In this document: positions 1 through 64,000 of the stretch, piece after piece
How positions within the stretch are numbered: the first letter of the stretch is position 1
Layout: each line of letters starts with the position of its first letter
NCBI GenBank assembly: GCA_949294095.1
Contig: CASFFZ010000009.1
Span: 1 to 64,000 of the forward strand
DNA: 64,000 bases
Direction: 5' to 3'
From: an uncultured bacterium
GTDB taxonomy: Bacteria > Elusimicrobiota > Elusimicrobia > Elusimicrobiales > Elusimicrobiaceae
Notes under the pieces: model-generated
What the model saw: the letters and a program-made list of their open reading frames with translations, nothing else
Database searches by the model: none
What the model was told of the DNA's origin: nothing
Translations under genes and position numbers: made by a program

Positions 1-116
1 CAAGGCCCTTTTATTGTTTGAGCGAAGCGAGTTGTAAAAGGGCCCGTTTGAAAGTGATTTTTAGAGGACGCCGGGGCGGACGCTTTTTGGTACTTTTTCC
101 CGTTGGAAAAAGTACC
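1..116. repeat. Composite hairpin repeat, copy 1 (cut by left edge)
   Basis: Intergenic element also found at 52377-52508. Bases 4-13 (GGCCCTTTTA) pair perfectly with 35-44 around a core TTGTTTGAGCGAAGCGAGTT. A conserved spacer follows (AAGTGATTTTTA, then GGACGCCGGGGCGG), and then a second hairpin with arms GGTACTTTTTCC / GGAAAAAGTACC at 79-106. The core and spacer match the other copy closely, while the stem arms differ but still pair. No coding frame is evident. Its role is unknown: a mobile palindromic repeat or a transcribed RNA are both possible. Confidence 0.7.
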
Positions 117-136
117 CCCTTGCCGGGGGCTGCATT

Positions 137-273
137 CAATACCCACTCATCCGACTAGGTTAAGCCACACCGTTTAAGCAATGTAGCACTCTCGCGCCAC
201 AACCCCTTCCAGGGGGCCGGAGCCCGGCCACCCCACGCTAGACACGTTAACACGACTTGTTTAAGCCACACGG
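137..273. repeat. Short repeats around a TTAAGCCACAC motif
   Basis: Bases 137-171 (CAATACCC...TTAAGCCACACC) align without gaps to 52231-52265 at about 27 of 35 positions. The 15-mer GTTTAAGCCACACGG at 259-273 recurs exactly at 52536-52550. The rest of 117-324 holds no gene or other feature that I can identify. Confidence 0.6.
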
Positions 274-324
274 CTAAGCTATACCGCGCCTCTTTAGGCA
301 CAGTAACTCTCTTTTTAAAATGCA

Positions 325-352
325 AAACCCCCGGGCCTATGCCCGGGGGTTT
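325..352 (-). terminator. Terminator of the pilin gene
   Basis: Perfect 12-bp stem AAACCCCCGGGC / GCCCGGGGGTTT with a 4-nt loop, just past the stop of the minus-strand pilin gene, followed by T residues on that strand. Confidence 0.8.
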
Positions 353-375
353 AAATCAGCAATCAAAAGCGCTTG

Positions 376-891
376 TTAAGGCAGAACCTTACCCGAACAG
401 CCGCTTTTAGTAGCCGTAAAGCCGATTTTTTTACAAAATCCGCTATCACTCAAATCTCGACAAGAAATCGTTCCTAAACAATTTGTTCCGGAAGCCCCAT
501 AACCATACCCCCATATGGTAAGTACCCCGAGCGAGGAAGAATACAGATTGTTTGTAGTGGTCGTAGGGCTTTTCCGATACGCACGAATATCTGATTGCGC
601 CGGAGGGCAATACACCCAATCATTGGTTTCATAACATTCGTTATCCCATTTCGTACCCGGTGGCAGGACATCATATTCTTCAAAGGTTTCCCCCATATCA
701 CAATCGCGGGTATCAGCATGAGACAAACGGCATAATTCATACTGTTTATACAGATTGTTCAGCGTGGTAATCGCTTCTGTTGAACGGCTCTTTTCCACCG
801 CTTTCTGATACTGCGGCATGGCTACCGCCGCCAAAATACCGATAATTAATACCACTACCAACAGCTCTATTAAGGTAAACCCGTGTTTCAT
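376..891 (-). CDS. Type IV pilin-like protein (short leader)
   Basis: Predicted prepilin of 171 residues. The leader MKHG is followed by the classic class-III cleavage context G/FTLIE and a hydrophobic helix (LLVVVLIIGILAAVAMPQY). The remainder is a cysteine-containing globular domain typical of pilin heads. The protein should be processed by a prepilin peptidase (not in this window) and assembled by a type IV pilus machine such as the one at 26158-40781. It lies 15 nt after the era stop and has a good ribosome site (GGAGAACAG-ATG), so it is probably cotranscribed with era. It is one of four orphan pilins here with nearly the same N-terminus but divergent heads. Major versus minor pilin role cannot be told. 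Confidence 0.9.
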   Translation of the reverse strand: MKHGFTLIELLVVVLIIGILAAVAMPQYQKAVEKSRSTEAITTLNNLYKQYELCRLSHADTRDCDMGETFEEYDVLPPGTKWDNECYETNDWVYCPPAQSDIRAYRKSPTTTTNNLYSSSLGVLTIWGYGYGASGTNCLGTISCRDLSDSGFCKKIGFTATKSGCSGKVLP

Positions 892-906
892 CTGTTCTCC
901 TTTTGC

Positions 907-1818
907 TTATTGTTCATCGCGCACGATATAGCCAAACTCTTCCAGCATTTGGGCATCGTTGCGCCAATTGGGCGAAACTACCACATTTAACTCCAATCGG
1001 TATTTGCGGCCCAAAAACTGCTCAATCCGCTTTTGGGCGCGTTTTCTCAGCTCGGCAATGGCGCTGCCGCCTTTGCCGATGATAATGGGTTTTTGGCTTT
1101 CGCGCTCTACGTGAATGTTGGCGCGGATATAATTTTTGGGGCCCAAGTCTTCCGTAAATTTTTCAATTTCCACATACGTGCTGTACGGCACTTCTTTGTG
1201 GTAGAGCAGGAAAATCTGCTCGCGGATAAATTCCGCCACGTAAAAACGCTCCCAGCGGTCTGTCCACTGGCCGGGCGGAAAATACGCCGGGCTGAAGGGC
1301 ATGGCCTCAATGACGGCCTGTTTCAATTCCGCCGTTTGCGTGCCCTGCGCGGCGCTGATGCGGAAGGTCTTTGCTATTTTCAAATCCGCCTTTACGCGTG
1401 CTTCCAATTCGTCCAGTACAGAGGGATCTTTTATTAAATCAATTTTATTAATGGCCAAAAAAATCGGACAATAAACGGTTTTTAATTTTTCCACCAGCTT
1501 GGCGTTTAACGCGTAATCGGCCGTCGCATCCAGCAAAAAAATTACCAAATCGGCGTCTTCGCGCACGGCGCGGTCTACGCAGGACACCATCGTCTGCTGC
1601 AGCTTATACTGGGCCGTTAAGAAGCCGGGCGTGTCCACAAATACTACTTGGTAATGCTCCCCTTCCGCAATGGCCAAAATGTTCTGGCGCGTGGTTTGGG
1701 GTTTATTCGTTACCGCCGACAAAAGCCCCCCCGCCAAATTGTTCAGCAGGGTGGATTTGCCCGCATTGGGCAATCCGGCCAGTACGGCAAAACCGCTTTT
1801 AAAGTTTTTATCGTCCAT
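907..1818 (-). CDS. era: GTPase Era
   Basis: Ribosome-assembly GTPase of 303 residues that binds the 3' end of 16S rRNA. Visible motifs are the P-loop GLPNAGKST (about residues 15-23), DTPG, NKID (about 121) and a C-terminal KH domain with IIIGKGGSAI (about 243-252). Length is normal for Era. An upstream in-frame start at 1860 would add 14 non-conserved residues. I prefer the ATG at 1818 because a promoter (-35 TTGGCG, 17-bp spacer, -10 TACAAT) ends 6 nt before it, predicting a leaderless mRNA. A pilin gene follows 15 nt downstream. The promoter is divergent to that of the dipeptidase gene at 1878. Confidence 0.96.
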   Translation of the reverse strand: MDDKNFKSGFAVLAGLPNAGKSTLLNNLAGGLLSAVTNKPQTTRQNILAIAEGEHYQVVFVDTPGFLTAQYKLQQTMVSCVDRAVREDADLVIFLLDATADYALNAKLVEKLKTVYCPIFLAINKIDLIKDPSVLDELEARVKADLKIAKTFRISAAQGTQTAELKQAVIEAMPFSPAYFPPGQWTDRWERFYVAEFIREQIFLLYHKEVPYSTYVEIEKFTEDLGPKNYIRANIHVERESQKPIIIGKGGSAIAELRKRAQKRIEQFLGRKYRLELNVVVSPNWRNDAQMLEEFGYIVRDEQ

Positions 1819-1824
1819 AGAAGT

Positions 1825-1853
1825 ATTGTACTTATTTTTAGCGGTTTCGCCAA
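1825..1853 (-). promoter_or_regulatory. era promoter (leaderless arrangement)
   Basis: On the minus strand: -35 TTGGCG (1848-1853), 17-bp spacer, -10 TACAAT (1825-1830), then 6 nt to the era ATG. Transcription would start at or within a base or two of the start codon. Confidence 0.65.
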
Positions 1854-1862
1854 CGCACAAAG

Positions 1863-1877
1863 TGCTATACTGATCGT
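1863..1877 (+). promoter_or_regulatory. Extended -10 promoter of the dipeptidase gene
   Basis: TG-C-TATACT (hexamer 1866-1871) lies 6 nt before the ATG at 1878 and no Shine-Dalgarno sequence is present, again predicting a leaderless transcript. It sits 10 bp from the divergent era -35 element. Confidence 0.55.
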
Positions 1878-2504
1878 ATGAAGTGGAAAACGCTCTTAGC
1901 CCTTATGCTGTTGGCCGCGCCGCTGGCCGCGCAAGAGGCAAAAAGCCTGGAACAGGCGGGCCTGGTGGACGTATCGGCCCTGCCCGGAGTGCGCGTGTTT
2001 ATTGATATGCGCTACGCGACCCCGCATAACTTTACGGGCCAAAAAATATACGACTCCGCCAAATGCTACCTGCATCAAGACGCCGCCCGCGCCCTTCAGC
2101 ACGCCCTCCGGCTGGCCGCCCGCGAAAAAGAGCCGTTTACGTTTTGCCTCTGGGACTGTTACCGCCCGCAATCGGCCCACCAAAAGCTTTGGCAAGCCGT
2201 CCCCAACCCCAATTATGTGGCGCCGCCCGCCAAAGGCTCCCGCCACAGCCGCGGCATGGCGGTGGATTTGACGCCGTGCGATTTTGCCGGTAAGCCGCTT
2301 CCCATGCCCACGGATTTTGACAGTTTTTCAGAACGCGCCCATATGGATTTTTATGACCTGGCGCCGGATGTTTTGGCCCGGCGCGAAACGCTTAAAAAAA
2401 TTATGACGGCCGCCGGATTTACCTATACCCGCACCGAATGGTGGCATTTTGACAAAACCGGCTGGAAGCAAAAACCCCTTTTAGACATTCCTCTCCCCCG
2501 TTAG
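1878..2504 (+). CDS. Exported D-alanyl-D-alanine dipeptidase (VanX/DdpX family)
   Basis: Zinc metallopeptidase of family M15D, 208 residues, which hydrolyses the D-Ala-D-Ala dipeptide. An N-terminal signal peptide (MKWKTLLALMLLAAPLAAQ) suggests a periplasmic enzyme that salvages D-Ala. The zinc motif SRHSRGMAVD (SxHxxGxAxD) and the second motif EWWHF (ExxWH) are intact, as is the substrate-pocket sequence WDCYRP. It is a single gene divergent from era and has no vanHA-like neighbours, so a recycling or catabolic role is more likely than glycopeptide resistance. The start is supported by the promoter immediately upstream. Confidence 0.92.
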   Translation: MKWKTLLALMLLAAPLAAQEAKSLEQAGLVDVSALPGVRVFIDMRYATPHNFTGQKIYDSAKCYLHQDAARALQHALRLAAREKEPFTFCLWDCYRPQSAHQKLWQAVPNPNYVAPPAKGSRHSRGMAVDLTPCDFAGKPLPMPTDFDSFSERAHMDFYDLAPDVLARRETLKKIMTAAGFTYTRTEWWHFDKTGWKQKPLLDIPLPR

Positions 2505-2511
2505 ACGCATA

Positions 2512-2537
2512 AAAAACCTCCCTTTCGGGAGGTTTTT
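2512..2537. terminator. Bidirectional terminator
   Basis: Stem AAAAACCTCCC / GGGAGGTTTTT with loop TTTC between convergent genes. T runs on both strands allow it to serve the dipeptidase gene and the flavin reductase gene. Confidence 0.85.
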
Positions 2538-2554
2538 ACAAAACATTCAGGCTG

Positions 2555-3061
2555 TTATTCTGTAATATAACTGTCCAAAATTTCGCCGAAGTAGAACATA
2601 TGGTAATCATCCGGTTCTTTGTTGTACCACAGTTCTTCCAGCGCTTTATTTAAATGTTCCTTTCCCATCAGACGGGCATACACCACGGAACATTCAAAAT
2701 GCATCCCGGGCAAATCCAGCACCGGCGTGGCGATTTTTTGGCCTTTCAGGGTTTTCAGCCCGCACGCGGCCAGCTTGTCTATATCCCGGCCGGAGCGTTC
2801 GCCGCAGACAGGAATTAAGTGGGACACATCCCCATACGGAATAGTAACCGTAAACTCGTGCGATTTTTCCAACAGCGTATGCGTAAAGCGGTTTTGCCGC
2901 ACCATCACGCTGAAAACAGGCAGCCGCCACATAACGCCCAAGCTGCCCCAGCCGATGACCATGGTGTTAATTTTATTGCCGGATTTGGTGGTTAAAAAAG
3001 CGGCTTTTGAAAGAATATCTAAATTTTTCTGTGCATTAAAATTATACGGAACTCTTTGCAT
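2555..3061 (-). CDS. Flavin reductase-like FMN-binding protein
   Basis: 168-residue protein of the flavin-reductase-like split-barrel family. The N-terminal part includes NTMVIGWGSLGVMWRLPVFSVMVR, the strand region that contacts FMN in this family, followed by the TVTIPYG segment. Family members bind FMN and reduce flavin with NAD(P)H or act as electron carriers; the partner here is unknown. The gene is monocistronic, ending at the bidirectional terminator and lying downstream of trxB with its own terminator between them. The ATG is preceded by an AGGAGGATGAAGGT-like ribosome site. Confidence 0.75.
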   Translation of the reverse strand: MQRVPYNFNAQKNLDILSKAAFLTTKSGNKINTMVIGWGSLGVMWRLPVFSVMVRQNRFTHTLLEKSHEFTVTIPYGDVSHLIPVCGERSGRDIDKLAACGLKTLKGQKIATPVLDLPGMHFECSVVYARLMGKEHLNKALEELWYNKEPDDYHMFYFGEILDSYITE

Positions 3062-3124
3062 ACCTTCATCCTCCTGCTTTGATTATTATAGCTTCCCGCG
3101 AGCCGATATTCAAGCCGAAAAACA

Positions 3125-3158
3125 AATTACCCTCCGGCTTAAAATCCGGAGGGTAATT
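3125..3158 (-). terminator. Terminator after trxB
   Basis: Inverted repeat AATTACCCTCCGG / CCGGAGGGTAATT, 14 nt beyond the trxB stop, with T-rich sequence after it on the minus strand. Confidence 0.75.
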
Positions 3159-3171
3159 TTTAAAACAGCTC

Positions 3172-4098
3172 TTAGCGGTGCAGATTGATGAATGCCGCCG
3201 CTTCAATGCCGGCCTTGGCGCCCGATCCGGCCGCGATAATGGCCTGGCGGTAGTGCTTGTCTGCACAGTCGCCGGCTGCAAAAATGCCTTCTATGGTGGT
3301 ATGGGTGCGATCATCCGCCAGCACAAGCCCGCTGTCGGCCAAGGCCACCAGCGAGTCCTTCAGGAAATCCGTCTGCGGTACGGCGCCCACCGCCACAAAA
3401 AGACCGGAGCACGCAATATCGGACGTTTCCCCCGTTTTCACATTTTTTACCCGCACGCCTTCCACGGCGTCCGTACCCAAAATCTGCACCGGCACGCTGT
3501 TTAGCACCAGTTTGATATTGGGCGTATTTTTGGCTTTTTCCACCGTTACTTGGTCGGCGCGGAAGGCGTCCCGGCGGTGGATTAAATTGACTTGCGGGCA
3601 GAACTGCGCCAAGAACAAAGCGTCTTCAAACGCCGTATTTCCCCCGCCTACAATGCACACGTTTTTGCCGCGCATAAAGAAGCCGTCGCACGTGGCGCAG
3701 GCGGAAAGGCCGTGGCCTTTAAATTTTTCTTCTTCGGGCAGTCCCAGCCAGCGGGCCGTGGCGCCGGTGGCGATGATGACGGCCGCGGCTTTGTACTGTT
3801 TGCCGTCAGCACAGGTAAGCGTAAAGGGCGTTTTTTCCCCTTCCAGTTTTACGATTTCGTCCGACGTCAATTCCACCCCCAGCCGCTTGCACTGCTTGTG
3901 CATATTGTCCATCAATTCAAATCCGCCCACCGGGTTTACAAAGCCGGCGTAATTTTCCACGTCGCTCGTTTGCAGCAGCTGCCCGCCCGGGGCCGCGCCC
4001 GCGGCGATGACCGTTTTAATCCCGGCGCGCACCGCATAAATGGCGGCGCTGCACCCGGCCGGGCCCGCGCCGATTACCACCAAATCCGTTTCAATCAT
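3172..4098 (-). CDS. trxB: Thioredoxin reductase
   Basis: NADPH-dependent flavoprotein of 308 residues that reduces thioredoxin. The FAD-binding GAGPAG is at residues 11-16, the redox-active CATC at about 134-137, the NADPH-binding GGGNTA just after it, and the C-terminal FAD motif GIFAAGDC near the end. Length is standard for the low-molecular-weight type. The start codon overlaps the end of maf by 4 bp, so it is translated as part of a three-gene operon (small membrane protein, maf, trxB). No thioredoxin gene is in the window. Confidence 0.95.
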   Translation of the reverse strand: MIETDLVVIGAGPAGCSAAIYAVRAGIKTVIAAGAAPGGQLLQTSDVENYAGFVNPVGGFELMDNMHKQCKRLGVELTSDEIVKLEGEKTPFTLTCADGKQYKAAAVIIATGATARWLGLPEEEKFKGHGLSACATCDGFFMRGKNVCIVGGGNTAFEDALFLAQFCPQVNLIHRRDAFRADQVTVEKAKNTPNIKLVLNSVPVQILGTDAVEGVRVKNVKTGETSDIACSGLFVAVGAVPQTDFLKDSLVALADSGLVLADDRTHTTIEGIFAAGDCADKHYRQAIIAAGSGAKAGIEAAAFINLHR

Positions 4099-4652
4099 AA
4101 TGCCAAAAACTCCTTAAATAATTTTTGAAAAAATTCCACCGGAAACCCTACCACATTGCTGCGGCTTCCCACAATGCGTTCAATAAAAGGGTCGTCCGTA
4201 TCCTGCACGGCGTAGGCGCCGGCTTTATCCATATGCTTGCCGGCCAAATGTTCCAGCTCCTTGGGCGAAAGCCGCCGCGCCTTGCATTTGGACACGTCGT
4301 GCCCGAAAAGCATTTTTTGTTCCTGCAAATTCATCACGCATACGCCCGTATAGACCGACTGCCAGGAACCGTTCAATTTTTTTAAAATACGCAATGCGTC
4401 GGCCCTGTCTTTAGGCTTGCCGATAATTTCGCCTTTGCAGTACACCAGCGTATCGGCCCCGATGACCACCGCCCCCGGGTATTTGCGCGCTACGTCAAAC
4501 GCCTTCTGCACCGCCAGCTCTTTGACGCGGGCGGACGGGCGTTTTTTGCGGCTGTTTTCCGGCGCTTGGGAAGGGATAATGTCAAACTTCATGCCCAGTT
4601 CTTTTAAAATCGCAATGCGCCGCGGCGATTTGGAGGCCAAAACCAGCTGCAT
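4095..4652 (-). CDS. maf: Maf-like nucleoside triphosphate pyrophosphatase
   Basis: 185-residue Maf/YhdE-type house-cleaning enzyme that hydrolyses non-canonical or dTTP/UTP-type nucleotides to monophosphates. The N-terminal signature LASKSPRR (residues 4-11) is clear, as are GADTLV and the GKPKD segment. The family start is MQLVLASKSPRR at 4652; an upstream in-frame extension to 4748 overlaps the preceding gene and shows no conservation. It overlaps trxB by 4 bp. Whether it prefers dTTP/UTP (YhdE type) or modified nucleotides (YceF type) is not decided here. Confidence 0.92.
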   Translation of the reverse strand: MQLVLASKSPRRIAILKELGMKFDIIPSQAPENSRKKRPSARVKELAVQKAFDVARKYPGAVVIGADTLVYCKGEIIGKPKDRADALRILKKLNGSWQSVYTGVCVMNLQEQKMLFGHDVSKCKARRLSPKELEHLAGKHMDKAGAYAVQDTDDPFIERIVGSRSNVVGFPVEFFQKLFKEFLAL

Positions 4653-4653
4653 A

Positions 4654-4872
4654 TTACTTCCGTACAAACTTGGAAATGATGATGTAGCCAAACACCAGTC
4701 CCAGCGCCCCGCAAATGCTGATGTGCAGCGAAAGCGGATGCACGCCAATGGCGTATACGCGCGAAAGCGCCTGATCCAGCTGCACCGGCAGGAAAGAAGC
4801 CAGTTTGTCTAATCCCAGGCCAATCAGCGCGCCTACAATCAGCGTCAGCACGGTAAAAATAATTCCTCTCAT
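4654..4872 (-). CDS. Small two-helix membrane protein (DUF4321-like)
   Basis: 72-residue protein with an N-terminal membrane helix (IIFTVLTLIVGALIGLGL) and a C-terminal one (LHISICGALGLVFGYIIISKF). The pattern, including the glycine-rich first helix, resembles the small DUF4321 family often found beside maf. Function is unknown. It is the first gene of the operon with maf and trxB, has a GGAG ribosome site, and ends 1 nt before the maf start codon. Confidence 0.75.
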   Translation of the reverse strand: MRGIIFTVLTLIVGALIGLGLDKLASFLPVQLDQALSRVYAIGVHPLSLHISICGALGLVFGYIIISKFVRK

Positions 4873-4892
4873 ACGTTTAACTCCTTGTTGCG

Positions 4893-6137
4893 TCAGTTTA
4901 AAGTGATTGTATCTTTTTTAATGGGCACCGGTACATTGGTTTTGCCGTCTTCTTCGTCCGTAAGGCTGCGGCGCATCCGCCAAAAGCCCCACCCGGCCAG
5001 CAGCGCGGCCGCGCCCACAAGCAGCCACGGGCCGGGCAAGTAGTGCGGGGCCACGTAATCGCTCAGCAAGCCCGCCCCGAAAAAGCCGGCTGCGGAACCC
5101 AAATTATAAAAAACCATCAGCATGCCCAAATAGCGCCCGCGCGTTTCGCGCGAAGCGATGTTGGAAACCAGCGTCTGTTCGCCGGGCGACACGATAAGCT
5201 CGCCCAACCCGGCCAAAAATACGCCCAGCGCAATCAGCGTAAAACCGTCAAAAAAACCTACCGAACCAAACCCCACCGCATACAAGGCACATCCGATAAA
5301 CATGGCCGTGGAAAGGCGTATTTTAGACATCAGCCGCGTGGCCCAGTATTGCAAAAATACCACCACCAGCCCGTTAATGGTAAAGAACCAGCCGATGTAA
5401 TACTCCGGCATATGCAAATACTGCTTGCAATGAATGGAAAGCCCCACCACCAGCTGCGAGTTGACGGCCGTAATTACCACCACGTAAAAGCAGATTTTCG
5501 CCAGACGGCTGTCTTTTAAAGAAAGCAAGGCCGAAACGAAGCTGGGCTTTCGGGATTTGCAGAGGGCGTGGTTATCCTGCACTTGGCGGTTTAAATACAA
5601 AATGGTAACGGCATACAAAAGCGCCGTAAAAAAGAAAGCCATACTGTAGGAATAACGCACCAGAAAACCGCCCACCGCCGGGCCCAGCGCCCAGCCGATG
5701 TTAAGCCCGATGCGGATAATGCCAAACGCTTCCACCCGTTCTTTGGGGGTGGTGTTGTCGGTTACCCAGGCGTTGGACGCGGGGCGGAAAAACGCGCCCA
5801 GAAACGTGGTTAAAAAATAACACGCCAGCATCCAGCCCACCTGCACCTTCAGCTCAATGCAAAGCCCCAGCGCAAACATGGCTGCAATCTGGGAAAAAAG
5901 CCCCCACACCATAACGGTTTTGCGGCCAAAAACGTCGGCCAGTTCGCCGCTGATGGCGCTGGATACGCAGCGCGAGAGGCCCGCCAGCGCAATCACCAGC
6001 CCCGCCATAGAAGACGTCAGCCCGCGCTGGGAAATGAGATAAATGGTAAAAAACGGCAGCGACAGCCCATAGCCAAAAAGCAACAGGCCGTTGGCGATGG
6101 CGATAATAATCATGGAGCGGCGGGTTTTGGTTTGCAT
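4893..6137 (-). CDS. Major facilitator superfamily transporter
   Basis: 414-residue inner-membrane transporter with about 12 hydrophobic segments. The loop 2-3 motif GELADVFGRKTVMVWG matches the MFS signature GxLaDrxGrr. The C-terminal tail is charged. The substrate cannot be inferred; the closest general type is a drug or sugar-efflux-like MFS permease. The gene stands alone, 20 nt upstream of the DUF4321-like gene, and may extend that operon. A -10 element TACAAT (6146-6151) lies 8 nt before the ATG and no ribosome site is seen, so the mRNA is probably leaderless or nearly so. Confidence 0.88.
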   Translation of the reverse strand: MQTKTRRSMIIIAIANGLLLFGYGLSLPFFTIYLISQRGLTSSMAGLVIALAGLSRCVSSAISGELADVFGRKTVMVWGLFSQIAAMFALGLCIELKVQVGWMLACYFLTTFLGAFFRPASNAWVTDNTTPKERVEAFGIIRIGLNIGWALGPAVGGFLVRYSYSMAFFFTALLYAVTILYLNRQVQDNHALCKSRKPSFVSALLSLKDSRLAKICFYVVVITAVNSQLVVGLSIHCKQYLHMPEYYIGWFFTINGLVVVFLQYWATRLMSKIRLSTAMFIGCALYAVGFGSVGFFDGFTLIALGVFLAGLGELIVSPGEQTLVSNIASRETRGRYLGMLMVFYNLGSAAGFFGAGLLSDYVAPHYLPGPWLLVGAAALLAGWGFWRMRRSLTDEEDGKTNVPVPIKKDTITLN

Positions 6138-6145
6138 ATATAGAT

Positions 6146-6151
6146 ATTGTA
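6146..6151 (-). promoter_or_regulatory. -10 element of the MFS gene
   Basis: TACAAT on the minus strand, 8 nt before the start codon, with no Shine-Dalgarno sequence between. Confidence 0.45.
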
Positions 6152-6241
6152 TTAAATCTGCAGGGGCAGAAAAAGCCTCGTTCGTCCGGCCGTCGAAACA
6201 GTGTTTCCGGGCAGAAAAAATTGGTCAATTAAAGTATATTT

Positions 6242-6260
6242 TGATATAATATGTCAAGGG
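6242..6260 (+). promoter_or_regulatory. yggS promoter and ribosome site
   Basis: Extended -10 TG-A-TATAAT (hexamer 6245-6250), then AAGGG (6256-6260) 7 nt before the ATG at 6268. The untranslated leader would be only about 10 nt. Confidence 0.6.
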
Positions 6261-6267
6261 ATTTTTT

Positions 6268-6972
6268 ATGAACAGGGAAGAAAGACTGGTTGCCAATTTT
6301 CAAAACGTACACCAAGCCCTGTTGTCCGCCTGCCAAAGAAGCGGGCGCGACCCGAAAGAAATTACCCTTTTAGCCGTTACCAAATACGCAAAAGATCAAG
6401 ACGTTTTGACGCTTTTACAAAAGGGGCTTATCGTGCATGTGGGCGAATCCCGCGTGCAGCAGGCACAGGCCCGCTGGGAAAAACCCGAATTCGCACGTTT
6501 CCACACGGTAAAGCACTTCATCGGGCATTTACAGAAAAACAAAGCCGCCAAGGCCGCTGCGCTGTTTGATTTTATTGATTCGCTGGATAATTTTGACACG
6601 GCCCTCGCTTTGGAAAAACACGTACCGCAAGGCAAAACGCTGCGGGCGCTGGTACAGGTAAAACTGACGGACAAAGAAACCCAGTCCGGCCTGCCCTTGG
6701 AAGAAGCCCGCCGGTTGGCCAGCCGGCTGCAAACGCTCCAGCGGGTGCGGGTGTGCGGATATATGGCCATTGCCCCGCAGGGGGCGGACGAGCCCCGGCT
6801 GCGGCAGTTATTCAGGCCGCTTAAACAGGCTTTTGATGAAGATTTTAAATCCCTGTCGGAAAAATACCTTTCCCTGGGGATGAGTGCAGATTTTGAAACG
6901 GCGGTGGAGGAAGGTTCTTCCCTGCCCCGCATCGGCAGCAGATTGTTTGCCGAAAATTTGGAGGGTTTATGA
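6268..6972 (+). CDS. yggS: PLP homeostasis protein, YggS/PROSC family
   Basis: 234-residue alanine-racemase-like TIM-barrel protein that binds pyridoxal phosphate and balances PLP and amino-acid pools. The PLP lysine is K39 in LLAVTKYAK. The HTVKHFIGHLQKNK segment corresponds to the family HfIGxLQxNK, and the C-terminal part has GMSADFETAVEEGSSLPRIG, the usual GMSxDxxxAI...RIG motif. The start is supported by a ribosome site. It overlaps yggU by 4 bp, a common pairing. Confidence 0.94.
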   Translation: MNREERLVANFQNVHQALLSACQRSGRDPKEITLLAVTKYAKDQDVLTLLQKGLIVHVGESRVQQAQARWEKPEFARFHTVKHFIGHLQKNKAAKAAALFDFIDSLDNFDTALALEKHVPQGKTLRALVQVKLTDKETQSGLPLEEARRLASRLQTLQRVRVCGYMAIAPQGADEPRLRQLFRPLKQAFDEDFKSLSEKYLSLGMSADFETAVEEGSSLPRIGSRLFAENLEGL

Positions 6973-7235
6973 TTATAAAAGTGCGTTTAATCCCAACCAC
7001 GGGCCGCAACGAAGTGATCAGCCGCATTGGCAGTGTGCTGCGCGTGAAGATTAAAAACAAAAAAGTAGATGATGACGCCGCTAACGCCATTATGAAAACC
7101 TTCCTGGCCGACTTTTTTAACGTGCACGAAGAAAGCATCATCATCGTCAAAGGCGCCAAAGGAAAAGAAAAAACGGTGGAAGTCCGCGATAAAAGCGAGG
7201 AAGAGCTCCGCAAAATTATGGATTCCATTCCCTAG
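6969..7235 (+). CDS. yggU: DUF167 family protein YggU
   Basis: Small cytoplasmic protein of 88 residues of the DUF167/YggU family, whose function is not known. It shows VRLIPTTGRNEV at the N-terminus, the LRVKIKNKKVDDDAANAIMK segment and the VKGAKGKEKTVEV motif. Its start codon overlaps the yggS stop (ATGA), so it is translationally coupled to it. Confidence 0.88.
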   Translation: MIIKVRLIPTTGRNEVISRIGSVLRVKIKNKKVDDDAANAIMKTFLADFFNVHEESIIIVKGAKGKEKTVEVRDKSEEELRKIMDSIP

Positions 7236-7250
7236 GTCGCTTCCCTTTCC

Positions 7251-7280
7251 AAAAAACCCCGGCGAGAACCGGGGTTTTTT
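7251..7280. terminator. Bidirectional terminator
   Basis: Stem AAAAAACCCCGG / CCGGGGTTTTTT with a 6-nt loop between the convergent yggU and GH3 genes. Confidence 0.85.
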
Positions 7281-7324
7281 TATGGCAAAAAAGCACGTAA
7301 GCCGGCGGCAGGCGCCCCTTGTAC

Positions 7325-9034
7325 TTACGGCAGCGAAATGGGGAGCTTGCCTTGGGCCGGGGCCTCCCCCAGCAAAATACGGGCGGCCGTTTGCATAGCG
7401 TACCGGGTGGGGCCGTAAAGGGCCAGCACCGTCTGCGCCTGCGGATAAAGCGCAATTTCATACGGATTTAATAAAGAAATCAAAACCGCCGGCACTGCGG
7501 CTTGCTGCGCTTGGGCCAGCAGTTTTTGCACCAGGGCATACTGTTTCTCATTCATGGCGCTGGTGCGGGACGTCCCCACTACTGCCACGTCCGCCCCGGC
7601 CAAGCACCGCTCCGCGGCCTGCTCATCCGCTTGCGACGGAGTGAGCGGCGCATACACCGCCTGCACCGTTTTGCCCCGCTGGGCTAAGTAATCGGAAAAC
7701 GCCTTAAGCTGCAGGCTGAAGATATTATCCGCAAAAAACACCGCACATACGTTTTGCGCGTCTTTTGCCAACGGAATGTTTTTTGCCGTATCGCGCACCA
7801 AGGTAACGCCCTTTTCCGCCGCGCGGCGGGAGGCCTGCTCAAACCCCGTGTCGGCAGTGTTTGCGGCGGCCGGTTTGGAAAAAAGGCCCAAGCGGCGTTT
7901 TAAATCTAATACTTTTTGGGCGGATTTTCGGATTTGTTCCGCCGATACTTCCGGCCGCTCGGAAGCGTTGGTTTGCACCACGTAATCGGCCGCCCGTTTG
8001 GGATAGGTGCTGGCGGTTTTCATATCGCGCACATCGCCGCTTAGCAGCAAAATATCATTTCCCGCCTGATACGCACGGCGGACGATTTCTTCCACCTGCA
8101 ACCCTTTGACGGCCCCCATATCCAGCCCGTCGGTGGCAATGAGTCCGTCAAAGCCCATCTTCCCGCGCAGCAACCCGTTTAAAATGTTGGAAGAAAAAGA
8201 GGCGGGATTGTCCGCATCCAGTGCCGGGTATACCACATGCGCACTCATTACCCCCGCCACGCCCGCATCTACAGGGGCCTGAAACGCCGACACATGCGTA
8301 TTCCACAAATCCTCCTCCGACAAAGACGTAACCGGTTGTTCATAATGGGAGTCCACCGCCGTATCCCCGTGGCCGGGAAAATGTTTTACAAACGCAGGCA
8401 CTCCCTGCTGCTGCAGCGCACGCACCGCCGCCGCAGAAAATTTGCCCACCTGGGCGGCATTATCGCCAAATGAGCGGGTTTGGATAATGGGGTTAGCCGG
8501 ATTGGAATTTACGTCCGTTACCGGGCCCAGGGCCGTATTGGCGCCCGTAAGCAAAATTTCACGCGCTTGCGCGGCATACATATCCGCCACCACTGCTTCA
8601 TCCCCCGAAGCGGCCAGCAGCATATTGGAGGGCATTTGCTTTAACCCCAAAAACATAGGAGAAGTAACGGTACCCCCCTCGTAATCGATCGCCAGCAGCA
8701 AAGGGATTTGATGCGGGCTTTTGGCGGCCCATTTGTTTAAATCGCGAATGGTTTTGAGCAGTTTTTTGCGCTGTTTGGCAATAAAGCGGGCCTGATTTTT
8801 GAAATTTAGTTTGGGGTGTATCAACAATCCTTCATTGGCCTTGATAAAAAAACCGGTTACTTCGCCGTTTAATACGGCTTTTTTGAAATCTTTTTGCTGG
8901 CCAATCATAATGCGGGGCATAATCGTCTGTCCGACTTGTTCCCGTAAAGAAAGCGCCGACACGTCGGCCGTTTCGGCCGCGTATACGCTGCCGATTCCCC
9001 ACATCAGACACAACAAAAACAGTACTTTTTTCAT
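7325..9034 (-). CDS. Exported glycoside hydrolase family 3, NagZ-like
   Basis: 569-residue GH3 enzyme with a signal peptide (MKKVLFLLCLMWGIGSVYAA). The loop motif KHFPGHGDT (about 217-225), which carries the His-Asp dyad of beta-N-acetylglucosaminidases, and the nucleophile region ATDGLDMGAV (about 298-307) are intact. A C-terminal domain of about 190 residues follows, as in secreted two-domain members. It probably removes N-acetylglucosamine from peptidoglycan fragments in the periplasm. Single gene. The ribosome site AAGGA is 9 nt before the ATG. Confidence 0.9.
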   Translation of the reverse strand: MKKVLFLLCLMWGIGSVYAAETADVSALSLREQVGQTIMPRIMIGQQKDFKKAVLNGEVTGFFIKANEGLLIHPKLNFKNQARFIAKQRKKLLKTIRDLNKWAAKSPHQIPLLLAIDYEGGTVTSPMFLGLKQMPSNMLLAASGDEAVVADMYAAQAREILLTGANTALGPVTDVNSNPANPIIQTRSFGDNAAQVGKFSAAAVRALQQQGVPAFVKHFPGHGDTAVDSHYEQPVTSLSEEDLWNTHVSAFQAPVDAGVAGVMSAHVVYPALDADNPASFSSNILNGLLRGKMGFDGLIATDGLDMGAVKGLQVEEIVRRAYQAGNDILLLSGDVRDMKTASTYPKRAADYVVQTNASERPEVSAEQIRKSAQKVLDLKRRLGLFSKPAAANTADTGFEQASRRAAEKGVTLVRDTAKNIPLAKDAQNVCAVFFADNIFSLQLKAFSDYLAQRGKTVQAVYAPLTPSQADEQAAERCLAGADVAVVGTSRTSAMNEKQYALVQKLLAQAQQAAVPAVLISLLNPYEIALYPQAQTVLALYGPTRYAMQTAARILLGEAPAQGKLPISLP

Positions 9035-9139
9035 ATATTATAGTCCTTGGCTGATACAAAATATATTTCTAGTATACCAAAACCGGCCGCACGAGGCGAT
9101 TGTTTTTAAAACCCGGGGGAGCCCCTATAAACAAAAACA

Positions 9140-9161
9140 CCCGGGAGACCTCTCTCCCGGG
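9140..9161. terminator. Inverted repeat between thrS and the GH3 gene
   Basis: Stem CCCGGGAGA / TCTCCCGGG with a 4-nt loop, flanked by AAAAAC on the left, compatible with a minus-strand terminator. Confidence 0.6.
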
Positions 9162-9249
9162 GGTACGAAAACAACGAAATTATTTCTTTTCTTTCGGCAG
9201 CGTTTCCAACGCTTTTTTAAAGTCTTGCAGTTGGGGTCTTCGCCAAAAC

Positions 9250-9277
9250 AACACCCTCACCGGGGGGTGAGGGTGTT
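9250..9277 (-). terminator. thrS terminator
   Basis: Stem AACACCCTCACC / GGTGAGGGTGTT with a GGGG loop, 18 nt beyond the thrS stop, followed by TTTT on the minus strand. Confidence 0.75.
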
Positions 9278-9294
9278 AGCGTTCAAGAAGTCTA

Positions 9295-11046
9295 TTATTT
9301 AAGCAAGTTCGTCAAACTGAAAGAAGCCACTTCTTCTTTCATTTTGGCAATGACCTCGTCCACCGGCAAAGCGGGCGTATTTTCGCCGCCTTTTAAGCGA
9401 ATGGTCAGCTTGCCTTCGGCCGCTTCTTTGGCGCCGATAATGGCCGTATACGGAATGCGCTGCATATGCGCTTCGCGGATTTTGAGGCCCAGTTTTTCGG
9501 GTCTCACGTCCAGTTCGGGGCGCAAGCCGGCTTGGCGCATTTTGGCGTATACTTCTTTGGCAAACGGAATTTGGTCGTCCGTCAGCGTCAGAAGCTTAAT
9601 CTGCACCGGGGCCAGCCACAGCGGGAACCAGCCCGCATAGTGTTCAATAATCACGCCCGTAAAGCGCTCCAGCGAGCCAAACATCGCGCGGTGCACCATA
9701 ATGGGGCGTTTGCGGCCTTCGGGAGCGACGTATTCCAAATTAAAGCGCTGGGGCAGGTTGAAGTCAAACTGGATGGTGGACAGCTGCCACAGGCGGCCGA
9801 TCGCGTCCATCACTTTGATATCAATCTTCGGCCCGTAGAAAGCGGCCTCGCCCGCGTGCGTGGTGTAGGGTATATTATTGGCTTCCAGCACGTGCTTCAG
9901 GGCGTTTTCGGCGCGTTCCCAGTCTTTCACGTCGCCGGTAAAATGTTCCGGATGTTCCGGGTCGCGGGTGGAAAGTTCCACGGCGTATTTTTCAAAACCG
10001 AACGTTTTGAAAATGTGCATGGCAAACTCAAAGCATTGTTTAACTTCGTCTTCCACCTGTTCGGGCGTGCAGAAGATGTGCGCGTCGTCCTGCGTAAACC
10101 CGCGCACGCGCAAAAGGCCGTGCAGCGCGCCGGAGCGTTCGTAGCGGTACACCGTGCCCAGTTCCGACAGGCGCAGCGGCAGATCGCGGTAGCTTCTTAA
10201 GTGGGTTTTGTAAATTTCCACGTGGAAGGGGCAGTTCATCGGTTTAATTTGGTACTTTTCGCCGTCCACTTCCATGGGGTGGAACATGCTGTCCGAATAG
10301 AACCCCGCGTGCCCGCTGATTTCAAACAGGTGCAGACGCGCAATATGGGGGCTGACTACCAAATCGTAGCCGCGTTTTAAGTTTTGCTCTTTAATCCAGT
10401 CTTCCAAAATTTTGCGCAGCATACCGCCTTTGGGATGCATTAAAATCAAGCCGGGGCCGATGTTGTCGTTAATGCTGAACAAGTCCAGTTCCGGGCCCAG
10501 TTTGCGGTGGTCGCGCTTGGCGGCTTCTTCCTGTTGTTTGATATAGGCGTTCAGTTCGTCTTTCGTATCAAAGCACAGGCCGTAAATGCGCTGGAGCATG
10601 GGGCGTTTTTCGTCCCCGCGCCAATAGGCGCCGGCAATGGCGGTAAGTTTAAAGCTGTTGATTTTGCCCGTGTGTTCCACGTGCGGGCCGCGGCACAAGT
10701 CGGCATAGTCGCCGTTCATATAGACGGTAATCGTGCCGTCTTCCAGTTCGTCCAACAATTCCAATTTATAGGTTTCGCCGCGTTTGGTAAAAAATTCTTT
10801 CGCTTCGGCTTTGCTCATCTCCTTGCGTTCAAAAGGCTGGCGGGCCTTGATGATTTCTTTCATCTTGGCTTCAATGGCTTTTAAATCTTCGGGAGTGAAC
10901 TGATGGGGGCAATCAAAATCGTAGTAGAATCCGTTTTCAATAGCCGGGCCGATACCGAGTTTCGTACCGGGGAACAACTGCTGCACCGCTTGCGCCATAA
11001 CATGCGCGCAGGAGTGGCGCTTTGTTTCTAATTGCTTATTTTCCAT
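9295..11046 (-). CDS. thrS: Threonyl-tRNA synthetase lacking the TGS domain
   Basis: 583-residue class II synthetase that charges tRNA-Thr. The editing domain begins almost at once: HSCAH at residues 11-15 and CRGPH further on are the zinc-like editing motifs. The catalytic core has MNCPFH (zinc cysteine), RYERSGALHGLLRVRGFTQDDAH (motif 2) and the C-terminal HRAMFGSLERF (motif 3). An anticodon-binding domain completes the protein. Compared with the 642-residue E. coli enzyme, the N-terminal TGS domain of about 60 residues is absent. No ribosome site is obvious. Confidence 0.96.
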   Translation of the reverse strand: MENKQLETKRHSCAHVMAQAVQQLFPGTKLGIGPAIENGFYYDFDCPHQFTPEDLKAIEAKMKEIIKARQPFERKEMSKAEAKEFFTKRGETYKLELLDELEDGTITVYMNGDYADLCRGPHVEHTGKINSFKLTAIAGAYWRGDEKRPMLQRIYGLCFDTKDELNAYIKQQEEAAKRDHRKLGPELDLFSINDNIGPGLILMHPKGGMLRKILEDWIKEQNLKRGYDLVVSPHIARLHLFEISGHAGFYSDSMFHPMEVDGEKYQIKPMNCPFHVEIYKTHLRSYRDLPLRLSELGTVYRYERSGALHGLLRVRGFTQDDAHIFCTPEQVEDEVKQCFEFAMHIFKTFGFEKYAVELSTRDPEHPEHFTGDVKDWERAENALKHVLEANNIPYTTHAGEAAFYGPKIDIKVMDAIGRLWQLSTIQFDFNLPQRFNLEYVAPEGRKRPIMVHRAMFGSLERFTGVIIEHYAGWFPLWLAPVQIKLLTLTDDQIPFAKEVYAKMRQAGLRPELDVRPEKLGLKIREAHMQRIPYTAIIGAKEAAEGKLTIRLKGGENTPALPVDEVIAKMKEEVASFSLTNLLK

Positions 11047-11151
11047 TTTGGTTTACGCTATGATCCTGCCGGCCACCACGACCGGGCCAGGAGTCAAAGG
11101 CCCTTAATTAAGATATAATATTATATCAAATTGACACGGAACGGAAACGGT

Positions 11152-12894
11152 ATGTCCTTCATTTACAAATACATTTTTTCCCCTTTTAAAAACGATTGGA
11201 AACTGCTGCTGGTGTTATCTGTCCCGGCGGTGCTGCTTTGCTTGTTTGGGCTCAGTCAATTGGGCCGGCTGACGCCCGTTAACTTTTTGGCGGCGGAAAG
11301 CGTAAAATTAGTATGCGAGTTTTTGTTTTTGGGCACTTTATTGTCCCTGTTACACCTGCTGGGCGTAAAAAACAAATGGCTGGCCGGCTTGCTGGCCTTT
11401 ATTTATTACCTGACGCTGACGGCCGATTTAATTTTGCTTTGGTATTTTAAGGAACGCTTTGGCGCCAAATACCTGGATACGATGGAAGGAGGCGACTATA
11501 ACTTCCTGACCGACTGGCGCGTACTTTCTTATTTTGCCGTTTTGGCCATCTTTTGCGGGTTTGCCGTCAAACGCTTCTTCCGCGCCGCGCCGCGCAAAAC
11601 GGCTTTCAACCGCCTGTTGGTGTGCGTGGCGGGGCTGGCGCTCTTAGGTGCGGCTAATCCGCTTAAACTGCTCCCGGCGCCCAACGATTTCTATACTTCT
11701 TATTTAATTACTCCTTCCCCCGTCTATACCTTAAACGCCGTGCTGACCCCGCGCCCGCAGGCCCGGCTAAACCAGCCGCTCACGCCGGAGCTTGAAAAAC
11801 GGGCCCAAGAATATAATGTCTTTTCCGCCCGCAATACGGGCGTGGGCAAAAAATATACGCGGGTGATTTTAATTGCGTCTGAGTCTCTTTCCAACAAATA
11901 CCTCCACCGCTTTAACCCCAACATTCCCCCGCAGGCCAGCCGCCCGCTGGACGAACTGATGGAAAAATATCCCTCCGCCTCGCTGCAGCACGTTACGCTT
12001 TCCACGCTGTACGGGCTGACGGTTATTTTCACTTCCCACCCCTTTGCCGAACTGGCCTTTGCCAACGCCTACCCCGTTTCGTTTGTAAAAGAACTTAAAA
12101 AACACGGCTATAAAACGGCCTTTTTGCGCGGCGCGGATGAAACGTATATGGATGAAAACGTGCTCTTTCACCAAGCCGGGTTTGACGAGGTAATCGGCGC
12201 CACGTATTTTGAAACGCGCCCCGACTACAAAGACTATATTGACTGGTGGGGCCTGACCGACCGAAAACTGTTTGAATACGCCGAAGAATACCTGCAAGAG
12301 CACAAACAGGAACCGCTGTTTATGACGCTTCTGACCGTGGACTCGCACGTGCCGCTGGGCCGCTTGGATTACCTGGGCCAGGAATACGAAGAAATTGACG
12401 CCGAGTTTTACGACGTGCCCACCCTCCCGCGCGCGTTCGCCCGCTTTGGGCAAGACGTAAGACGCTTTTTAAAACACTTGGACGAAAAAGGCCTCTTTGA
12501 CGAAAACACCCTGGTGCTGATTATGCCCGACCACCCGTCTTATTCCAACACGCCGACCAATAAGCTTTTTAAACCTTACCGGCCGGAATACGACAATTTG
12601 CCTTTTGTCATTGTAACCCGCACGCCGATTGAAAAACCCTTGGCGGCCAATCCCCTCGTCTCCCAACTGGACATCGCCCCCACGCTTATGGATTTGCTCA
12701 ACCTGCCCCAACCCAAAGGCTTTTTCGGGCACAGCCTCTTTGACACGTCCGCCCAGCGCAGCGTGTTTGACATTAAAGAAGACTACGCCGTCGTAACCAC
12801 GGAGCAGAGTTCCCGCGTGGTGCCGCTCAATTCCAAAAAAGAAACGGATCAGCCCCTGTTGGACTTAATCCGCTCTTTCCCGCCCGAAGACTAA
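11152..12894 (+). CDS. Membrane sulfatase-fold transferase (LTA synthase/MdoB-like)
   Basis: 580-residue inner-membrane protein with about five N-terminal transmembrane helices and a large periplasmic alkaline-phosphatase-fold domain. Likely metal-site residues are Glu in LIASESLSN, the candidate nucleophile Thr in the HVTLSTLYGLT region, His in TVDSHVPLG and the Asp-His pair in LIMPDHPSY. Family members move phosphoglycerol or phosphoethanolamine onto glycans or lipids. In an LPS-bearing cell, glucan or LPS/lipid A decoration is more plausible than lipoteichoic acid synthesis. The start is the ATG at 11152; an upstream TTG at 11131 lacks support. Single gene with a terminator after it. Confidence 0.82.
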   Translation: MSFIYKYIFSPFKNDWKLLLVLSVPAVLLCLFGLSQLGRLTPVNFLAAESVKLVCEFLFLGTLLSLLHLLGVKNKWLAGLLAFIYYLTLTADLILLWYFKERFGAKYLDTMEGGDYNFLTDWRVLSYFAVLAIFCGFAVKRFFRAAPRKTAFNRLLVCVAGLALLGAANPLKLLPAPNDFYTSYLITPSPVYTLNAVLTPRPQARLNQPLTPELEKRAQEYNVFSARNTGVGKKYTRVILIASESLSNKYLHRFNPNIPPQASRPLDELMEKYPSASLQHVTLSTLYGLTVIFTSHPFAELAFANAYPVSFVKELKKHGYKTAFLRGADETYMDENVLFHQAGFDEVIGATYFETRPDYKDYIDWWGLTDRKLFEYAEEYLQEHKQEPLFMTLLTVDSHVPLGRLDYLGQEYEEIDAEFYDVPTLPRAFARFGQDVRRFLKHLDEKGLFDENTLVLIMPDHPSYSNTPTNKLFKPYRPEYDNLPFVIVTRTPIEKPLAANPLVSQLDIAPTLMDLLNLPQPKGFFGHSLFDTSAQRSVFDIKEDYAVVTTEQSSRVVPLNSKKETDQPLLDLIRSFPPED

Positions 12895-12913
12895 ACAACC
12901 CGTCTGATTTATC

Positions 12914-12956
12914 AAAACGCCCGTTTTTTGCTCTTACAGAACAAAGCGGGCGTTTT
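12914..12956 (+). terminator. Terminator of the sulfatase-fold gene
   Basis: Stem AAAACGCCCG / CGGGCGTTTT with a long, partly paired loop and a T run at the right end. Confidence 0.7.
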
Positions 12957-13041
12957 TTCTGTGTACGCCGCCTGCCGAAACGACGGGAAATATGCTAAAA
13001 TAACAATGTGTATTTCTATTCTTAACCGGAGGATGTAACCT

Positions 13042-13353
13042 ATGGAAACGACAGCCCAAGGTGGTGGAATGTTCTTTTGGCTGCTTTTGCTGGTGTTTGC
13101 TTTTGTGGTAATTTTTCTGCCGGCCCGCTCTCAGAAAAAACGCGAGCAGGAGCTGATGATGAAAGTAAACGCGCTCAAAAAAGGCGACCAAGTGATTATT
13201 CCCGGCGGAATCATCGGTACGGTGGCCGGTTTCAAAGACAATGCAATTGAAGTGAAAATTGCCGAAAACGTGAAACTGACCGTACTCAAAACCGCCATCG
13301 TCGGATTTCCCGCCGACGCGCAGCTCGCTGCCCAAGAAGGAGGCGCCAAGTAA
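13042..13353 (+). CDS. yajC: Sec translocase accessory subunit YajC
   Basis: 103-residue YajC protein. A single N-terminal membrane helix (FFWLLLLVFAFVVIFLPARSQKKREQE) is followed by the cytoplasmic domain with the family motif LKKGDQVIIPGGIIGTV. It joins SecDF as an accessory of the SecYEG channel. GGAGG sits upstream of the ATG. It overlaps secD by 1 nt (TAATG) and is first in the yajC-secD-secF operon. Confidence 0.95.
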   Translation: METTAQGGGMFFWLLLLVFAFVVIFLPARSQKKREQELMMKVNALKKGDQVIIPGGIIGTVAGFKDNAIEVKIAENVKLTVLKTAIVGFPADAQLAAQEGGAK

Positions 13354-14768
13354 TGTCTAACAAGTTAGCCGTAAAATGGGGACTTATCATCGCCATTTTG
13401 CTGGGGTCTTTGTACCTGATTTACCCCAACTACAAGTGGTATTCCAAACCGCTGGCCGAGCGTGAAAAATTGGACACGCTGGGCGAACGCCCCAAAAGAA
13501 TGCTCAATTTGGGGTTGGATTTAAGAGGCGGCTCCAGTCTGCTTTTAGAGCTGGACGTTTCCAAATTAAGCGCCAAAGAACCGCTTAACGAAGCCATGGC
13601 CCGCGCGGTGGAAATCATCCGCAACCGCATTGACCAATACGGCTTGGCCGAAACCCAAATCACCCGCCAGGGCGATAAATGGATTATGGTGCAGCTGCCG
13701 GGCGTTTCCAATCCGCAGCGCGCCGAAGAACTGATTGGCAAAACGGCCATGTTGGAATTCCGCATCGTTAAAAACGATACTTCCGCCGCCCAAAAAGCGC
13801 TGGAAAAAGTGGAATCCACCGAAAAACCGTTTGACGACAACGGCATACTCATCCCGGAAATTGCCAAACTGGTGCCGGAAGGCTACCAGATTATGCGCAA
13901 CAAAGAAGGCGGCTACAGCGTGGTAACCGATACGGCCCCCGTTACCGGAGCCGATTTGGAAAATGCCCGCGTAGTGATGATGGGCGAAAACGGCTACCCC
14001 GAAGTGGCGTTTACGTTTAACGCCGAAGGCAGCCGCAAATTCGGCCAGCTGACGGGCTCCAACATCGGCAAACAACTGGCCATCGTGTTGGACAACACCG
14101 TCCAGTCCGCCCCGGTGGTGCAATCCCGCATTACCAAAGACGGCCGCATCTCCGGCACGTTTACGCCTGAAGAAGCCCGCTCGCTTTCCATTGTGCTCAA
14201 AGCCGGCGCGCTGCCTGCCCCCGTCAAAGTAATTGAAAAGAAAACCATCGGCCCGACCTTGGGTGAAGACTCTATTAAATCGGGTCTGTCGGCCTCGTTC
14301 TATGCGCTGGTGATCATCTTGCTGTTTATGCTGGTGTACTACAAAGCCGCCGGCTTTATTGCAGATATCGCCCTGCTGCTGAACTTTGCATTTACCGTAG
14401 CCATCATGAGCTATTTCTCCGCCACGCTTACGCTGCCCGGCATTGCGGGTATGATCCTTTCGCTGGCGATGGCCATTGACGCCAACGTGCTGATCATTGA
14501 ACGCATGCGCGAAGAAAAACTCTTGGGCAAACCCGTGTACGAAATCATCAACTTGGGTTACGATAAAGCCTGGTCTGCCATTTTTGACTCCAACATCACC
14601 ACCATCATCGTGGGTGCGTGCTTGCTGCAATTTGGCACCGGCCCGGTAAAAGGGTTCGCCGTCACGCTGATTATCGGCTTAACGGTCAGCTTGTTCACCG
14701 CCGTATTTATTACGCGCGCCATCTACGAGTTGATCCTTACTTCTAACACCAAGGAGATCAGTTTATGA
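13353..14768 (+). CDS. secD: Protein translocase subunit SecD
   Basis: 471-residue SecD. It has an N-terminal membrane helix, the conserved LGLDLRGGSSLLLELD motif near residue 50, the periplasmic P1 domain, and a C-terminal bundle of membrane helices with the SLAMAIDANVLIIERMREE motif. It uses the proton gradient to pull preproteins through the Sec channel from the periplasmic side. It overlaps secF by 4 bp. Confidence 0.96.
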   Translation: MSNKLAVKWGLIIAILLGSLYLIYPNYKWYSKPLAEREKLDTLGERPKRMLNLGLDLRGGSSLLLELDVSKLSAKEPLNEAMARAVEIIRNRIDQYGLAETQITRQGDKWIMVQLPGVSNPQRAEELIGKTAMLEFRIVKNDTSAAQKALEKVESTEKPFDDNGILIPEIAKLVPEGYQIMRNKEGGYSVVTDTAPVTGADLENARVVMMGENGYPEVAFTFNAEGSRKFGQLTGSNIGKQLAIVLDNTVQSAPVVQSRITKDGRISGTFTPEEARSLSIVLKAGALPAPVKVIEKKTIGPTLGEDSIKSGLSASFYALVIILLFMLVYYKAAGFIADIALLLNFAFTVAIMSYFSATLTLPGIAGMILSLAMAIDANVLIIERMREEKLLGKPVYEIINLGYDKAWSAIFDSNITTIIVGACLLQFGTGPVKGFAVTLIIGLTVSLFTAVFITRAIYELILTSNTKEISL

Positions 14769-15781
14769 TGTTAAAGTTACTTCCTAAAACAAACATTGAT
14801 TTCCTTAAATACAGAAAAGCTTATTACATTTTCTTCGCTCTGGTGTTGTTGGGCGGGGTAATCTGCTTTTTTACCAAAGGATTCAACATGGGCATTGATT
14901 TTACCGGCGGCACCATGGTGCAGGTAAAATTTGACGCCCCCGTAGAAATGAGCGCCATCCGCGAAGCACTGTCCGCCACCGGCACCCAGTCGGAGCTGCA
15001 GTCCTTCGGGGATCACTCGTTCGCCATCAGCGAAAAAAGCACGTCCGATGAAGTGGGCGCCGTACAGGCCCGTATTGAAAAGGCCTTGGATACGTTAAAC
15101 GTCCCCTACACCGTGCTGATGACCAACTCCGTAGGCCCGGCCGTCGGCGAAAATATGACGGAAAGAGCCTTGTGGTCTATTTTGCTGTCTTTGGTGTTTA
15201 TCATCATCTACGTGGCGTTTCGCTTCAGCAACATTTTGTGGGGCGTATCGGGCGTAATCGCCTTGTTCCACGACTTGTTTGTCATGCTGTTTGCTTTCTC
15301 GCTTACCCAGCGCGAAATTGACCTGGTGGTCGTGGCGGCCTTCCTGACGGTGGCCGGTTTCTCCATCAACGACACCATCGTCATTTTTGACCGTATGCGC
15401 GAAAACATCCGCCTGCATCCCAAAATGAAATTTGGCGAGCTCATCAACCTCTCCATCAACGAAACCCTCTCCCGCACCATTATTACCACGCTGACGGTAA
15501 TTTTTGCGGTTGTGGTGTTGTATCTGTTTGGCGGGGAAGTGATCAACTCGTTTGCGTTTGCCATGCTGGTGGGTTGTATTTCCGGCGTGTACAGCACCAT
15601 CGCGCTGACGACTCCGCTGGTGTACACCTGGAGCCACGGGGAAATGAACGATGGCAGCAATTTAAACAAAACGGCTGCCAAGCTTTCTGCCCCGGTAAAA
15701 CGCGAAGAAGCCGCGGCGGAAGGGTACGCTCCCAAAAAGACCGTAACCAAAATTAAACGCACGCGCAGAAACAGAAAATAA
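14765..15781 (+). CDS. secF: Protein translocase subunit SecF
   Basis: 338-residue SecF with the N-terminal helix, the GIDFTGGTMVQV motif, and the C-terminal helices containing VAGFSINDTIVIFDRMREN. The C-terminus is a basic tail (KIKRTRRNRK). It pairs with SecD. The start codon is inside the secD stop overlap. An inverted repeat follows it at 15789-15819. Confidence 0.96.
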   Translation: MMLKLLPKTNIDFLKYRKAYYIFFALVLLGGVICFFTKGFNMGIDFTGGTMVQVKFDAPVEMSAIREALSATGTQSELQSFGDHSFAISEKSTSDEVGAVQARIEKALDTLNVPYTVLMTNSVGPAVGENMTERALWSILLSLVFIIIYVAFRFSNILWGVSGVIALFHDLFVMLFAFSLTQREIDLVVVAAFLTVAGFSINDTIVIFDRMRENIRLHPKMKFGELINLSINETLSRTIITTLTVIFAVVVLYLFGGEVINSFAFAMLVGCISGVYSTIALTTPLVYTWSHGEMNDGSNLNKTAAKLSAPVKREEAAAEGYAPKKTVTKIKRTRRNRK

Positions 15782-15788
15782 GTTTTAC

Positions 15789-15819
15789 GCAGGGCCTTTC
15801 CGCTTGGGAAGGCCCTGCC
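15789..15819. terminator. Inverted repeat after secF
   Basis: Near-perfect stem GCAGGGCCTTTCC / GGGAAGGCCCTGC. No T run follows, so this may be a weak terminator or a processing hairpin between secF and the next gene. Confidence 0.5.
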
Positions 15820-15884
15820 AAACGTTTTACACAACAGCCCCGCCGGGCGGGACTTTTCTGTAAGCCGTTTGAAAGGACATTTCT

Positions 15885-16520
15885 ATGCGAAAGATTAAAC
15901 GTTTCAAAATCGCTTCCCGCCAGCGCGAAATTTTGCGCAAGCTGTTGCGCGAACTGCCCCTCTTGCGCCGGGCCGGCTTTACCAGCGAGGCGGAAGTAAC
16001 GGCTTTTATTTTGGCTATTTTTAAATTGTTGGATCCCGGCGTGGTGTATGAATTTAACCAAGACGCCCACTGGGAACTGGACGACCAAAACGTTCTCTAT
16101 AAAGAAATGTTCAGCGCCTGCGCCGTAACCTTGGGCGGGCAGCTGGAGCCTTTCTTAAACAATATCTCCAACGAAGACCGCAAAACGGCGGCGATGATTG
16201 TGATACTGGAATTTTTAAGAAGCGCGGTTACATTCGTGGCGGAACTGGTAAAAGAGCAAGCCCAAAAAGAAGAATGCGAAACGCTGGACTTGCAATTTGT
16301 GTATTTGCCCCCCTTTGGGGCGGCCGCCGCGCCCAAACTGCTGCGCGAAGCCGTACGCCTGGAGCCGGTGCTGGCGCAAAAGGCGCTGCCGGTGATTTTA
16401 CAGAATTTAAACGCGGAGAAAATTGACCTCTCCATAACGGATGACGGAGAGCTAACCCCCCGCATCAGTACGGTATTTTTGGTGCCGTGGCAAAAAAGCC
16501 GCAAAAAAGGAAAGAAATAA
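15885..16520 (+). CDS. Unrecognised 211-residue protein
   Basis: I do not recognise the family. The protein is mostly helical, with a strongly basic N-terminus (MRKIKRFKIASRQREILRKLLRELPLLRR) and a basic C-terminus (KSRKKGKK). It has no signal peptide or membrane helix, so it is probably cytoplasmic. The middle has FNNIS-like helices and a conserved-looking LQFVYLPPFGAAAAPKLL segment. Its stop overlaps the start of the acyltransferase gene (TAATG), so the two are likely coupled, which hints at a role linked to envelope lipid work. The ribosome site upstream is GAAAGGA. Confidence 0.8.
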   Translation: MRKIKRFKIASRQREILRKLLRELPLLRRAGFTSEAEVTAFILAIFKLLDPGVVYEFNQDAHWELDDQNVLYKEMFSACAVTLGGQLEPFLNNISNEDRKTAAMIVILEFLRSAVTFVAELVKEQAQKEECETLDLQFVYLPPFGAAAAPKLLREAVRLEPVLAQKALPVILQNLNAEKIDLSITDDGELTPRISTVFLVPWQKSRKKGKK

Positions 16521-17212
16521 TGTTTAGACCCACTTCGCTTGAAAAGAAAAAAATATCCTGGAAGCACGTCATCGGTTCCACGCTGGCCTATTGGTACACC
16601 GTATTTTTGGGGTGGACGACGCGCATCTACTGGTTTAAATCCGAAGAGGCCCTGCGTTTTGAAAAAGAAGGGCAAAACTATATTTTTGCCGTATGGCACA
16701 ACCAACAGCTGTTTTTGTTATATCCCTACCGAGGGCAGAAAATCTGCGCGCTGATCAGCTTAAGCGACGACGGAGAATACATCGCCCGCTGCCTGCCCAA
16801 ATTCGGCATGAAAGCCGTGCGCGGCAGCACCACCCGCGGCGGCGTGCGCGCCCTGATTAAGCTTAAAAACATCGCCGAAGCCGGCTACCACCCCATGCTC
16901 ACGCCGGACGGCCCCCGCGGCCCCATTTACAAAGTGCAGCACGGCATTTTGTTTTTGGCGCTTAAAACGGGCCTGCCCATTATTCCGGTAGGAACGGCCT
17001 TGAGCCACAAAATAAAAGTGGGCTCGTGGGATAAAATGCGCGTACCGCTTCCGTTTGGAAAAACGGCCCTTACCTACGGAAAAGCTGTGTATGTGAAGTC
17101 GGACGAAGATATGGAAACCGCCGCCTTGGAACTGGAAAAACAGCTCAACTGGGCCACCGACCAATCGGAACGGTTTATTAACAAAAAACCCTTTGATAAT
17201 ACAAAGGGTTGA
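16520..17212 (+). CDS. DUF374 lysophospholipid acyltransferase-like protein
   Basis: 230-residue protein of the DUF374 family, related to LPLAT acyltransferases that add acyl chains to lipid A or lysophospholipids. Visible are FAVWHNQQLFLL (WHxxx active-site-like motif), the ISLSDDGEYIARCLPKFGMKAVRGSTTRGG segment typical of DUF374, and TPDGPRGP. It should act at the inner membrane. The ATG at 16520 overlaps the previous stop. In-frame codons before it belong to the upstream gene region and are not conserved. Confidence 0.88.
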   Translation: MFRPTSLEKKKISWKHVIGSTLAYWYTVFLGWTTRIYWFKSEEALRFEKEGQNYIFAVWHNQQLFLLYPYRGQKICALISLSDDGEYIARCLPKFGMKAVRGSTTRGGVRALIKLKNIAEAGYHPMLTPDGPRGPIYKVQHGILFLALKTGLPIIPVGTALSHKIKVGSWDKMRVPLPFGKTALTYGKAVYVKSDEDMETAALELEKQLNWATDQSERFINKKPFDNTKG

Positions 17213-17217
17213 TAGGT

Positions 17218-17718
17218 TCACTCCACCAACACCCACGCTTCTTTATCCGTTCTGATACCGCCTAAAGACTTGCAAAGACGCTCGGCAAATTCTTCAGAAC
17301 CGTAGGCCATATCGGCGGCTCTGCAGATAACAGAAGCCATTCCGTTCTTGCGTCCTTGCGAAAAACGATACGCAAACATATATTTTCGTGAGTCAGGTAC
17401 GTTTACCCTGGTGGCGGATATAGACATAGGTTGCATGTCATATTTCCAGTATTTATTTTGAGGCTCAATCGAAACGTCCAGCTTGCTCAAATCATCTGCA
17501 TAAGATCCATTGCTCAAAAAATAGACTTCCTGTGCGTCGCGCAAGGTTTTTAAAACGGTAAGAGGTTCTGCAGAACGGCTTTTTTCCACAGCCAGCTCAT
17601 ATTGAGGCAAAGCCACGGCTGCCAATATGCCGATAATCAGCACCACGACTAACAATTCTATCAGCGTAAATCCGCCGTTTTGAACGTCGGAAAATATATT
17701 TTGATAACTTTTGCTCAT
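17218..17718 (-). CDS. Type IV pilin-like protein (long leader, hairpin start)
   Basis: 166-residue prepilin. The 16-residue leader MSKSYQNIFSDVQNGG ends at a class-III cleavage site G/FTLIE, followed by the invariant helix LLVVVLIIGILAAVALPQYELAVEKSRS. The head domain carries two well-spaced cysteines in the C-terminal half (VICRAADM, ERLCKSL). The true start is the ATG at 17718; an upstream in-frame TTG lies inside the leader hairpin. No Shine-Dalgarno sequence exists. The ATG sits in the loop of a 30-bp inverted repeat preceded by a T13 tract, the same arrangement as the pilin at 51606-52175. It is convergent with the DUF374 gene, with only 5 nt between them. Confidence 0.9.
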   Translation of the reverse strand: MSKSYQNIFSDVQNGGFTLIELLVVVLIIGILAAVALPQYELAVEKSRSAEPLTVLKTLRDAQEVYFLSNGSYADDLSKLDVSIEPQNKYWKYDMQPMSISATRVNVPDSRKYMFAYRFSQGRKNGMASVICRAADMAYGSEEFAERLCKSLGGIRTDKEAWVLVE

Positions 17719-17755
17719 AAGCAAAAGTTATCAAAAAAAAAAAAACGAGTCAAGG
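17703..17755 (-). promoter_or_regulatory. Pilin leader module A: TTGACT, T13 tract, start-codon hairpin
   Basis: Read on the minus strand: CCTTGACTCG (17746-17755), T13 (17733-17745), then an inverted repeat at 17703-17732 with 12-bp arms GATAACTTTTGC / GCAAAAGTTATC (a 13th T-A pair is possible) and the ATG in its loop. TTGACT resembles a -35 element and GATAAC, at the head of the repeat, a -10 element; the spacing is 15 bp. Confidence 0.7.
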
Positions 17756-17774
17756 CCCTTTTCCGCTAAGTCCT

Positions 17775-19325
17775 TTACTTGACCGCCGCAATGGGCTTCG
17801 GCCCGGCAGGCGGCGTTTCCGGCTGATCGGTTATAAACAGCAAACACACGCTTCCTAAATTTCCGTATATGTTCAGATGTTTATTCCACTGGTCTGCCAC
17901 TTTCCGCAATTTCCCTTCTTCGCAATTGGGCATAAAAACAAACGCATCTTTGTTGCGCGCCAGCACCCGTTCCCGTTCCTGCGGGTTCAAATGCACCAAT
18001 TCCGTTACGTCTGCTTTCACGCCATACACTTTATGAATATAATAGCCGTACATGGCCGGCATGGCCCTGGGCGGAAAAGCCTCCACCGCCAAGACCATCA
18101 CTTCACGTCCGCGGAAAAAATCATAATAGAATTGGCTTACCAAGCGCGCCGGAAGCATCGTGGGATTAAGCAACGCTTTGCGCTGGCTCGTAAACGTCCA
18201 CACTTCCGCCACCAGTAACACCAGCAGCACCGCCCGGAAAAGATTGTTTTTCCGCACCACCCGCGCCGTCATAAGAGCCACCCATAAAAACAAAGCGGGC
18301 AAAATGGGGGTAAAATAACGGCCTATAAACAAAAACATCTTAAAAGAGATCAAAGACGTAACGGCCGCCACCGCCAGCACGGCGGTAAGCAGCAGAAGCC
18401 TTTCCCGCGCAAACGGGCACAAACGCCTCCGTACCCGCTGGAGAATCTGCCCGACTGCTCCCCCCGCCACCAACACGGCAAAAGCCGCAATACCCGTGCG
18501 GGAAAAAACAAAAAAACGCAGGCTGGATTTGACCATATACCACGAGGCGTCCTGGTTGGCCCACCAATTGTTTTCTTCAAAACGATGGATCTGCAGCTGG
18601 GCCAAAAAATTGGGAATAATCCACGGCAAAAACAAAAGGCCCGTAATGACGGGAAGCACAATAAACGGTTTCAGCTTTTGCTTGTAACGCCACGCCTGCA
18701 AAAACAGCAAAATATAAAATATGCCTACTAACAAGGTGCCGAAATAGTGGCTCCAAGACAGGAACAAGGCCGCCAACGCATATTTGGCCCACAACGACGC
18801 AGCAATCCGTTTCCCGTGCCAAATTCTGCGCGAAATATCCAAAAACCAAAACGTAAGCAATACGGACAGGAACAACATCAGCGCATAGGCTCTGGCATGC
18901 TGGGAGTACAAAATCATATATTGATGGCACGCCAACAGCGACACAAAAATCAGCCGGGCCGTTTTGCCAAATCTTCTGGGAAACAGCCACCACCCGCACG
19001 CCAACGCCCCTACGCCTAAGATGACACTCGGCAGCCGCAGCCAAAACTCCGGCCCGTACGGCATCCAATGATTATATACCCACAACAATACATTGTGCAG
19101 CGGCGGATGTACATCCGGCACCAGCCAATTGCTCCAGATCCATCCCAGCGAAAGCACGGGATCCGAAGTAACGGCGGTAAACAGCTCGTCGTATTCAAAC
19201 GACATGGAAAACAAGCTAAACCGGCAAATTACCGCAGCGACAATGGCTACAAAAATACATCCCGTTAAAATAAAGCGCAGCACCTTATTTCGGGTAAGAA
19301 ACGAATAAATCTTGGAAATACTCAT
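17775..19325 (-). CDS. GT39-like membrane glycosyltransferase
   Basis: 516-residue polytopic membrane protein of the dolichyl-phosphate-mannose/ArnT-like GT-C superfamily. Features are an acidic first loop with EYDELFTAVTSD, the DVHPPLHNVLLW segment matching the family DxHPPL pattern, an RLPSVILGVGAL helix, and QHARAYALM. About 11-12 membrane helices are followed by a periplasmic C-terminal domain. It probably transfers a sugar from a polyprenyl-phosphate donor to a protein or lipid at the periplasmic face; the acceptor is unknown. TACACT lies 7 nt upstream of the ATG, suggesting a leaderless transcript. Confidence 0.85.
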   Translation of the reverse strand: MSISKIYSFLTRNKVLRFILTGCIFVAIVAAVICRFSLFSMSFEYDELFTAVTSDPVLSLGWIWSNWLVPDVHPPLHNVLLWVYNHWMPYGPEFWLRLPSVILGVGALACGWWLFPRRFGKTARLIFVSLLACHQYMILYSQHARAYALMLFLSVLLTFWFLDISRRIWHGKRIAASLWAKYALAALFLSWSHYFGTLLVGIFYILLFLQAWRYKQKLKPFIVLPVITGLLFLPWIIPNFLAQLQIHRFEENNWWANQDASWYMVKSSLRFFVFSRTGIAAFAVLVAGGAVGQILQRVRRRLCPFARERLLLLTAVLAVAAVTSLISFKMFLFIGRYFTPILPALFLWVALMTARVVRKNNLFRAVLLVLLVAEVWTFTSQRKALLNPTMLPARLVSQFYYDFFRGREVMVLAVEAFPPRAMPAMYGYYIHKVYGVKADVTELVHLNPQERERVLARNKDAFVFMPNCEEGKLRKVADQWNKHLNIYGNLGSVCLLFITDQPETPPAGPKPIAAVK

Positions 19326-19366
19326 ATGGTATAGTGTATGAAATTAGTTTTGCATTAGGCAATGAA

Positions 19367-19410
19367 AAACCGCAAAAAACCCCGGTTTTTGCCCGGGGTT
19401 TTTGCGGTTT
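19367..19410. terminator. Bidirectional terminator between the GT39-like gene and lon
   Basis: Long stem AAACCGCAAAAA(A)CCCCGG / CCGGGGTTTTTGCGGTTT located just beyond the lon stop. Confidence 0.8.
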
Positions 19411-19421
19411 TGAAACACGTT

Positions 19422-21956
19422 TTATTTACGTCTTGCGCCTTTGCGGCGGGCAGACGCCGTTGGACGGGCCGAACGGCTTTTAGAGGCCTTTTTGGCGGTT
19501 TTTTTAGCCGGGCGGGCGGATTTCTTAGCCGCCGCTTTTTTTACCGTTTGGGCCGCCTTTTTATGTTTTTGGGCGCCGCGTTTTTTGGCATGGGCTTTCT
19601 TTTGCAGTTTGGCTTCAAACTCTTTCCAGCCTTCCAACGCAAGCGGCAAGACTTCGTCCATATGCCGGACGGGGATGAGCGTCATCTCTTTGCGCACCCG
19701 TTCCGGCACTTCGGAAACGTCCTTCTCGTTGGTGTGCGGGTAGAGAATCGTTTTGACCCCTTCGCGGTAGGCGGCCAGGAATTTTTCCTTAATTCCCCCC
19801 ACCGGCAAAATGCGGCCCGTAATGGTTACTTCGCCCGTCATCGCCAAGTGCTTTTTAACGGGCAGGCCCGTCAAAAGGCTGGTAAGGGCGGTCGTAATCA
19901 CGCTGCCGGCGGACGGGCCGTCCTTGGGCACCGCTCCTTCCGGGAAGTGGACGTGAAAGTCCGTCTTGTCAAAATCAATTCCTTCGCCATAGCCGCGGCT
20001 GCGGGCATAGGTCAGGGCCGCACGGACGGATTCCTTCATCACGTTGCCCAGCATACCCGTCAAAATCAGCTGGCCTTTGCCGGGCAGTTTGGTGGCTTCA
20101 ATAGACAGGGTTTCCCCTCCCACGCTCGTCCACGCCAGGCCCGTAGCAATGCCTACGCCGTTTTCTTCCGTAGCGAAATTGGAATACTTGGGCACGCCCA
20201 AGTATTCGTGCAGGTTCTCCTTGGTAACGGTTACCTTTTTGGCGCCGTCCACAATCATCTTGGAAGCTTTGCGGCACAGCGAGCCGATTTCCCGCTCCAG
20301 GTTGCGCACCCCGGCTTCGCGCACATAATCGCGCATCAGCAGGGATACTGCATCGTACGTTACCTCCAGCTGGCCTTCTTTCAAGCCGTGCATTTTCATT
20401 TGCTTGGGCAGGAGGTATTTATCCACGATGTCGTGTTTCTCGTACTCGGTGTAACCGTCAAAATCTATAATTTCCAAACGGTCGCGCAGGGTGCTGGGAA
20501 TATTGGCCAGCGAGTTGGCCGTCGTGATAAACATCACTTTGGACACGTCAAACGGCACATCCAAGAAGTGGTCGGTAAATTCCTTGTTCTGCTCCGGATC
20601 CAGCAGTTCCAGCAAAGCCGCGGCCGGATCCCCGCGCCAGTCGGAACCCATTTTGTCAATTTCGTCTAGCAGAAACACCGGGTTGGAGCTTTTGGCCTTG
20701 CTGATGCCCTGGATAATACGCCCGGGCATAGAACCGATATACGTGCGGCGGTGGCCGCGGATTTCGCTTTCATCCCGCACGCCGCCCAGCGACATCCGCA
20801 CAAACTTGCGCCCGATCGCCCGCGCAATGGACTTGGCCAAAGACGTCTTTCCCACGCCCGGCGCACCGGCAAAGCACAGCACCGGCCCGCGCAGGGAATT
20901 GGTCAGCTTGCTTACCGCCAAGTATTCCAAAATGCGTTCTTTCGGTTTTTCCAAGCCGAAGTGGTCTTCGTCCAAAATCCGCTTGGCCTCTTTCAAGTCC
21001 AATACGTCTTCGGTCGTTTTGTTCCACGGCATGTTGACCAGCCAGTCCAAATACGTACGCGAGACCGTCGCCTCCGGCGAAAACGGCGCCATTTTGGACA
21101 ACCGCTCTATCTCCTTTTCCGCCGCTTCCTTGGCGTGCGGCGGCAGGCCGTTCTTTTTTACTTTGGCCCGCAGGGAATCCAGTTCTTTCTGAAAATCGTC
21201 CTTTTGGCTCAGCTCCTTTTGGATGGCCTTCATCTGCTCGTTCAAATAGTATTCTTTCTGGTTCTTTTCGATCTGAGCGCGCACCTTGGAGTGGATTTTT
21301 TCTTCCAGCCCTAAAATTTCCACTTCGCTGGTAATGAGCTTTAGGATTTTTTCCAAGCGGTCTTTAATATGCACCGCTTCCAAAATTTCCTGCCGTTGCG
21401 CGGCCTTTACAAGCATATTGGAGGCCACCGTGTCCGCCAGTTTGGACGGATCGTTAATCTGGCGCAGGAACGACACCCCCTCCACCGCAATGCGGTGCGA
21501 CACGCGGGCGTAGTGGTCAAACTCATCCAACACTTTGCGCATTAAGGCCTGCACCACCGGGGAATCGTCTTCCTCTTCCTCTATATATTCCACCGTGGCA
21601 AACCACGAGCCCGCCACATCGTTCATTTCCAGCTTGGTTACGCGCGCACGGGCCAAGCCCTGCAGGAAAATCTTCATAGATCCGTCGGGCATTTTTAAAT
21701 TCTGGGTAATTTGGGCAATCACGCCAAAATGGTAAATGTCGGATTCTTTGGGTTCTTCTATCTCCGCATTCTTCTGGGAAACCGCCAAAATATACTTCTC
21801 CGGCGTATTGAGCGCCAGCTCTACCGCCGCAATGGATTTTTCGCGGTCTACCGAAAGCGGAAGCGACATCCCCGGAAACATCACCACATCCCGAATGGCG
21901 ACTGCCGGCACTACCGTCGGTAACGAAAGAGTTGTTCTTCTGATTTCTTCTGCCAT
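19422..21956 (-). CDS. lon: ATP-dependent protease Lon with basic C-terminal tail
   Basis: 844-residue LonA. It has an N-terminal substrate-binding LAN domain, a coiled-coil segment, an AAA+ module with Walker [10 protein letters not shown] (about residue 361) and Walker B VFLLDEID, and a protease domain with PKDGPSAGS carrying the catalytic Ser (about 680). The usual Lon ends near residue 782. Here about 60 extra residues follow, made of Lys/Ala/Arg repeats such as [14 protein letters not shown], like histone H1 tails. The start is the ATG at 21956 with GGGAGAA upstream; a longer in-frame start at 22001 would enter the leader palindrome. clpP lies upstream on the same strand but has its own terminator. 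Confidence 0.96.
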
Positions 21957-21991
21957 ATGTTCTCCCTTACTAAGTGGGTAAATCGTGTTTG

Positions 21992-22024
21992 TAAGAAGCA
22001 ATTTTTAGGATCCCCTGCTTCTTA
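21992..22024 (-). promoter_or_regulatory. Palindrome in the lon leader
   Basis: Inverted repeat TAAGAAGCA-N15-TGCTTCTTA directly downstream of the predicted lon transcription start and 36 nt upstream of the ATG. It could be a repressor operator or an mRNA hairpin. It does not match the CIRCE heat-shock operator. Confidence 0.55.
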
Positions 22025-22032
22025 GTTTATAA

Positions 22033-22061
22033 ATTGTAGCAAATTGTTTTAAAATTAGCAA
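22033..22061 (-). promoter_or_regulatory. lon promoter
   Basis: On the minus strand: -35 TTGCTA (22056-22061), 17-bp spacer, -10 TACAAT (22033-22038). The predicted start near 22026 gives a leader of about 70 nt that contains the palindrome and a Shine-Dalgarno sequence. Confidence 0.6.
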
Positions 22062-22132
22062 ATGTTTTCTTTGTCTGCTAGTTTTGAAAAGATTTTACCG
22101 TCTGTGTTTTTATTTTTCTCTTCTAAAAAACA

Positions 22133-22162
22133 CAAGGAACGAAATGTTTATTTCGTTCCTTG
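22133..22162 (-). terminator. clpP terminator
   Basis: Perfect 13-bp stem CAAGGAACGAAAT / ATTTCGTTCCTTG with a 4-nt loop, followed on the minus strand by TGTTTTTTAG. Confidence 0.88.
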
Positions 22163-22185
22163 CATTCTAAAAAGCCGCCAAAATG

Positions 22186-22773
22186 TTATTTTTTGAGCGG
22201 AAGCACTTCGTCAATTAAGCCGTATTCCTTGGCTTCCTGGGCGGACATATAATAATTGCGCTCGCTGTCGCGGCGGATTTTTTCTTTGTCTTGCCCGGTG
22301 TGTTTGGCCAAAATATCCAGCAGGTGTTCTTTATTGTCGCGCAATTCTTTGGATTCAATTTCAATATCCGTTACCTGGCCGGAAATGCCGCCCCCCCAAA
22401 TTAAAGGCTGGTGAATCATAATGCGCGCATGCGGCAGGGCGTAGCGTTTGCCCTTGGAACCCGCCGCCAGCAACACGGCGCCAAAGCTCATGGCTTGGCC
22501 CATGCAAATGGTGGTAATGGGGGATTTGATAAACTGCATGGTGTCGTAAATAGCCAAGCCGGCCGTAACCAATCCGCCGGGAGAATTGATGTAGAGGTTG
22601 ATTTCCCGGTTGGGGTCGTCCGCGTCCAAGTACAAAAGCTGGGCGATAATCATATTTGCGCTGGCGGTATCCACCTCGCCCTCGCGTCCGCCTACAAAAA
22701 TAATGCGGTCTTTGAGCAGGCGGGAAAAAATATCATATCCGACATTCTTTTCAATAATAGTAGGTATAATCAT
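22186..22773 (-). CDS. clpP: ATP-dependent Clp protease proteolytic subunit
   Basis: 195-residue ClpP, the tetradecameric serine peptidase that works with ClpX or ClpA. The catalytic Ser lies in [11 protein letters not shown] (the family norm is GxAASMGA), the His in ARIMIHQP, and the Asp in the later [21 protein letters not shown] region context. Length is typical. The TACAAT -10 element lies 7 nt before the ATG and there is no ribosome site, so a leaderless transcript is likely. clpX is not adjacent. Confidence 0.96.
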
Positions 22774-22780
22774 ATTCTAC

Positions 22781-22786
22781 ATTGTA
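22781..22786 (-). promoter_or_regulatory. -10 element of clpP
   Basis: TACAAT on the minus strand, 7 nt before the clpP ATG. No convincing -35 element is present. Confidence 0.5.
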
Positions 22787-22919
22787 GTATATTTTCCAAC
22801 CCTGCGGGGCCCAAACGGCTATAGGTCTTTTGGACAGATGCGCTTGGGCCCAAAGGCCCTTGTTTGCATGTCATATGTTTATTAGGATATGAGTAAATAA
22901 AACTCTTGTGGAGGTTTGT

Positions 22920-23432
22920 ATGAAAAAGTTATTTGCTTTGTTGGCCGTTTCACTTTTTACCACTGCAGCTTTTGCCGGGAACTCTTCCAGCAACAGCGCG
23001 CTTATTGAACAGTCCGTCTCCAGCGCAGCCGCTACCGTAGAAGAAGAAGCCGCCGATCCGCAGATCTTAAAAAATACCCAACAGGCCATTACCATGGGCT
23101 TTATGATTTTTGACGCCCACCGCGACTTAAATTCCATGACGGAAGCCGACAACAAGATTGCCGATTTGCTGGAAACCCAAATTCCCGCCACATTAAACAA
23201 AATTCAAACCTCTTCGGACGACGTGGTAGGGGAAGTGGAACCGATGATTGAACAGCTGACGGATTTGCTGCTTAAAAATCAAACGGTCTATGCATCTTCT
23301 CACGTAGACAGACAAGCCGGCATCTATATTACCTTCCTGACGGCTATTATGTACGCCGACCAAAAGGGGCTGCTCTTAGGGAGAGTGTCCGCGATCTTGG
23401 GATCGGAAATTCAGTCCTCTTTTGTAGAATAA
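22920..23432 (+). CDS. Exported protein of unknown function
   Basis: 170-residue protein with a clear signal peptide (MKKLFALLAVSLFTTAAFAG). The mature part is helical and acidic, with no cysteines and no recognised domain. The start at 22920 is set by GGAGGTTTGT just before it. It is monocistronic with its own terminator. A GGGCCCAAAGGCCCTTG motif lies about 60-75 nt upstream of the start, and a similar one precedes the next exported gene. Confidence 0.85.
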   Translation: MKKLFALLAVSLFTTAAFAGNSSSNSALIEQSVSSAAATVEEEAADPQILKNTQQAITMGFMIFDAHRDLNSMTEADNKIADLLETQIPATLNKIQTSSDDVVGEVEPMIEQLTDLLLKNQTVYASSHVDRQAGIYITFLTAIMYADQKGLLLGRVSAILGSEIQSSFVE

Positions 23433-23446
23433 AAAACACGCTTTTC

Positions 23447-23471
23447 AAAGGCCCGGCTCAGCCGGGCCTTT
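23447..23471 (+). terminator. Terminator of the exported-protein gene
   Basis: Stem AAAGGCCCGGC / GCCGGGCCTTT with a 3-nt loop and a T run. Confidence 0.88.
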
Positions 23472-23646
23472 TTTCTGCCCGGGGCGGGCGTTCTGTGCGA
23501 CTTCCGCACGCTTTTGCTGCAGTCCTATTTTTAATTAGGTCTTTTTTTTACTGTTGTCTAGGCCCAAAGGCCCTTTGCAAGTGATTTATTTTTATCTAAA
23601 CTACAAATAAGGAAATAGCTTTGTAAGACAAATTTTTGGAGGAAAA

Positions 23647-24540
23647 ATGAAAAATATCAAATGGATGTTCGCTGTTTTAGCCACTGTATTTTTTACAGTC
23701 CCGGCTTTTGCCCAAGGGCAAATCCAGTCCGCCCGTACCGACACGACAGCAATTTCAGCTGCCATTGAACGCGCCGCCATCAAAGCGGTACGCCAACATC
23801 AACGGAAAGTTTGCTGCCGCTGCGGCGAAGAAATTTACGCCGGCCAGCATTGTGCGGCCACCGGCTATACTTCCCTTTGCACCGCACAGGAATCTAAACC
23901 CGCTTCCTATTCTGCTTCCTCCGTCCCGTCCGTCTGCCCCAAATGCGGCGAAAACTATACGATTGACGAAAAATACCACGGCGTAAAGCACGTTTGCACC
24001 CCGAAAAATACGCCCGCGGAAAAAGCCCCCGTCTGCTGCCGCTGCGGCGAAGAAATCTACGCCGGCCAGCATTGCGCGGCCACCGGCTATACTTCCCTTT
24101 GCACCGAGCAGGAATATGAGCCCGCTCCCCGCACGGACAGTACCCCCTCCGTCTGCCCCAAATGCGGCGAAAACTATACGATTGACGAGAAATACCACGG
24201 CGTAAAGCATGTTTGCACCCCGAAAACGACCCAGCCCAAGGATACGGTTCGCATTACGAAAAGCGATGACCCGTGCCCCGTCTGCGGCAGAAACGCCGTA
24301 CTGAAAGCCACCACTTACCAGGGCTCCTCCGCCAAGCAAGCCAAAACGGAAGAATTTTGCATTTACTGCGGAAAAGAAATTACGGCTTCTTCTCAAAAAT
24401 GCACCGCCTCTGCCGGGGCGGTATGCTCCATGCGCTGCCCGGAATGCGGATTGGTGCTGAGCGAAGAAAACTTAGGGCCCGACGGAATGCACCGTTGCAA
24501 ATTTAAATTCAGAATTAAACCGGTAGCCCACGTCAAATAA
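23647..24540 (+). CDS. Exported zinc-ribbon repeat protein
   Basis: 297-residue protein with a signal peptide (MKNIKWMFAVLATVFFTVPAFAQ) and at least six CxxC-type knuckles. Two nearly identical units of about 65 residues each contain VCCRCGEEIYAGQHCAATGYTSLC and VCPKCGENYTIDEKYHGVKHVC. They are followed by three more divergent CPxCG/CIYCG/CPECG knuckles. The arrangement suggests several zinc ribbons (or disulfide-bonded knuckles) outside the cytoplasm, which is unusual since most zinc ribbons are cytoplasmic. GGAGG precedes the ATG. Function unknown. Confidence 0.85.
   Translation: MKNIKWMFAVLATVFFTVPAFAQGQIQSARTDTTAISAAIERAAIKAVRQHQRKVCCRCGEEIYAGQHCAATGYTSLCTAQESKPASYSASSVPSVCPKCGENYTIDEKYHGVKHVCTPKNTPAEKAPVCCRCGEEIYAGQHCAATGYTSLCTEQEYEPAPRTDSTPSVCPKCGENYTIDEKYHGVKHVCTPKTTQPKDTVRITKSDDPCPVCGRNAVLKATTYQGSSAKQAKTEEFCIYCGKEITASSQKCTASAGAVCSMRCPECGLVLSEENLGPDGMHRCKFKFRIKPVAHVK
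23812..24226 (+). repeat. Tandem duplication inside the zinc-ribbon gene
   Basis: Units 23812-24007 and 24034-24226 are close to identical at DNA level over their ends, with a linker of different length, indicating a recent in-frame duplication. Confidence 0.85.
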
Positions 24541-24563
24541 ACACACATTGCTTTTTATGTTTC

Positions 24564-24591
24564 TCCCCGCTTCTCCGGCGGGGATTTTTTT
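24564..24591 (+). terminator. Terminator of the zinc-ribbon gene
   Basis: Stem TCCCCGC / GCGGGGA followed by a run of seven T. Confidence 0.75.
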
Positions 24592-24624
24592 GATATTTTT
24601 TACACGCACCTATAGAAAAAAATG

Positions 24625-24630
24625 TACAAT
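24625..24630 (+). promoter_or_regulatory. Probable glnA -10 element
   Basis: TACAAT 60 nt before the glnA ATG. The -35 element is weak. The leader would carry AGAGG 7 nt before the start. Confidence 0.35.
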
Positions 24631-24690
24631 AAAAAATTGTTGGTCGGCCCGTACCCGTAATTTTTCTGCCGGCCCGAAAGAGGTTATGCT

Positions 24691-26043
24691 ATGACCATTC
24701 AAAGAAATGCAGAAGAAAAAGAAAAAATTAAAGAAATCTTAGCCGCCGCCGAGCAGAACAATATCCAAATCATCAAATTATGGTTTGTAGACATTTTGGG
24801 AAACTTAAAATCGCTTTCTCTTTCGTACCGGGAATTTGAATATGCAATGAATGAAGGAATGGGGTTTGACGGTTCCTCGGTGGAAGGCTTTGCGCGGTTG
24901 TATGAATCGGACTTGGTAGCCTTGCCGGATTTGGACACTTTCCAAATGTTTCCGCCGGAATTTACCGGGGCGCCGATTGCCCGCTTTTTCTGTGATATCA
25001 AAACCACGGAGGGAAAACAGTTTGAAGGAGACCCCCGCTATATCCTGAAAAAAAACCTGGCGGAAATGAAAAAAGCCGGCTTTGACCAATTTATGGTAGG
25101 CCCGGAATTGGAGTATTTTTATTTCAAAGACAACAAACACCCCGAAACGTTGGATTGCGGCGGCTATTTTGACACGATTCCTTTAGATTCCTCCTATGCC
25201 GTGCGCCGCCAAACGATGCAAATGCTGGAAAAATTGGGCATTCACGTGGAATACTCCCACCACGAGGTAGCCCCCTCCCAGCACGAAATTGACCTTCGTT
25301 ACGACGAAGCTATGAAAATGGCAGACCAGGTCATCACTTACCGAACGGTTGTAAAGCAAGTGGCCGCCGCCAACGGCATTTACGCTACTTTTATGCCCAA
25401 ACCAATCGCCAACGTCAACGGCAGCGGCATGCATGTGCATCAATCCTTATTTGCAAACGGTTCAAACGCTTTTTTTGACGCCAAAGACCCGCTGTACTTA
25501 TCCCAAACGGCACGCCACTACATTGCGGGCATTTTAGCCAATGTAAAAGAAATCTGCTCCGTGACAGACCAGTGGGTAAACTCGTATAAACGCTTAGTTC
25601 CCGGCTTTGAAGCCCCGGCCTATATTGCCTGGGGCCGCAAAAACCGCAGCGCCCTGGTGCGCATTCCGCAAGCCAAGCAGGGCAAACCGAACGCTACCCG
25701 CATTGAGTGCCGTTTCCCGGATCCGGCCTGCAACCCCTACCTGGCTTTTGCCGTTATGCTCGGCGCCGGATTAGACGGCATTAAACGCAAGCTGCCCGTC
25801 CCGCCGATTACGGAAGAAAACATCTTCCAAATGACGCCGCAGGAACGCAAAAAACACGGCATTGATACCCTGCCTGCGTATTTGTATGAAGCCGTTAACT
25901 ACACGCGCCATTCCAATTTGGTGCGCCAAGTATTGGGCGAGCATACGTTCGAAAAATTCATTGCCAACAAAGATATTGAGTGGGATAATTACCGCACCCA
26001 TGTGTCCAGCTATGAGCTGGAAAAATATCTCTCGGTGCTTTAA
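24691..26043 (+). CDS. glnA: Glutamine synthetase type I
   Basis: 450-residue GSI that makes glutamine from glutamate, ammonia and ATP. Conserved elements are FDGSSVEGF near the N-terminus (the Asp-50 loop), the metal-site GPELEYF, NGSGMHVHQSL, the RIPQAKQGKPNATRIECRFPDPACNPYLAF region and the late VNYTRHSNLV. The short, about 450-residue form matches the GSI-alpha type, which usually lacks the adenylylation tyrosine loop; feedback control is then more likely. Single gene with a terminator. Confidence 0.96.
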   Translation: MTIQRNAEEKEKIKEILAAAEQNNIQIIKLWFVDILGNLKSLSLSYREFEYAMNEGMGFDGSSVEGFARLYESDLVALPDLDTFQMFPPEFTGAPIARFFCDIKTTEGKQFEGDPRYILKKNLAEMKKAGFDQFMVGPELEYFYFKDNKHPETLDCGGYFDTIPLDSSYAVRRQTMQMLEKLGIHVEYSHHEVAPSQHEIDLRYDEAMKMADQVITYRTVVKQVAAANGIYATFMPKPIANVNGSGMHVHQSLFANGSNAFFDAKDPLYLSQTARHYIAGILANVKEICSVTDQWVNSYKRLVPGFEAPAYIAWGRKNRSALVRIPQAKQGKPNATRIECRFPDPACNPYLAFAVMLGAGLDGIKRKLPVPPITEENIFQMTPQERKKHGIDTLPAYLYEAVNYTRHSNLVRQVLGEHTFEKFIANKDIEWDNYRTHVSSYELEKYLSVL

Positions 26044-26063
26044 CGCGCCGCACGCTCTCAACG

Positions 26064-26084
26064 CACCCCGGCCAAGCCGGGGTG
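26064..26084 (+). terminator. glnA terminator
   Basis: Stem CACCCCGGC / GCCGGGGTG with a 3-nt loop and a T run. Confidence 0.88.
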
Positions 26085-26113
26085 TTTTTTTGCGCATCCA
26101 CCCATAAAAAAAA

Positions 26114-26137
26114 TGCCCCATGCATACGCATGGGGCA
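26114..26137 (-). terminator. Terminator of the pilus/secretion operon
   Basis: Stem TGCCCCATGC / GCATGGGGCA followed on the minus strand by a run of eight T, just after the last gene of the operon. Confidence 0.85.
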
Positions 26138-26157
26138 CTGCAAAGCGGGTATTTTTA

Positions 26158-27738
26158 TTATTTATCTGCCCAGCGCCAGAAGTTATCCTCAAAATTAGCA
26201 ATACTGCTATACCGATAAGCGCGGCCCAAGGCCTTCTCTACCGAGTAGGGCCGGTAAACCGTTTTTCCGCGGGAATCCTTGACTAAAAACCCGGTAGAAG
26301 GATTTCGCACCGCTTCCCCTTCGGCAAGCAAACGGGTAAATTGTTCAAACTGCATGCGATTGGAAGGAGAGGTTCCCCCCGCCGGATTTAACAGGAAACG
26401 CACCATTAAATAGGCTTGAAAATACCAATCCTGTGTTTTGCCGCGGCCCTCGGCCGCAGCCAACGACCCCTCTTCCATAAACTCGGCAAAGGGAACCAAA
26501 TACAGCGGCTTGCCTTTCTTTTGGGAGGTAAATTTCTTGGCGGAAGTGCCAAACATGGAAGACGAACCGAAAGAAGCCACCTCGGTAGAGGGATCCCGCT
26601 GGAAATTAAGCGTTTTAAAATCATTATTCCACGGCCCGCCTTTCATCCCATTATAGGCTTGGTCTTCCAATAACACCGCCAAGCCTTCATCCAGCCAGGT
26701 AGGCGTCATGATGCGGCCGGTTTTGTGGCTGTCAAAAAATTGCTGGGTAAAAATATGGGTCAGTTCGTGGGTAAAAACTTCCTTCAGCTCCTGGTTTTTG
26801 CCGGGTTCGTCATACACCACAATTTCTCCGCGGGTAGGATACGCCAGGGCCCGCGTCCAAGCTTTGGCATTCGGCTCATGACGCAGATAAGATTGATGAT
26901 CTTGATATACAAATACCCGCACCCGGCCGGACATCATCCACGGAATAAAGCGGCGCAGCGTCTGATAGGCCGATTCAAACGTCATGGACATATTGGAAGA
27001 ACTGATGCCCGTCGTGCGTTTTTGGGTGTAAATATCAAAATGCGTGCTTTTGGACAAGACCCACGTAACCCCCGGGCGGAAATCGTTGGGATTAAATTTT
27101 TTATTCGGGGCCGGCACCGTTTTGGGCCGATTTTGTGCGGCCGAAGGCGGAATCATGCGCCCGATATTCTGCAAGGCTTCTTTGGACTTTTCAAGCATTT
27201 TTACGGCATATTCCAGCTCCGCATCGGCGGCTGCCTCTTCGGCAGACGGTTCTTCCCCTTCCGGGGAGGACGCCTGCTGGGAAGGCGGCAGCAAGGCATT
27301 AGACTTTTCAATATCCTGCTCCAGCTCGGTGGGTTTGGCCTGGCCCGTTGCTTGCGCCCGTTTCTCCTTGGCTTGCTGCACCCGTTTGGCCGCCGCCGGA
27401 GAAAGCTGTTTGGCCGGCGCAGAAACCGTCGTCTGTACGCTCTGTACCGTTCCCCCCATTTCAAGCGGCATATCCAAAGTAGTGGCAGAAGCTGCCGCCG
27501 GCTGCTGAGCCACCGCCACGGCAGCCGGCGGAGGAACTTCTATAGAAGAAGCCGTCCCCGCTACGCTGGATGAATTTTGCAAAGATTGTTTTAATAGATC
27601 TATATTAGACTGCGGCGTCTGCACCGCCGTGGATACCTGAATAGAGGGCGAAACCGCCGGCGCAGCAGCCGGTTGCTGGGCGTTGGCCGCCCCAACGGCA
27701 CACACAAACGGCAGAAACAGCAGCAGGCTTTTTTTCAT
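26158..27738 (-). CDS. Exported gluzincin metallopeptidase (peptidase MA-like)
   Basis: 526-residue protein with a signal peptide (MKKSLLLFLPFVCAVGAANA). A low-complexity Ala/Pro/Gln-rich and helical linker fills the first half. A C-terminal peptidase domain follows with VFTHELTHIFTQQF (HExxH at about residue 320) and, downstream, the glutamate-bearing TPTWLDEGLAVLLEDQ, the pattern of MA-type gluzincins. It ends the pilus/secretion operon, 14 nt after the PilX-like gene, so it may be a substrate or a surface/periplasmic processing factor for that machine. The target is unknown. Confidence 0.82.
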   Translation of the reverse strand: MKKSLLLFLPFVCAVGAANAQQPAAAPAVSPSIQVSTAVQTPQSNIDLLKQSLQNSSSVAGTASSIEVPPPAAVAVAQQPAAASATTLDMPLEMGGTVQSVQTTVSAPAKQLSPAAAKRVQQAKEKRAQATGQAKPTELEQDIEKSNALLPPSQQASSPEGEEPSAEEAAADAELEYAVKMLEKSKEALQNIGRMIPPSAAQNRPKTVPAPNKKFNPNDFRPGVTWVLSKSTHFDIYTQKRTTGISSSNMSMTFESAYQTLRRFIPWMMSGRVRVFVYQDHQSYLRHEPNAKAWTRALAYPTRGEIVVYDEPGKNQELKEVFTHELTHIFTQQFFDSHKTGRIMTPTWLDEGLAVLLEDQAYNGMKGGPWNNDFKTLNFQRDPSTEVASFGSSSMFGTSAKKFTSQKKGKPLYLVPFAEFMEEGSLAAAEGRGKTQDWYFQAYLMVRFLLNPAGGTSPSNRMQFEQFTRLLAEGEAVRNPSTGFLVKDSRGKTVYRPYSVEKALGRAYRYSSIANFEDNFWRWADK

Positions 27739-27752
27739 AGGAATTATTTCCT

Positions 27753-28181
27753 TCATAAGGTGTCATTTTCCGATTCAATGGTATAAGTTAATTCACATTT
27801 GCGGTTATTATCGGCGTCCGGATAGGTAGTGTTAAATTCAGCCGTTATATCGTACTCCGTACCATTTACCGTAATATGACACGTATGGGAGCGCACGGAA
27901 TTAGCCGAGGAACAATCGGAAGAAATATCAGAAGAATTGCAGTACATGATGCATTGATCTAAGTCCCGCGCGAAAGTTTCCGCACTTTTGACAGACCACA
28001 TCGTATTCACTTCCGCCATGCACGAATTGATTAACATTTGCGCCGAAACGGTGCGCCGCGTTTTGCGCGCAGCCGTCGTACGCGATAAACTGGCACGCAA
28101 CAGCATCGTAGCCATCCCGGCCAAAATAACCGTAATTAACAGCACTTGCAGCAACGCCGCTCCTTTTTTATTTCGTTTCAT
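27753..28181 (-). CDS. PilX/GspK-like minor prepilin
   Basis: 142-residue protein whose N-terminus (MKRNKKGAALLQVLLITVILAGMATMLL) has a basic leader, a G/AALLQ cleavage-like site and a hydrophobic helix. The position-5 residue is Gln instead of Glu, as expected of PilX- or GspK-like tip subunits, which tolerate changes there. The head has four or more cysteines. The start is the ATG at 28181 with GAGGGG 8 nt before it; the GTG at 28187 is too close to that site. Confidence 0.75.
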   Translation of the reverse strand: MKRNKKGAALLQVLLITVILAGMATMLLRASLSRTTAARKTRRTVSAQMLINSCMAEVNTMWSVKSAETFARDLDQCIMYCNSSDISSDCSSANSVRSHTCHITVNGTEYDITAEFNTTYPDADNNRKCELTYTIESENDTL

Positions 28182-28193
28182 ATACACAACCCC

Positions 28194-28928
28194 TCAGTCT
28201 TCCACTCTAAACCCGTTTGGCAGCATAAAGGTTTCTTCTACTACATCGTTTACAATAGGCGTACTGGGCAGTTCCGTAATCAGTTTTACCACCAAAACGC
28301 TCCCCAAGTCCTTCCGGCGGGAGTCTTCCGTGGTAGAGTCTTCCTCGCTATATACGGAATCGGTAGCCGAGAGGCGAAATAAGGGAACCGGATAATACTG
28401 TGCATCTCCGGCAGAACCAATCGGCGGGATATATTTTACATTATGCAAAAATACTTCAAAATCGTCATCCGTCTGCGGATTGCCGCAAACAGGGGTGGCC
28501 GAATTCCACGAAGGAAGATTTTCTTCTTCCCGGCGGTAAATGGTGCCTCTGGACAAGGCTCCCTCCGGCGTAGCCTGGGTGCCCCCCGTTACAAAACAAT
28601 ACGTAATAAACGAAGGGGAGGATAAATCGTTAATAATCGTATTGTCCAACCCCGCATTTTTGGCCAGCACCAACAGCGGCGTGACGTCACCAGCCGAAGA
28701 CGAATCAATCCGCCCGCGGACATACATTACCCGGCTGGCGCTGTGGATGTCCTCGCGCAGCTGCCGCAAAGCTATAGACAAATTGTTGCGCAATAAAATT
28801 TTGCTTCGTCCCACCCCTGCTTCCCGCGAAGCCGCCGTGGTAAGCGAGGCAAGCGCCACCCCGATAATGCCCACAATCATTACCGCAAGTAAAATTTCCG
28901 TTAAAGTAAATCCTTTGTTTTTGTTCAT
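28194..28928 (-). CDS. PilW/GspJ-like minor prepilin
   Basis: 244-residue prepilin with leader MNKNKG/FTLTEILLAVMIVGIIGVALASL and a large head. The size and the NLSIALRQLREDIHSASRV segment after the helix are typical of PilW/PulJ-type minor pilins. The start overlaps the stop of the preceding PilV-like gene by 4 bp. Confidence 0.82.
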   Translation of the reverse strand: MNKNKGFTLTEILLAVMIVGIIGVALASLTTAASREAGVGRSKILLRNNLSIALRQLREDIHSASRVMYVRGRIDSSSAGDVTPLLVLAKNAGLDNTIINDLSSPSFITYCFVTGGTQATPEGALSRGTIYRREEENLPSWNSATPVCGNPQTDDDFEVFLHNVKYIPPIGSAGDAQYYPVPLFRLSATDSVYSEEDSTTEDSRRKDLGSVLVVKLITELPSTPIVNDVVEETFMLPNGFRVED

Positions 28929-29425
28929 AACGTAAACCCGTTACACGTAATGGAAAAGCGTACGCTTAAAATAGACGCATAGGGAGACCCGCCCCATCCC
29001 GTCGCCATCCCGTTTATGCCGTAGCGGTTAAAAAAAGGAATAGACATATTCACTTTTTCCGTACCGGTGGTATACGAAAAACTGGACGTATTCCGATCGC
29101 AAATGGGCGGAAGCATACAATTAATATAATGCGTCGTACCGATGGAAAGCGGCGTGCTGTCGTTGCCGCACAAGCCGTTTTGCAATTCCGTGGGGATGGA
29201 AGTGGGTTCCGAGGAAAGGTAGAGCGTGGGCGGATACATCTGCAATTGTTCGTGGGCTTTTTCCACCGCCAAAATCATAGATTCCCGAATATCCGGGCTT
29301 CCGGATTTGCGCGATACGGACAACAACACCCCAAACGTTCCGGCCGCCACCAGCGCCAGCAGACCCAAGGAGATCAGCCCCTCCAAAACCGTTACACCTG
29401 TTTTTTTAGTTAAAATTTTTTTCAT
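28925..29425 (-). CDS. PilV/GspI-like minor prepilin
   Basis: 166-residue prepilin with leader MKKILTKKTG followed by VTVLEGLISLGLLALVAAGTFGVLL (Glu at position 5 present). Comparable to PilV/GspI. Two ATGs are possible. The one at 29425 has AGGGG at a proper distance, while the ATG at 29431 is only 1 nt from it. Confidence 0.78.
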   Translation of the reverse strand: MKKILTKKTGVTVLEGLISLGLLALVAAGTFGVLLSVSRKSGSPDIRESMILAVEKAHEQLQMYPPTLYLSSEPTSIPTELQNGLCGNDSTPLSIGTTHYINCMLPPICDRNTSSFSYTTGTEKVNMSIPFFNRYGINGMATGWGGSPYASILSVRFSITCNGFTL

Positions 29426-29435
29426 CGCCATGCCC

Positions 29436-30008
29436 CTACTCCGCACTATCCGCCACTTTCATGGATTGGTCTACAAAAATATAATAATCGTCTTTCGTAT
29501 ACTTGTTTCCGGCTCCGTCCGCCCCGCGTACCACCACAAAAGGGGTATTGCTGCCGGTAGCTTCCGTTATTTGGCATTTTTCCGGCTGGGCCCCGCCTCT
29601 AACCGGATTGCAGGTGCAAAACTCATAAGGAAGCCCCAAAAAATCTTTGTACGAAAGATAGCCGCACGCAAATAACTGCGAAATGGCCGAACGCGAAGCG
29701 TTTTGCGTGGTGCTGTTTTGATAGGGGATTCCGTCCGAACTGGGCGACACGCACGTAGCCGGCGAGGCCAGCAGCACATTTTCACCGGCGTCGGTGGACG
29801 GAATGAAACAATCTTCCTGCACGCCCAGCCCGCGGCTTACTTGGTAATACATCCGCATCGCCTCCGCCAATTTTTTGGAAGCCGTTTGCGCCTGCCCGTT
29901 TCTGATTTCAAACCGTACAGACCGAAACACCGGCACTGCCATAGAAACCACTACGGCAATAACCAACAGCACGGCTAAAATTTCCATCAGCGTAAACCCT
30001 TTTTTCAT
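29436..30008 (-). CDS. GspH/PilE-like prepilin
   Basis: 190-residue prepilin, leader MKKG/FTLMEILAVLLVIAVVVSMAVPVFRSV. The head has several cysteines and a DDYYIFVDQ end. It lies in the run of six prepilin genes of the pilus operon, 3 nt downstream of the next one. Confidence 0.85.
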   Translation of the reverse strand: MKKGFTLMEILAVLLVIAVVVSMAVPVFRSVRFEIRNGQAQTASKKLAEAMRMYYQVSRGLGVQEDCFIPSTDAGENVLLASPATCVSPSSDGIPYQNSTTQNASRSAISQLFACGYLSYKDFLGLPYEFCTCNPVRGGAQPEKCQITEATGSNTPFVVVRGADGAGNKYTKDDYYIFVDQSMKVADSAE

Positions 30009-30011
30009 ATT

Positions 30012-30473
30012 TTAATTGGCTCCCGCCACTTCTAACGGACCGCCCGCTCTCGCTATACAATACAGATAGCCTTTGTCTTCCAAATAACGGTTGGGCAATT
30101 TGCTGCTCTTTCCGGACATGCACGCCAAATACGAAGTGCCCGAACAAAGCGAAGAATCATTATCCCCCCCGCATATTTCAAACGTAAAATACTCGTCCGT
30201 ATCCAGATCCAAAAAGCTTCTTTCCAAGTATCCGCAGCTTACCAAATTTGCAATGTTCAACGTAGTGGAAGAGGTAATCAGCGTACACGCGGCCGGATCC
30301 AACTGATATTTTTGCACCGCGCCCGACAAAGCTTCCACCTTCGCTTTGGCCCCCGCCACGCGGGTATCCGCCGCACTGTTGCGATATGCCACCGTGGCAA
30401 ACACGGCTAAAATACCAATAATCGTAGCCGCAATCAAAAGTTCAATCAATGTAAACCCTTTTTTCTGTTTCAT
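30012..30473 (-). CDS. GspG/PilA-like prepilin
   Basis: 153-residue prepilin, leader MKQKKG/FTLIELLIAATIIGILAVFATVAYRNS, with a cysteine-bearing head. Its N-terminal helix is closest to the major-pilin style among the operon-encoded set. There is a 52-nt gap upstream. Confidence 0.85.
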   Translation of the reverse strand: MKQKKGFTLIELLIAATIIGILAVFATVAYRNSAADTRVAGAKAKVEALSGAVQKYQLDPAACTLITSSTTLNIANLVSCGYLERSFLDLDTDEYFTFEICGGDNDSSLCSGTSYLACMSGKSSKLPNRYLEDKGYLYCIARAGGPLEVAGAN

Positions 30474-30525
30474 AAAACCCTTTTATTAAAGTATTGTGCA
30501 GGTTTAAAATGTTGTCAAGCCATTC

Positions 30526-31041
30526 TTATTTCGTAATCCGCCTGATGGTGCCGTCCTTTAAATAAACAGCTCCATAATACTGCCCCTTGGTCGAACGGGA
30601 ACTGTATCTGGGATCATACATGCACACCACTACATCCGAGTCCCCTTGGCAGCAATTGGAGGTGGTGGCAGTATTCACGGGGCACAAAGAAAAATAATAC
30701 CCCTTGTACGAATTGCTTAGGTCAAAGGGAATGGGAGCCATATATTTCCGCGCAAACAACGCCACCTTAGCGTTACTGGAAGTAATTTCCGCATCATCCG
30801 CCAAGACAGTTGTTTGCCAAGCCGTGATTACATTAGTCGCTTGGGTCGGGAAGTCAAAATCTATATCTTGCTGCAGCATCCTCACCCCGTTTCCAAAATC
30901 CATCAGCACGCCTTGTGCCGCCAAAAAACGGTTGCGGTCTTGCGCTTTTTTATACGCCGGCACGGCAAATGCCGCCACCGATACGGCAATCACCACCACA
31001 ATCAAAACTTCCAACAGGGTAAAACCGTTCTTCTGTCCCAT
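30526..31041 (-). CDS. Prepilin-like protein
   Basis: 171-residue prepilin, leader MGQKNG/FTLLEVLIVVVIAVSVAAFAVPAYKKAQDRNR. The head shows paired cysteines (NCCQGDSDVVVC). First of the six prepilins downstream of the platform-protein gene, 12 nt after it. Confidence 0.85.
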   Translation of the reverse strand: MGQKNGFTLLEVLIVVVIAVSVAAFAVPAYKKAQDRNRFLAAQGVLMDFGNGVRMLQQDIDFDFPTQATNVITAWQTTVLADDAEITSSNAKVALFARKYMAPIPFDLSNSYKGYYFSLCPVNTATTSNCCQGDSDVVVCMYDPRYSSRSTKGQYYGAVYLKDGTIRRITK

Positions 31042-31053
31042 ATGCTGCTCCTG

Positions 31054-32283
31054 TCAGTTCCCGCCGATTTGGGAAAGTTTGAAAATGGGCAGGAAGATGG
31101 AGGCCACAATAATACCGATCAGCGCCCCCACGCCGCAAATCAAAATCGGGTCAATTACCGCCGAAAAGCGGGCGATAAACTGATCCACGTTATCGGAATA
31201 GAATTTGGAAAGCGTACCAATAATACTGGGCAGCTTGCCGGATTCTTCCCCCATCAGCATCATTTCCGTCATGAGTCCGGGAAAAACGCCCGTGTCGCGG
31301 AACGACTCCGAAATGGCTTTCCCGGCCGCCACTTCCGCACGCACATGCTTCAAGGCGTTTTGGATAATCACGTTTCCATCAAACGATTCTTCCAACACCA
31401 AAATTGCATTCAAAATGGTTACACCGCTTCGCAGCAAGGTAGCCAGCGTGGAAAGCATACGGTCGTAATAGATATTTTTTAAGAAGTTGCCAAAAATAGG
31501 CATAGATAACAAAAACGAGTGCCACCGTTTTTTGCCATCCGTAGTTTTAATATAAAAGCGGAACCCAACAAATAAAAAGATTGCCGATACAATAATCAGA
31601 ATACCGTTATTAATCAACAAGCCCGACACATTTAATACCACCACGGTAATCAGCGGCAAATCAATGTTGAAATCTTTAAAAATTTGTGCAAACGTCGGCA
31701 CAATTCCTAAAATAAAGTAAATCAACACGCCTACGGAAGCAACCGTCAAAATGGCCGGGTATGTAATAGCCGTGATGATTTTGCTTTTCATGGATTCCTG
31801 CGTTTTGGTGTAAATGGCCACCTGCATCAGCGTGTCGGCCAGCTGCCCGCCCACTTCGCCCGCCTGCACCAATGAAAGCCAAATATGGCTGAACGTTTTA
31901 GGATGATGCGAAAGCGCCGTGTGCAGCGATTGGCCGCCCGCAATGTCTTTGGCCACCTGCGTCAGCACATAGCCCAACGTCGGGTTGGAGGCGTATTCCC
32001 CCAACAAAGATACCGCGCGCACCAACGGCACACCGCCGGCGATCAGGGTGGAAAGCTGTTCGGCAAAGAATGCCAGCACATGCCCCGGCACCTTGCCCCC
32101 TTTTTTGTGGCTCTTGGATGCACCGCCCCCGCCAAATAAACCGCCCGCGCCTTCTTTTACTTCCAGCACGAGGTAGCCTTTGTTTTGCAAAGCCAAAATA
32201 ACTTTTTCTCTGTTATCAGCCGAAACAGAACCTTTTAATGTTTTGCCGTTGGCGTCTTTTACCGTATATGTATATTTTTGCAT
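31054..32283 (-). CDS. pilC: Inner-membrane platform protein, PilC/GspF family
   Basis: 409-residue polytopic protein with two T2SSF domains. The first has the LSTLIAGGVPLVRAVSLL segment and the second the corresponding LATLLRSGVTILNAILVLEE. A conserved MMLMGEESGKLP motif precedes the last helix, and about three membrane helices are present. It couples the ATPase to pilin extraction. The N-terminus begins MQKYTYTVKDANGKTLKGSV, the usual form. It lies 21 nt downstream of the ATPase gene. Confidence 0.93.
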   Translation of the reverse strand: MQKYTYTVKDANGKTLKGSVSADNREKVILALQNKGYLVLEVKEGAGGLFGGGGASKSHKKGGKVPGHVLAFFAEQLSTLIAGGVPLVRAVSLLGEYASNPTLGYVLTQVAKDIAGGQSLHTALSHHPKTFSHIWLSLVQAGEVGGQLADTLMQVAIYTKTQESMKSKIITAITYPAILTVASVGVLIYFILGIVPTFAQIFKDFNIDLPLITVVVLNVSGLLINNGILIIVSAIFLFVGFRFYIKTTDGKKRWHSFLLSMPIFGNFLKNIYYDRMLSTLATLLRSGVTILNAILVLEESFDGNVIIQNALKHVRAEVAAGKAISESFRDTGVFPGLMTEMMLMGEESGKLPSIIGTLSKFYSDNVDQFIARFSAVIDPILICGVGALIGIIVASIFLPIFKLSQIGGN

Positions 32284-32304
32284 AAACCCTCTTTTTTCTA
32301 TACG

Positions 32305-34047
32305 TTATTCGTCAGCCGTGGTAATGCTTAAGATTTCGTCCACTGTCGTCAACCCGCGGATTACTTTGTGCCAACCGTTGGCACGCAAGTTAAGAGCGCC
32401 CGAACGCACGGCAGCCCGTTTAAGCTCCACCAAATCCTGGGTTTTATAAATAATCGTACGCATTTCTTCCGTCATGCGGTATACTTCATAAATCGCGCGG
32501 CGGCCCATAAAGCCCGTGCCGAAACACTTGGGGCAGCCCACCGCCTTAAAAAACGTCCACGAGTTTTGATCGCGCGGGTTTAAATGCCCTTCCTGGATGA
32601 TCCGCGCCAACATGGCCGGATCCGGAATGTGAGGCACTTTGCAATACGGGCACAAAATACGCACCAAGCGCTGGGCAGCCACTAAGGCCAGCGAGCTGGC
32701 CAGCAAGAAGGGTTCCATCCCCATATCAATCAAACGGGGCACCGCGCCCAACGCATCGTTGGTGTGCAGCGTAGAAAGCACCAAGTGCCCAGTCAGTGCG
32801 GCTTTCAAGCACGCTTCTGCCGTTTCGTTATCGCGGACTTCCCCCACCAGAATAACATCGGGGTCTTGACGTAAAAACGAGCGCAGCCCGGCGGCAAACG
32901 TAAGCCCGATGGCAGGCTTTACCTGCACCTGGCTGATCCCGGCTAATTTGTATTCCACCGGGTCTTCCAGCGTCATAAAGTTGAGTTCCGGCGTGCGGAT
33001 GGTGGTCAGCACCGCGTTTAAAGTGGTAGATTTACCCGAACCGGTAGGGCCCGTCAAAAAGATCAGGCCGTGCGGCAAGTTGGCCGCTTCCAAGAAGGCT
33101 TTCTTCTGATCCGGTTCAAACCCTAATTTATCAATGTTCATTTCGCCCGTGCCTTTATCCAAAATACGAAGCACGAGTTTTTCTCCATACACGGCCGGGC
33201 AGACAGACACACGGACTTCAATGGATCGGTTTTGGTAACGAATGGTAAAGCTTCCGTCCTGCGGCAGGCGTTTTTCCGCAATGTCCAGTTTAGACAAAAT
33301 TTTAATACGGGAAATAATAGCGTTTACGGATTCCTTGGCTGGGGCGGTTCTTTCATACAAAGAACCGTCAATACGGAAGCGCAGGCTGACGCGCTCGTCA
33401 AACATTTCCAAATGAATATCAGACGTACGTTCCGAAATGGCTTGGCGTAAAATCGCGTTTACCTGCTTGACGTATTGGGAAGAGTTCGGCGAAATTTTAT
33501 CCAAATCCAACACGCCGGTTACTTCCACTTCTTCATCGCTTTCGGCCGTAGCGGCAGAAGTGTCCAACGTGGGTTTGGCGGTTTCATTCATGACTTCTTC
33601 CAATAAGTTTTTATTGGAATAGAAAGAGTCTATTACCCGCAGCAACTGGCTTTTACTGGCGATAAAAGGCTGCACCTGCTTGCCCGACATCATGCGGATA
33701 TTGTCCAGCAAGAACATGTTCGTCGGATCCTGCAACGCTACCGCCAGTTCGTCGTCCTCCACAAACAACGGAATGACCATATTTTCGCGGGCAAATTTTT
33801 CAGGAATGATATCCTGCAGGTTTTGCTCTCTTTCCGGCACCAAAATGCCGTTTTCTTTAGAAGCGTAGGGAACGGAAAAATGTTTAGAGAGGGCAACCGT
33901 CACTTGCTCTTCCGAAGCGAAGCCAAACTTAATAACAGCTTCCGCCACAGAAACATTGTTTTGTTTGGCATAGAGCTGAGCACGCTTTACTTGTTCCGCG
34001 TTTAAAGTCCCCTGCTCCATCAAAATTTCACTTAACTGTTTTGCCAT
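32305..34047 (-). CDS. pilB: Assembly ATPase, PilB/GspE family
   Basis: 580-residue hexameric extension ATPase. It has an N-terminal GspE-N domain, Walker A GPTGSGKST (about 333-341), Walker B ILVGEVRDNETAEA, His box LSTLHTNDA, and a zinc tetracysteine CPYCK...CPKCFGTGF near the C-terminus. The ATG follows GAGGATTAGGAA. It powers pilin polymerisation. No PilT-type retraction ATPase is in the window. Confidence 0.95.
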   Translation of the reverse strand: MAKQLSEILMEQGTLNAEQVKRAQLYAKQNNVSVAEAVIKFGFASEEQVTVALSKHFSVPYASKENGILVPEREQNLQDIIPEKFARENMVIPLFVEDDELAVALQDPTNMFLLDNIRMMSGKQVQPFIASKSQLLRVIDSFYSNKNLLEEVMNETAKPTLDTSAATAESDEEVEVTGVLDLDKISPNSSQYVKQVNAILRQAISERTSDIHLEMFDERVSLRFRIDGSLYERTAPAKESVNAIISRIKILSKLDIAEKRLPQDGSFTIRYQNRSIEVRVSVCPAVYGEKLVLRILDKGTGEMNIDKLGFEPDQKKAFLEAANLPHGLIFLTGPTGSGKSTTLNAVLTTIRTPELNFMTLEDPVEYKLAGISQVQVKPAIGLTFAAGLRSFLRQDPDVILVGEVRDNETAEACLKAALTGHLVLSTLHTNDALGAVPRLIDMGMEPFLLASSLALVAAQRLVRILCPYCKVPHIPDPAMLARIIQEGHLNPRDQNSWTFFKAVGCPKCFGTGFMGRRAIYEVYRMTEEMRTIIYKTQDLVELKRAAVRSGALNLRANGWHKVIRGLTTVDEILSITTADE

Positions 34048-34082
34048 TTCCTAATCCTCAATTAAACCCTGTGTTTTTTTAC

Positions 34083-34114
34083 ACACCTGCCCCCGTAATT
34101 GCGGGGGCAGGTGT
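34083..34114 (-). other. Hairpin between secretin and ATPase genes
   Basis: Perfect 13-bp stem ACACCTGCCCCCG / CGGGGGCAGGTGT with a 6-nt loop (34096-34101). On the minus strand it is followed by A residues instead of T, so it looks like an mRNA-processing or stability hairpin inside the operon and not an intrinsic terminator. Confidence 0.65.
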
Positions 34115-34132
34115 AAGATGTGTACGAATGTT

Positions 34133-35713
34133 TTATTCCGCTAAGATGGTGGGCGTGATAAAGATGACCAAATCGGTCGTGCTCTTGGATTTAGTCTTGC
34201 TTGTAAACAGCCAGCCCAATATCGGGATATCCCCCAACAGCGGCACTTTGCGGGTTTGGTCGGTTTCGCGGGAAGTCAACAACCCGCCGATAACCACCGT
34301 TTGGCCGTTTTTCACACGCACCAACGTAGAAGCGGCACGGGTGGTCGTATCTTTGGAAAAGTCAAACCCGGAGCTGACCAAGTCCGAATACGAAGGCTGC
34401 ACGTACAGCGTTACGTAGCCCTCGCGGTTTACCTGCGGCGTAACCTGCAGCGTAAGACCCACTCTTTTTCTTTCCGCAGAAGTCGTCGTCATCCCTTCGC
34501 CCGATCCGCTGCCGGATTGGCTCATCGTCTGACCGACGGTAGCATCCGTGGAGGTCGTAATCGTGGCCGTTTTGTTGTTTAAGGTCACCACTTTCGGTTT
34601 CCCTAAGTATTTGGCTTCCCCGCGGGTAAGCAAGCTTTTGAGCACAATGTTAAAGGCCGAGAAGTCCAACAAACCGCCTTCATCGCTCTGTTCGGAGTCC
34701 GAAGAGCTGGAAGAAGAACCGCCGGATTCCCCGCCGGATTCGCTGTTCATTTGTTCTTGGCTCGGGAAAATGAAGTTCCACCCTTTAACACCGTTTCCTT
34801 TGATATAATCCAAATCCACCACACGGCTGGGGCCCGTCATGGAAACGAGCGCGCCGCTTTCGCCGCCGTATTCAAAGCCCAAGCTTAACCCGCTGGTCTT
34901 GCTGACTTCTACAATCTGGGCTTCAATTAAAATCTGCGGCGGTTTAATATCCAATTCCGCCAAGATGTTTTCCACCTGCGGGAAGACTTCCGCCACATCG
35001 GTAATAATCAGTTTATTGGTGCGCGGATCCACGGCAATTTTCCCAACGGGAGAGAGCATGCTCTTGATAATGGTGGTAATTTCGGCACCGCCGCTGTAAG
35101 AATCAGACATGCCCGTACTGCCCCCCATGCCAATTCCCGTATCCGTGCTGGAGCTGGAATAGCTGCTGGAAGAACCGCCCGAGGAAACATCCTGCGGCAT
35201 AATGCTTTCCAGTTCGCTTTGCGCAGAACCAATGCCTTGCAGCGAAATGTAGCTGAGCGTATAGATTTTAGTAATCGTATCCGGAGCGTCGCTGGAGCGT
35301 TTGGTTACGACATAGCTGTCACTTTTGCCAATGCGTTGGTACGTTAAACCATGTACGCGCAGCAGCGTATCCAGTGCCTCCCTCACCGTTACACGGGTCA
35401 GCGAAGCCGTAACTTTTTTATTGGCGAATTCTTCGCTCATAATAAAGTTAATTTTAGCTTGCGTGGTAATGCTGTTTAAAAATGCCGATATCGGTACATT
35501 GGAAACACGAATAGATACTTTTCTATCCAGCGGAGAAAAAACCTCCGTTTCCTTGTACAGATCGGATTCTCCCGACAGCTTTACCGTCGTATCCTCCGTC
35601 AAAGCAATGGTGTCATCGCTGGGAAGGGTCTGCTGAGTTTGTTGAGCTCCTGCCGTCCCTGCTAATCCCAAGGAAAACACACACGCCAGCACAACTGCTA
35701 AACGATTCGTCAT
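34133..35713 (-). CDS. pilQ: Outer-membrane secretin, PilQ/GspD family
   Basis: 526-residue secretin with a signal peptide (MTNRLAVVLACVFSLGLAGTAGAQ). A short STN-like domain, one N1-type domain (with a Ser/Gly-rich insert) and the C-terminal secretin domain are seen, including the late VPLLGDIPILGWLF and DLVIFITPTI motifs. It is shorter than Proteobacterial PilQ and has no evident AMIN domains. Two Ser/Gly-rich stretches (SSGGSSSSYSSSS; SGGESGGSSSSSSDS) are likely flexible loops or gate inserts. The ribosome site is AGGAGG. Confidence 0.93.
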   Translation of the reverse strand: MTNRLAVVLACVFSLGLAGTAGAQQTQQTLPSDDTIALTEDTTVKLSGESDLYKETEVFSPLDRKVSIRVSNVPISAFLNSITTQAKINFIMSEEFANKKVTASLTRVTVREALDTLLRVHGLTYQRIGKSDSYVVTKRSSDAPDTITKIYTLSYISLQGIGSAQSELESIMPQDVSSGGSSSSYSSSSTDTGIGMGGSTGMSDSYSGGAEITTIIKSMLSPVGKIAVDPRTNKLIITDVAEVFPQVENILAELDIKPPQILIEAQIVEVSKTSGLSLGFEYGGESGALVSMTGPSRVVDLDYIKGNGVKGWNFIFPSQEQMNSESGGESGGSSSSSSDSEQSDEGGLLDFSAFNIVLKSLLTRGEAKYLGKPKVVTLNNKTATITTSTDATVGQTMSQSGSGSGEGMTTTSAERKRVGLTLQVTPQVNREGYVTLYVQPSYSDLVSSGFDFSKDTTTRAASTLVRVKNGQTVVIGGLLTSRETDQTRKVPLLGDIPILGWLFTSKTKSKSTTDLVIFITPTILAE

Positions 35714-35746
35714 CTATCCTCCTGTTGAGTATTCCTAAATGAGTTT

Positions 35747-36445
35747 TTAAAGCGGCAACTGCACTTTTCTTACAAATTTGTGTCCTTTATACGAGAAAAC
35801 AACTTCATCCGGGTGCACTTCCACGATGCGGGCGCCGTAAATGCTTTTGCCGATCGTGTAAATTCTGTCCCCGATAAAGACTTCCTCTCCGATAATGCCC
35901 GTTACCCGGATTTTATTGCGAACCTCGCGGGTGGGGTCTTTAATGCGGGCCAATTCCAGCTGGCGCCGGCGTTCCGCTTCTTCCCGGCGGCGGCGTTCTT
36001 CCGCCAATTTGCGCTGGCGCTCCGCCTCCAACGCGGCCAAACGCTGTTGTTCCCGGTATTGCAACAACAGAAAATCATCCGGAGAAAGCGTCGGATCGCG
36101 ATGGTTTTTGGGGTTATACACCACTTTGGGGGCGGCCTGCGGCGCGGCTTTTTCCGCGGCGGTATCCGCCACTTCTTCCCGAGGGGCTACAAAATTTTCT
36201 TCCGCCGCCTGCTCTTGCACGCCGGCCGGCTGGGCCTGCGGGGCGGCTACGTTTTCCACCGAAACATCCGCCTGCGCCGCCAAGGTTTCTTTTACGCCCG
36301 GCGCCGTGTTCCCCGTCAGGCGGGAAGTCTCCGCCGAAGAAAGTTCCCCGGCCGAAACCGGCTCCTTCTGCGGCTGCTGCGCAGCAGCGGGAACAACCGA
36401 AACCAGCGCCAACAAGGCAAACAGATATACCGATTTATTCAGCAT
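35747..36445 (-). CDS. pilP: PilP-like pilotin/linker protein
   Basis: 232-residue protein with a signal peptide (MLNKSVYLFALLALVSVVPAAA). A Pro/Ala/Glu-rich linker and a charged coiled coil (ERQRKLAEERRRREEAERRRQ) lead to a small C-terminal beta domain (IRVTGIIGEEVFIGDRIYTIGKSIYGARIVEV) like the homology-region domains of PilP/GspC that contact the secretin. By position (between pilO and pilQ) it is the PilP equivalent. GGAGG precedes the ATG. Confidence 0.78.
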   Translation of the reverse strand: MLNKSVYLFALLALVSVVPAAAQQPQKEPVSAGELSSAETSRLTGNTAPGVKETLAAQADVSVENVAAPQAQPAGVQEQAAEENFVAPREEVADTAAEKAAPQAAPKVVYNPKNHRDPTLSPDDFLLLQYREQQRLAALEAERQRKLAEERRRREEAERRRQLELARIKDPTREVRNKIRVTGIIGEEVFIGDRIYTIGKSIYGARIVEVHPDEVVFSYKGHKFVRKVQLPL

Positions 36446-37129
36446 TTATTTACCTCCTTGGGCCGCATTTTTGTTTTGGCTTTTTTCCGCGGCGGCTTTT
36501 TCTTTCATAATTTTATCATAATCCTTAAATAAGGATTTGGCAATTTTTTCCTTCGGGAAAATGGTATTGAAGCGCAACGAAATTTTATTGTGCCCCAATT
36601 TGTCGGCCTCCGTATTTTTGGCCAACGAAAATTCGGAAACTTTAATGTATTCCTTTGCATTTTCTATTTGCGCCAAGAAAGAGGCAAATTGGTTAAATTC
36701 CATATCCGCATTTACCCGCAAAGCCGCTGCCGTATAAGAGGAGTTGGAGGTGTCCTCGGTTTGGCTGCCTTCCATTTGCGGGGTAATGTTGGCTTCTTTA
36801 AATAAACCCAGCGTTTGGCTCAGCAGCCATTCGTTTTTGGAGGAAATATCCGGAAACTGCGGCTCCAAAGACAAGAGTTTCTGCTTGTTGCTTTGGTATT
36901 CCCGCTCACTGGTTTGCTGGACGCGGATCGCTTCCATCTGCCCTTCATAATTGGCTACTTTTTCCGCAAACTTTCCGTTCAAATAACGGAAAAGCAAAAA
37001 TACCACCAACACGGCAATAAACTGTTTCAAAAACAATTTAAAATTGCCTTCTTGGGCGACCGTTTGAATATCCTGAAAACCTTTTTTCAAATTTTCAACC
37101 ACTTTATTTGCTTTCAAATTCACAGGCAT
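36446..37129 (-). CDS. pilO: PilO-like inner-membrane protein
   Basis: 227-residue protein with one membrane helix (LKQFIAVLVVFLLFRYLNG) after a short cytoplasmic segment, then a coiled coil and a ferredoxin-like periplasmic domain, as in PilO/GspM. The start at 37129 has GGAGGTCGCTAAT before it; a longer in-frame start overlaps the upstream gene. It is expected to pair with the PilN part of the upstream protein. Confidence 0.82.
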   Translation of the reverse strand: MPVNLKANKVVENLKKGFQDIQTVAQEGNFKLFLKQFIAVLVVFLLFRYLNGKFAEKVANYEGQMEAIRVQQTSEREYQSNKQKLLSLEPQFPDISSKNEWLLSQTLGLFKEANITPQMEGSQTEDTSNSSYTAAALRVNADMEFNQFASFLAQIENAKEYIKVSEFSLAKNTEADKLGHNKISLRFNTIFPKEKIAKSLFKDYDKIMKEKAAAEKSQNKNAAQGGK

Positions 37130-37130
37130 A

Positions 37131-38729
37131 TTAGCGACCTCCCCCCTTGGCACAGGTAAACACAAAACTGGTTTCCTGCCCGGCACCCGTGCGCCCCGTA
37201 GACGCGGCGGTTCCGGCGCCGGCTACATTGACGTAGCGGATAGTGGCCGTATTGCCGCAGATTTTGCTGAAATTCGGCTGCTTCACCAACGCATCTTTGA
37301 ATTGGTTGCCTAAAGCCAAATCGGCACGGCCGTCTTTCCCGGTTTTAATGGCACCTTCCAGCGTAATACTGCGCGAGGAGGGCCCTTTAGAAGGGAACGA
37401 ATCCGTATAATTTAACTTGGTAATCCACATTTCCTGCGGAATCGTGTCTACAATTTCTTCCAACAGCGGCACGATGTTATCATCGTTAGACAGCAACGAA
37501 GATAAGCTGTTGTTTTGGCTTTTCATCTTGCTTAAATTGGACTGAATTTGACTGGCCGTCAATCCTTCAAAATCCGCAATCGTTTGGCGGTTTGACGCCC
37601 GCGTGCGGGCCAGCTCGCCGGCTTTGCTCTGCACGCCCAGCCAGCCTTTGCCTATCAGCAGCAAGAGCACCACGATGATTGCAGCCGCCACTTTCCAGGC
37701 GGTTAAGCTGGCATTAAATTCATATTCGCTTAAGCGCGATCCTTTGGTAAAATCCAAATCCGGGGTTTTATGATCGTAAAACTTAATGCTGGCCCCGATC
37801 GCGGCAATTTCGCCGGCCGATTTGGTTTCTATTCCATATACTTCCCGCAAATCCCATTTGCGTACGGGCTTTTTGGAATCGGCTTCCAACGCGGGGATCC
37901 ACTGCTCCGTATCATGCCCTACGATGACGGCTTCTTCAAACGGATCTTTTTCCAGCTGTTTGGCAATAAACTCCGTACAGTTGGTAATTTCAAAGCGGCG
38001 GCGTTCCGCCGGCAGCGAACCCAAAATTTCCACTTCCCGCAGCAAAACAGGCGCATTTTCGTTTAAAAATACGAAACTGGCCATATCTTTGCCGAAGAAA
38101 GAATAAATCCGTCCGCCCGCCCCGATGGCTTCTTTATCGCTGTCGTTAAAAGCACGCCCCATAGACAAGCTGGACGGCTCCACCGACACCAATTCCAACC
38201 CGGCCGCTTTGAGCCCTTTTTGCAAGCGCTCAATAATCAGCTTGGTGGTCATGGCAAATACCACGCCCAAGCGTTTTTGCTTGGTCGCGGCCGTTTCAAA
38301 CTCGTATACGTGATAGGCGTATTCGGCCTTTTCAAACGGAAAGTGAATGTATTTACGGGCCTGAAGCGGAATGGAACTTTTCCACATTTTGCGTTCAATG
38401 GCGGCCGGAATTACAAAATGGCGCAGCAAACAAAACGCCGGAGCCAAGCTGACGACTACTTTATTAGTTTTCCATTTTTTCTTGGAGGTTACTTTGCCCA
38501 GCGCTTCCAGCCAGTTATCCATAGAAAAGAAAGTTTCATTTAAATCCAAGGGCTTGAGCAGGGTTTTATCTACCGACGTTATCGGAACGCGCACCAACGA
38601 TTCCAAAATGGTGCCGCTGTCTTTTTTAGAGCTTTGCGCAATATACATCTCATCCACCCCGATATAGATGCCTAAACAATCAGGGTGCGCATTCATGTTC
38701 TTGCCGATCAAGGTTTCAGAAAAGCTCAT
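37131..38729 (-). CDS. PilM-PilN fusion (GspL-like)
   Basis: 532-residue protein. Residues from about 15 to 330 form an actin-like PilM domain (IYIGVDEMYIAQ, NKVVVSLAPAFCLLRHFVIP, GLELVSVEPSSLSMGRAF). A single membrane helix (VAAAIIVVLLLLIGKGW) is followed by a coiled coil and a PilN-like periplasmic domain ending in a Gly/Thr-rich tail. Separate PilM and PilN proteins in many type IV pili are thus one polypeptide here, as in GspL. The start is the ATG at 38729 with GAGG upstream; GTG at 38735 is an alternative. Confidence 0.85.
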   Translation of the reverse strand: MSFSETLIGKNMNAHPDCLGIYIGVDEMYIAQSSKKDSGTILESLVRVPITSVDKTLLKPLDLNETFFSMDNWLEALGKVTSKKKWKTNKVVVSLAPAFCLLRHFVIPAAIERKMWKSSIPLQARKYIHFPFEKAEYAYHVYEFETAATKQKRLGVVFAMTTKLIIERLQKGLKAAGLELVSVEPSSLSMGRAFNDSDKEAIGAGGRIYSFFGKDMASFVFLNENAPVLLREVEILGSLPAERRRFEITNCTEFIAKQLEKDPFEEAVIVGHDTEQWIPALEADSKKPVRKWDLREVYGIETKSAGEIAAIGASIKFYDHKTPDLDFTKGSRLSEYEFNASLTAWKVAAAIIVVLLLLIGKGWLGVQSKAGELARTRASNRQTIADFEGLTASQIQSNLSKMKSQNNSLSSLLSNDDNIVPLLEEIVDTIPQEMWITKLNYTDSFPSKGPSSRSITLEGAIKTGKDGRADLALGNQFKDALVKQPNFSKICGNTATIRYVNVAGAGTAASTGRTGAGQETSFVFTCAKGGGR

Positions 38730-38741
38730 AAGCACCTCGAA

Positions 38742-40781
38742 CTAATTTCCGTACTGTTCATACGGCATATCATATGGATTATTCACAGGCAGTTCCGCCG
38801 GGGCGGAGGAATTCGCAGCAGTGCCTTGCGGGGCTGCATACGGCTGTTGAGAATCCGCAATGGGGGCATATGCCGGTGTGGCTGCAGCAGTGCCCGTGGT
38901 AGAGTCTAACGTGTCGGGAATATCCGTAGAAGCGGGGGCCAGCGTATCCGGCATGGCGTACGGATCCGTTTCCGTGGCGGCCGGTTGTGCGGCGGCCGGC
39001 GCGGTTTGCTGTACGGCCTTCATGGTGCGGCCCGGCTTGACCCACAGACGCGAAGCCTTGTAATTGCAGTTCGGGCACAGTTCATCGGCGGCCGCCGTCT
39101 GGCAGGAGGCCGTGTTGCAAGACGATGTCGCAGCAGACACTTTCTGTTCCGAACATTTTACAATCACGCGGCGGCGCAAGGTTTGTTTTTGGCCCTGCAA
39201 GTCCGTGGCGGTTAACACCAACGTATATTTTCCGCACGGCAGTTCCGGCCCGATAATGCCTTTTCTGCCGTTCCACAAAATCTGATGATAGACGGGCGTA
39301 AAGCCTTCCAGCTGGCGCACGACATAGTATTTCCCGTCCCGTCCGTGCTGCACGACCTGCAGTACCCAATTGTCTACCGGGTTGACCGTTTCCAAGACAG
39401 AGAAGTCAATGGCATACGCTTCCCCTAACGCGCGGTCAATGGCGTGGCACTGCGGCACAATGGCCATGCTCAACAGCGGCGCTTTTTGGTTATTTTCATT
39501 TTTTTCCAAACGGGTAGGCAGTTTGGCGGTATAGTCAAACACGATGGAAAGCCCGTTTAAATTGGCAAACCGGGCCGGCGGTTCCTGATCCACCAACCCC
39601 ATATTATAATGAAGTTTCCCTTGCGAAATACCGCGGTTTACAAAATAGGAGTTCAGCGCCATGGCCTGGCGGATACCGGAAAGGGTTACGTCATCCGTAT
39701 AAGAACCGGGCGGCAAAATTACATATCCGGCCCCTTGCGTAAGCGCCATTAAATCGTAGATGTTATCCAGCAACGCCAAGCCTTCCGGGCGGAATTTGTT
39801 GCCTTGGAAAATAACATCCGCATCCATATCCAGCGCATCGGGCAGGCCGTCGCGGAAATAGAGGTTTACGCCTTTGGCGGCGGTGATTTTATCGGCCGCC
39901 GCAGCCGCCATGCTTTCTATTTTTTGACGGGTATAGATTTCGCGCGCTTCCAGCGCTTCGGGGGAGGTTAAATCGGTAAAAGTAGACGAAACGGTTTCTT
40001 CCGCCGGGGCAGGTTCCGAAACGGCGGCGGGCTGGGAAGTGGAGCTGAGGACTTGCTCCTCGCGGGCGGCCGGCTGCTGCACAACGGCAGGTTCGCTTAC
40101 TTCCGCCGCATTCAACACGGCATCCGTCTGGCTGGCAATCGCTTCCTGGTCGGCCTGATCCGTAGCGGCAAGACCTAAAGAACCGGCCGTTGCATTGACG
40201 GTAGCGGCCTCCAAAGCGGCTTCATTTACGTCGGCCGCCTGGGCCAGCGCCGCTTGGCGGGCCTGATCGGCGCGTTCCTGCGCGGCCATCCGGTTGGCTT
40301 CAATGCGTTCGGTTAAGGCTTGCTGCTGGGCATTTACTTCGGCTAAAGCGTTATCTTTGGCAGCTTGGGCTTGGGCGGCGGCTTGCGCTTTGGCGGCTTC
40401 GGCCTGAGCCGCGGCTTGCGCGGCGGCGGCCTGCGCCTGTTCCTGGGCGGCACGCACGGAAGCGTCGGTCACATCTTCCAAGCTTTTTACTTCGCCTTCT
40501 TTAAAATTAATGTCCACCTCTACCGGGGTTTGAATGCCCCCCATGCGGTTATGGATTAATTCCACATATCTGTTGGCTTCGGCCACCTGATCTTTGTCGC
40601 CGGAGACCATTACGTCAATAAAATAATCCATGGCTTCGCTGTCTTTATTTTGTTCATAAAGATCAATGCCTCTGGCCAGCTGTTTAGCCGCCGAAGCCGC
40701 AAAAACATCGCTTCCGCTCGTCAGAGCAAAGCAAAAGAATGCAACAATCAGATAATTCCAGAATTTATTCGTTTTTATCAT
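38742..40781 (-). CDS. Exported Ala-rich protein with OmpA-like domain
   Basis: 679-residue protein with a signal peptide (MIKTNKFWNYLIVAFFCFALTSGSDVFA). A short N-terminal helical repeat (TPR-like, ...AMDYFIDVMVSGD) is followed by a long Ala/Gln-rich coiled coil. A domain with FRPEGLALLDNIYDLM...PPGSYTDDVTLSGIRQAMALNSYFVNRGI matches the shape of OmpA-type peptidoglycan-binding folds. A beta-rich region with a possible zinc knuckle (CPNC) and a Pro/Ala-rich tail complete it. As first gene of the pilus operon it may anchor the machine to the wall. The assignment to OmpA is a fold guess. Confidence 0.7.
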   Translation of the reverse strand: MIKTNKFWNYLIVAFFCFALTSGSDVFAASAAKQLARGIDLYEQNKDSEAMDYFIDVMVSGDKDQVAEANRYVELIHNRMGGIQTPVEVDINFKEGEVKSLEDVTDASVRAAQEQAQAAAAQAAAQAEAAKAQAAAQAQAAKDNALAEVNAQQQALTERIEANRMAAQERADQARQAALAQAADVNEAALEAATVNATAGSLGLAATDQADQEAIASQTDAVLNAAEVSEPAVVQQPAAREEQVLSSTSQPAAVSEPAPAEETVSSTFTDLTSPEALEAREIYTRQKIESMAAAAADKITAAKGVNLYFRDGLPDALDMDADVIFQGNKFRPEGLALLDNIYDLMALTQGAGYVILPPGSYTDDVTLSGIRQAMALNSYFVNRGISQGKLHYNMGLVDQEPPARFANLNGLSIVFDYTAKLPTRLEKNENNQKAPLLSMAIVPQCHAIDRALGEAYAIDFSVLETVNPVDNWVLQVVQHGRDGKYYVVRQLEGFTPVYHQILWNGRKGIIGPELPCGKYTLVLTATDLQGQKQTLRRRVIVKCSEQKVSAATSSCNTASCQTAAADELCPNCNYKASRLWVKPGRTMKAVQQTAPAAAQPAATETDPYAMPDTLAPASTDIPDTLDSTTGTAAATPAYAPIADSQQPYAAPQGTAANSSAPAELPVNNPYDMPYEQYGN

Positions 40782-40839
40782 TCGGTCATCCTGTCCCTTG
40801 CGAAACATCGTCTATACCCTGCAACACACAGATAATAGA

Positions 40840-40848
40840 ATTATAGCA
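40840..40848 (-). promoter_or_regulatory. Promoter of the pilus/secretion operon
   Basis: Extended -10 TG-C-TATAAT on the minus strand, giving a leader of about 50 nt that holds an AGGATGACCGA ribosome site. No strong -35 element is present. Confidence 0.55.
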
Positions 40849-40908
40849 ATTTCTCGCCGTTTGTAAAGCCACTTTTTTTCAGTTTTTTACAAAACGCCGC
40901 GTTTGAGG

Positions 40909-43539
40909 CTACAACGCAGCCAACCCCGCCCGCTGCAACGCCTTCAGCCGGGCCGTTGCCAGTGCATTTTGCGGATAATAAAATAAAGCGTCCTGCAGGC
41001 ACTTCTCGGCTTTTTCTACGTCCTCCGCTTTATAGTACAACGTAGAAAGCGCCAGGTTGGCCCATAAATCATCCGGATATTTTTCCAACACACCCTCCAG
41101 CACTTCTTCGGCTTTAATATCATTGCCCGCCAGCGAAAGCACCCGCGCCAGCAGGATGGGGCCGTTGGTGTCGTCGGGGTAATCCTTGATGTAGGCCTCA
41201 ATGTCTTTGCGCAGGCGCTGTTGGTAATAAGGCGACATTTTATTAAATTTATTTGCCTTATCCTGATAGCGCTGCAGGCGCTGGGCTTGGGCGATGACGG
41301 CCGGCCGATCCGCAGACCGGGCCGGATAAAGGGCACTTAAACGCTGGAGCAGTTCGTGATCCAGCGTATCCACCGTCAACCCGCGTTTATAGGTGTTTTT
41401 GGCGTATTCGGTATCTCCCAGTTTTTGATAAATTTCTCCCGCCAAGCGCCACAAATTGGTTTCATACGGAAACAGCGTCAGCCCCCGCTCCATGAAAGAC
41501 AAGGCGGACGCATCGGCGTAAATCACATCTTCGTGCAACAGCTGCGAAAGCATCAGGTAGGCTTGCAAATTATACGGGTGCAGGCGCAAATTATCCATCA
41601 AATAATGAACCGCTTTTTTGGGCTCGTTGGCGCCCAAGGCCGCCAGCGCCGCGTGGAAATAGACTTCCTCATAATAAGACGCGGCCGACATGGTTTTTTC
41701 AAACGCTTCCAAGGCTTCTTTGTATTTTCCCTGTGCCAAAAGGACGTTGCCCAACCGAAAGCCGGCTTCCGTATTGCCGGGATAAAGCGCCAGCGCTTCC
41801 GAGAGGTTTTTAACGGCGGAATCGTATTTTTTAGCGGCCACGTCTTTCTGGCCTAAAAAAGAGTGATACTCGCTCGTCAGCCACAAGCCCTGCCACACCC
41901 AAATGGCCGCGCTGACCCCCAGCACCGCCAACGCCACCGTTTTGGTAACGGGGTTGGCCGTAATGGAAATGCAGCGTTCTTCCTTGCCCACGCCGCTTAC
42001 TTCGGCCCCAACCAGCCACCAGAAGATAAACGCCGGCACCACCGCATGCAGGGAGATATTCAGCATATTGTCCGCCAGCATTCCCAAAATACCGCAAAAT
42101 AAAGCCTGCAACAGCTGTTTTTTATCGCCTTCCTTTTTGTGGGCGGCAAAATCATGCACTTCCAAAAACAACACCATAAACATAAAAAGGAACAACCCCA
42201 GCCCGACGATTCCCCCTTGCCCCAGCTGGAAGAAAAGTTCGTTGTGCGGGGCCTGGGTAATGGTTTTCAGTTCGCGCAAATTGGGGTAACGCAGCAGCGT
42301 TTTGGGTTGGTTTTGCTCAAACGCCATTTGAAAGTTGCCCAGGCCGCTGCCTAAAACGGGGCGTTCCAGAAAAATTTCTTTGGATACGTCCCACATAAAC
42401 AACCGCTGGTGCAGGGATTGAAAAATTTTTTCCCGGTCTACTTTCAACGTCATGTTCGCCGGCGTTACCTGCGCCAGTTCGGCCGCGCGTTTGGCCACGG
42501 GGCTGGGCATATCGGTTCCGTCCACATATACCGACCCCCATCCCACGCCCACCGCCAGCAGCGCCAGCAAAAACACCCGTCCCTTGCGTTTCCAAATCAA
42601 TGTGCGCAGCGTGCCGAACATCCACATCATTACCAACGCCACCGCCGCCCCGATCCAGCACGAGCGCGCCAGCCCGAAACACAAAAACAAAATATACACC
42701 AGCACCAACAGCCCGTATACGACAAAATCTTTTTTGCTGTCCGTGCGCATAAAATATACCAGCAGCGCCGGCAGCAGCATGACCACCGCCGAAGACAAGA
42801 AGTTCGGGTTTCCAAACGTGGAGAACGCTTTGCTGGCAAACTGATTGATTTCAAACGGCCATAAAAATTCCAGCCCCAACGCCTGCAGCACGCCGTAGCA
42901 ACACGCCAAAAACACGGCAATAAACATCAGCACCAGGATATTTTCCTGCGTCAGTTTGCGCAATACGCGCACGCCCAGCCACACGCCTATCCCCCACAAC
43001 AGCAGCGCGTACCAGTCAAACAGCTGCGCAACTATATTTTCCGAAGTTAAATGGGTTTTTAGCATCGGCAAAAAATACCACAGCGCCCCCCATCCCAAAA
43101 ACAGCAAAATATAATTGGTTTTGCTTTCAATCGTGCCGGAAAAAACGATATTTTTGCTGATGATATACGCCCCCAGCGCCACAATCAGCAGCAAGCTGCC
43201 GTAGTTCAGCAGCCCGTAAAAAAGCGTCTGGCGCATGGCCTGCGGCGCCGAAGACACCGCCGACAGCCACCCCATCACGCTGGCGGTTACATATACGAAG
43301 AAGGCCAAATCAAAGAATGTTTTGGTAAAGTCAATATCCTTTGAGCGCAAGAACTTAACGGCCAACGTGGCGTAGATGAGCGCAATAAGCGAATAGAGCA
43401 AGGTGTTCTGCACAAAAAACGGATTGGCGGTTAAATCCGTAAAAAATACGAGCGGCACCACGAGAAAACACATCGCCAGCAACACCCGCACCATTTTCAT
43501 ATAGACGGTTTCTTTGGCGGATTTGGTTAAATTAAGCAT
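40909..43539 (-). CDS. O-antigen-ligase-like membrane protein with TPR tail
   Basis: 876-residue protein. The N-terminal half has about 12 membrane helices and a periplasmic loop of the Wzy/WaaL type (GSGLGNFQMAFEQNQPKTLLRYPN, then QAPHNELFFQLGQGGIVGLGLFLFMF, matching the HNxxLxxLxxxGxxG pattern). The C-terminal third is a run of TPR repeats (EAGFRLGNVLLAQGKYKEALEAFEKTM and later units). It probably ligates or polymerises glycan chains at the periplasmic face. Which glycan is unknown. Single gene. Confidence 0.85.
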   Translation of the reverse strand: MLNLTKSAKETVYMKMVRVLLAMCFLVVPLVFFTDLTANPFFVQNTLLYSLIALIYATLAVKFLRSKDIDFTKTFFDLAFFVYVTASVMGWLSAVSSAPQAMRQTLFYGLLNYGSLLLIVALGAYIISKNIVFSGTIESKTNYILLFLGWGALWYFLPMLKTHLTSENIVAQLFDWYALLLWGIGVWLGVRVLRKLTQENILVLMFIAVFLACCYGVLQALGLEFLWPFEINQFASKAFSTFGNPNFLSSAVVMLLPALLVYFMRTDSKKDFVVYGLLVLVYILFLCFGLARSCWIGAAVALVMMWMFGTLRTLIWKRKGRVFLLALLAVGVGWGSVYVDGTDMPSPVAKRAAELAQVTPANMTLKVDREKIFQSLHQRLFMWDVSKEIFLERPVLGSGLGNFQMAFEQNQPKTLLRYPNLRELKTITQAPHNELFFQLGQGGIVGLGLFLFMFMVLFLEVHDFAAHKKEGDKKQLLQALFCGILGMLADNMLNISLHAVVPAFIFWWLVGAEVSGVGKEERCISITANPVTKTVALAVLGVSAAIWVWQGLWLTSEYHSFLGQKDVAAKKYDSAVKNLSEALALYPGNTEAGFRLGNVLLAQGKYKEALEAFEKTMSAASYYEEVYFHAALAALGANEPKKAVHYLMDNLRLHPYNLQAYLMLSQLLHEDVIYADASALSFMERGLTLFPYETNLWRLAGEIYQKLGDTEYAKNTYKRGLTVDTLDHELLQRLSALYPARSADRPAVIAQAQRLQRYQDKANKFNKMSPYYQQRLRKDIEAYIKDYPDDTNGPILLARVLSLAGNDIKAEEVLEGVLEKYPDDLWANLALSTLYYKAEDVEKAEKCLQDALFYYPQNALATARLKALQRAGLAAL

Positions 43540-43686
43540 AAATGTTCCACAAAATTAATTTTTATTTTTTATATTGTAGTTTTTTCCTTCGCATTAGAAA
43601 AGCAAAAAATACGCGCCCCGCCGTTTTGCGTTTTAAACAGCCGGTGCGGCGCAAGGGGGCGTACCGCTAGAAATACAGCTAAAATT

Positions 43687-43701
43687 TGCTATGATATGTA
43701 T
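43687..43701 (+). promoter_or_regulatory. kdsA extended -10 promoter
   Basis: TG-C-TATGAT (hexamer 43690-43695) lies 6 nt before the ATG at 43702, with no ribosome site and a weak -35 element. Confidence 0.6.
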
Positions 43702-44529
43702 ATGCAAAAAACAATTAAAATCGGTAACTATAAAATTTCAAACACTTTGCCCTTGGTTTTTATGGCGGGCACCTGCGTCATTGAGAGCGAAAAACATTAC
43801 TTGGACACCGCCAAAAAACTAAAAGCCATCCTGGCCAAAACCAAACACCCCTTTATTTTAAAAGCTTCTTTTGACAAAGCCAACCGCACCTCGGTAGACG
43901 CTTACCGCGGCCCCGGCCTTGCCAAAGGGCTGGAAATTTTAACCAAAGCCAAAGCCCTTACCGGGCTGCCGCTGGTGGTGGACGTGCACGAACCGTGGCA
44001 GGCCGAAGAAGTGGCCCAAGTGGCCGATATTTTGCAAATTCCCGCTTTTCTGTGCCGCCAGACCGACCTGGTGCTGGCCTGCGCCGATACCGGACGCGCG
44101 GTAAACGTAAAAAAAGGCCAGTTTTTGGCGCCGGGAGCGATGGAACAAGTCATCAAAAAAATAGAATCGCGCGGCAACCATAAAATTTTACTCACGGAAC
44201 GCGGCGCCAGCTTTGGCTACGGCGACTTGGTGGTGGATATGCGCTCGCTGGAAATTATGAAACAGTTTGGCTATCCCGTTATTTTTGACGCCACCCATTC
44301 CGTCCAAAAACCAGGCGCCCTGGGCTGCGCCACCGGCGGCAACCGCCAGCTGGCGCCGGTGCTGGCCAAGGCGGCCGCGGCGCTGGGAATTGCCGGCGTA
44401 TTTTTTGAAGCGCATCCGGATCCGGATCATGCCCTTTCCGACGGCCCGAACTCGTTAAATTTAGAGATGGCCGCCAAAATGGCGCGCCAGCTGTGCGCCA
44501 TTGACCAAGTAGTCAAAAAATTTAAATAA
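43702..44529 (+). CDS. kdsA: 3-deoxy-8-phosphooctulonate synthase
   Basis: 275-residue KDO-8-phosphate synthase that condenses phosphoenolpyruvate with arabinose-5-phosphate. Motifs include AGTCVIES, KASFDKANRTSVDAYRGPG, DVHEPWQ, IPAFLCRQTDL and VIFDATHSVQKPG. Cys14 in GTCVIES indicates the metal-dependent class, in which a Cys binds the metal, unlike the Asn of the E. coli type. The in-frame ATG at 43696 abuts the -10 element, so I place the start at 43702. It is first in an operon for KDO and LPS export. Confidence 0.95.
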   Translation: MQKTIKIGNYKISNTLPLVFMAGTCVIESEKHYLDTAKKLKAILAKTKHPFILKASFDKANRTSVDAYRGPGLAKGLEILTKAKALTGLPLVVDVHEPWQAEEVAQVADILQIPAFLCRQTDLVLACADTGRAVNVKKGQFLAPGAMEQVIKKIESRGNHKILLTERGASFGYGDLVVDMRSLEIMKQFGYPVIFDATHSVQKPGALGCATGGNRQLAPVLAKAAAALGIAGVFFEAHPDPDHALSDGPNSLNLEMAAKMARQLCAIDQVVKKFK

Positions 44530-44711
44530 TGACCTCCTACCCCGCTTGGAAACCGACGATCGGATGGCACCTCAAATTATGGGGGGTGCTGCTGTTGGTT
44601 TGCACGGCGGCGTATGCGGTGCTGGCCTATGCGGCAGGCCGTCTGCCCGCCCCCTACCAGCAGCGCCAACCCGCGCCGGAAACGACGCCGTGGCTAGATT
44701 CAAACAGGTAA
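44529..44711 (+). CDS. Small single-pass membrane protein
   Basis: 60-residue protein overlapping the kdsA stop (TAATG) and ending 3 nt before kdsD. One hydrophobic helix (LWGVLLLVCTAAYAVLAYAAG) and a Pro-rich tail are visible. The tight coupling to both neighbours supports a real gene. It sits where kdsC, or a membrane partner of the pathway, might be expected, but it shows no phosphatase motif. Function unknown. Confidence 0.6.
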   Translation: MTSYPAWKPTIGWHLKLWGVLLLVCTAAYAVLAYAAGRLPAPYQQRQPAPETTPWLDSNR

Positions 44712-44714
44712 CTT

Positions 44715-45716
44715 ATGGCTAAACTAGAGTACTCCCCGGCTGAAATTAAACGCATCGCCCGCCATGTGCTGGACGTGGAACACACGGCTTTGGAATTAAG
44801 CCGCAAAAGCATTGACGACAATTTTTTAAAAGCGGTGGACGTAATTGCCCATACCAAAGGACGCGTAGTCGTGCTGGGCATCGGCAAGAGCGGCATCATC
44901 GGGCGGAAAATCTCCGCCACGCTGGCGTCTACGGGCACGCCTTCTTTCTTTGTGCATCCGGTGGAAGCCCTGCACGGAGACTTGGGAATGATCACCCCCG
45001 GAGACGTTATTTTGGCCATTTCTTTTTCCGGCCAGACCGAAGAAATAAACAAAATTCTCCCCTCGCTGGAACGGCGCAAATTAACCGTCATTTCCATGAC
45101 GGGGCACGACAAATCCAAGCTGGCGCTCATGTCGGATATTCATATTACCGTCTATATTGAACGCGAAGCCTGCCCCTATAACCTGGCGCCGACGGCTTCC
45201 ACCACCGCCACCTTGGCGGTAGGCGACGCGCTGGCCATTTGCCTGATGAAAATCAAGCATTTTGAAAAACGCGACTTTGCCGTTTTCCACCCCGGCGGAT
45301 CGCTGGGCAAACTGCTGACCCAGCAAGTAAAAGATTTGATGCGCAAAGGCAAAAACAATCCCACCGTGCGGGAAAACGCCACCGTGCAGGATGCGCTGTT
45401 TGTGATGACGCAAACCGGCGCCGTGGGCGCCACCAGCGTGGTGGACAAAAAGGGCCGCCTGCTGGGCTACTTTACGGACGGAGATTTGCGCCGCCTGCTG
45501 CAAAAAGGAACAGACGTGCTGCATAAAAACATTACCGAAGTAATGACGAAAAACCCCTATCACCTGACGGACACCCTGCCGGCGATAGAAGCCGCCAAAA
45601 TGATTCACGCCACGCACGTGGACAACCTGCCCGTGCTGAACAAAGCGGGCAAAGTGGTAGGCATTATTGACGAAAAAGATTTGATTGAATTTTTGGCTTT
45701 ACTGGATAAAAAATGA
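44715..45716 (+). CDS. kdsD: Arabinose-5-phosphate isomerase
   Basis: 333-residue KdsD/KpsF-type enzyme that turns ribulose-5-phosphate into arabinose-5-phosphate, the KdsA substrate. An N-terminal SIS domain (GIGKSGIIGRKISATLASTGTPSFFVHP, SFSGQTEEI, NLAPTASTTATLAVGDALAI, FHPGGSLGKLL) is followed by two CBS domains. Adjacent to kdsA in the same operon, and overlapping lptC by 4 bp. Confidence 0.96.
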   Translation: MAKLEYSPAEIKRIARHVLDVEHTALELSRKSIDDNFLKAVDVIAHTKGRVVVLGIGKSGIIGRKISATLASTGTPSFFVHPVEALHGDLGMITPGDVILAISFSGQTEEINKILPSLERRKLTVISMTGHDKSKLALMSDIHITVYIEREACPYNLAPTASTTATLAVGDALAICLMKIKHFEKRDFAVFHPGGSLGKLLTQQVKDLMRKGKNNPTVRENATVQDALFVMTQTGAVGATSVVDKKGRLLGYFTDGDLRRLLQKGTDVLHKNITEVMTKNPYHLTDTLPAIEAAKMIHATHVDNLPVLNKAGKVVGIIDEKDLIEFLALLDKK

Positions 45717-46252
45717 AAAAACTGTTTTCCCTGTTTTTCGCGCTGTTTGCCCTGGCCGCCTGCGATACCAGCCAGGAGTTCGCCCCCGACGAAAACGCCG
45801 GCATGCAGGTAGCCCGAAAAGTGTCTATTTTTGAATCCCAGGACAACCAAAAAAAATGGATCCTGCAAGCGGAAAGCGTGGATTTTTCCGACTTGCAAAC
45901 CGCCACTTTAAAAAACCCCGAACTGTTGCTTAAAGAAAACGGAAAGGACAGCGCTTCCGTAACGGGGAAAACAGGATCGTTTGATTACCAACAAAAGAAA
46001 GTTTCCATTGAAGGAAACGCAAAAATCAAATCGTTTACCCAGCAGCTGCTTATTACGGCCGAACGCTTTTTTTACGATGTAAACAACAACCGCATTTGGT
46101 CGGACGACAAGACCGTCATCACCCGCGGCGGCGTAAAAGTTACCGCCCGCAAAGGCGTGGTAACCGATTCTAAACTGACCGACATTGAAATAAAACAACA
46201 AACCACCCGGCTGCCCGAAAATACCCGGGAACTGCAAAATACCCCCTTATGA
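45713..46252 (+). CDS. lptC: LptC-like LPS export protein (predicted lipoprotein)
   Basis: 179-residue protein with a lipoprotein signal ending LAAC (Cys17) and a DUF1239-type beta-jellyroll region (SFDYQQKKVSIEGNAKIKS). LptC passes LPS from the LptB2FG complex to LptA. In Proteobacteria LptC is held by a membrane helix; here a lipid anchor is predicted. It overlaps kdsD and lptA by 4 bp each. Confidence 0.82.
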   Translation: MKKLFSLFFALFALAACDTSQEFAPDENAGMQVARKVSIFESQDNQKKWILQAESVDFSDLQTATLKNPELLLKENGKDSASVTGKTGSFDYQQKKVSIEGNAKIKSFTQQLLITAERFFYDVNNNRIWSDDKTVITRGGVKVTARKGVVTDSKLTDIEIKQQTTRLPENTRELQNTPL

Positions 46253-47145
46253 AACGATTTCCTTTTCTCATTTTTTCGCTCTTTGCCGCCGTGCTTGCTG
46301 GCGGATGCAAGACCGTGCGCATAGAAGGGCCGGCAGTATCCGTTCCCGCCGCGGCTCCCCGGGTGCAGCAGGCCAAGGATTCGCTCAAACAGCAAAAAAA
46401 AGCTCTCACGCTCCCCCCCACTTTAGGCGGGTTAATCTCCAGCGACCGGTGGCTCATCCATAATGCCAAACAACAGGAAGAATTTATCGGCCATGTTTCC
46501 TATCAAAACGACGTCTATACTTTTCGGGCGGATTACGCCCTTTCCGACCGGGCCCAAAGCCGCATTTCCGCACGCGGCAATGTGTATTTAAAACAAGCCC
46601 AGCCGCAGGAACCCGTCTACGAAGCGTACGCAGACAGCGGGTTTTACAACTACCAACAAAAAACCGGGCAATTACAGGCGAAAAACGGCCATGAAATCCG
46701 GTTAATTTATCAGCAGCTCCAACAGGATCCGATTGAAGCGTACGCCCAGCACGCCGCATTTGATTTGGAAAAAGGGATTTTTCAACTGCAGGGCAATGTC
46801 CGCATCCAACGCCCCACGCCGCAAGGGATGCAGACGATCTCCGCCCAACGGGTGCAATACTTGCAAAAGCAAAATTATCTGAAACTGGAAGGCGGCGCCC
46901 AAGTATCCGACCCGCTGCGCACCCTTTCGGCCGAAACGATTATTTACGACGGCACCCAAAATTATTCCTACGCCTACGGCGCCCGCCCGCTACTTACCGG
47001 CGCAAGCGAACAAGGCACATTTGCTATAATAGCGGATAAGGTGCAGTCCGACAACGAAGGAAACAAAATTACCATGGACGGCAAAGTGCAGGGGTGGCTG
47101 GTGTCCCCCGCGATCAACGAATCGTCCGTCAACGACAAATTTTAG
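46249..47145 (+). CDS. lptA: LptA-like OstA-domain protein (predicted lipoprotein)
   Basis: 298-residue protein with a lipoprotein-like signal (AAVLAGGC, Cys20). It contains at least two OstA-type beta modules (RISARGNVYLKQAQ; FQLQGNVRIQRPTPQGMQTISAQRVQYLQ) and ends in a further strand set (NKITMDGKVQGW). Larger than the usual LptA of about 185 residues. It is expected to form the periplasmic LPS bridge. Confidence 0.78.
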   Translation: MKRFPFLIFSLFAAVLAGGCKTVRIEGPAVSVPAAAPRVQQAKDSLKQQKKALTLPPTLGGLISSDRWLIHNAKQQEEFIGHVSYQNDVYTFRADYALSDRAQSRISARGNVYLKQAQPQEPVYEAYADSGFYNYQQKTGQLQAKNGHEIRLIYQQLQQDPIEAYAQHAAFDLEKGIFQLQGNVRIQRPTPQGMQTISAQRVQYLQKQNYLKLEGGAQVSDPLRTLSAETIIYDGTQNYSYAYGARPLLTGASEQGTFAIIADKVQSDNEGNKITMDGKVQGWLVSPAINESSVNDKF

Positions 47146-47157
47146 AGGTTCTCACAT

Positions 47158-47877
47158 ATGCAGCTTCGCAGCGAACAAATTGTAAAAGTATATAAAGACA
47201 GAATGGTGGTAAAAGGGGTGGACATACACGTCAAATCCGGCGAGATTGTGGGCCTCTTGGGCCCCAACGGCGCGGGGAAAACCACGTCTTTCTATATGAT
47301 GGTGGGATTTATCAGCCCCACCAAAGGCCGCGTATTTATTGACGGGGATGACGTTACCTCGCTGCCCATGTACGAGCGCGCCCGCCACGGGCTGGGGTAT
47401 CTGGCGCAGGAGCCGACCATTTTTAAAGGCCTTACCGTAGAAGAAAACCTGCTGGCTGTGCTGGAACGCATTTTGGACGACAAACAGGAACAAAAACGCC
47501 GGGTGGACGAACTGCTAAACGAATTTGGGCTGACGAAACTGGCCAAACAAAAAGCATGGACGCTTTCCGGCGGCGAAAAACGCCGCATGGAAATTGCGCG
47601 CTGCATGATCAGCAACCCGAAAATTATTTTGCTCGATGAGCCTTTTGTGGGGATTGACCCGATTACCGTCTCCGACTTGCGGCATATGATTTTTAAGCTC
47701 AAAGACAAAGGGATCGGCGTGCTGATTACCGACCACAACGTGCGCGAAACCCTGCCGCTTACGGAACGCGCGTACCTGATCTACGACGGAAAAATCTTGG
47801 TGGAAGGCGACCAAAACACCCTCTTAAACGACCCCAACGCAAGGCGCCTCTACCTGGGCGAAGACTTTAAAATGTGA
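47158..47877 (+). CDS. lptB: LPS export ATP-binding protein LptB
   Basis: 239-residue ABC ATPase. Walker A GPNGAGKTT (about 37-45), Q-loop, signature LSGGEKRRMEIAR, Walker B IILLDEPFVGIDP and the switch His ITDHNVRETL are all intact, and the sequence is of the classic LptB kind. It drives LPS extraction by LptFG (not in the window). Confidence 0.96.
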   Translation: MQLRSEQIVKVYKDRMVVKGVDIHVKSGEIVGLLGPNGAGKTTSFYMMVGFISPTKGRVFIDGDDVTSLPMYERARHGLGYLAQEPTIFKGLTVEENLLAVLERILDDKQEQKRRVDELLNEFGLTKLAKQKAWTLSGGEKRRMEIARCMISNPKIILLDEPFVGIDPITVSDLRHMIFKLKDKGIGVLITDHNVRETLPLTERAYLIYDGKILVEGDQNTLLNDPNARRLYLGEDFKM

Positions 47878-47885
47878 GGCCCGCC

Positions 47886-48713
47886 GTGAGCGACTTATTT
47901 TCCAAAACCGCCGAAGAATTAAAACAGACGTTTGACAAAAAATTCTTTCAGCGAGCAAAATTCATTCCTTCCGCCAAAAAGACCATTGCCATTTTTTGCG
48001 CGCTTAAGGATTTTATTTATCAGTACCCGCTGGAATCCGGACGGGAAACCCTGCCCGTCGGCTTGGAAAGCCTGGCTTGCCGGCTGGAAGAGCAAATCAA
48101 AAATTCCCTCTGCTTTTTGTGCCAGGAAAAGGCCGACTGTGCCCGCTGCGAACAAAACGCCCGCCAAATCACGCAGGATTTTATTCTCGCGCTTCCGCAG
48201 ATTCAGCGCCTGGTCATCAGCGACGTAAACGCCGCCTACGAAGGCGACCCCGCCGCCATCAGCCCCGTGGAACCTCTTTTGTGCTATCCGGGCGTTACCG
48301 CCGTCACCCTGCAGCGCATGGCGCATTTTCTGCATGCGCGCGGCGTGCGGCTGATTCCGCGCATCGTTACCGAGTACGCCCACAGCCTGACCGGCATCGA
48401 CATTCACCCCGGCGCGTCCATCGGCCCGGCCTTTTTTATAGACCACGGCACGGGCGTCGTCATCGGTGAGACCTGCGTCATCGGCGCCAACGTAAAGCTC
48501 TATCAGGGGGTAACCTTGGGCGCAAAAAGCTTTCCGCTCGATCCGAACGGCAACCCCGTAAAAGGCATCAAGCGCCACCCCAATATAGAGGACGACGTGA
48601 TTATCTACGCCGAAACCACCGTCTTGGGAAATATCACCATCGGCCGCGGAAGCGTCATCGGCGCCAACAAGTGGATTACACAAGACGTTCCCCCCCACAC
48701 CAAACTGAATTAA
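47886..48713 (+). CDS. cysE: Serine O-acetyltransferase (CysE/EpsC type)
   Basis: 275-residue hexapeptide-repeat acetyltransferase for cysteine synthesis. An N-terminal helical domain with a cysteine cluster (CFLCQEKADCARC) precedes the left-handed beta helix (IDIHPGASIGPAFFIDHGTGVVIGETCVIG and following). The catalytic His lies in FFIDHGTG, and a second conserved His is in IDIHPGA. I choose the GTG at 47886, since GAGG is 6 nt before it; a GTG at 47874 overlaps lptB. A terminator follows. Position after lptB is unusual. Confidence 0.9.
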   Translation: MSDLFSKTAEELKQTFDKKFFQRAKFIPSAKKTIAIFCALKDFIYQYPLESGRETLPVGLESLACRLEEQIKNSLCFLCQEKADCARCEQNARQITQDFILALPQIQRLVISDVNAAYEGDPAAISPVEPLLCYPGVTAVTLQRMAHFLHARGVRLIPRIVTEYAHSLTGIDIHPGASIGPAFFIDHGTGVVIGETCVIGANVKLYQGVTLGAKSFPLDPNGNPVKGIKRHPNIEDDVIIYAETTVLGNITIGRGSVIGANKWITQDVPPHTKLN

Positions 48714-48726
48714 TTTTTAGGCAAAC

Positions 48727-48759
48727 AAAAACCCGCCCGAAAGTTCGGACGGGTTTTTA
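48727..48759. terminator. Bidirectional terminator after cysE
   Basis: Imperfect stem AAAAACCCGCCCGAA / TTCGGACGGGTTTTT with T runs at both ends, between convergent genes. Confidence 0.8.
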
Positions 48760-48774
48760 ATCATATCTTTTCGC

Positions 48775-49524
48775 TTACTCAGCCAGCCGCTTCCAAAACG
48801 GTTTTTTATCCGCAACAAGCGGCAAGTTCTGTTTGGTCAAAAATCCCAACAAAATGTTTTTTTCATCGGTTACGGGAAGGATATCCGTCTGTTCTTTTAA
48901 AAACGTTTCTCGGGCCGTTTGCGCGTCTTGCTCGGGGTGCAGCGCGGCAACAGGACTCATAACCGAGCCGCACACGCTGGCGGGCGTATAGAACGCCAGT
49001 TCCGCCGTGCGGATGACGCCCTTTAACTCGCCGTCTTTGCCGGTTACAAAACACAGCACCGGCAATTTTTTGCGCGGCAGATTTTTAAGCCGCTCGATCA
49101 GCGCCGAAAGTTTGCTCTCCGTGCGCACGGCCACCACGTCGGTCGTCATCAACAGGCCCACGCTTCCGGGCGGATAAGAGGAAGCTTGCTTCAAAAGTTC
49201 CGCAAAAGCGGGCTCCAGCACCGCGGCCATGCGTTCGCGGTACGGGGCGGAAAATTCGTTCATCAGGCGGGCGGCCTGCGGCACATCTAAGTGCGCCAAC
49301 ACGTAAGACGCCTGCCGCATGGGCAGCCGGCGCAGCACGGCGGCGGCTTTGGCGGGATTCATCGGGTTGAGGCAGGCCACCAGCGTCTGCGCTTTGAGCG
49401 AGGACACCAGCAACAGCACTTCGTGCGTGGCCAGCGTTTCCAGCGCGCGGGCGGCGGCGGCCGGATCGGCCGCAATAAATTTTTCGGTAATAACGCCCGC
49501 CAGCGCGTGCATGGGTGAATTCAT
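48775..49524 (-). CDS. Soluble MgtE-N/CBS-domain protein
   Basis: 249-residue protein. Residues 1 to about 125 form helical repeats like the MgtE N domain (PAKAAAVLRRLPMRQASYVLAHLD). Two CBS motifs follow (SVGLLMTTDVVAV; GSVMSPVAAL and DILPVTDEKNILLGFL). No membrane part is present, so it resembles the cytoplasmic regulatory half of an MgtE Mg2+ channel. It may sense Mg2+ or nucleotides. Single gene, convergent with cysE. Confidence 0.82.
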   Translation of the reverse strand: MNSPMHALAGVITEKFIAADPAAAARALETLATHEVLLLVSSLKAQTLVACLNPMNPAKAAAVLRRLPMRQASYVLAHLDVPQAARLMNEFSAPYRERMAAVLEPAFAELLKQASSYPPGSVGLLMTTDVVAVRTESKLSALIERLKNLPRKKLPVLCFVTGKDGELKGVIRTAELAFYTPASVCGSVMSPVAALHPEQDAQTARETFLKEQTDILPVTDEKNILLGFLTKQNLPLVADKKPFWKRLAE

Positions 49525-49619
49525 AAAATCGTCCTTGAAAGTTTTCCTTTAACCAACCATAATTTTATTATAATAATTTTATCAATTATACCGCCCCCAG
49601 GCCAAGACGAGGTAACGCT

Positions 49620-50804
49620 ATGTTTTTTGATAAACCCTTTCACGATCTTACGTTTAACGACGTGGTACAGTTCTGCCGCCGCCAGCTGCCCGAAGGAAAA
49701 CAGCTGGACTACAAATACATGCTGCCCAAAAACCACGAAAAATTCGCCAAAACCATTGCCTCGTTTGCCAATGCCATGGGCGGCACCATTATCGTGGGCG
49801 TGCAGGACGACAAAAACGACAAGCCCCGCCCGCCGTTTTTGGGCATTCCCTACCACGAAAAAATGCGCAATTCCATAGAGGACATCATCCAAGTATACAT
49901 TGATCCCATCGTATTTGTGGACATCAACATTTGCGTAAACGACCGCGGCGACCGAATGTTTGTGCTCATCAACATTCCGCAAAGCAACCTTACCCCGCAC
50001 CTGGTGGGCAAATCCAAACGCGCCTATATCCGCACCGGCCAGAGCAGCCGCCCGGAAGCCATCGTCCACCCGGAAAAACTGCCCTGGCTGCTGGATCACC
50101 GCCGCAAATCCGAGCGGCTGCGCCACATTCTCTATGACAAGGCGGAAAGTCATTTTGACAATTATTTAAAAACCATGAACCTCAGCGCCGACGGACAAAC
50201 CGCCTGCACCATGTCCGTCATTCCCCTCTACCCCGAAGAACCGCTGACGGACTACAAACACCTGCCGGATATGATTAAAGCTTCATCGGCCAAGGCCCCC
50301 TACGGCATTATGGCAGACCCCGCTTTCCCGCTCCAGCCTGTGCAGGACGGCGCCGCCGTCATTTCCAACAAGCGCGGCGTGTACAGAATGACGGAGTTTA
50401 ACTCCTACGGCCTGGTGATGCGCAAGCAAATCATCACGCAGGAAGAAATCGTCAACGGGCACGCCGCCAAAACGGTGCGCTTGGAAAGCCTGGGGCAAAC
50501 GCTGACGCTGTTTTTACTGACGGCGCGCAAATTTCTGACGCACCTGTCATTCGGCGGGCCGCTGTATTTCCGGCTGAAAATGAACAATACCCGCGCCCTG
50601 CGGGCGCTGCTGGGCCGACAGCAGGCCACCGTGCTGGAAGATTACCTGCGCATGGACAGGAACCTCTCGCTGGCGGAGCTGGACACCAAACTGCCCGCCA
50701 TCTTGGAAAACATCCTGCACGAAGCGGCGTGGTCGCTTGGGCTGCAGGCGGACGAAAGCCAAATCCGCGCGTTATTGCACCAATACCTCAAGGAGGCCCA
50801 ATAA
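49620..50804 (+). CDS. AlbA_2 (Schlafen AAA-like) domain protein
   Basis: 394-residue protein with an N-terminal AlbA_2 domain (PEGKQLDYKYML, FAKTIASFANAMGGTIIVGVQDD, YIRTGQSSRPEAI), often found in transcription regulators with an ATPase-like fold. The C-terminal half has no family I recognise. It overlaps nothing and is 1 nt upstream of the SUI1 gene, so the two form an operon. The ribosome site is GAGGT. Confidence 0.82.
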   Translation: MFFDKPFHDLTFNDVVQFCRRQLPEGKQLDYKYMLPKNHEKFAKTIASFANAMGGTIIVGVQDDKNDKPRPPFLGIPYHEKMRNSIEDIIQVYIDPIVFVDINICVNDRGDRMFVLINIPQSNLTPHLVGKSKRAYIRTGQSSRPEAIVHPEKLPWLLDHRRKSERLRHILYDKAESHFDNYLKTMNLSADGQTACTMSVIPLYPEEPLTDYKHLPDMIKASSAKAPYGIMADPAFPLQPVQDGAAVISNKRGVYRMTEFNSYGLVMRKQIITQEEIVNGHAAKTVRLESLGQTLTLFLLTARKFLTHLSFGGPLYFRLKMNNTRALRALLGRQQATVLEDYLRMDRNLSLAELDTKLPAILENILHEAAWSLGLQADESQIRALLHQYLKEAQ

Positions 50805-50805
50805 G

Positions 50806-51132
50806 ATGGGCGAGATTTTCTTTTCCACGGATCCCCGCTTCTGCCCGCACTGCAAGCACATTCCGTGCGTTTGCAACCGGTTGGGGGCGCCCAAAAAACA
50901 GACCGAACCCGTGCGCGTGCGCTTTGCCAAAAACGCCAAAGGAAGCGGAATGACGCTGGTGGAAAAATTGCCGCTTCATCCAAACGGAAAAGAACAACTG
51001 CTTAAAAAGCTCAAAAAATCGCTGGGCTGCGGCGGAACGGTAAAAGAAGGGCGATTGGAAATTCAGGGAGACAAAAAACAACAAACGGCCGCCCTGCTGG
51101 AACAAGAAGGATATAAAGTGCGCATTTTATAA
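50806..51132 (+). CDS. SUI1/YciH-type translation initiation factor with Cys-rich N-terminus
   Basis: 108-residue protein. The C-terminal part (MTLVEKLPLHPNGKEQLLKKLKKSLGCGGTVKEGRLEIQGD) is a clear SUI1/eIF1 domain, as in bacterial YciH. The N-terminal part has FCPHCKHIPCVCN, a C-x2-C-x4-C-x-C pattern that could bind zinc. GGAGG is 8 nt upstream. It likely checks start-codon choice at the ribosome. Confidence 0.9.
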   Translation: MGEIFFSTDPRFCPHCKHIPCVCNRLGAPKKQTEPVRVRFAKNAKGSGMTLVEKLPLHPNGKEQLLKKLKKSLGCGGTVKEGRLEIQGDKKQQTAALLEQEGYKVRIL

Positions 51133-51147
51133 AAGCATGCAACCGCT

Positions 51148-51609
51148 ATGAACAAGGCATTTACATTAATTGAATTATTGGTGGTAGTTTTAATTATCGG
51201 GATTTTATCTTCTATTGCAATTCCGTATTATTTTAACGCCGTGGAAAGCGCCCGGATGACGGAGGTCGTCATGCTGTGGGGCCGGCAAAAAAACTACGTA
51301 ACCGGCAAAGACTTGACCCAGGAACAGGCCGACCGACTGACGGAGCGGCTGCAAAAAGCCAACCTTAAAAATTACACCGGGTATGCGTACTGCCGCACCA
51401 AAGACGACGCAAACGAACCCTGCTGGGAAGCGGTCTTCACGCAGACGGATCCCGACGCCCACGCCCGCTACAAACTGACCACTACCCGCAATTTTCTGAG
51501 CTTGGCCTGCGTGGGGCTTAACCAAGCCGGGAAAGAATTTTGTGAAAGCCAGGCCGGGCCCGAAGAACCTATTACCTTGGACGGCGAAGAAGCCTACCTG
51601 ATTCGCTAG
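51148..51609 (+). CDS. Type IV pilin-like protein (short leader, Ala at -1)
   Basis: 153-residue prepilin with leader MNKA/FTLIELLVVVLIIGILSSIAIPYYFNAVESARM. The residue before the cleavage site is Ala where Gly is usual, which could slow or alter processing. Cysteines are present in the head. It overlaps the convergent pilin gene by 4 bp (CTAG). No Shine-Dalgarno sequence is obvious, so it may be coupled to the SUI1 gene 15 nt upstream. Confidence 0.88.
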   Translation: MNKAFTLIELLVVVLIIGILSSIAIPYYFNAVESARMTEVVMLWGRQKNYVTGKDLTQEQADRLTERLQKANLKNYTGYAYCRTKDDANEPCWEAVFTQTDPDAHARYKLTTTRNFLSLACVGLNQAGKEFCESQAGPEEPITLDGEEAYLIR

Positions 51610-52175
51610 TCGGGCAAACAATACGCCTGCTCTGCATCGGGATACCACCCGCTGTATGCCCCACACGCGACACCGCCCCAAGCTTGGCATTGCTGGATGC
51701 CCTTCTCGGCTTCGGATTTTCTAGGAAAACAAATACGACGCCCAGGCGTTATGGAAGAACGGTCTAACTGCCATTGCCACCTCAACCACGGGTTGTCATT
51801 TTCCGTTGCTACTACCGCATAATAAGTAGGATTACTGAAATTTACCATAGACAAAGAAATCCGTACTTCCATTCCGTTTATAGTGCATTTTGCCGTTTGA
51901 CCAGATATTTGACAGGAAGAGGGTAAGGAAACATCCAAGGCGTCAAAATCAAGCGTGTATTCCCCATTTGCCAAAAAATACTGTTCTTCCGCATTTTTGA
52001 CCGCGCGCAACAACGTAAACGTGTTGGCGGTACGGCTTTTGCGCACGGCTTTTTCGTATTGCGGCAAGGCAACCGCCGCTAGAATACCAATAATTAAAAC
52101 AACTACTAGTAACTCTATAAGCGTAAATCCGGCGTTTTTATCCCCAGAGAATGATTTTTGATAAATTTTGTTCAT
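51606..52175 (-). CDS. Type IV pilin-like protein (long leader, hairpin start)
   Basis: 189-residue prepilin. The 16-residue leader MNKIYQKSFSGDKNAG is homologous to that of the pilin at 17218-17718 and is followed by FTLIELLVVVLIIGILAAVALPQYEKAVRKSRT. The head contains several cysteines (SCQISGQTAKC). The ATG at 52175 is in the loop of an inverted repeat; an upstream in-frame TTG is inside the same repeat. No ribosome site. Convergent with the other pilin. Confidence 0.9.
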   Translation of the reverse strand: MNKIYQKSFSGDKNAGFTLIELLVVVLIIGILAAVALPQYEKAVRKSRTANTFTLLRAVKNAEEQYFLANGEYTLDFDALDVSLPSSCQISGQTAKCTINGMEVRISLSMVNFSNPTYYAVVATENDNPWLRWQWQLDRSSITPGRRICFPRKSEAEKGIQQCQAWGGVACGAYSGWYPDAEQAYCLPD

Positions 52176-52210
52176 AGACAAAATTTATCAAAAAAAAAAA
52201 CGAGTCAAGG
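52160..52210 (-). promoter_or_regulatory. Pilin leader module B: TTGACT, T11 tract, start-codon hairpin
   Basis: On the minus strand: CCTTGACTCG (52201-52210), T11 (52190-52200), inverted repeat 52160-52189 with 12-bp arms GATAAATTTTGT / ACAAAATTTATC and the ATG in its loop. It matches module A, but the tract is two T shorter and the arms carry two compensated changes. Confidence 0.7.
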
Positions 52211-52230
52211 CAGAGGATGGCCTCCCGCCT

Positions 52231-52265
52231 CAATACCCGTTAATCCGATTCCTTTAAGCCACGCC
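52231..52265. repeat. TTAAGCCAC-type repeat, long copy
   Basis: CAATACCC...TTTAAGCCACGCC, aligned gap-free with 137-171. The remaining sequence of 52266-52376 shows nothing recognisable. Confidence 0.5.
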
Positions 52266-52376
52266 ATTTCTGTTCTTTGTACCCTTACACGCTGATCAAA
52301 AACTCAAATTTCAACAAGGAAATCCCCTTCTATGTTGTTGCCGTCTATCCGCCCCTTTGTCCTGCTTATAAAAAGC

Positions 52377-52508
52377 CTTTGCGGCTAATCCGAAATTTTA
52401 TTGTTTGAGCGGAGCGAGTTATAAAATTTCCTGCCGCAAAGTGATTTTTTATAGGACGCTGGGGCGGCAATCTTTTTGCTACTTTTTCTTTTGCAAGAAA
52501 AAGTACCT
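52377..52508. repeat. Composite hairpin repeat, copy 2
   Basis: Outer arms CTTTGCGGC (52377-52385) / GCCGCAAAG (52433-52441), inner arms GAAATTTTA (52392-52400) / TAAAATTTC (52422-52430), core TTGTTTGAGCGGAGCGAGTT, conserved spacer with AGGACGCTGGGGCGG, and a second hairpin with arms TACTTTTTCTT / AAGAAAAAGTA. Homologous to copy 1 at the left edge of the window. Confidence 0.72.
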
Positions 52509-52535
52509 CCTCCCGAAGGGCGGAGATCAAGGCCC

Positions 52536-52550
52536 GTTTAAGCCACACGG
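52536..52550. repeat. TTAAGCCACACGG repeat, short copy
   Basis: GTTTAAGCCACACGG, identical to 259-273. Confidence 0.5.
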
Positions 52551-52613
52551 TTTTTGTAAAACCGAACTCTTGCAAAACAAACGAATGATTTTTCCACATA
52601 TAAGCATAAAAAA

Positions 52614-52643
52614 ACGGCGGACAAGCTTTTGCCTGTCCGCCGT
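52614..52643 (-). terminator. etfA terminator
   Basis: Stem ACGGCGGACAAGC / GCCTGTCCGCCGT with T residues after it on the minus strand, 18 nt beyond the etfA stop. Confidence 0.8.
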
Positions 52644-52660
52644 CTTCGTTACCCAAAACC

Positions 52661-53647
52661 TTATTTCAACGCTTCCAACATGGCGGGCACCACGTCGTAC
52701 AAATCGCCTTGCACCGCATAGTTGGCCACTTTCATAATGGGGGCCTCCGGGTCTTTGTTAATGGCCACAATCACGTCCGAGCCGCTCATGCCGGCCATAT
52801 GCTGAATCTGCCCCGAAATGCCGCAGGCAATATACACCTTCGGCTTGACCGTGCGGCCCGTCAGCCCCACTTGGTAGCGGTAGTCAATCCAGCCGCTGTC
52901 CACCGGGGCGCGGGAAGCCGCCACCGCTCCGCCCAGCCGGTCAGCCAGTTTGTGAAGCAGTTCAAATCCTTCCGCCTTTCCTACCCCGCGGCCGCCGGCT
53001 ACGATAATTTCCGCTTCCGACAAGTCCATCCCATCGCCCTGGCTTTTGATAAATTCCACAAATTTAGCCAGCGTCGTATGTTTTTTCGGGTCAAACGCAA
53101 AGCGGACTACTTCCCCCGTGCGCCCCGCTTGGCGCGGCGCTTTTTCGTACGACATCGGCCGCAGCGAACACATTTCCGGGCGCGTATGGGTGCAGGTAAT
53201 GGTCGCCATCAGGTTGCCGCCAAAAGTAGGGCGCGTGGCGTGCAGCTGGCCGTCGGCCTTGTTGATAACCACTTCCGTGGCGTCGGCGGTCAGACCGGTG
53301 CCCACGAAAATAGCCGTCTTGGCGGAAAGCGAGCGGCCCAAGTTGGTGGCCGGAAGCAAAAATTTATTCGGCTGATACTTTTGAACCATATCGGCCAACA
53401 CTTTGGCGTAGACGTCGTCTAAATAGTTTTCCAAGGCTTTATCGTCGCACACGTATACGACGTCCGCCCCGTGTTCAAACAAATCCCGGGCAAATTTTTC
53501 CACCTGATAGCCCAGCAGTACGGCGCACAGTTTTTCGCCCAAATCGTCGGCTAGTTGGCGCCCCGCCGTTAAAAGTTCCAAGGCCGTGGGGCTTAATTTG
53601 CCGCGCTGCGCCTCGGCGAAAATCCAAACATTTTTGCAATCGTTCAT
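52661..53647 (-). CDS. etfA: Electron transfer flavoprotein alpha subunit
   Basis: 328-residue EtfA. The C-terminal FAD-binding region has PKVYIACGISGQIQHMAGMSGSDVIVAINKDPEAPI, the family signature, and the middle has GRGVGKAEGFELLHKLADRLGGAVAASRAPVD. With EtfB it moves electrons from the acyl-CoA dehydrogenase encoded upstream. Last gene of the operon. Confidence 0.96.
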   Translation of the reverse strand: MNDCKNVWIFAEAQRGKLSPTALELLTAGRQLADDLGEKLCAVLLGYQVEKFARDLFEHGADVVYVCDDKALENYLDDVYAKVLADMVQKYQPNKFLLPATNLGRSLSAKTAIFVGTGLTADATEVVINKADGQLHATRPTFGGNLMATITCTHTRPEMCSLRPMSYEKAPRQAGRTGEVVRFAFDPKKHTTLAKFVEFIKSQGDGMDLSEAEIIVAGGRGVGKAEGFELLHKLADRLGGAVAASRAPVDSGWIDYRYQVGLTGRTVKPKVYIACGISGQIQHMAGMSGSDVIVAINKDPEAPIMKVANYAVQGDLYDVVPAMLEALK

Positions 53648-53657
53648 AACACTTTCC

Positions 53658-54455
53658 TTAAATGTATTTCCCTTCTTTTAAAAGGCTCACCAAACGGGCG
53701 GCTTTTTCTTTGCCGTTAGCGCCTTCCACCGCTACGGCGCATACTTCGCGCTTGGGCACAAAGGATTTTACCACGTGCGTCGGGCAGTTTTTCACGCCCA
53801 GCATATTTTTGTCCGCGCCGATATCGTCCGCCGTCCACTTGGTTACTTGCGCGCGTTTGGCGGCCATGCGGCCTTTTACGCTGCGCACCCGCGGGCTGTT
53901 GATTTCTTTCACGACCGACAACACGCACGGAAACGGCAATTCCAGCACTTCGCTCCCGTCCTCGGTCAGGCGTTCCACCACGATGGATTTTTCCTTCACT
54001 TCCAACACTTTTTTTACAAACGCCGCGTTGGGCATTTTAAGCCAGGCGGAAATTTGCGGGCCGATGTGGCCGGTGTCGCTGTCGTTGGTTTGTTTGCCGC
54101 AGATGATTAAGTCCACCGGGCGGATGGCGTTGATTTTTTCAATGCCTTTGGAAAGCGCATAGCTCGTAGACCACGTGTCCGACCCGGCAAACGCCACATC
54201 GCCCAGCTGGTAGACGCTGTCCGCCCCGCGGGCGATACTGTCGCGCAACACAGCCTCGGCCTGCGGCGGGCCCATGGTAATGACGGACACCGTACCGCCC
54301 TGCTGTTCTTTAAGGGTTACGGCTTCTTCCAAGGCGTATTCGTCAAAAGGGTTCATCGCGCTCGCCGCGCCGGAGCGGATTAAGCATCCGGTGGCGGGGT
54401 CTATTTTCACATTGTCCGACTTTGGGGTTTGCTTTACGCAAGCTACAATATGCAT
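53658..54455 (-). CDS. etfB: Electron transfer flavoprotein beta subunit
   Basis: 265-residue EtfB with MHIVACVKQTPKS at the N-terminus, AMNPFDEYALEEAV, and IICGKQTNDSDTGHIGPQISAWL, which binds AMP or a second FAD. If the second site holds FAD, the complex may be of the electron-bifurcating type; that cannot be told by eye. GAGGAG precedes the ATG. Lies between the dehydrogenase gene and etfA. Confidence 0.95.
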   Translation of the reverse strand: MHIVACVKQTPKSDNVKIDPATGCLIRSGAASAMNPFDEYALEEAVTLKEQQGGTVSVITMGPPQAEAVLRDSIARGADSVYQLGDVAFAGSDTWSTSYALSKGIEKINAIRPVDLIICGKQTNDSDTGHIGPQISAWLKMPNAAFVKKVLEVKEKSIVVERLTEDGSEVLELPFPCVLSVVKEINSPRVRSVKGRMAAKRAQVTKWTADDIGADKNMLGVKNCPTHVVKSFVPKREVCAVAVEGANGKEKAARLVSLLKEGKYI

Positions 54456-54460
54456 ACAAA

Positions 54461-55696
54461 TTACTCCTCGTCGCCTTTAGCGGCGTATTCTTTAATGAGA
54501 GCCGTGATGATTTCGTTCTTTTGAATGTGCACGGTTCCTTCGTAAATTTGGGTGATTTTGGCGTCGCGCATGTATTTTTCCAGCGGGAAATCGCGCATAT
54601 AGGCCACGCCGCCGCACAGCGTTACGCACTCGTCGGCCACTTCCATGGCCACGTTAGAGCAGAACAGCTTGGCTTCGGCGCTGTATTTCGTCCAGCGTTG
54701 GCCTTTTAATTTTTTGAGCTCATCGTGTACGGTCGTTCCTTCCGCTAGCGCGGCTTTCACGGCGGGCAGATATTCGGTATCCATCCGGTGCGTCAGGCTG
54801 TACACCAGCGCCCGGCCGGCTTCGGTTTTGGCGGCCAGTTCGGCAATTTTATGCCCCAGCGCCTGAAAAGTGATAATCGGCTGGCCGAATTGCTTGCGCG
54901 TGCGCAGGTACGGGATCGTTTCGTCCAGCGCGCCTTGCGCAATGCCCACGGCCTGCGCCGCCACGCCCGGGCGGGAATAATCCAGCGTTTCCTGCAAGTA
55001 AAGAAGCCCGCGCCCTTCGCTGCCCAGCAGGTTTTCTTTCGGCACGCGCACGTTTTCAAAAATCAGTTCATACGTCGGGTTGGTGCGGATGCCCATCTTT
55101 TCTTCTTTTTTGCCGAAGGAAAAGCCGGGCGTTCCTTTTTCAATCACGAGCAGCGAAATGCCGCGCGCCCCGCGGGAAGGATTGGTGTTGACGGCTACGG
55201 TGTAAAAATCGGCTTCTTTGCCGGTGGAGATAAAATGTTTCGTGCCGTTTACCACGTAAAAATCGCCGTCTTTAAGGGCGGTGGTTTTAAGGGCGGTGGC
55301 GTCGGAGCCGGCTTCGGGCTCGGTCAGCGCAAAGGCCCACAGTTTTTTGCCGCTGGCCACGTCCGGGCACCAGCGTTCGCGCTGTTCTTTGGTGGCCGCC
55401 AGAAACATCGGAATCGCCCCCAGCGCCGTGGTGCCGGGCGTAAGCGCCAAGCCTGCGCACACGCGGGAAAGCTCTTCAAACGCCATGGCCAGGCAGGTAA
55501 TCCCCCCGCCCAGGCCGCCGTATTCTTCGGGCAGCCACAGCCCCATCATGCCGGACTTGCGGTATTCTTCCAGCATTTGGTTGGAAAATTGTTCTTTGGC
55601 GTCCATTTCCGCACGCAAAGGTTTGAGCTTTTTTTGGGCCAGTTCACGCGTAGCGTTTAGAACTTCCTGCTCCATTTCGTTGATTGCGTAATCCAT
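54461..55696 (-). CDS. Acyl-CoA dehydrogenase (butyryl-CoA dehydrogenase type)
   Basis: 411-residue flavoenzyme. Signature segments are FALTEPEAGSDA, KHFISTGKEADFYTV, SLLVIEKGTPGFSFGKKEEKMGIRTNPTYEL, and the catalytic-base region CVTLCGGVAYMRDFPLEKYMRDAKITQIYEGT, where the Glu of IYEGT matches the base of short-chain enzymes. With EtfBA it probably reduces crotonyl-CoA or oxidises acyl-CoA. It overlaps the glycosyltransferase stop by 1 nt. No thiolase or crotonase genes are nearby. Confidence 0.94.
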   Translation of the reverse strand: MDYAINEMEQEVLNATRELAQKKLKPLRAEMDAKEQFSNQMLEEYRKSGMMGLWLPEEYGGLGGGITCLAMAFEELSRVCAGLALTPGTTALGAIPMFLAATKEQRERWCPDVASGKKLWAFALTEPEAGSDATALKTTALKDGDFYVVNGTKHFISTGKEADFYTVAVNTNPSRGARGISLLVIEKGTPGFSFGKKEEKMGIRTNPTYELIFENVRVPKENLLGSEGRGLLYLQETLDYSRPGVAAQAVGIAQGALDETIPYLRTRKQFGQPIITFQALGHKIAELAAKTEAGRALVYSLTHRMDTEYLPAVKAALAEGTTVHDELKKLKGQRWTKYSAEAKLFCSNVAMEVADECVTLCGGVAYMRDFPLEKYMRDAKITQIYEGTVHIQKNEIITALIKEYAAKGDEE

Positions 55697-56928
55697 TATT
55701 TCTCTCCAGGGTTAAACTTTTTGAAATGTCTGCGTCTTCTGAAAAAACGTCTTTTCCCGCCGTTTTTCTTGGTGGGCGGCACCAAACTTCTGTACAGGCG
55801 TTCCTGCTTTTTGACCATGGTGGAAGCCGTAAATTCCGAAAAATCGCGGTGGTCAATGGCCGCTTCAAAGCGTTCGCGCAACGAAGCGTGGCGCAAAAGG
55901 ACTTTAAGCTTGTCGGCAAAGGTGTTGATGTCGTTGGGCGCCACCAGAAAACCGGTTTTGTTGTTGGTAATTACTTCGCCGATGCCGTCCACGTCATAGC
56001 ATACCGCGGGCACCCGCATAGACATCGCCTCCAGCAAAGACATCGGCAGCCCTTCCCGCAACGATACGCTGGCGTACACGTCGCAAATGGCCAGCAGTTC
56101 CAGCGCGTCGTTGCGCCAGCCGGGGAAAATAACCTGCTTTTCTATGCTTAAATTTTTAGCCAGGTTTACCGCCGTTTCTTTCAGCGGGCCGTCCCCCGTG
56201 AAAATAAAATACACGTTCTTCATTTGGCTCAGCACCTTATAGGCTGCCAGCACAAAGTGAATGGGGTTTTTAAGCGGTTTAAAATTGGCCAGCGCCAACA
56301 CCACTTTGGCATTGGCGGGAATTTTTAAGGAAGCTTTTTTGGCGGCGGGGTCAAATTTAAGCGGCAGGATCGGGTTGAAATTTACGCCCGCGCGGATGAG
56401 TTCCGTCCGCACGCCTTTGCCAATGCCCAATTGCTTGGCTTCGGCGGCGTTGCGGCGGGACACAAACACCAACACATCGGTAAATTTGGCGCAGAATTTT
56501 TCCACCGCCACAAAAAATTTAAACTGCTTTTCGCCGTGTTCTTTGGCAAAGCCCAGCCCGTGGAACGTATGCACCACTTTGGCCTTGCGCCAAAAAATGC
56601 GCGCGGCAATGCGCCCCAGTACGCCGGCTTTGGGGGCGTTGGTATGCACGATGTCCGGCTTGACGCGGCGCACAATGCGCCCCATTTGAAAAAGGGCTGC
56701 CAAGTCGTGAAAAAAGTACTTGGCGCGGATGTCGTGGCGAAGCGCCGTAATAAAAAACACATGCTGCGTATCGTTTTTGAAGCGTCCGTCCAAACGGCCG
56801 CCGGGGCCGGTGGCCAGATACGTTTCAAACTGCTGTTTGTTGATGGTTTTTATCGTCGTCAGCACGCTGGCCTGCGCGCCGCCCTGATCCATACGGGTGA
56901 TGAAGTAGAGTATTTTTGTCTTTTCCAT
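55696..56928 (-). CDS. Glycosyltransferase family 4
   Basis: 410-residue GT-B enzyme. The N-terminal half has TRMDQGGAQASVLTTI and IVHTNAPKAGVLGRIAARI. The C-terminal half has ANFKPLKNPIHFVLAA, CDVYASVSLREGLPMSLLEAMSMRVPAVCYDVDGIGEVI, the GT4 signature with EGLPxxxLEAM. It adds a sugar from a nucleotide-sugar donor, probably in envelope glycan synthesis. Adjacent to the TPR gene upstream (0 nt gap). The Lys/Arg-rich tail is unremarkable. Confidence 0.93.
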   Translation of the reverse strand: MEKTKILYFITRMDQGGAQASVLTTIKTINKQQFETYLATGPGGRLDGRFKNDTQHVFFITALRHDIRAKYFFHDLAALFQMGRIVRRVKPDIVHTNAPKAGVLGRIAARIFWRKAKVVHTFHGLGFAKEHGEKQFKFFVAVEKFCAKFTDVLVFVSRRNAAEAKQLGIGKGVRTELIRAGVNFNPILPLKFDPAAKKASLKIPANAKVVLALANFKPLKNPIHFVLAAYKVLSQMKNVYFIFTGDGPLKETAVNLAKNLSIEKQVIFPGWRNDALELLAICDVYASVSLREGLPMSLLEAMSMRVPAVCYDVDGIGEVITNNKTGFLVAPNDINTFADKLKVLLRHASLRERFEAAIDHRDFSEFTASTMVKKQERLYRSLVPPTKKNGGKRRFFRRRRHFKKFNPGEK

Positions 56929-59103
56929 TTATTTAATTGTTCCTGTGGTGGTATCCAAGATGCGGGCCTGCGGAAAGTAATACTTGATAATTGCCATATA
57001 GTCCGCGCCTTGTTTGGCTAAACCGTCCGCCCCCTGCAGGCAAAGCCCGTATCCAAGCCCCGTGTCATAACCGCGCACCAAGACGCTTTTGATATTTTTG
57101 CCCTTATAAAACGGCACTATATCAAACAGGTTGGAGCGCATCGTGCCCGCGCTTAAAATAAACGCGACCTCCTGCGGGGTTTTGGCTTCGTACGAGCCTT
57201 TGCTGCCTTCAAACCGCATGGACAAAATGCGCCCCTTTTCCGTAAACGAAGTAGGCGTAATCGCGCGCAGTTTGCCGATGTTTTGTTTGTAGGCGATGCG
57301 GTTTTCTATCTCTTTTCCATCGTACAAATACATCCACTTAATGCCGGCCCATTGGGTCGGATCCTGCGGGCGGGAGTACAAATCCGCCGGCGGGTTGGAA
57401 AGCAGGTATTTGCTGACGTTGGCGGGCGAGAAAATATAGCCCGGTGTATCCGCCGTGTTTTCCAAGGAGTCCGCGGTCAGAACCCCGCAGTCGGCATAGG
57501 CGCCGGCCTGGGCTTCGGTCAGGCGGATTTGAGCGGATTCTTTGGATGCGTCTAACAAATTTTTAAAAATCAGGTTGATGCCTTTAAATTTAAAATGCAG
57601 GTCGTTATCGGTAATGTGATAGGGCTGATCCTGATGATCTTTGACCGCCTGCAGCAGGGCCGAGCGGAACACCACCGCAAGCGCCTTGAGGGCGGAATCG
57701 TGGGTAATGTCCTGCACTTGGGTGGCCAGCAAGGCGGGGATTAAATCTTCGGCATATACTTCGTTTACAAGTTTAATGCCCTGCGGCGTGGGAATGACGA
57801 TCAGGGTGCCTTTTAATTCTTTGTCGCTTAGATCCGCCGCAAAAATGTTTTGGGCGGTGGCTTCGCGCACCAGAAGCGTTTTGTTGGGGTTTTCCACCGT
57901 AACGGTGAAAGGACGCTTGGCCGAAAATTCCACATGGCCTTTATCGTTGGTAAAGTCCACCCCGCCCGTCTGCGGGTTAAAAACGATCGTTTTTTGAATG
58001 TAAGAAGGCGAGCGCAGCACTTCCCCCAGTTTTTCATCTTCCACCCGCATGGTGCCCGAAGGCATCAGCGAAAAAGAAAGCAACTCCTGCGGGATTTGTT
58101 CGCGGTTGGCGTAAAGCGCCATTTTTACTTTTTCGGAAGGGGTGGAAAACATCTCGTGCACAATGGGCTGCTCCAAGCGCAGGTAAAACAGATAGTCAAT
58201 GCTTTTATCGCCCAGTTTTTTGGCGTATTTGTCAATTTTTTTGGCGAGGTCTTTATTATCGGGATCCAGGCTGTAGAGGGTGGCGTAATACTGCCAGGCG
58301 CGCAGGTCGTTTTTTTCTTTTTCGGACAGTTGGGCAAACAATTCCACCGCCGCATAATTGCGCGCGTCATGCGTCAGCGATTGCTGCAAAAACACCGGCG
58401 CCAGCTTGCGCGAAGATTTCATTTCCGACGCGATCCGCCCCAGCATATACGATACAAAAGAAATGGTGTAGGGATTAGAAGTGTAGAGATACTGCAGCTC
58501 GGTGGCGGCTTTTTCTTTGTCGCCGTCCAAATACCACGCCAGCGCCGTGCCCAGCTTGGCGGAAGAAACGTACTCAAAATCGGCCGTCAGGTACAGCAAG
58601 TCCTGAAACGATTGACGGGCTTTTTTATATTTGCCCGAAGAAAGCAAAATCCACCCGCGCGTCAGTTCGGCAAAGGGATCGTCGGGGTTAAAAGCGCAGG
58701 CTTGGTCTATATATTTAACGGCCTGTTTGACCAGCCCCCGCTGCAAGGAAAGCACCGCCAACTCCAAATTGGCCGCGGCCGCCGTTTTGGCGTCGGGCGC
58801 GTTTTCAAACGTTTTAAAAGAAAAGTAACATTCGTCTATTTCGCCCGCCGCGCATTTTTTGGCTACGGCCGCAATGTCTGCCGGCAAATAATAGTCCAGC
58901 ACGCTTTTATGCAGTACGGTTTCGTTTAATTTGCTGTCCACCCGCGTAGCCGCCAGCGTGGATTTGCTGACCGTTTGTGCCGCTGGTTCTTGCGCCGCGG
59001 CAACCGCCCCAGAAGACGCAACGTCCCCCGTGGCGCAAAAAGCAAAACCCGGCAGCCCGAAAGCCGACCCTAAAAACACGGATAAAAGCAAACATTTCTT
59101 CAT
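56929..59103 (-). CDS. Exported TPR protein with degenerate SpoIID/LytB-like domain
   Basis: 724-residue protein with a signal peptide (MKKCLLLSVFLGSAFGLPGFAFC). A TPR-rich N-terminal half (LELAVLSLQRGLVKQAVKYIDQACAFNPDDPFAELTRGWILLSSGKYKKARQSF) is followed by a C-terminal region resembling the SpoIID fold: VNEVYAEDLIPALLATQV...ALKALAVVFRSALLQAV and RGYDTGLGYGLCLQGADGLAKQGADYMAIIKYYFPQA. In SpoIID the first segment carries the catalytic Glu (xPSEM). Here TQV replaces it, and GHGVGLSQ has become LGYGLCLQ, so glycan-cleaving activity is doubtful. The promoter is 6 nt before the ATG, so leaderless is likely. First gene of a five-gene operon. Confidence 0.78.
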   Translation of the reverse strand: MKKCLLLSVFLGSAFGLPGFAFCATGDVASSGAVAAAQEPAAQTVSKSTLAATRVDSKLNETVLHKSVLDYYLPADIAAVAKKCAAGEIDECYFSFKTFENAPDAKTAAAANLELAVLSLQRGLVKQAVKYIDQACAFNPDDPFAELTRGWILLSSGKYKKARQSFQDLLYLTADFEYVSSAKLGTALAWYLDGDKEKAATELQYLYTSNPYTISFVSYMLGRIASEMKSSRKLAPVFLQQSLTHDARNYAAVELFAQLSEKEKNDLRAWQYYATLYSLDPDNKDLAKKIDKYAKKLGDKSIDYLFYLRLEQPIVHEMFSTPSEKVKMALYANREQIPQELLSFSLMPSGTMRVEDEKLGEVLRSPSYIQKTIVFNPQTGGVDFTNDKGHVEFSAKRPFTVTVENPNKTLLVREATAQNIFAADLSDKELKGTLIVIPTPQGIKLVNEVYAEDLIPALLATQVQDITHDSALKALAVVFRSALLQAVKDHQDQPYHITDNDLHFKFKGINLIFKNLLDASKESAQIRLTEAQAGAYADCGVLTADSLENTADTPGYIFSPANVSKYLLSNPPADLYSRPQDPTQWAGIKWMYLYDGKEIENRIAYKQNIGKLRAITPTSFTEKGRILSMRFEGSKGSYEAKTPQEVAFILSAGTMRSNLFDIVPFYKGKNIKSVLVRGYDTGLGYGLCLQGADGLAKQGADYMAIIKYYFPQARILDTTTGTIK

Positions 59104-59109
59104 ATACAA

Positions 59110-59118
59110 ATTATACCA
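59110..59118 (-). promoter_or_regulatory. Promoter of the TPR/GT4/acyl-CoA dehydrogenase operon
   Basis: Extended -10 TG-G-TATAAT (hexamer 59110-59115) on the minus strand, 6 nt before the ATG at 59103, with no ribosome site. Confidence 0.6.
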
Positions 59119-59301
59119 AATTGGGCCTTTAAAAACCCCACCCTTTCCCCGCCTGGCGCCGGGAGGGTGCTTCCTCCCCCGGCGGCCCCAAACGGGGCCC
59201 CTGTTTGCCCCTGTTTTTGCGCGGCTGGGCCGGCCCCCGCGGCAAGGGGCGGAAGGCTTTTGGGCCCGGCGTTTGCCGGGTATCGTTTCCGCACAAAAAA
59301 A

Positions 59302-59325
59302 GGAGCAGGTAAAAATACCCGCTCC
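59302..59325 (-). terminator. tig terminator
   Basis: Stem GGAGCAGGTA / TACCCGCTCC (one mismatch) followed on the minus strand by seven T. A second inverted repeat (CCCGTCCG...CGGACGGG) lies at about 59387-59428, nearer to the tig stop. The region 59119-59301 is very GC-rich with no gene that I can support. Confidence 0.7.
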
Positions 59326-59445
59326 CTGAGGTTAAAACCGTTTGTCCAGGCCATATGCCGTGTTTTCATACGACTTGGAAAACGGCCCGTCCGGGGACGA
59401 AACACCCCGCCCGGCATGCGGACGGGGAAGTTCGTTCCGGCAAAT

Positions 59446-60735
59446 TTATTTGTATTTCGCCTGTTCTTTGATGAAATCAAACACTTTGCGTTCGCTGAGC
59501 GTAGCCAAAATGTGCGCTTTGCGTTCGTTGAAGAAAGCTTTGATTTTCTTTTCGTCTTCTTTATTTTGAGAATTGGCGGCGATGCTCTTGTCCAATTCGG
59601 CTTTCCAGTCGGCCTCGGTGGCTTCCAGGTTTTCCTTTTTGGCAATGGCGTGCACGATGTAGCCGATGCGCAAATCCTTCTCCACGCTGGGGCGGATGCG
59701 TTCTTCAAACGCTTTTTTCTGGTCGGCCGTCAGCTGTTCGGGTTTGAGCTGGGTCATGCTGCGCACAAAGTTATTTAAAGAAGATTCCGTATATTCTTCC
59801 ACCAAGCTCTGCGGCAAATCAAACTGGTTCATTTTGACCAAGTGGTTTTCGATTTGAGCCACTTCGTCGCGGCGGGCGTTTTGCTTGGCTTCTTCGTCCA
59901 GGCTTTCTTTGACTTTGGCTTTCAACGCGTCCAGCGTGTCAAAACCCATATCCTTGGCGAAAGAGTCGTCCAGCGCGGGCACGATTTTGTTTTTAATATC
60001 GTCCACCGTTACGTGGTAGGAAATCGTATCGTTGCCTTCTTTGGTTTCAATGTCTTTTACGTCGCCTTTTTTGAGGCCTTTAATGCCTTCGGCCAAGCCG
60101 GGCATCGTTTGCGGGGCGGACATATCCACCAGTTCGCTGTCGGCGCTTAATTTATAATCGTCCGTACCGTTGCGTTTGCCGCTGTAGTGAATAACGGCGT
60201 AGCATTTATCGTCAATCACGGCTCCTTCGGCCGCGCTTTCCAAGCGGGCGTTGGCGTCCAGCACGCGGTTTAAATTTTCGGCCACGTCCTGTTCGGTAGC
60301 GGTTTCCGGTTTTTTGGCGATTTCAATGCCTTTGTAATCCTTTACTTCAAATTCCGGCGCCACATCCACCGCAATTTCAAACGGAAAGGCTTTTCCTTCC
60401 GCAAAGTTCATAAAATCGGCTTTGGTCAGCGTGGGGACGGCCACGGCGTCTAGCTTGGCATCCGTAATGGCGGCGTTGATGGCGGCTTTGACCGTTAAGT
60501 CCAGCGCGCGTTCCTTAATATGTCCGGCGAAATTTTGTTTAACCAAGTCCAACGGTACTTTGCCGGCGCGGAAACCTTGCATTTGCGCACGGGATTGGAC
60601 TTGTACGGCAGCGTTTTGAAAGCTTTTGGTAACCAGTTCCGGGGAGGCTTCCACCGAAAGCGTTACGCGGCAGCCTTCTTTTTTTAGTTGTTGGGTTTTT
60701 ACTTCCCCGCTCTGGGCAGTTTTGAAGATGGACAT
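59446..60735 (-). CDS. tig: Trigger factor
   Basis: 429-residue ribosome-bound chaperone and peptidyl-prolyl isomerase. The N-terminal domain includes FRAGKVPLDLVKQNF, the ribosome-binding signature (FRxGKxP). A middle PPIase domain (GAVIDDKCYAVIHYSGKRNG...) and a helical C-terminal domain follow. The start is the ATG at 60735 with AGGAG before it; in-frame codons up to 60765 reach the tRNA and are not conserved. Cotranscribed with the two upstream tRNAs, it seems. Confidence 0.95.
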   Translation of the reverse strand: MSIFKTAQSGEVKTQQLKKEGCRVTLSVEASPELVTKSFQNAAVQVQSRAQMQGFRAGKVPLDLVKQNFAGHIKERALDLTVKAAINAAITDAKLDAVAVPTLTKADFMNFAEGKAFPFEIAVDVAPEFEVKDYKGIEIAKKPETATEQDVAENLNRVLDANARLESAAEGAVIDDKCYAVIHYSGKRNGTDDYKLSADSELVDMSAPQTMPGLAEGIKGLKKGDVKDIETKEGNDTISYHVTVDDIKNKIVPALDDSFAKDMGFDTLDALKAKVKESLDEEAKQNARRDEVAQIENHLVKMNQFDLPQSLVEEYTESSLNNFVRSMTQLKPEQLTADQKKAFEERIRPSVEKDLRIGYIVHAIAKKENLEATEADWKAELDKSIAANSQNKEDEKKIKAFFNERKAHILATLSERKVFDFIKEQAKYK

Positions 60736-60775
60736 ACTTAACTCACTCCTGTTCGTATCGGACATGCCGAAAATC

Positions 60776-60857
60776 TGGACGGAGAGGGACTTGAACCCTC
60801 ACGGATTGCTCCATACGCTCCTAAGGCGTACGCGTCTACCGGTTCCGCCATCCGTCC
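60776..60857 (-). tRNA. tRNA-Leu (anticodon TAG)
   Basis: 82-nt tRNA on the minus strand. Acceptor arms GGACGGA / TCCGTCC, anticodon loop CTTAGGA with TAG, a long variable arm of the class II type, and a T arm with GGTTCAAGTCC. CCA is not encoded. Confidence 0.95.
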
Positions 60858-60883
60858 TAGTTTATGTAAGAAAAACGAAAATT

Positions 60884-60956
60884 TGGGCCATGTGAGGCTC
60901 GAACTCACGACCTTACGCTTAAGAGGCGTCTGCTCTACCAACTGAGCTAATGGCCC
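60884..60956 (-). tRNA. tRNA-Lys (anticodon CTT)
   Basis: 73-nt tRNA on the minus strand. Acceptor GGGCCAT / ATGGCCC, D arm AGCTCAGTTGGTAGAGC, anticodon loop CTCTTAA with CTT, T arm GAGTTCGAGCCTC. CCA is not encoded. Lies 26 nt upstream of tRNA-Leu. Confidence 0.95.
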
Positions 60957-60974
60957 GAAAGGGTTTCTGGTTAG

Positions 60975-61003
60975 ATTATAGCAAAATTAGAGAAACGGGT
61001 AAA
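60975..61003 (-). promoter_or_regulatory. Promoter of tRNA-Lys, tRNA-Leu and tig
   Basis: On the minus strand: -35 TTTACC (60998-61003), 17-bp spacer ending in TGC, -10 TATAAT (60975-60980). It probably drives both tRNAs and may run into tig. Confidence 0.65.
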
Positions 61004-61103
61004 CGGCCTATGCGCCGCTTGCAGGGAAATCCGTTCCGAAGATATTTTATTTTAGCAAATTTTTTCCGCGCCGCGCAAACCCCTTTTTGGCGGCAAGAAA
61101 CAA

Positions 61104-61133
61104 TTGACATCTTCCCCCCGCAAGCAATAAAAT
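61104..61133 (+). promoter_or_regulatory. Promoter of the exported-protein pair
   Basis: -35 TTGACA (61104-61109), 18-bp spacer, -10 TAAAAT (61128-61133). It is the best -35 match in the window. The predicted leader is about 50 nt. Confidence 0.6.
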
Positions 61134-61189
61134 ACAAGTAAGGCCTTACGGCCGGCGTCATATCTTCTTACTTAGCGATGGAACATAAA

Positions 61190-62332
61190 ATGAACATACT
61201 TTCCCAACCCCTCAAACACACATTTCTTCTGGCAGGAGCCGTTGCCTTTTTTGCGCTTCCGTCTTATGGGCAACTCCCTGAAAAAATTCTCCCGGCGGCC
61301 AAAACGGCCCTTCAGCCCGCTTTTAAAACACCGCTTGCGCAAAAAATCGCCGTTCCCGGCGGTCTGCGCAATTCTTTCGGCCCGGCGGTTGCCGTCTATG
61401 AAATGCGGCCGCTTCCCGCGCCCCAGCCTCCGATCGTGCCCAAAGTATTCATTGCCCGTTTTTACCCGCTGACGGACAGCCGAACCACGCTGGTGCAGGA
61501 CTTGCTGCGCAAAAAACTGGCCAAACCGGCCCCTACTTTTTATGAAATGTTCAAACAAGCCGTCTACCTGCACCAAAAAAATCCGGCGGTTTTTAAAAAA
61601 ATCAGTCAAAGATATTATTACGAAATGACGCTGTTTTTAAAACATGCCGCGCACGTGGCGCAACAAGCCGGCTACCCGGCGGTGGCGGCGTATCTGAAAG
61701 ACCATAAAGGGGCTTTCCCCACCCTGCATTCCGGCGGAACGCTTTCTTCCAACGACAAGTCCGCCCGCATGCTGACGTTTTATGCTTCCGAAGAAATGAA
61801 CGCGCTGATGAATCAAATTTTATCCCGCCCGGCCGAAAAACAAATCATTACCGACGACGAATGGGTGGCCATCAACGTGCTTAGCACCCTTTTCCCGGCC
61901 CAAACCCGCCCCGCGTTCTATAATTTCTTGCTGGACAAACAATATAAGGAACTGCAAATGCTTTCGTTAGATCCTTATATGCACAATTCCGATACGCGCC
62001 GCTTGGTTAAAGGGACGCTTAATCCCCAATCCGTGCACGCGCCTTCCTTGGCCAAGCGTATTTCCGTGCGGGAAAGATACCTGCAATACTTAACCCAGCG
62101 CCAGACCGCGCTGGCGGGTACGATTTCACACAAACGGCAGCAATACGCCAAAAATCAAGTGATCTACGACATTTTGTCCGCCGAAGGGGAATCAACCCCC
62201 GCCGCGCTGCAGGCCAAAAAAACATTGGAAAAAAGCCAGCGCGAATACGAACAATCCGCACTTCAACTCAAAGAAGTGTCGGCCAACTTGGAACAAGTGA
62301 CGGATGAATTAAATTTTTTACGCACAAAATAA
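61190..62332 (+). CDS. Exported protein of unknown function with C-terminal coiled coil
   Basis: 380-residue protein with a signal peptide (MNILSQPLKHTFLLAGAVAFFALPSYG). A helical middle is followed by a clear C-terminal coiled coil (ALQAKKTLEKSQREYEQSALQLKEVSANLEQVTDELNFL). No family is recognised. The ATG at 61178 would add four residues; the ATG at 61190 gives a cleaner signal peptide, but the choice is uncertain. It is followed 12 nt later by the DUF885 gene, so the two form an operon. Confidence 0.82.
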   Translation: MNILSQPLKHTFLLAGAVAFFALPSYGQLPEKILPAAKTALQPAFKTPLAQKIAVPGGLRNSFGPAVAVYEMRPLPAPQPPIVPKVFIARFYPLTDSRTTLVQDLLRKKLAKPAPTFYEMFKQAVYLHQKNPAVFKKISQRYYYEMTLFLKHAAHVAQQAGYPAVAAYLKDHKGAFPTLHSGGTLSSNDKSARMLTFYASEEMNALMNQILSRPAEKQIITDDEWVAINVLSTLFPAQTRPAFYNFLLDKQYKELQMLSLDPYMHNSDTRRLVKGTLNPQSVHAPSLAKRISVRERYLQYLTQRQTALAGTISHKRQQYAKNQVIYDILSAEGESTPAALQAKKTLEKSQREYEQSALQLKEVSANLEQVTDELNFLRTK

Positions 62333-62344
62333 ACGGAGACTTCC

Positions 62345-64000
62345 ATGAAACGAACACTACTTCCGGCTTTGGCGGCCTGTTTGCTCTGTTGGGCCTTTCC
62401 GACACCCGCCGCCGCGCAAGCCTTTTTTGATTTTGAAGACATAGACACCCTTTTGGAAGACAATGCGCTAAACGACGCCGCCAACCGCTATGCTTCGGTG
62501 CTGTTGTCTTTCTTTCCGGAACGCGCCACCCGGATGGGCTTTTCCTCGGCCAATTCCAAATTAAATGCCCGTTCCGCCGCCAACACTTCTTTGGCGTTAA
62601 ACGCGTTGCGTTCCGTAAAGGAAATGACGGAACAAATCACGCCTTCCCAGCTTTCCAAAGCCAACCAAACTGACCTGCTTCTTTTGCAGCGCGCGCTGGA
62701 TGCCGATATTTGGCAGCTGGAGCAAGACCGCATTCAAAACGATCCCTTGTACTATACGGAAGCTTTTGACGCCGTTTATGACCTGATGCTCAAGCAAACA
62801 ACTGCCTCCGCGCAGCAGCGGGCCGATTTGCTGGCCCGCGTTCGCGCCCTGCCCGAAGTGGCCCGGCAAGCCCAAAACAACCTGCTCCAGCCGCCGGCTT
62901 ATTTTTCCCAGCTGGCCATGGAAAGGGCTTACTATGCATATTTAGCGTTTGATGAAGTAACCGATTTTCTGCTCCAAGGCGTAGAGGACGAGGTGTCCAT
63001 CTCCCAAATCAAGCGTGACGGCCAAACCGCCAAGCGCGCCATTAAACAAATGTTTGACTGGTTTAAAAGCTTATCCCAAGAACAGAACACGCAAGACTTC
63101 CGCCTGGGAGAAGAAGCCTATGTTCAGGTGCTTAAAGACCGGTACCAAATCACGGAAAAACCGGCCAAACTGGAAAAACAGCTCCAGAAAAACTTTCTGC
63201 AAGCGCAAAAAACGTTAGCCGACGCGCTGGAACCCTTTGTTTTGGAAACGGCCGAAGAAGAAGTAACCGTTGTGGACGATTTAAACGCCACGCCTACCGT
63301 CCAGCCCACCCCGGCTAAGACGAAAAAGAAAGGCAAATTCGTCCCCCCTTCCGCACAGGATTTCTATAAAGCCGCCCAGCGCGTGGCCGCGGCGCCGGCC
63401 GGAGGCAATTTGCTGCGCGCGCTCTCCCAAGATGCCGCCGGATTAGCCCAACGCTTTGAACAAGACGGCACCCTGCCGGCCGCCGGTTCTGTTCAGTTTT
63501 CCGTCAAGCAACTGCCGGCTTTTTACGCATATACGCAAGCGTATTTATTTGTGCCCCCTTTTGGCAACCAACTTGCTCCGGTTTCGGATCTGTTTTTGCG
63601 GATGCCCTCCGGCAACAAGCTGGCCCGACAGGAACAGCTTAAAAAGGATTTCAACGCTCCGGTGCGCAAATTGCTTCTGAGCGGGGAATTGGTGCCCGGC
63701 CGCTACTATCAAACGGCAGCCGGGAAGGATTTATCTTCCATCCGCCGCCTCTATCCCTCCCGCACATTGGCCAACGGCTGGAGCGCCTACGCCCGGCGCC
63801 TGGCGAAGGAACGCGACTATGTCACAACCGAGGAAGACCTGTTGTTTCTAGCCTGGGACGAATACCGCCGCGCCGCCGCGGCGTTGGTGGACGTACGGCT
63901 GCAAACCAAAGAATACTCCTACGCGGACGCACTGAACTTTTTGGTAACGGAAAACGGGTTTGAACAAACGGAAGCGGAAAACCTGCTCAAAGAAATTGCG
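62345..64000 (+). CDS. DUF885 family exported protein (partial, runs off right edge)
   Basis: Open frame of 552 codons that continues past the window. A signal peptide (MKRTLLPALAACLLCWAFPTPAAA) is followed by RYASVLLSFFPERATRMGFSSANSKLNARS, the N-terminal pattern of DUF885 proteins (RYxxxLLxxxPExATxxGxxxxxxxLxDxS). Those are gluzincin-like peptidases with an HExxxPGH site near the C-terminus, which would lie outside the window. A low-complexity insert (PTPAKTKKKGKF) is in the middle. GGAGACTTCC is before the ATG. Confidence 0.8.
   Translation, partial: MKRTLLPALAACLLCWAFPTPAAAQAFFDFEDIDTLLEDNALNDAANRYASVLLSFFPERATRMGFSSANSKLNARSAANTSLALNALRSVKEMTEQITPSQLSKANQTDLLLLQRALDADIWQLEQDRIQNDPLYYTEAFDAVYDLMLKQTTASAQQRADLLARVRALPEVARQAQNNLLQPPAYFSQLAMERAYYAYLAFDEVTDFLLQGVEDEVSISQIKRDGQTAKRAIKQMFDWFKSLSQEQNTQDFRLGEEAYVQVLKDRYQITEKPAKLEKQLQKNFLQAQKTLADALEPFVLETAEEEVTVVDDLNATPTVQPTPAKTKKKGKFVPPSAQDFYKAAQRVAAAPAGGNLLRALSQDAAGLAQRFEQDGTLPAAGSVQFSVKQLPAFYAYTQAYLFVPPFGNQLAPVSDLFLRMPSGNKLARQEQLKKDFNAPVRKLLLSGELVPGRYYQTAAGKDLSSIRRLYPSRTLANGWSAYARRLAKERDYVTTEEDLLFLAWDEYRRAAAALVDVRLQTKEYSYADALNFLVTENGFEQTEAENLLKEIA

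What the first reader, a model, noticed from the sequence alone, without database searches (positions are those of the whole stretch)
1825..1877. First-in-operon genes appear leaderless across the window
A -10 element lies 6-8 nt before the ATG, without a Shine-Dalgarno site, at era (TACAAT, 6 nt), the dipeptidase gene (TATACT, 6), kdsA (TATGAT, 6), the TPR gene at 59103 (TATAAT, 6), clpP (TACAAT, 7), the GT39-like gene (TACACT, 7) and the MFS gene (TACAAT, 8). Three of them have extended -10 elements (TGn). Internal operon genes (yajC, pilQ, pilO, etfB, SUI1) have good ribosome sites. A two-mode translation system is predicted.
Basis: partly seen in the sequence, partly recalled or inferred. 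Interest (0 to 1): 0.66.

Follow-up and report, generated by a model that had tools for sequence, protein, structure and literature searches.

The report
Leaderless genes in gut Elusimicrobia
In this gut bacterium (phylum Elusimicrobiota) about one in six genes that open a transcription unit carries its promoter directly against the start codon, so its messenger RNA should begin at the start codon itself; this way of starting genes is known elsewhere, but I found no report of it in this phylum.

Summary
All seven sites are present as described (era -10 at 1830-1825, dipeptidase -10 at 1866-1871, and five more). In 346 kb of the same genome outside the window, 22 of 128 unit-opening genes (pilin family left out) have TA[ACT]A[ACT]T 6-8 nt before the start; 4 are expected (p = 8e-11). 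Genes inside operons have 0 of 165, E. coli 0 of 132. The extended -10 (TGnTANANT) piles up at exactly 6 nt (18 cases in three genomes of the genus), with none at 10-14 nt. These genes lack Shine-Dalgarno sites, lack a second upstream -10, and all start with ATG. The geometry is conserved across the genus (era 18/18, kdsA 21/21). clpP gives a natural experiment: 12 species have the adjacent -10 and no SD; the others have a -10 about 25-35 nt upstream plus an SD-like site. The 16S anti-SD is intact in relatives. So two start modes coexist. The title overstates: only about 15-20% of unit-opening genes are leaderless. The trait is strong in the genus, weaker in its family and order, and not detected in other classes. 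Kind known; taxon apparently unreported. Bonus: a dispersed pilin family with poly-T leaderless promoters.

The parts
1819..1830 (-). era (907-1818): -10 TACAAT at 1830-1825, 6 nt ACTTCT to ATG 1818; no SD
   Evidence: conserved at 6-7 nt in 18/18 genus orthologues
1866..1877 (+). M15 D-Ala-D-Ala dipeptidase (1878-2504): extended -10 TGcTATACT, 6 nt to ATG 1878
   Evidence: Pfam PF01427; same kind of geometry (5-6 nt) in 8 of 9 genus orthologues held
6138..6151 (-). MFS transporter (4893-6137): -10 TACAAT, 8 nt to ATG
   Evidence: orthologue upstream DNA not obtained
17719..17753 (-). pilin-like gene (17218-17718): -35 TTGACT 17753-17748, 17-bp spacer with T13, extended -10 TGATAACTT, 6 nt to ATG
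   Evidence: Pfam N_methyl/Pilin_GH
22774..22786 (-). clpP (22186-22773): -10 TACAAT, 7 nt to ATG; no SD
   Evidence: 12 genus species share it, others have a leader with an SD-like site
43690..43701 (+). kdsA (43702-44529): extended -10 TTTGcTATGAT, 6 nt to ATG 43702
   Evidence: 21/21 genus orthologues at 6-9 nt
52176..52208 (-). second pilin-like gene (51606-52175): -35 TTGACT, 15-bp spacer with T11, extended -10 TGATAAATT, 6 nt to ATG
59104..59115 (-). TPR/SpoIID-domain gene (56929-59103): extended -10 TTTGgTATAAT, 6 nt to ATG
   Evidence: seen in 21 of 23 genus orthologues, 2 unresolved

Best explanation
The genome uses two gene-start modes side by side. In roughly 15-20% of genes that open a transcription unit, a sigma-70-type promoter, often an extended -10 of the form AATTTGnTATAAT with little or no -35, lies so that transcription starts at the A of the ATG; the leaderless mRNA is then read by ribosomes that recognise the 5' AUG without an SD site. 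Operon-internal genes and other unit-opening genes use leaders and SD sites paired with the intact CCUCC of 16S rRNA. Shown here: motif, spacing, position in transcription units, exclusion of SD, conservation across species, intact anti-SD in relatives. Inferred: the transcription start, sigma factor use, and translation by 5' AUG recognition.
For: Peak at 6-8 nt: 27/152 unit-opening genes (no pilins) against 4.7 expected, p=2e-13; 22/128 outside the window, p=8e-11; 0/165 internal genes; E. coli 0/132. Extended -10: 18 at exactly 6 nt, 25 at 5-9, none at 10-14, none of the 25 with SD>=5. -10 and SD exclude each other: 2/35 against 54/123, p=1e-5; PWM version p=7e-8. Genes with an adjacent -10 rarely have another strong -10 (TA[CT]AAT) 15-60 nt upstream: 2/48 against 65/206, p=4e-5; base -1 is T in 46/48. 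All 51 start with ATG against 213/239 of the rest, p=0.012. Conserved geometry: era 18/18, kdsA 21/21, TPR 21/23. clpP: adjacent -10 without SD in 12 species, distant -10 with an SD-like site in the other clade. Anti-SD CCTCC present in four relatives read.
Against: No transcript data. Leaders of 1-3 nt cannot be told from zero. Gene calls are my own (start choice blind to -10 and SD). Weaker family-level p-values (about 0.01-0.02) are uncorrected for 12 genomes tested. Only about a quarter of the own genome was sampled.
Confidence: 0.9

Rival explanations
1. The motif next to the ATG is an AT-rich translation element (for example an S1 binding site, as discussed for non-SD genes in several phyla) and not a promoter; transcription starts further upstream.
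For: AT-rich biases before starts are ambiguous between Pribnow box and S1 site in other phyla (PMC5397173); an S1-like protein is present, although a short form below the curated cut-off.
Against: The signal is a precise hexamer with TGn and fixed spacing, is absent from operon-internal genes, and these genes lack the upstream -10 that other unit-opening genes have. In kdsA, DNA upstream of the extended -10 is visibly not conserved.
Confidence: 0.05
2. Start codons are misassigned; the true starts lie downstream with normal leaders.
For: Start prediction is error-prone, and clades differ in leaderless use (PMC9581028); kdsA shows an ambiguous upstream ATG.
Against: N-terminal sequence and the ATG itself are conserved across 18-21 species for era and kdsA; clpP starts at the same MIIPTIIE in leaderless and leadered species.
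Confidence: 0.03
3. Chance -10-like hexamers in AT-rich upstream DNA.
For: The motif occurs at about 1.5 per position in 158 unit-opening genes.
Confidence: 0.01

Closest known systems
Leaderless TA-led genes of bacteria (Zheng et al. 2011, PMC3160421)
   Same: -10-like TANNNT just upstream of the start; leaderless limited to proximal genes, distal genes SD-led; a TG peak before the box in some genomes.
   Different: Their 953 genomes gave leaderless genes in a list of phyla that does not name Elusimicrobia (one unclassified genome is included).
-10-motif-adjacent ORFs of Deinococcus-Thermus (Zhong et al. 2025, PMC12340547)
   Same: -10 a few bp before the ORF, leaderless mRNA, coexisting RBS genes.
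   Different: About 30% of ORFs there; here about 15-20% of unit-opening genes. Experimentally tested there, not here.
Leaderless transcripts in gut bacteria (Akkermansia, Bifidobacterium; Cappable-seq, PMC4782308)
   Same: Leaderless starts at 10-15% of mapped starts in gut species.
   Different: Measured there; Elusimicrobiota not among the four species analysed.

Membership tests
Bacterial leaderless (-10-adjacent) genes | -10 element 6-8 nt before the start codon above background | tested here: met
   control
Bacterial leaderless (-10-adjacent) genes | No Shine-Dalgarno site | tested here: met
Bacterial leaderless (-10-adjacent) genes | Confined to single or proximal genes; SD-led genes elsewhere with anti-SD intact | tested here: met
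   0/165 internal genes; SD at checked internal genes; CCTCC in 16S of relatives (own 16S missing from the assembly)
Bacterial leaderless (-10-adjacent) genes | AUG start codon | tested here: met
   51/51 ATG
Bacterial leaderless (-10-adjacent) genes | Primary transcript 5' end at the start codon | not testable with these tools
   needs transcription start mapping
Bacterial leaderless (-10-adjacent) genes | Translation from a 5' AUG without leader | not testable with these tools
   needs reporter or ribosome profiling

The most novel reading that the evidence does not exclude
The pilin-like genes of this genus form a dispersed family in which one near-identical leaderless promoter with a slippage-prone T-tract as its -35/-10 spacer (mostly T12, range 8-14) sits at each copy, making piliation a combinatorial, phase-variable trait switched by homopolymer length, with an inverted repeat over the start codon blocking translation of read-through RNA.
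Probability: 0.15. Interest if true: 0.65.

Novelty: new member of a known kind. Interest (0 to 1): 0.42.

Why it matters
It adds what looks like an unreported phylum to the bacteria that use leaderless genes widely, which bears on gene-start annotation of gut Elusimicrobiota MAGs and on the claim that leaderless starts are relics. Within one genus clpP, a housekeeping gene, exists in both modes, so gain or loss of a leader plus SD can be followed step by step in close relatives. That makes the evolution of initiation modes directly testable.

Tried and rejected
A PWM score (threshold 4 bits) finds more candidates (44/158) but its background is high, so the strict hexamer was used for estimates. 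A consensus -35 search gave only a faint rise at 17 bp. A per-column conservation script matched wrong places for era and kdsA and was discarded; one search was used. Chance, misassigned starts and an S1-type element were considered and rejected as main explanations. Covariation in the pilin inverted repeat: 10.67 pairs against 10.25 in shuffles (3/2000), too small and open to shared descent to build on.

Full report
What the window is. It is C9:1-64000 of a 1.48 Mb, 13-contig genome. Its ClpP is 91-93% identical to that of Elusimicrobiaceae/Elusimicrobiales MAGs from sheep and buffalo colon and another sample, so it is most likely a gut-associated member of the Elusimicrobiota. GC is 52%.

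The seven sites. Each of the seven reported -10/ATG pairs is present with the stated hexamer and spacing. The finding's coordinates 1825-1877 are the 59-bp divergent region that holds two of them back to back: era on the minus strand and the M15 dipeptidase on the plus strand. For kdsA the spacing refers to the ATG at 43702, which all 21 genus orthologues support.

Chance. I called genes with a coding-potential model whose start choice ignores -10 and SD signals, in 410 kb of the own genome including the window. In unit-opening genes (divergent neighbour, or 40 nt or more to the gene upstream) TA[ACT]A[ACT]T peaks sharply at 6 nt (21 genes), then 7 (7) and 8 (4), over a background of 1.5 per position. 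Outside the window and without the pilin family, 22 of 128 genes have it at 6-8 nt against 4.0 expected, p=8e-11; operon-internal genes 0 of 165. E. coli, same pipeline and similar GC: 0 of 132. About 15-20% of unit-opening genes carry the signal, so the statement that first-in-operon genes are leaderless is too broad.

Two modes. Pooled over three genomes of the genus, the extended -10 TGnTANANT occurs 25 times at 5-9 nt (18 at exactly 6), never at 10-14, then spread from 15 to 110 nt; none of the 25 has an SD of 5 or more matching bases. A strict -10 and an SD exclude each other (2/35 against 54/123, p=1e-5). Genes with the adjacent -10 rarely have another strong -10 15-60 nt upstream (2/48 against 65/206 with TA[CT]AAT, p=4e-5), as expected if the adjacent element is the promoter. 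All 51 start with ATG and base -1 is T in 46 of 48. The aligned set shows T and G at -3 and -2 before the hexamer in 66% and 59%, an A/T-rich stretch before that, and only a faint -35. A spacing of 6 puts the A of ATG at +1 of a sigma-70 promoter (established promoter geometry).

Conservation. era: 18/18 genus members keep TACAAT/TATAAT 6-7 nt from the ATG; in the sister family era has no such element and appears to follow directly on an upstream gene. kdsA: 21/21, with AATTTGcTATGAT-like sequence kept while DNA further upstream differs. TPR gene: 21 of 23 visible. clpP splits the genus: 12 species have the -10 at 6-8 nt and no SD; the other clade has TATAAT about 25-35 nt upstream and an SD-like site (GGAGA, GGGAG and the like); the sister family has strong SD sites. 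The protein start MIIPTIIE is the same in both, which argues against misassigned starts.

Extent. Strict signal at 6-8 nt in unit-opening genes: genus 18%, 18%, 17% (G000, G049, G063; p 2e-13, 2e-8, 3e-6); other genera of the family 10% and 11% (p about 0.01-0.02); sister family 9% in G025 (p=1e-5) and 3% in G028 (not significant); no signal in four genomes outside the class (G102, G052, G047, G066). These are single-sample p-values over 54-152 genes each. The 16S 3' end reads GGATCACCTCCTTTA in four genus members. An S1-like protein of about 400 aa, below the curated cut-off, is present throughout the genus.

Literature. Zheng et al. 2011 name the phyla in which their method found leaderless genes; Elusimicrobia is not among them. 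Zhong et al. 2025 describe the same architecture in Deinococcus-Thermus with experiments. Cappable-seq found 10-15% leaderless starts in two gut species. Searches for leaderless with Elusimicrobia names gave no paper on the subject; the library lacks most subscription papers and supplementary files were out of reach, so a table in a genome-scale survey could hold it already.

A related discovery. Among the leaderless promoters a near-identical cassette recurs: TTGACTCG-T(8-13)-GATAAATTTTGC-AT-ATG, 20 times in the own genome, nearly always before genes for type IV pilin-like proteins (GFTLIELLVVVLIIGILAA), two of them in the window. The T-tract is the spacer between -35 TTGACT and extended -10; T12 gives 16 bp and is the commonest length across 18 of 37 genus genomes, with 8-14 also seen. 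Some family members have the same promoter but a leader, and at least one then has a strong SD (AGGGGGGAGGTG; L149). Phase variation is possible but unproven: lengths differ between paralogues, yet assembly errors at homopolymers could do the same, and two copies are frameshifted at A-runs.

Noticed in passing
window 17719-17753 (-) and 52176-52208 (-); L130-L149: Dispersed family of about 20 pilin-like genes with a near-identical leaderless promoter whose -35/-10 spacer is a T-tract of 8-13 (mode T12); up to 37 copies in another species of the genus (G144). Possible phase-variable promoter.
   Followed up: partly
L130-L149; window 17702-17732 (-): Inverted repeat TGATAAATTTTGC..GCAAAATTTATCA spans the -10, the start codon and codons 2-6 of the pilin genes, with some compensatory differences between copies. 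It could sequester the start codon in read-through RNA but not in the leaderless mRNA.
   Followed up: partly
G000 contig C1: All 10 pilin cassettes on the 527-kb contig C1 lie on the same strand.
   Followed up: no
L138, L143: Two pilin copies are frameshifted by loss of one A in an A-run shortly after the start: decay, switching or assembly error.
   Followed up: no
G000:C10:164223-165236: The S1 homologue is a short form (about 400 aa, matching positions 5-347 of 516), seen across the genus.
   Followed up: no
window 17775-19325 (-): Leaderless gene with no Pfam hit, found in only 15 of 25 genus genomes searched and diverging fast (61% to the nearest).
   Followed up: no
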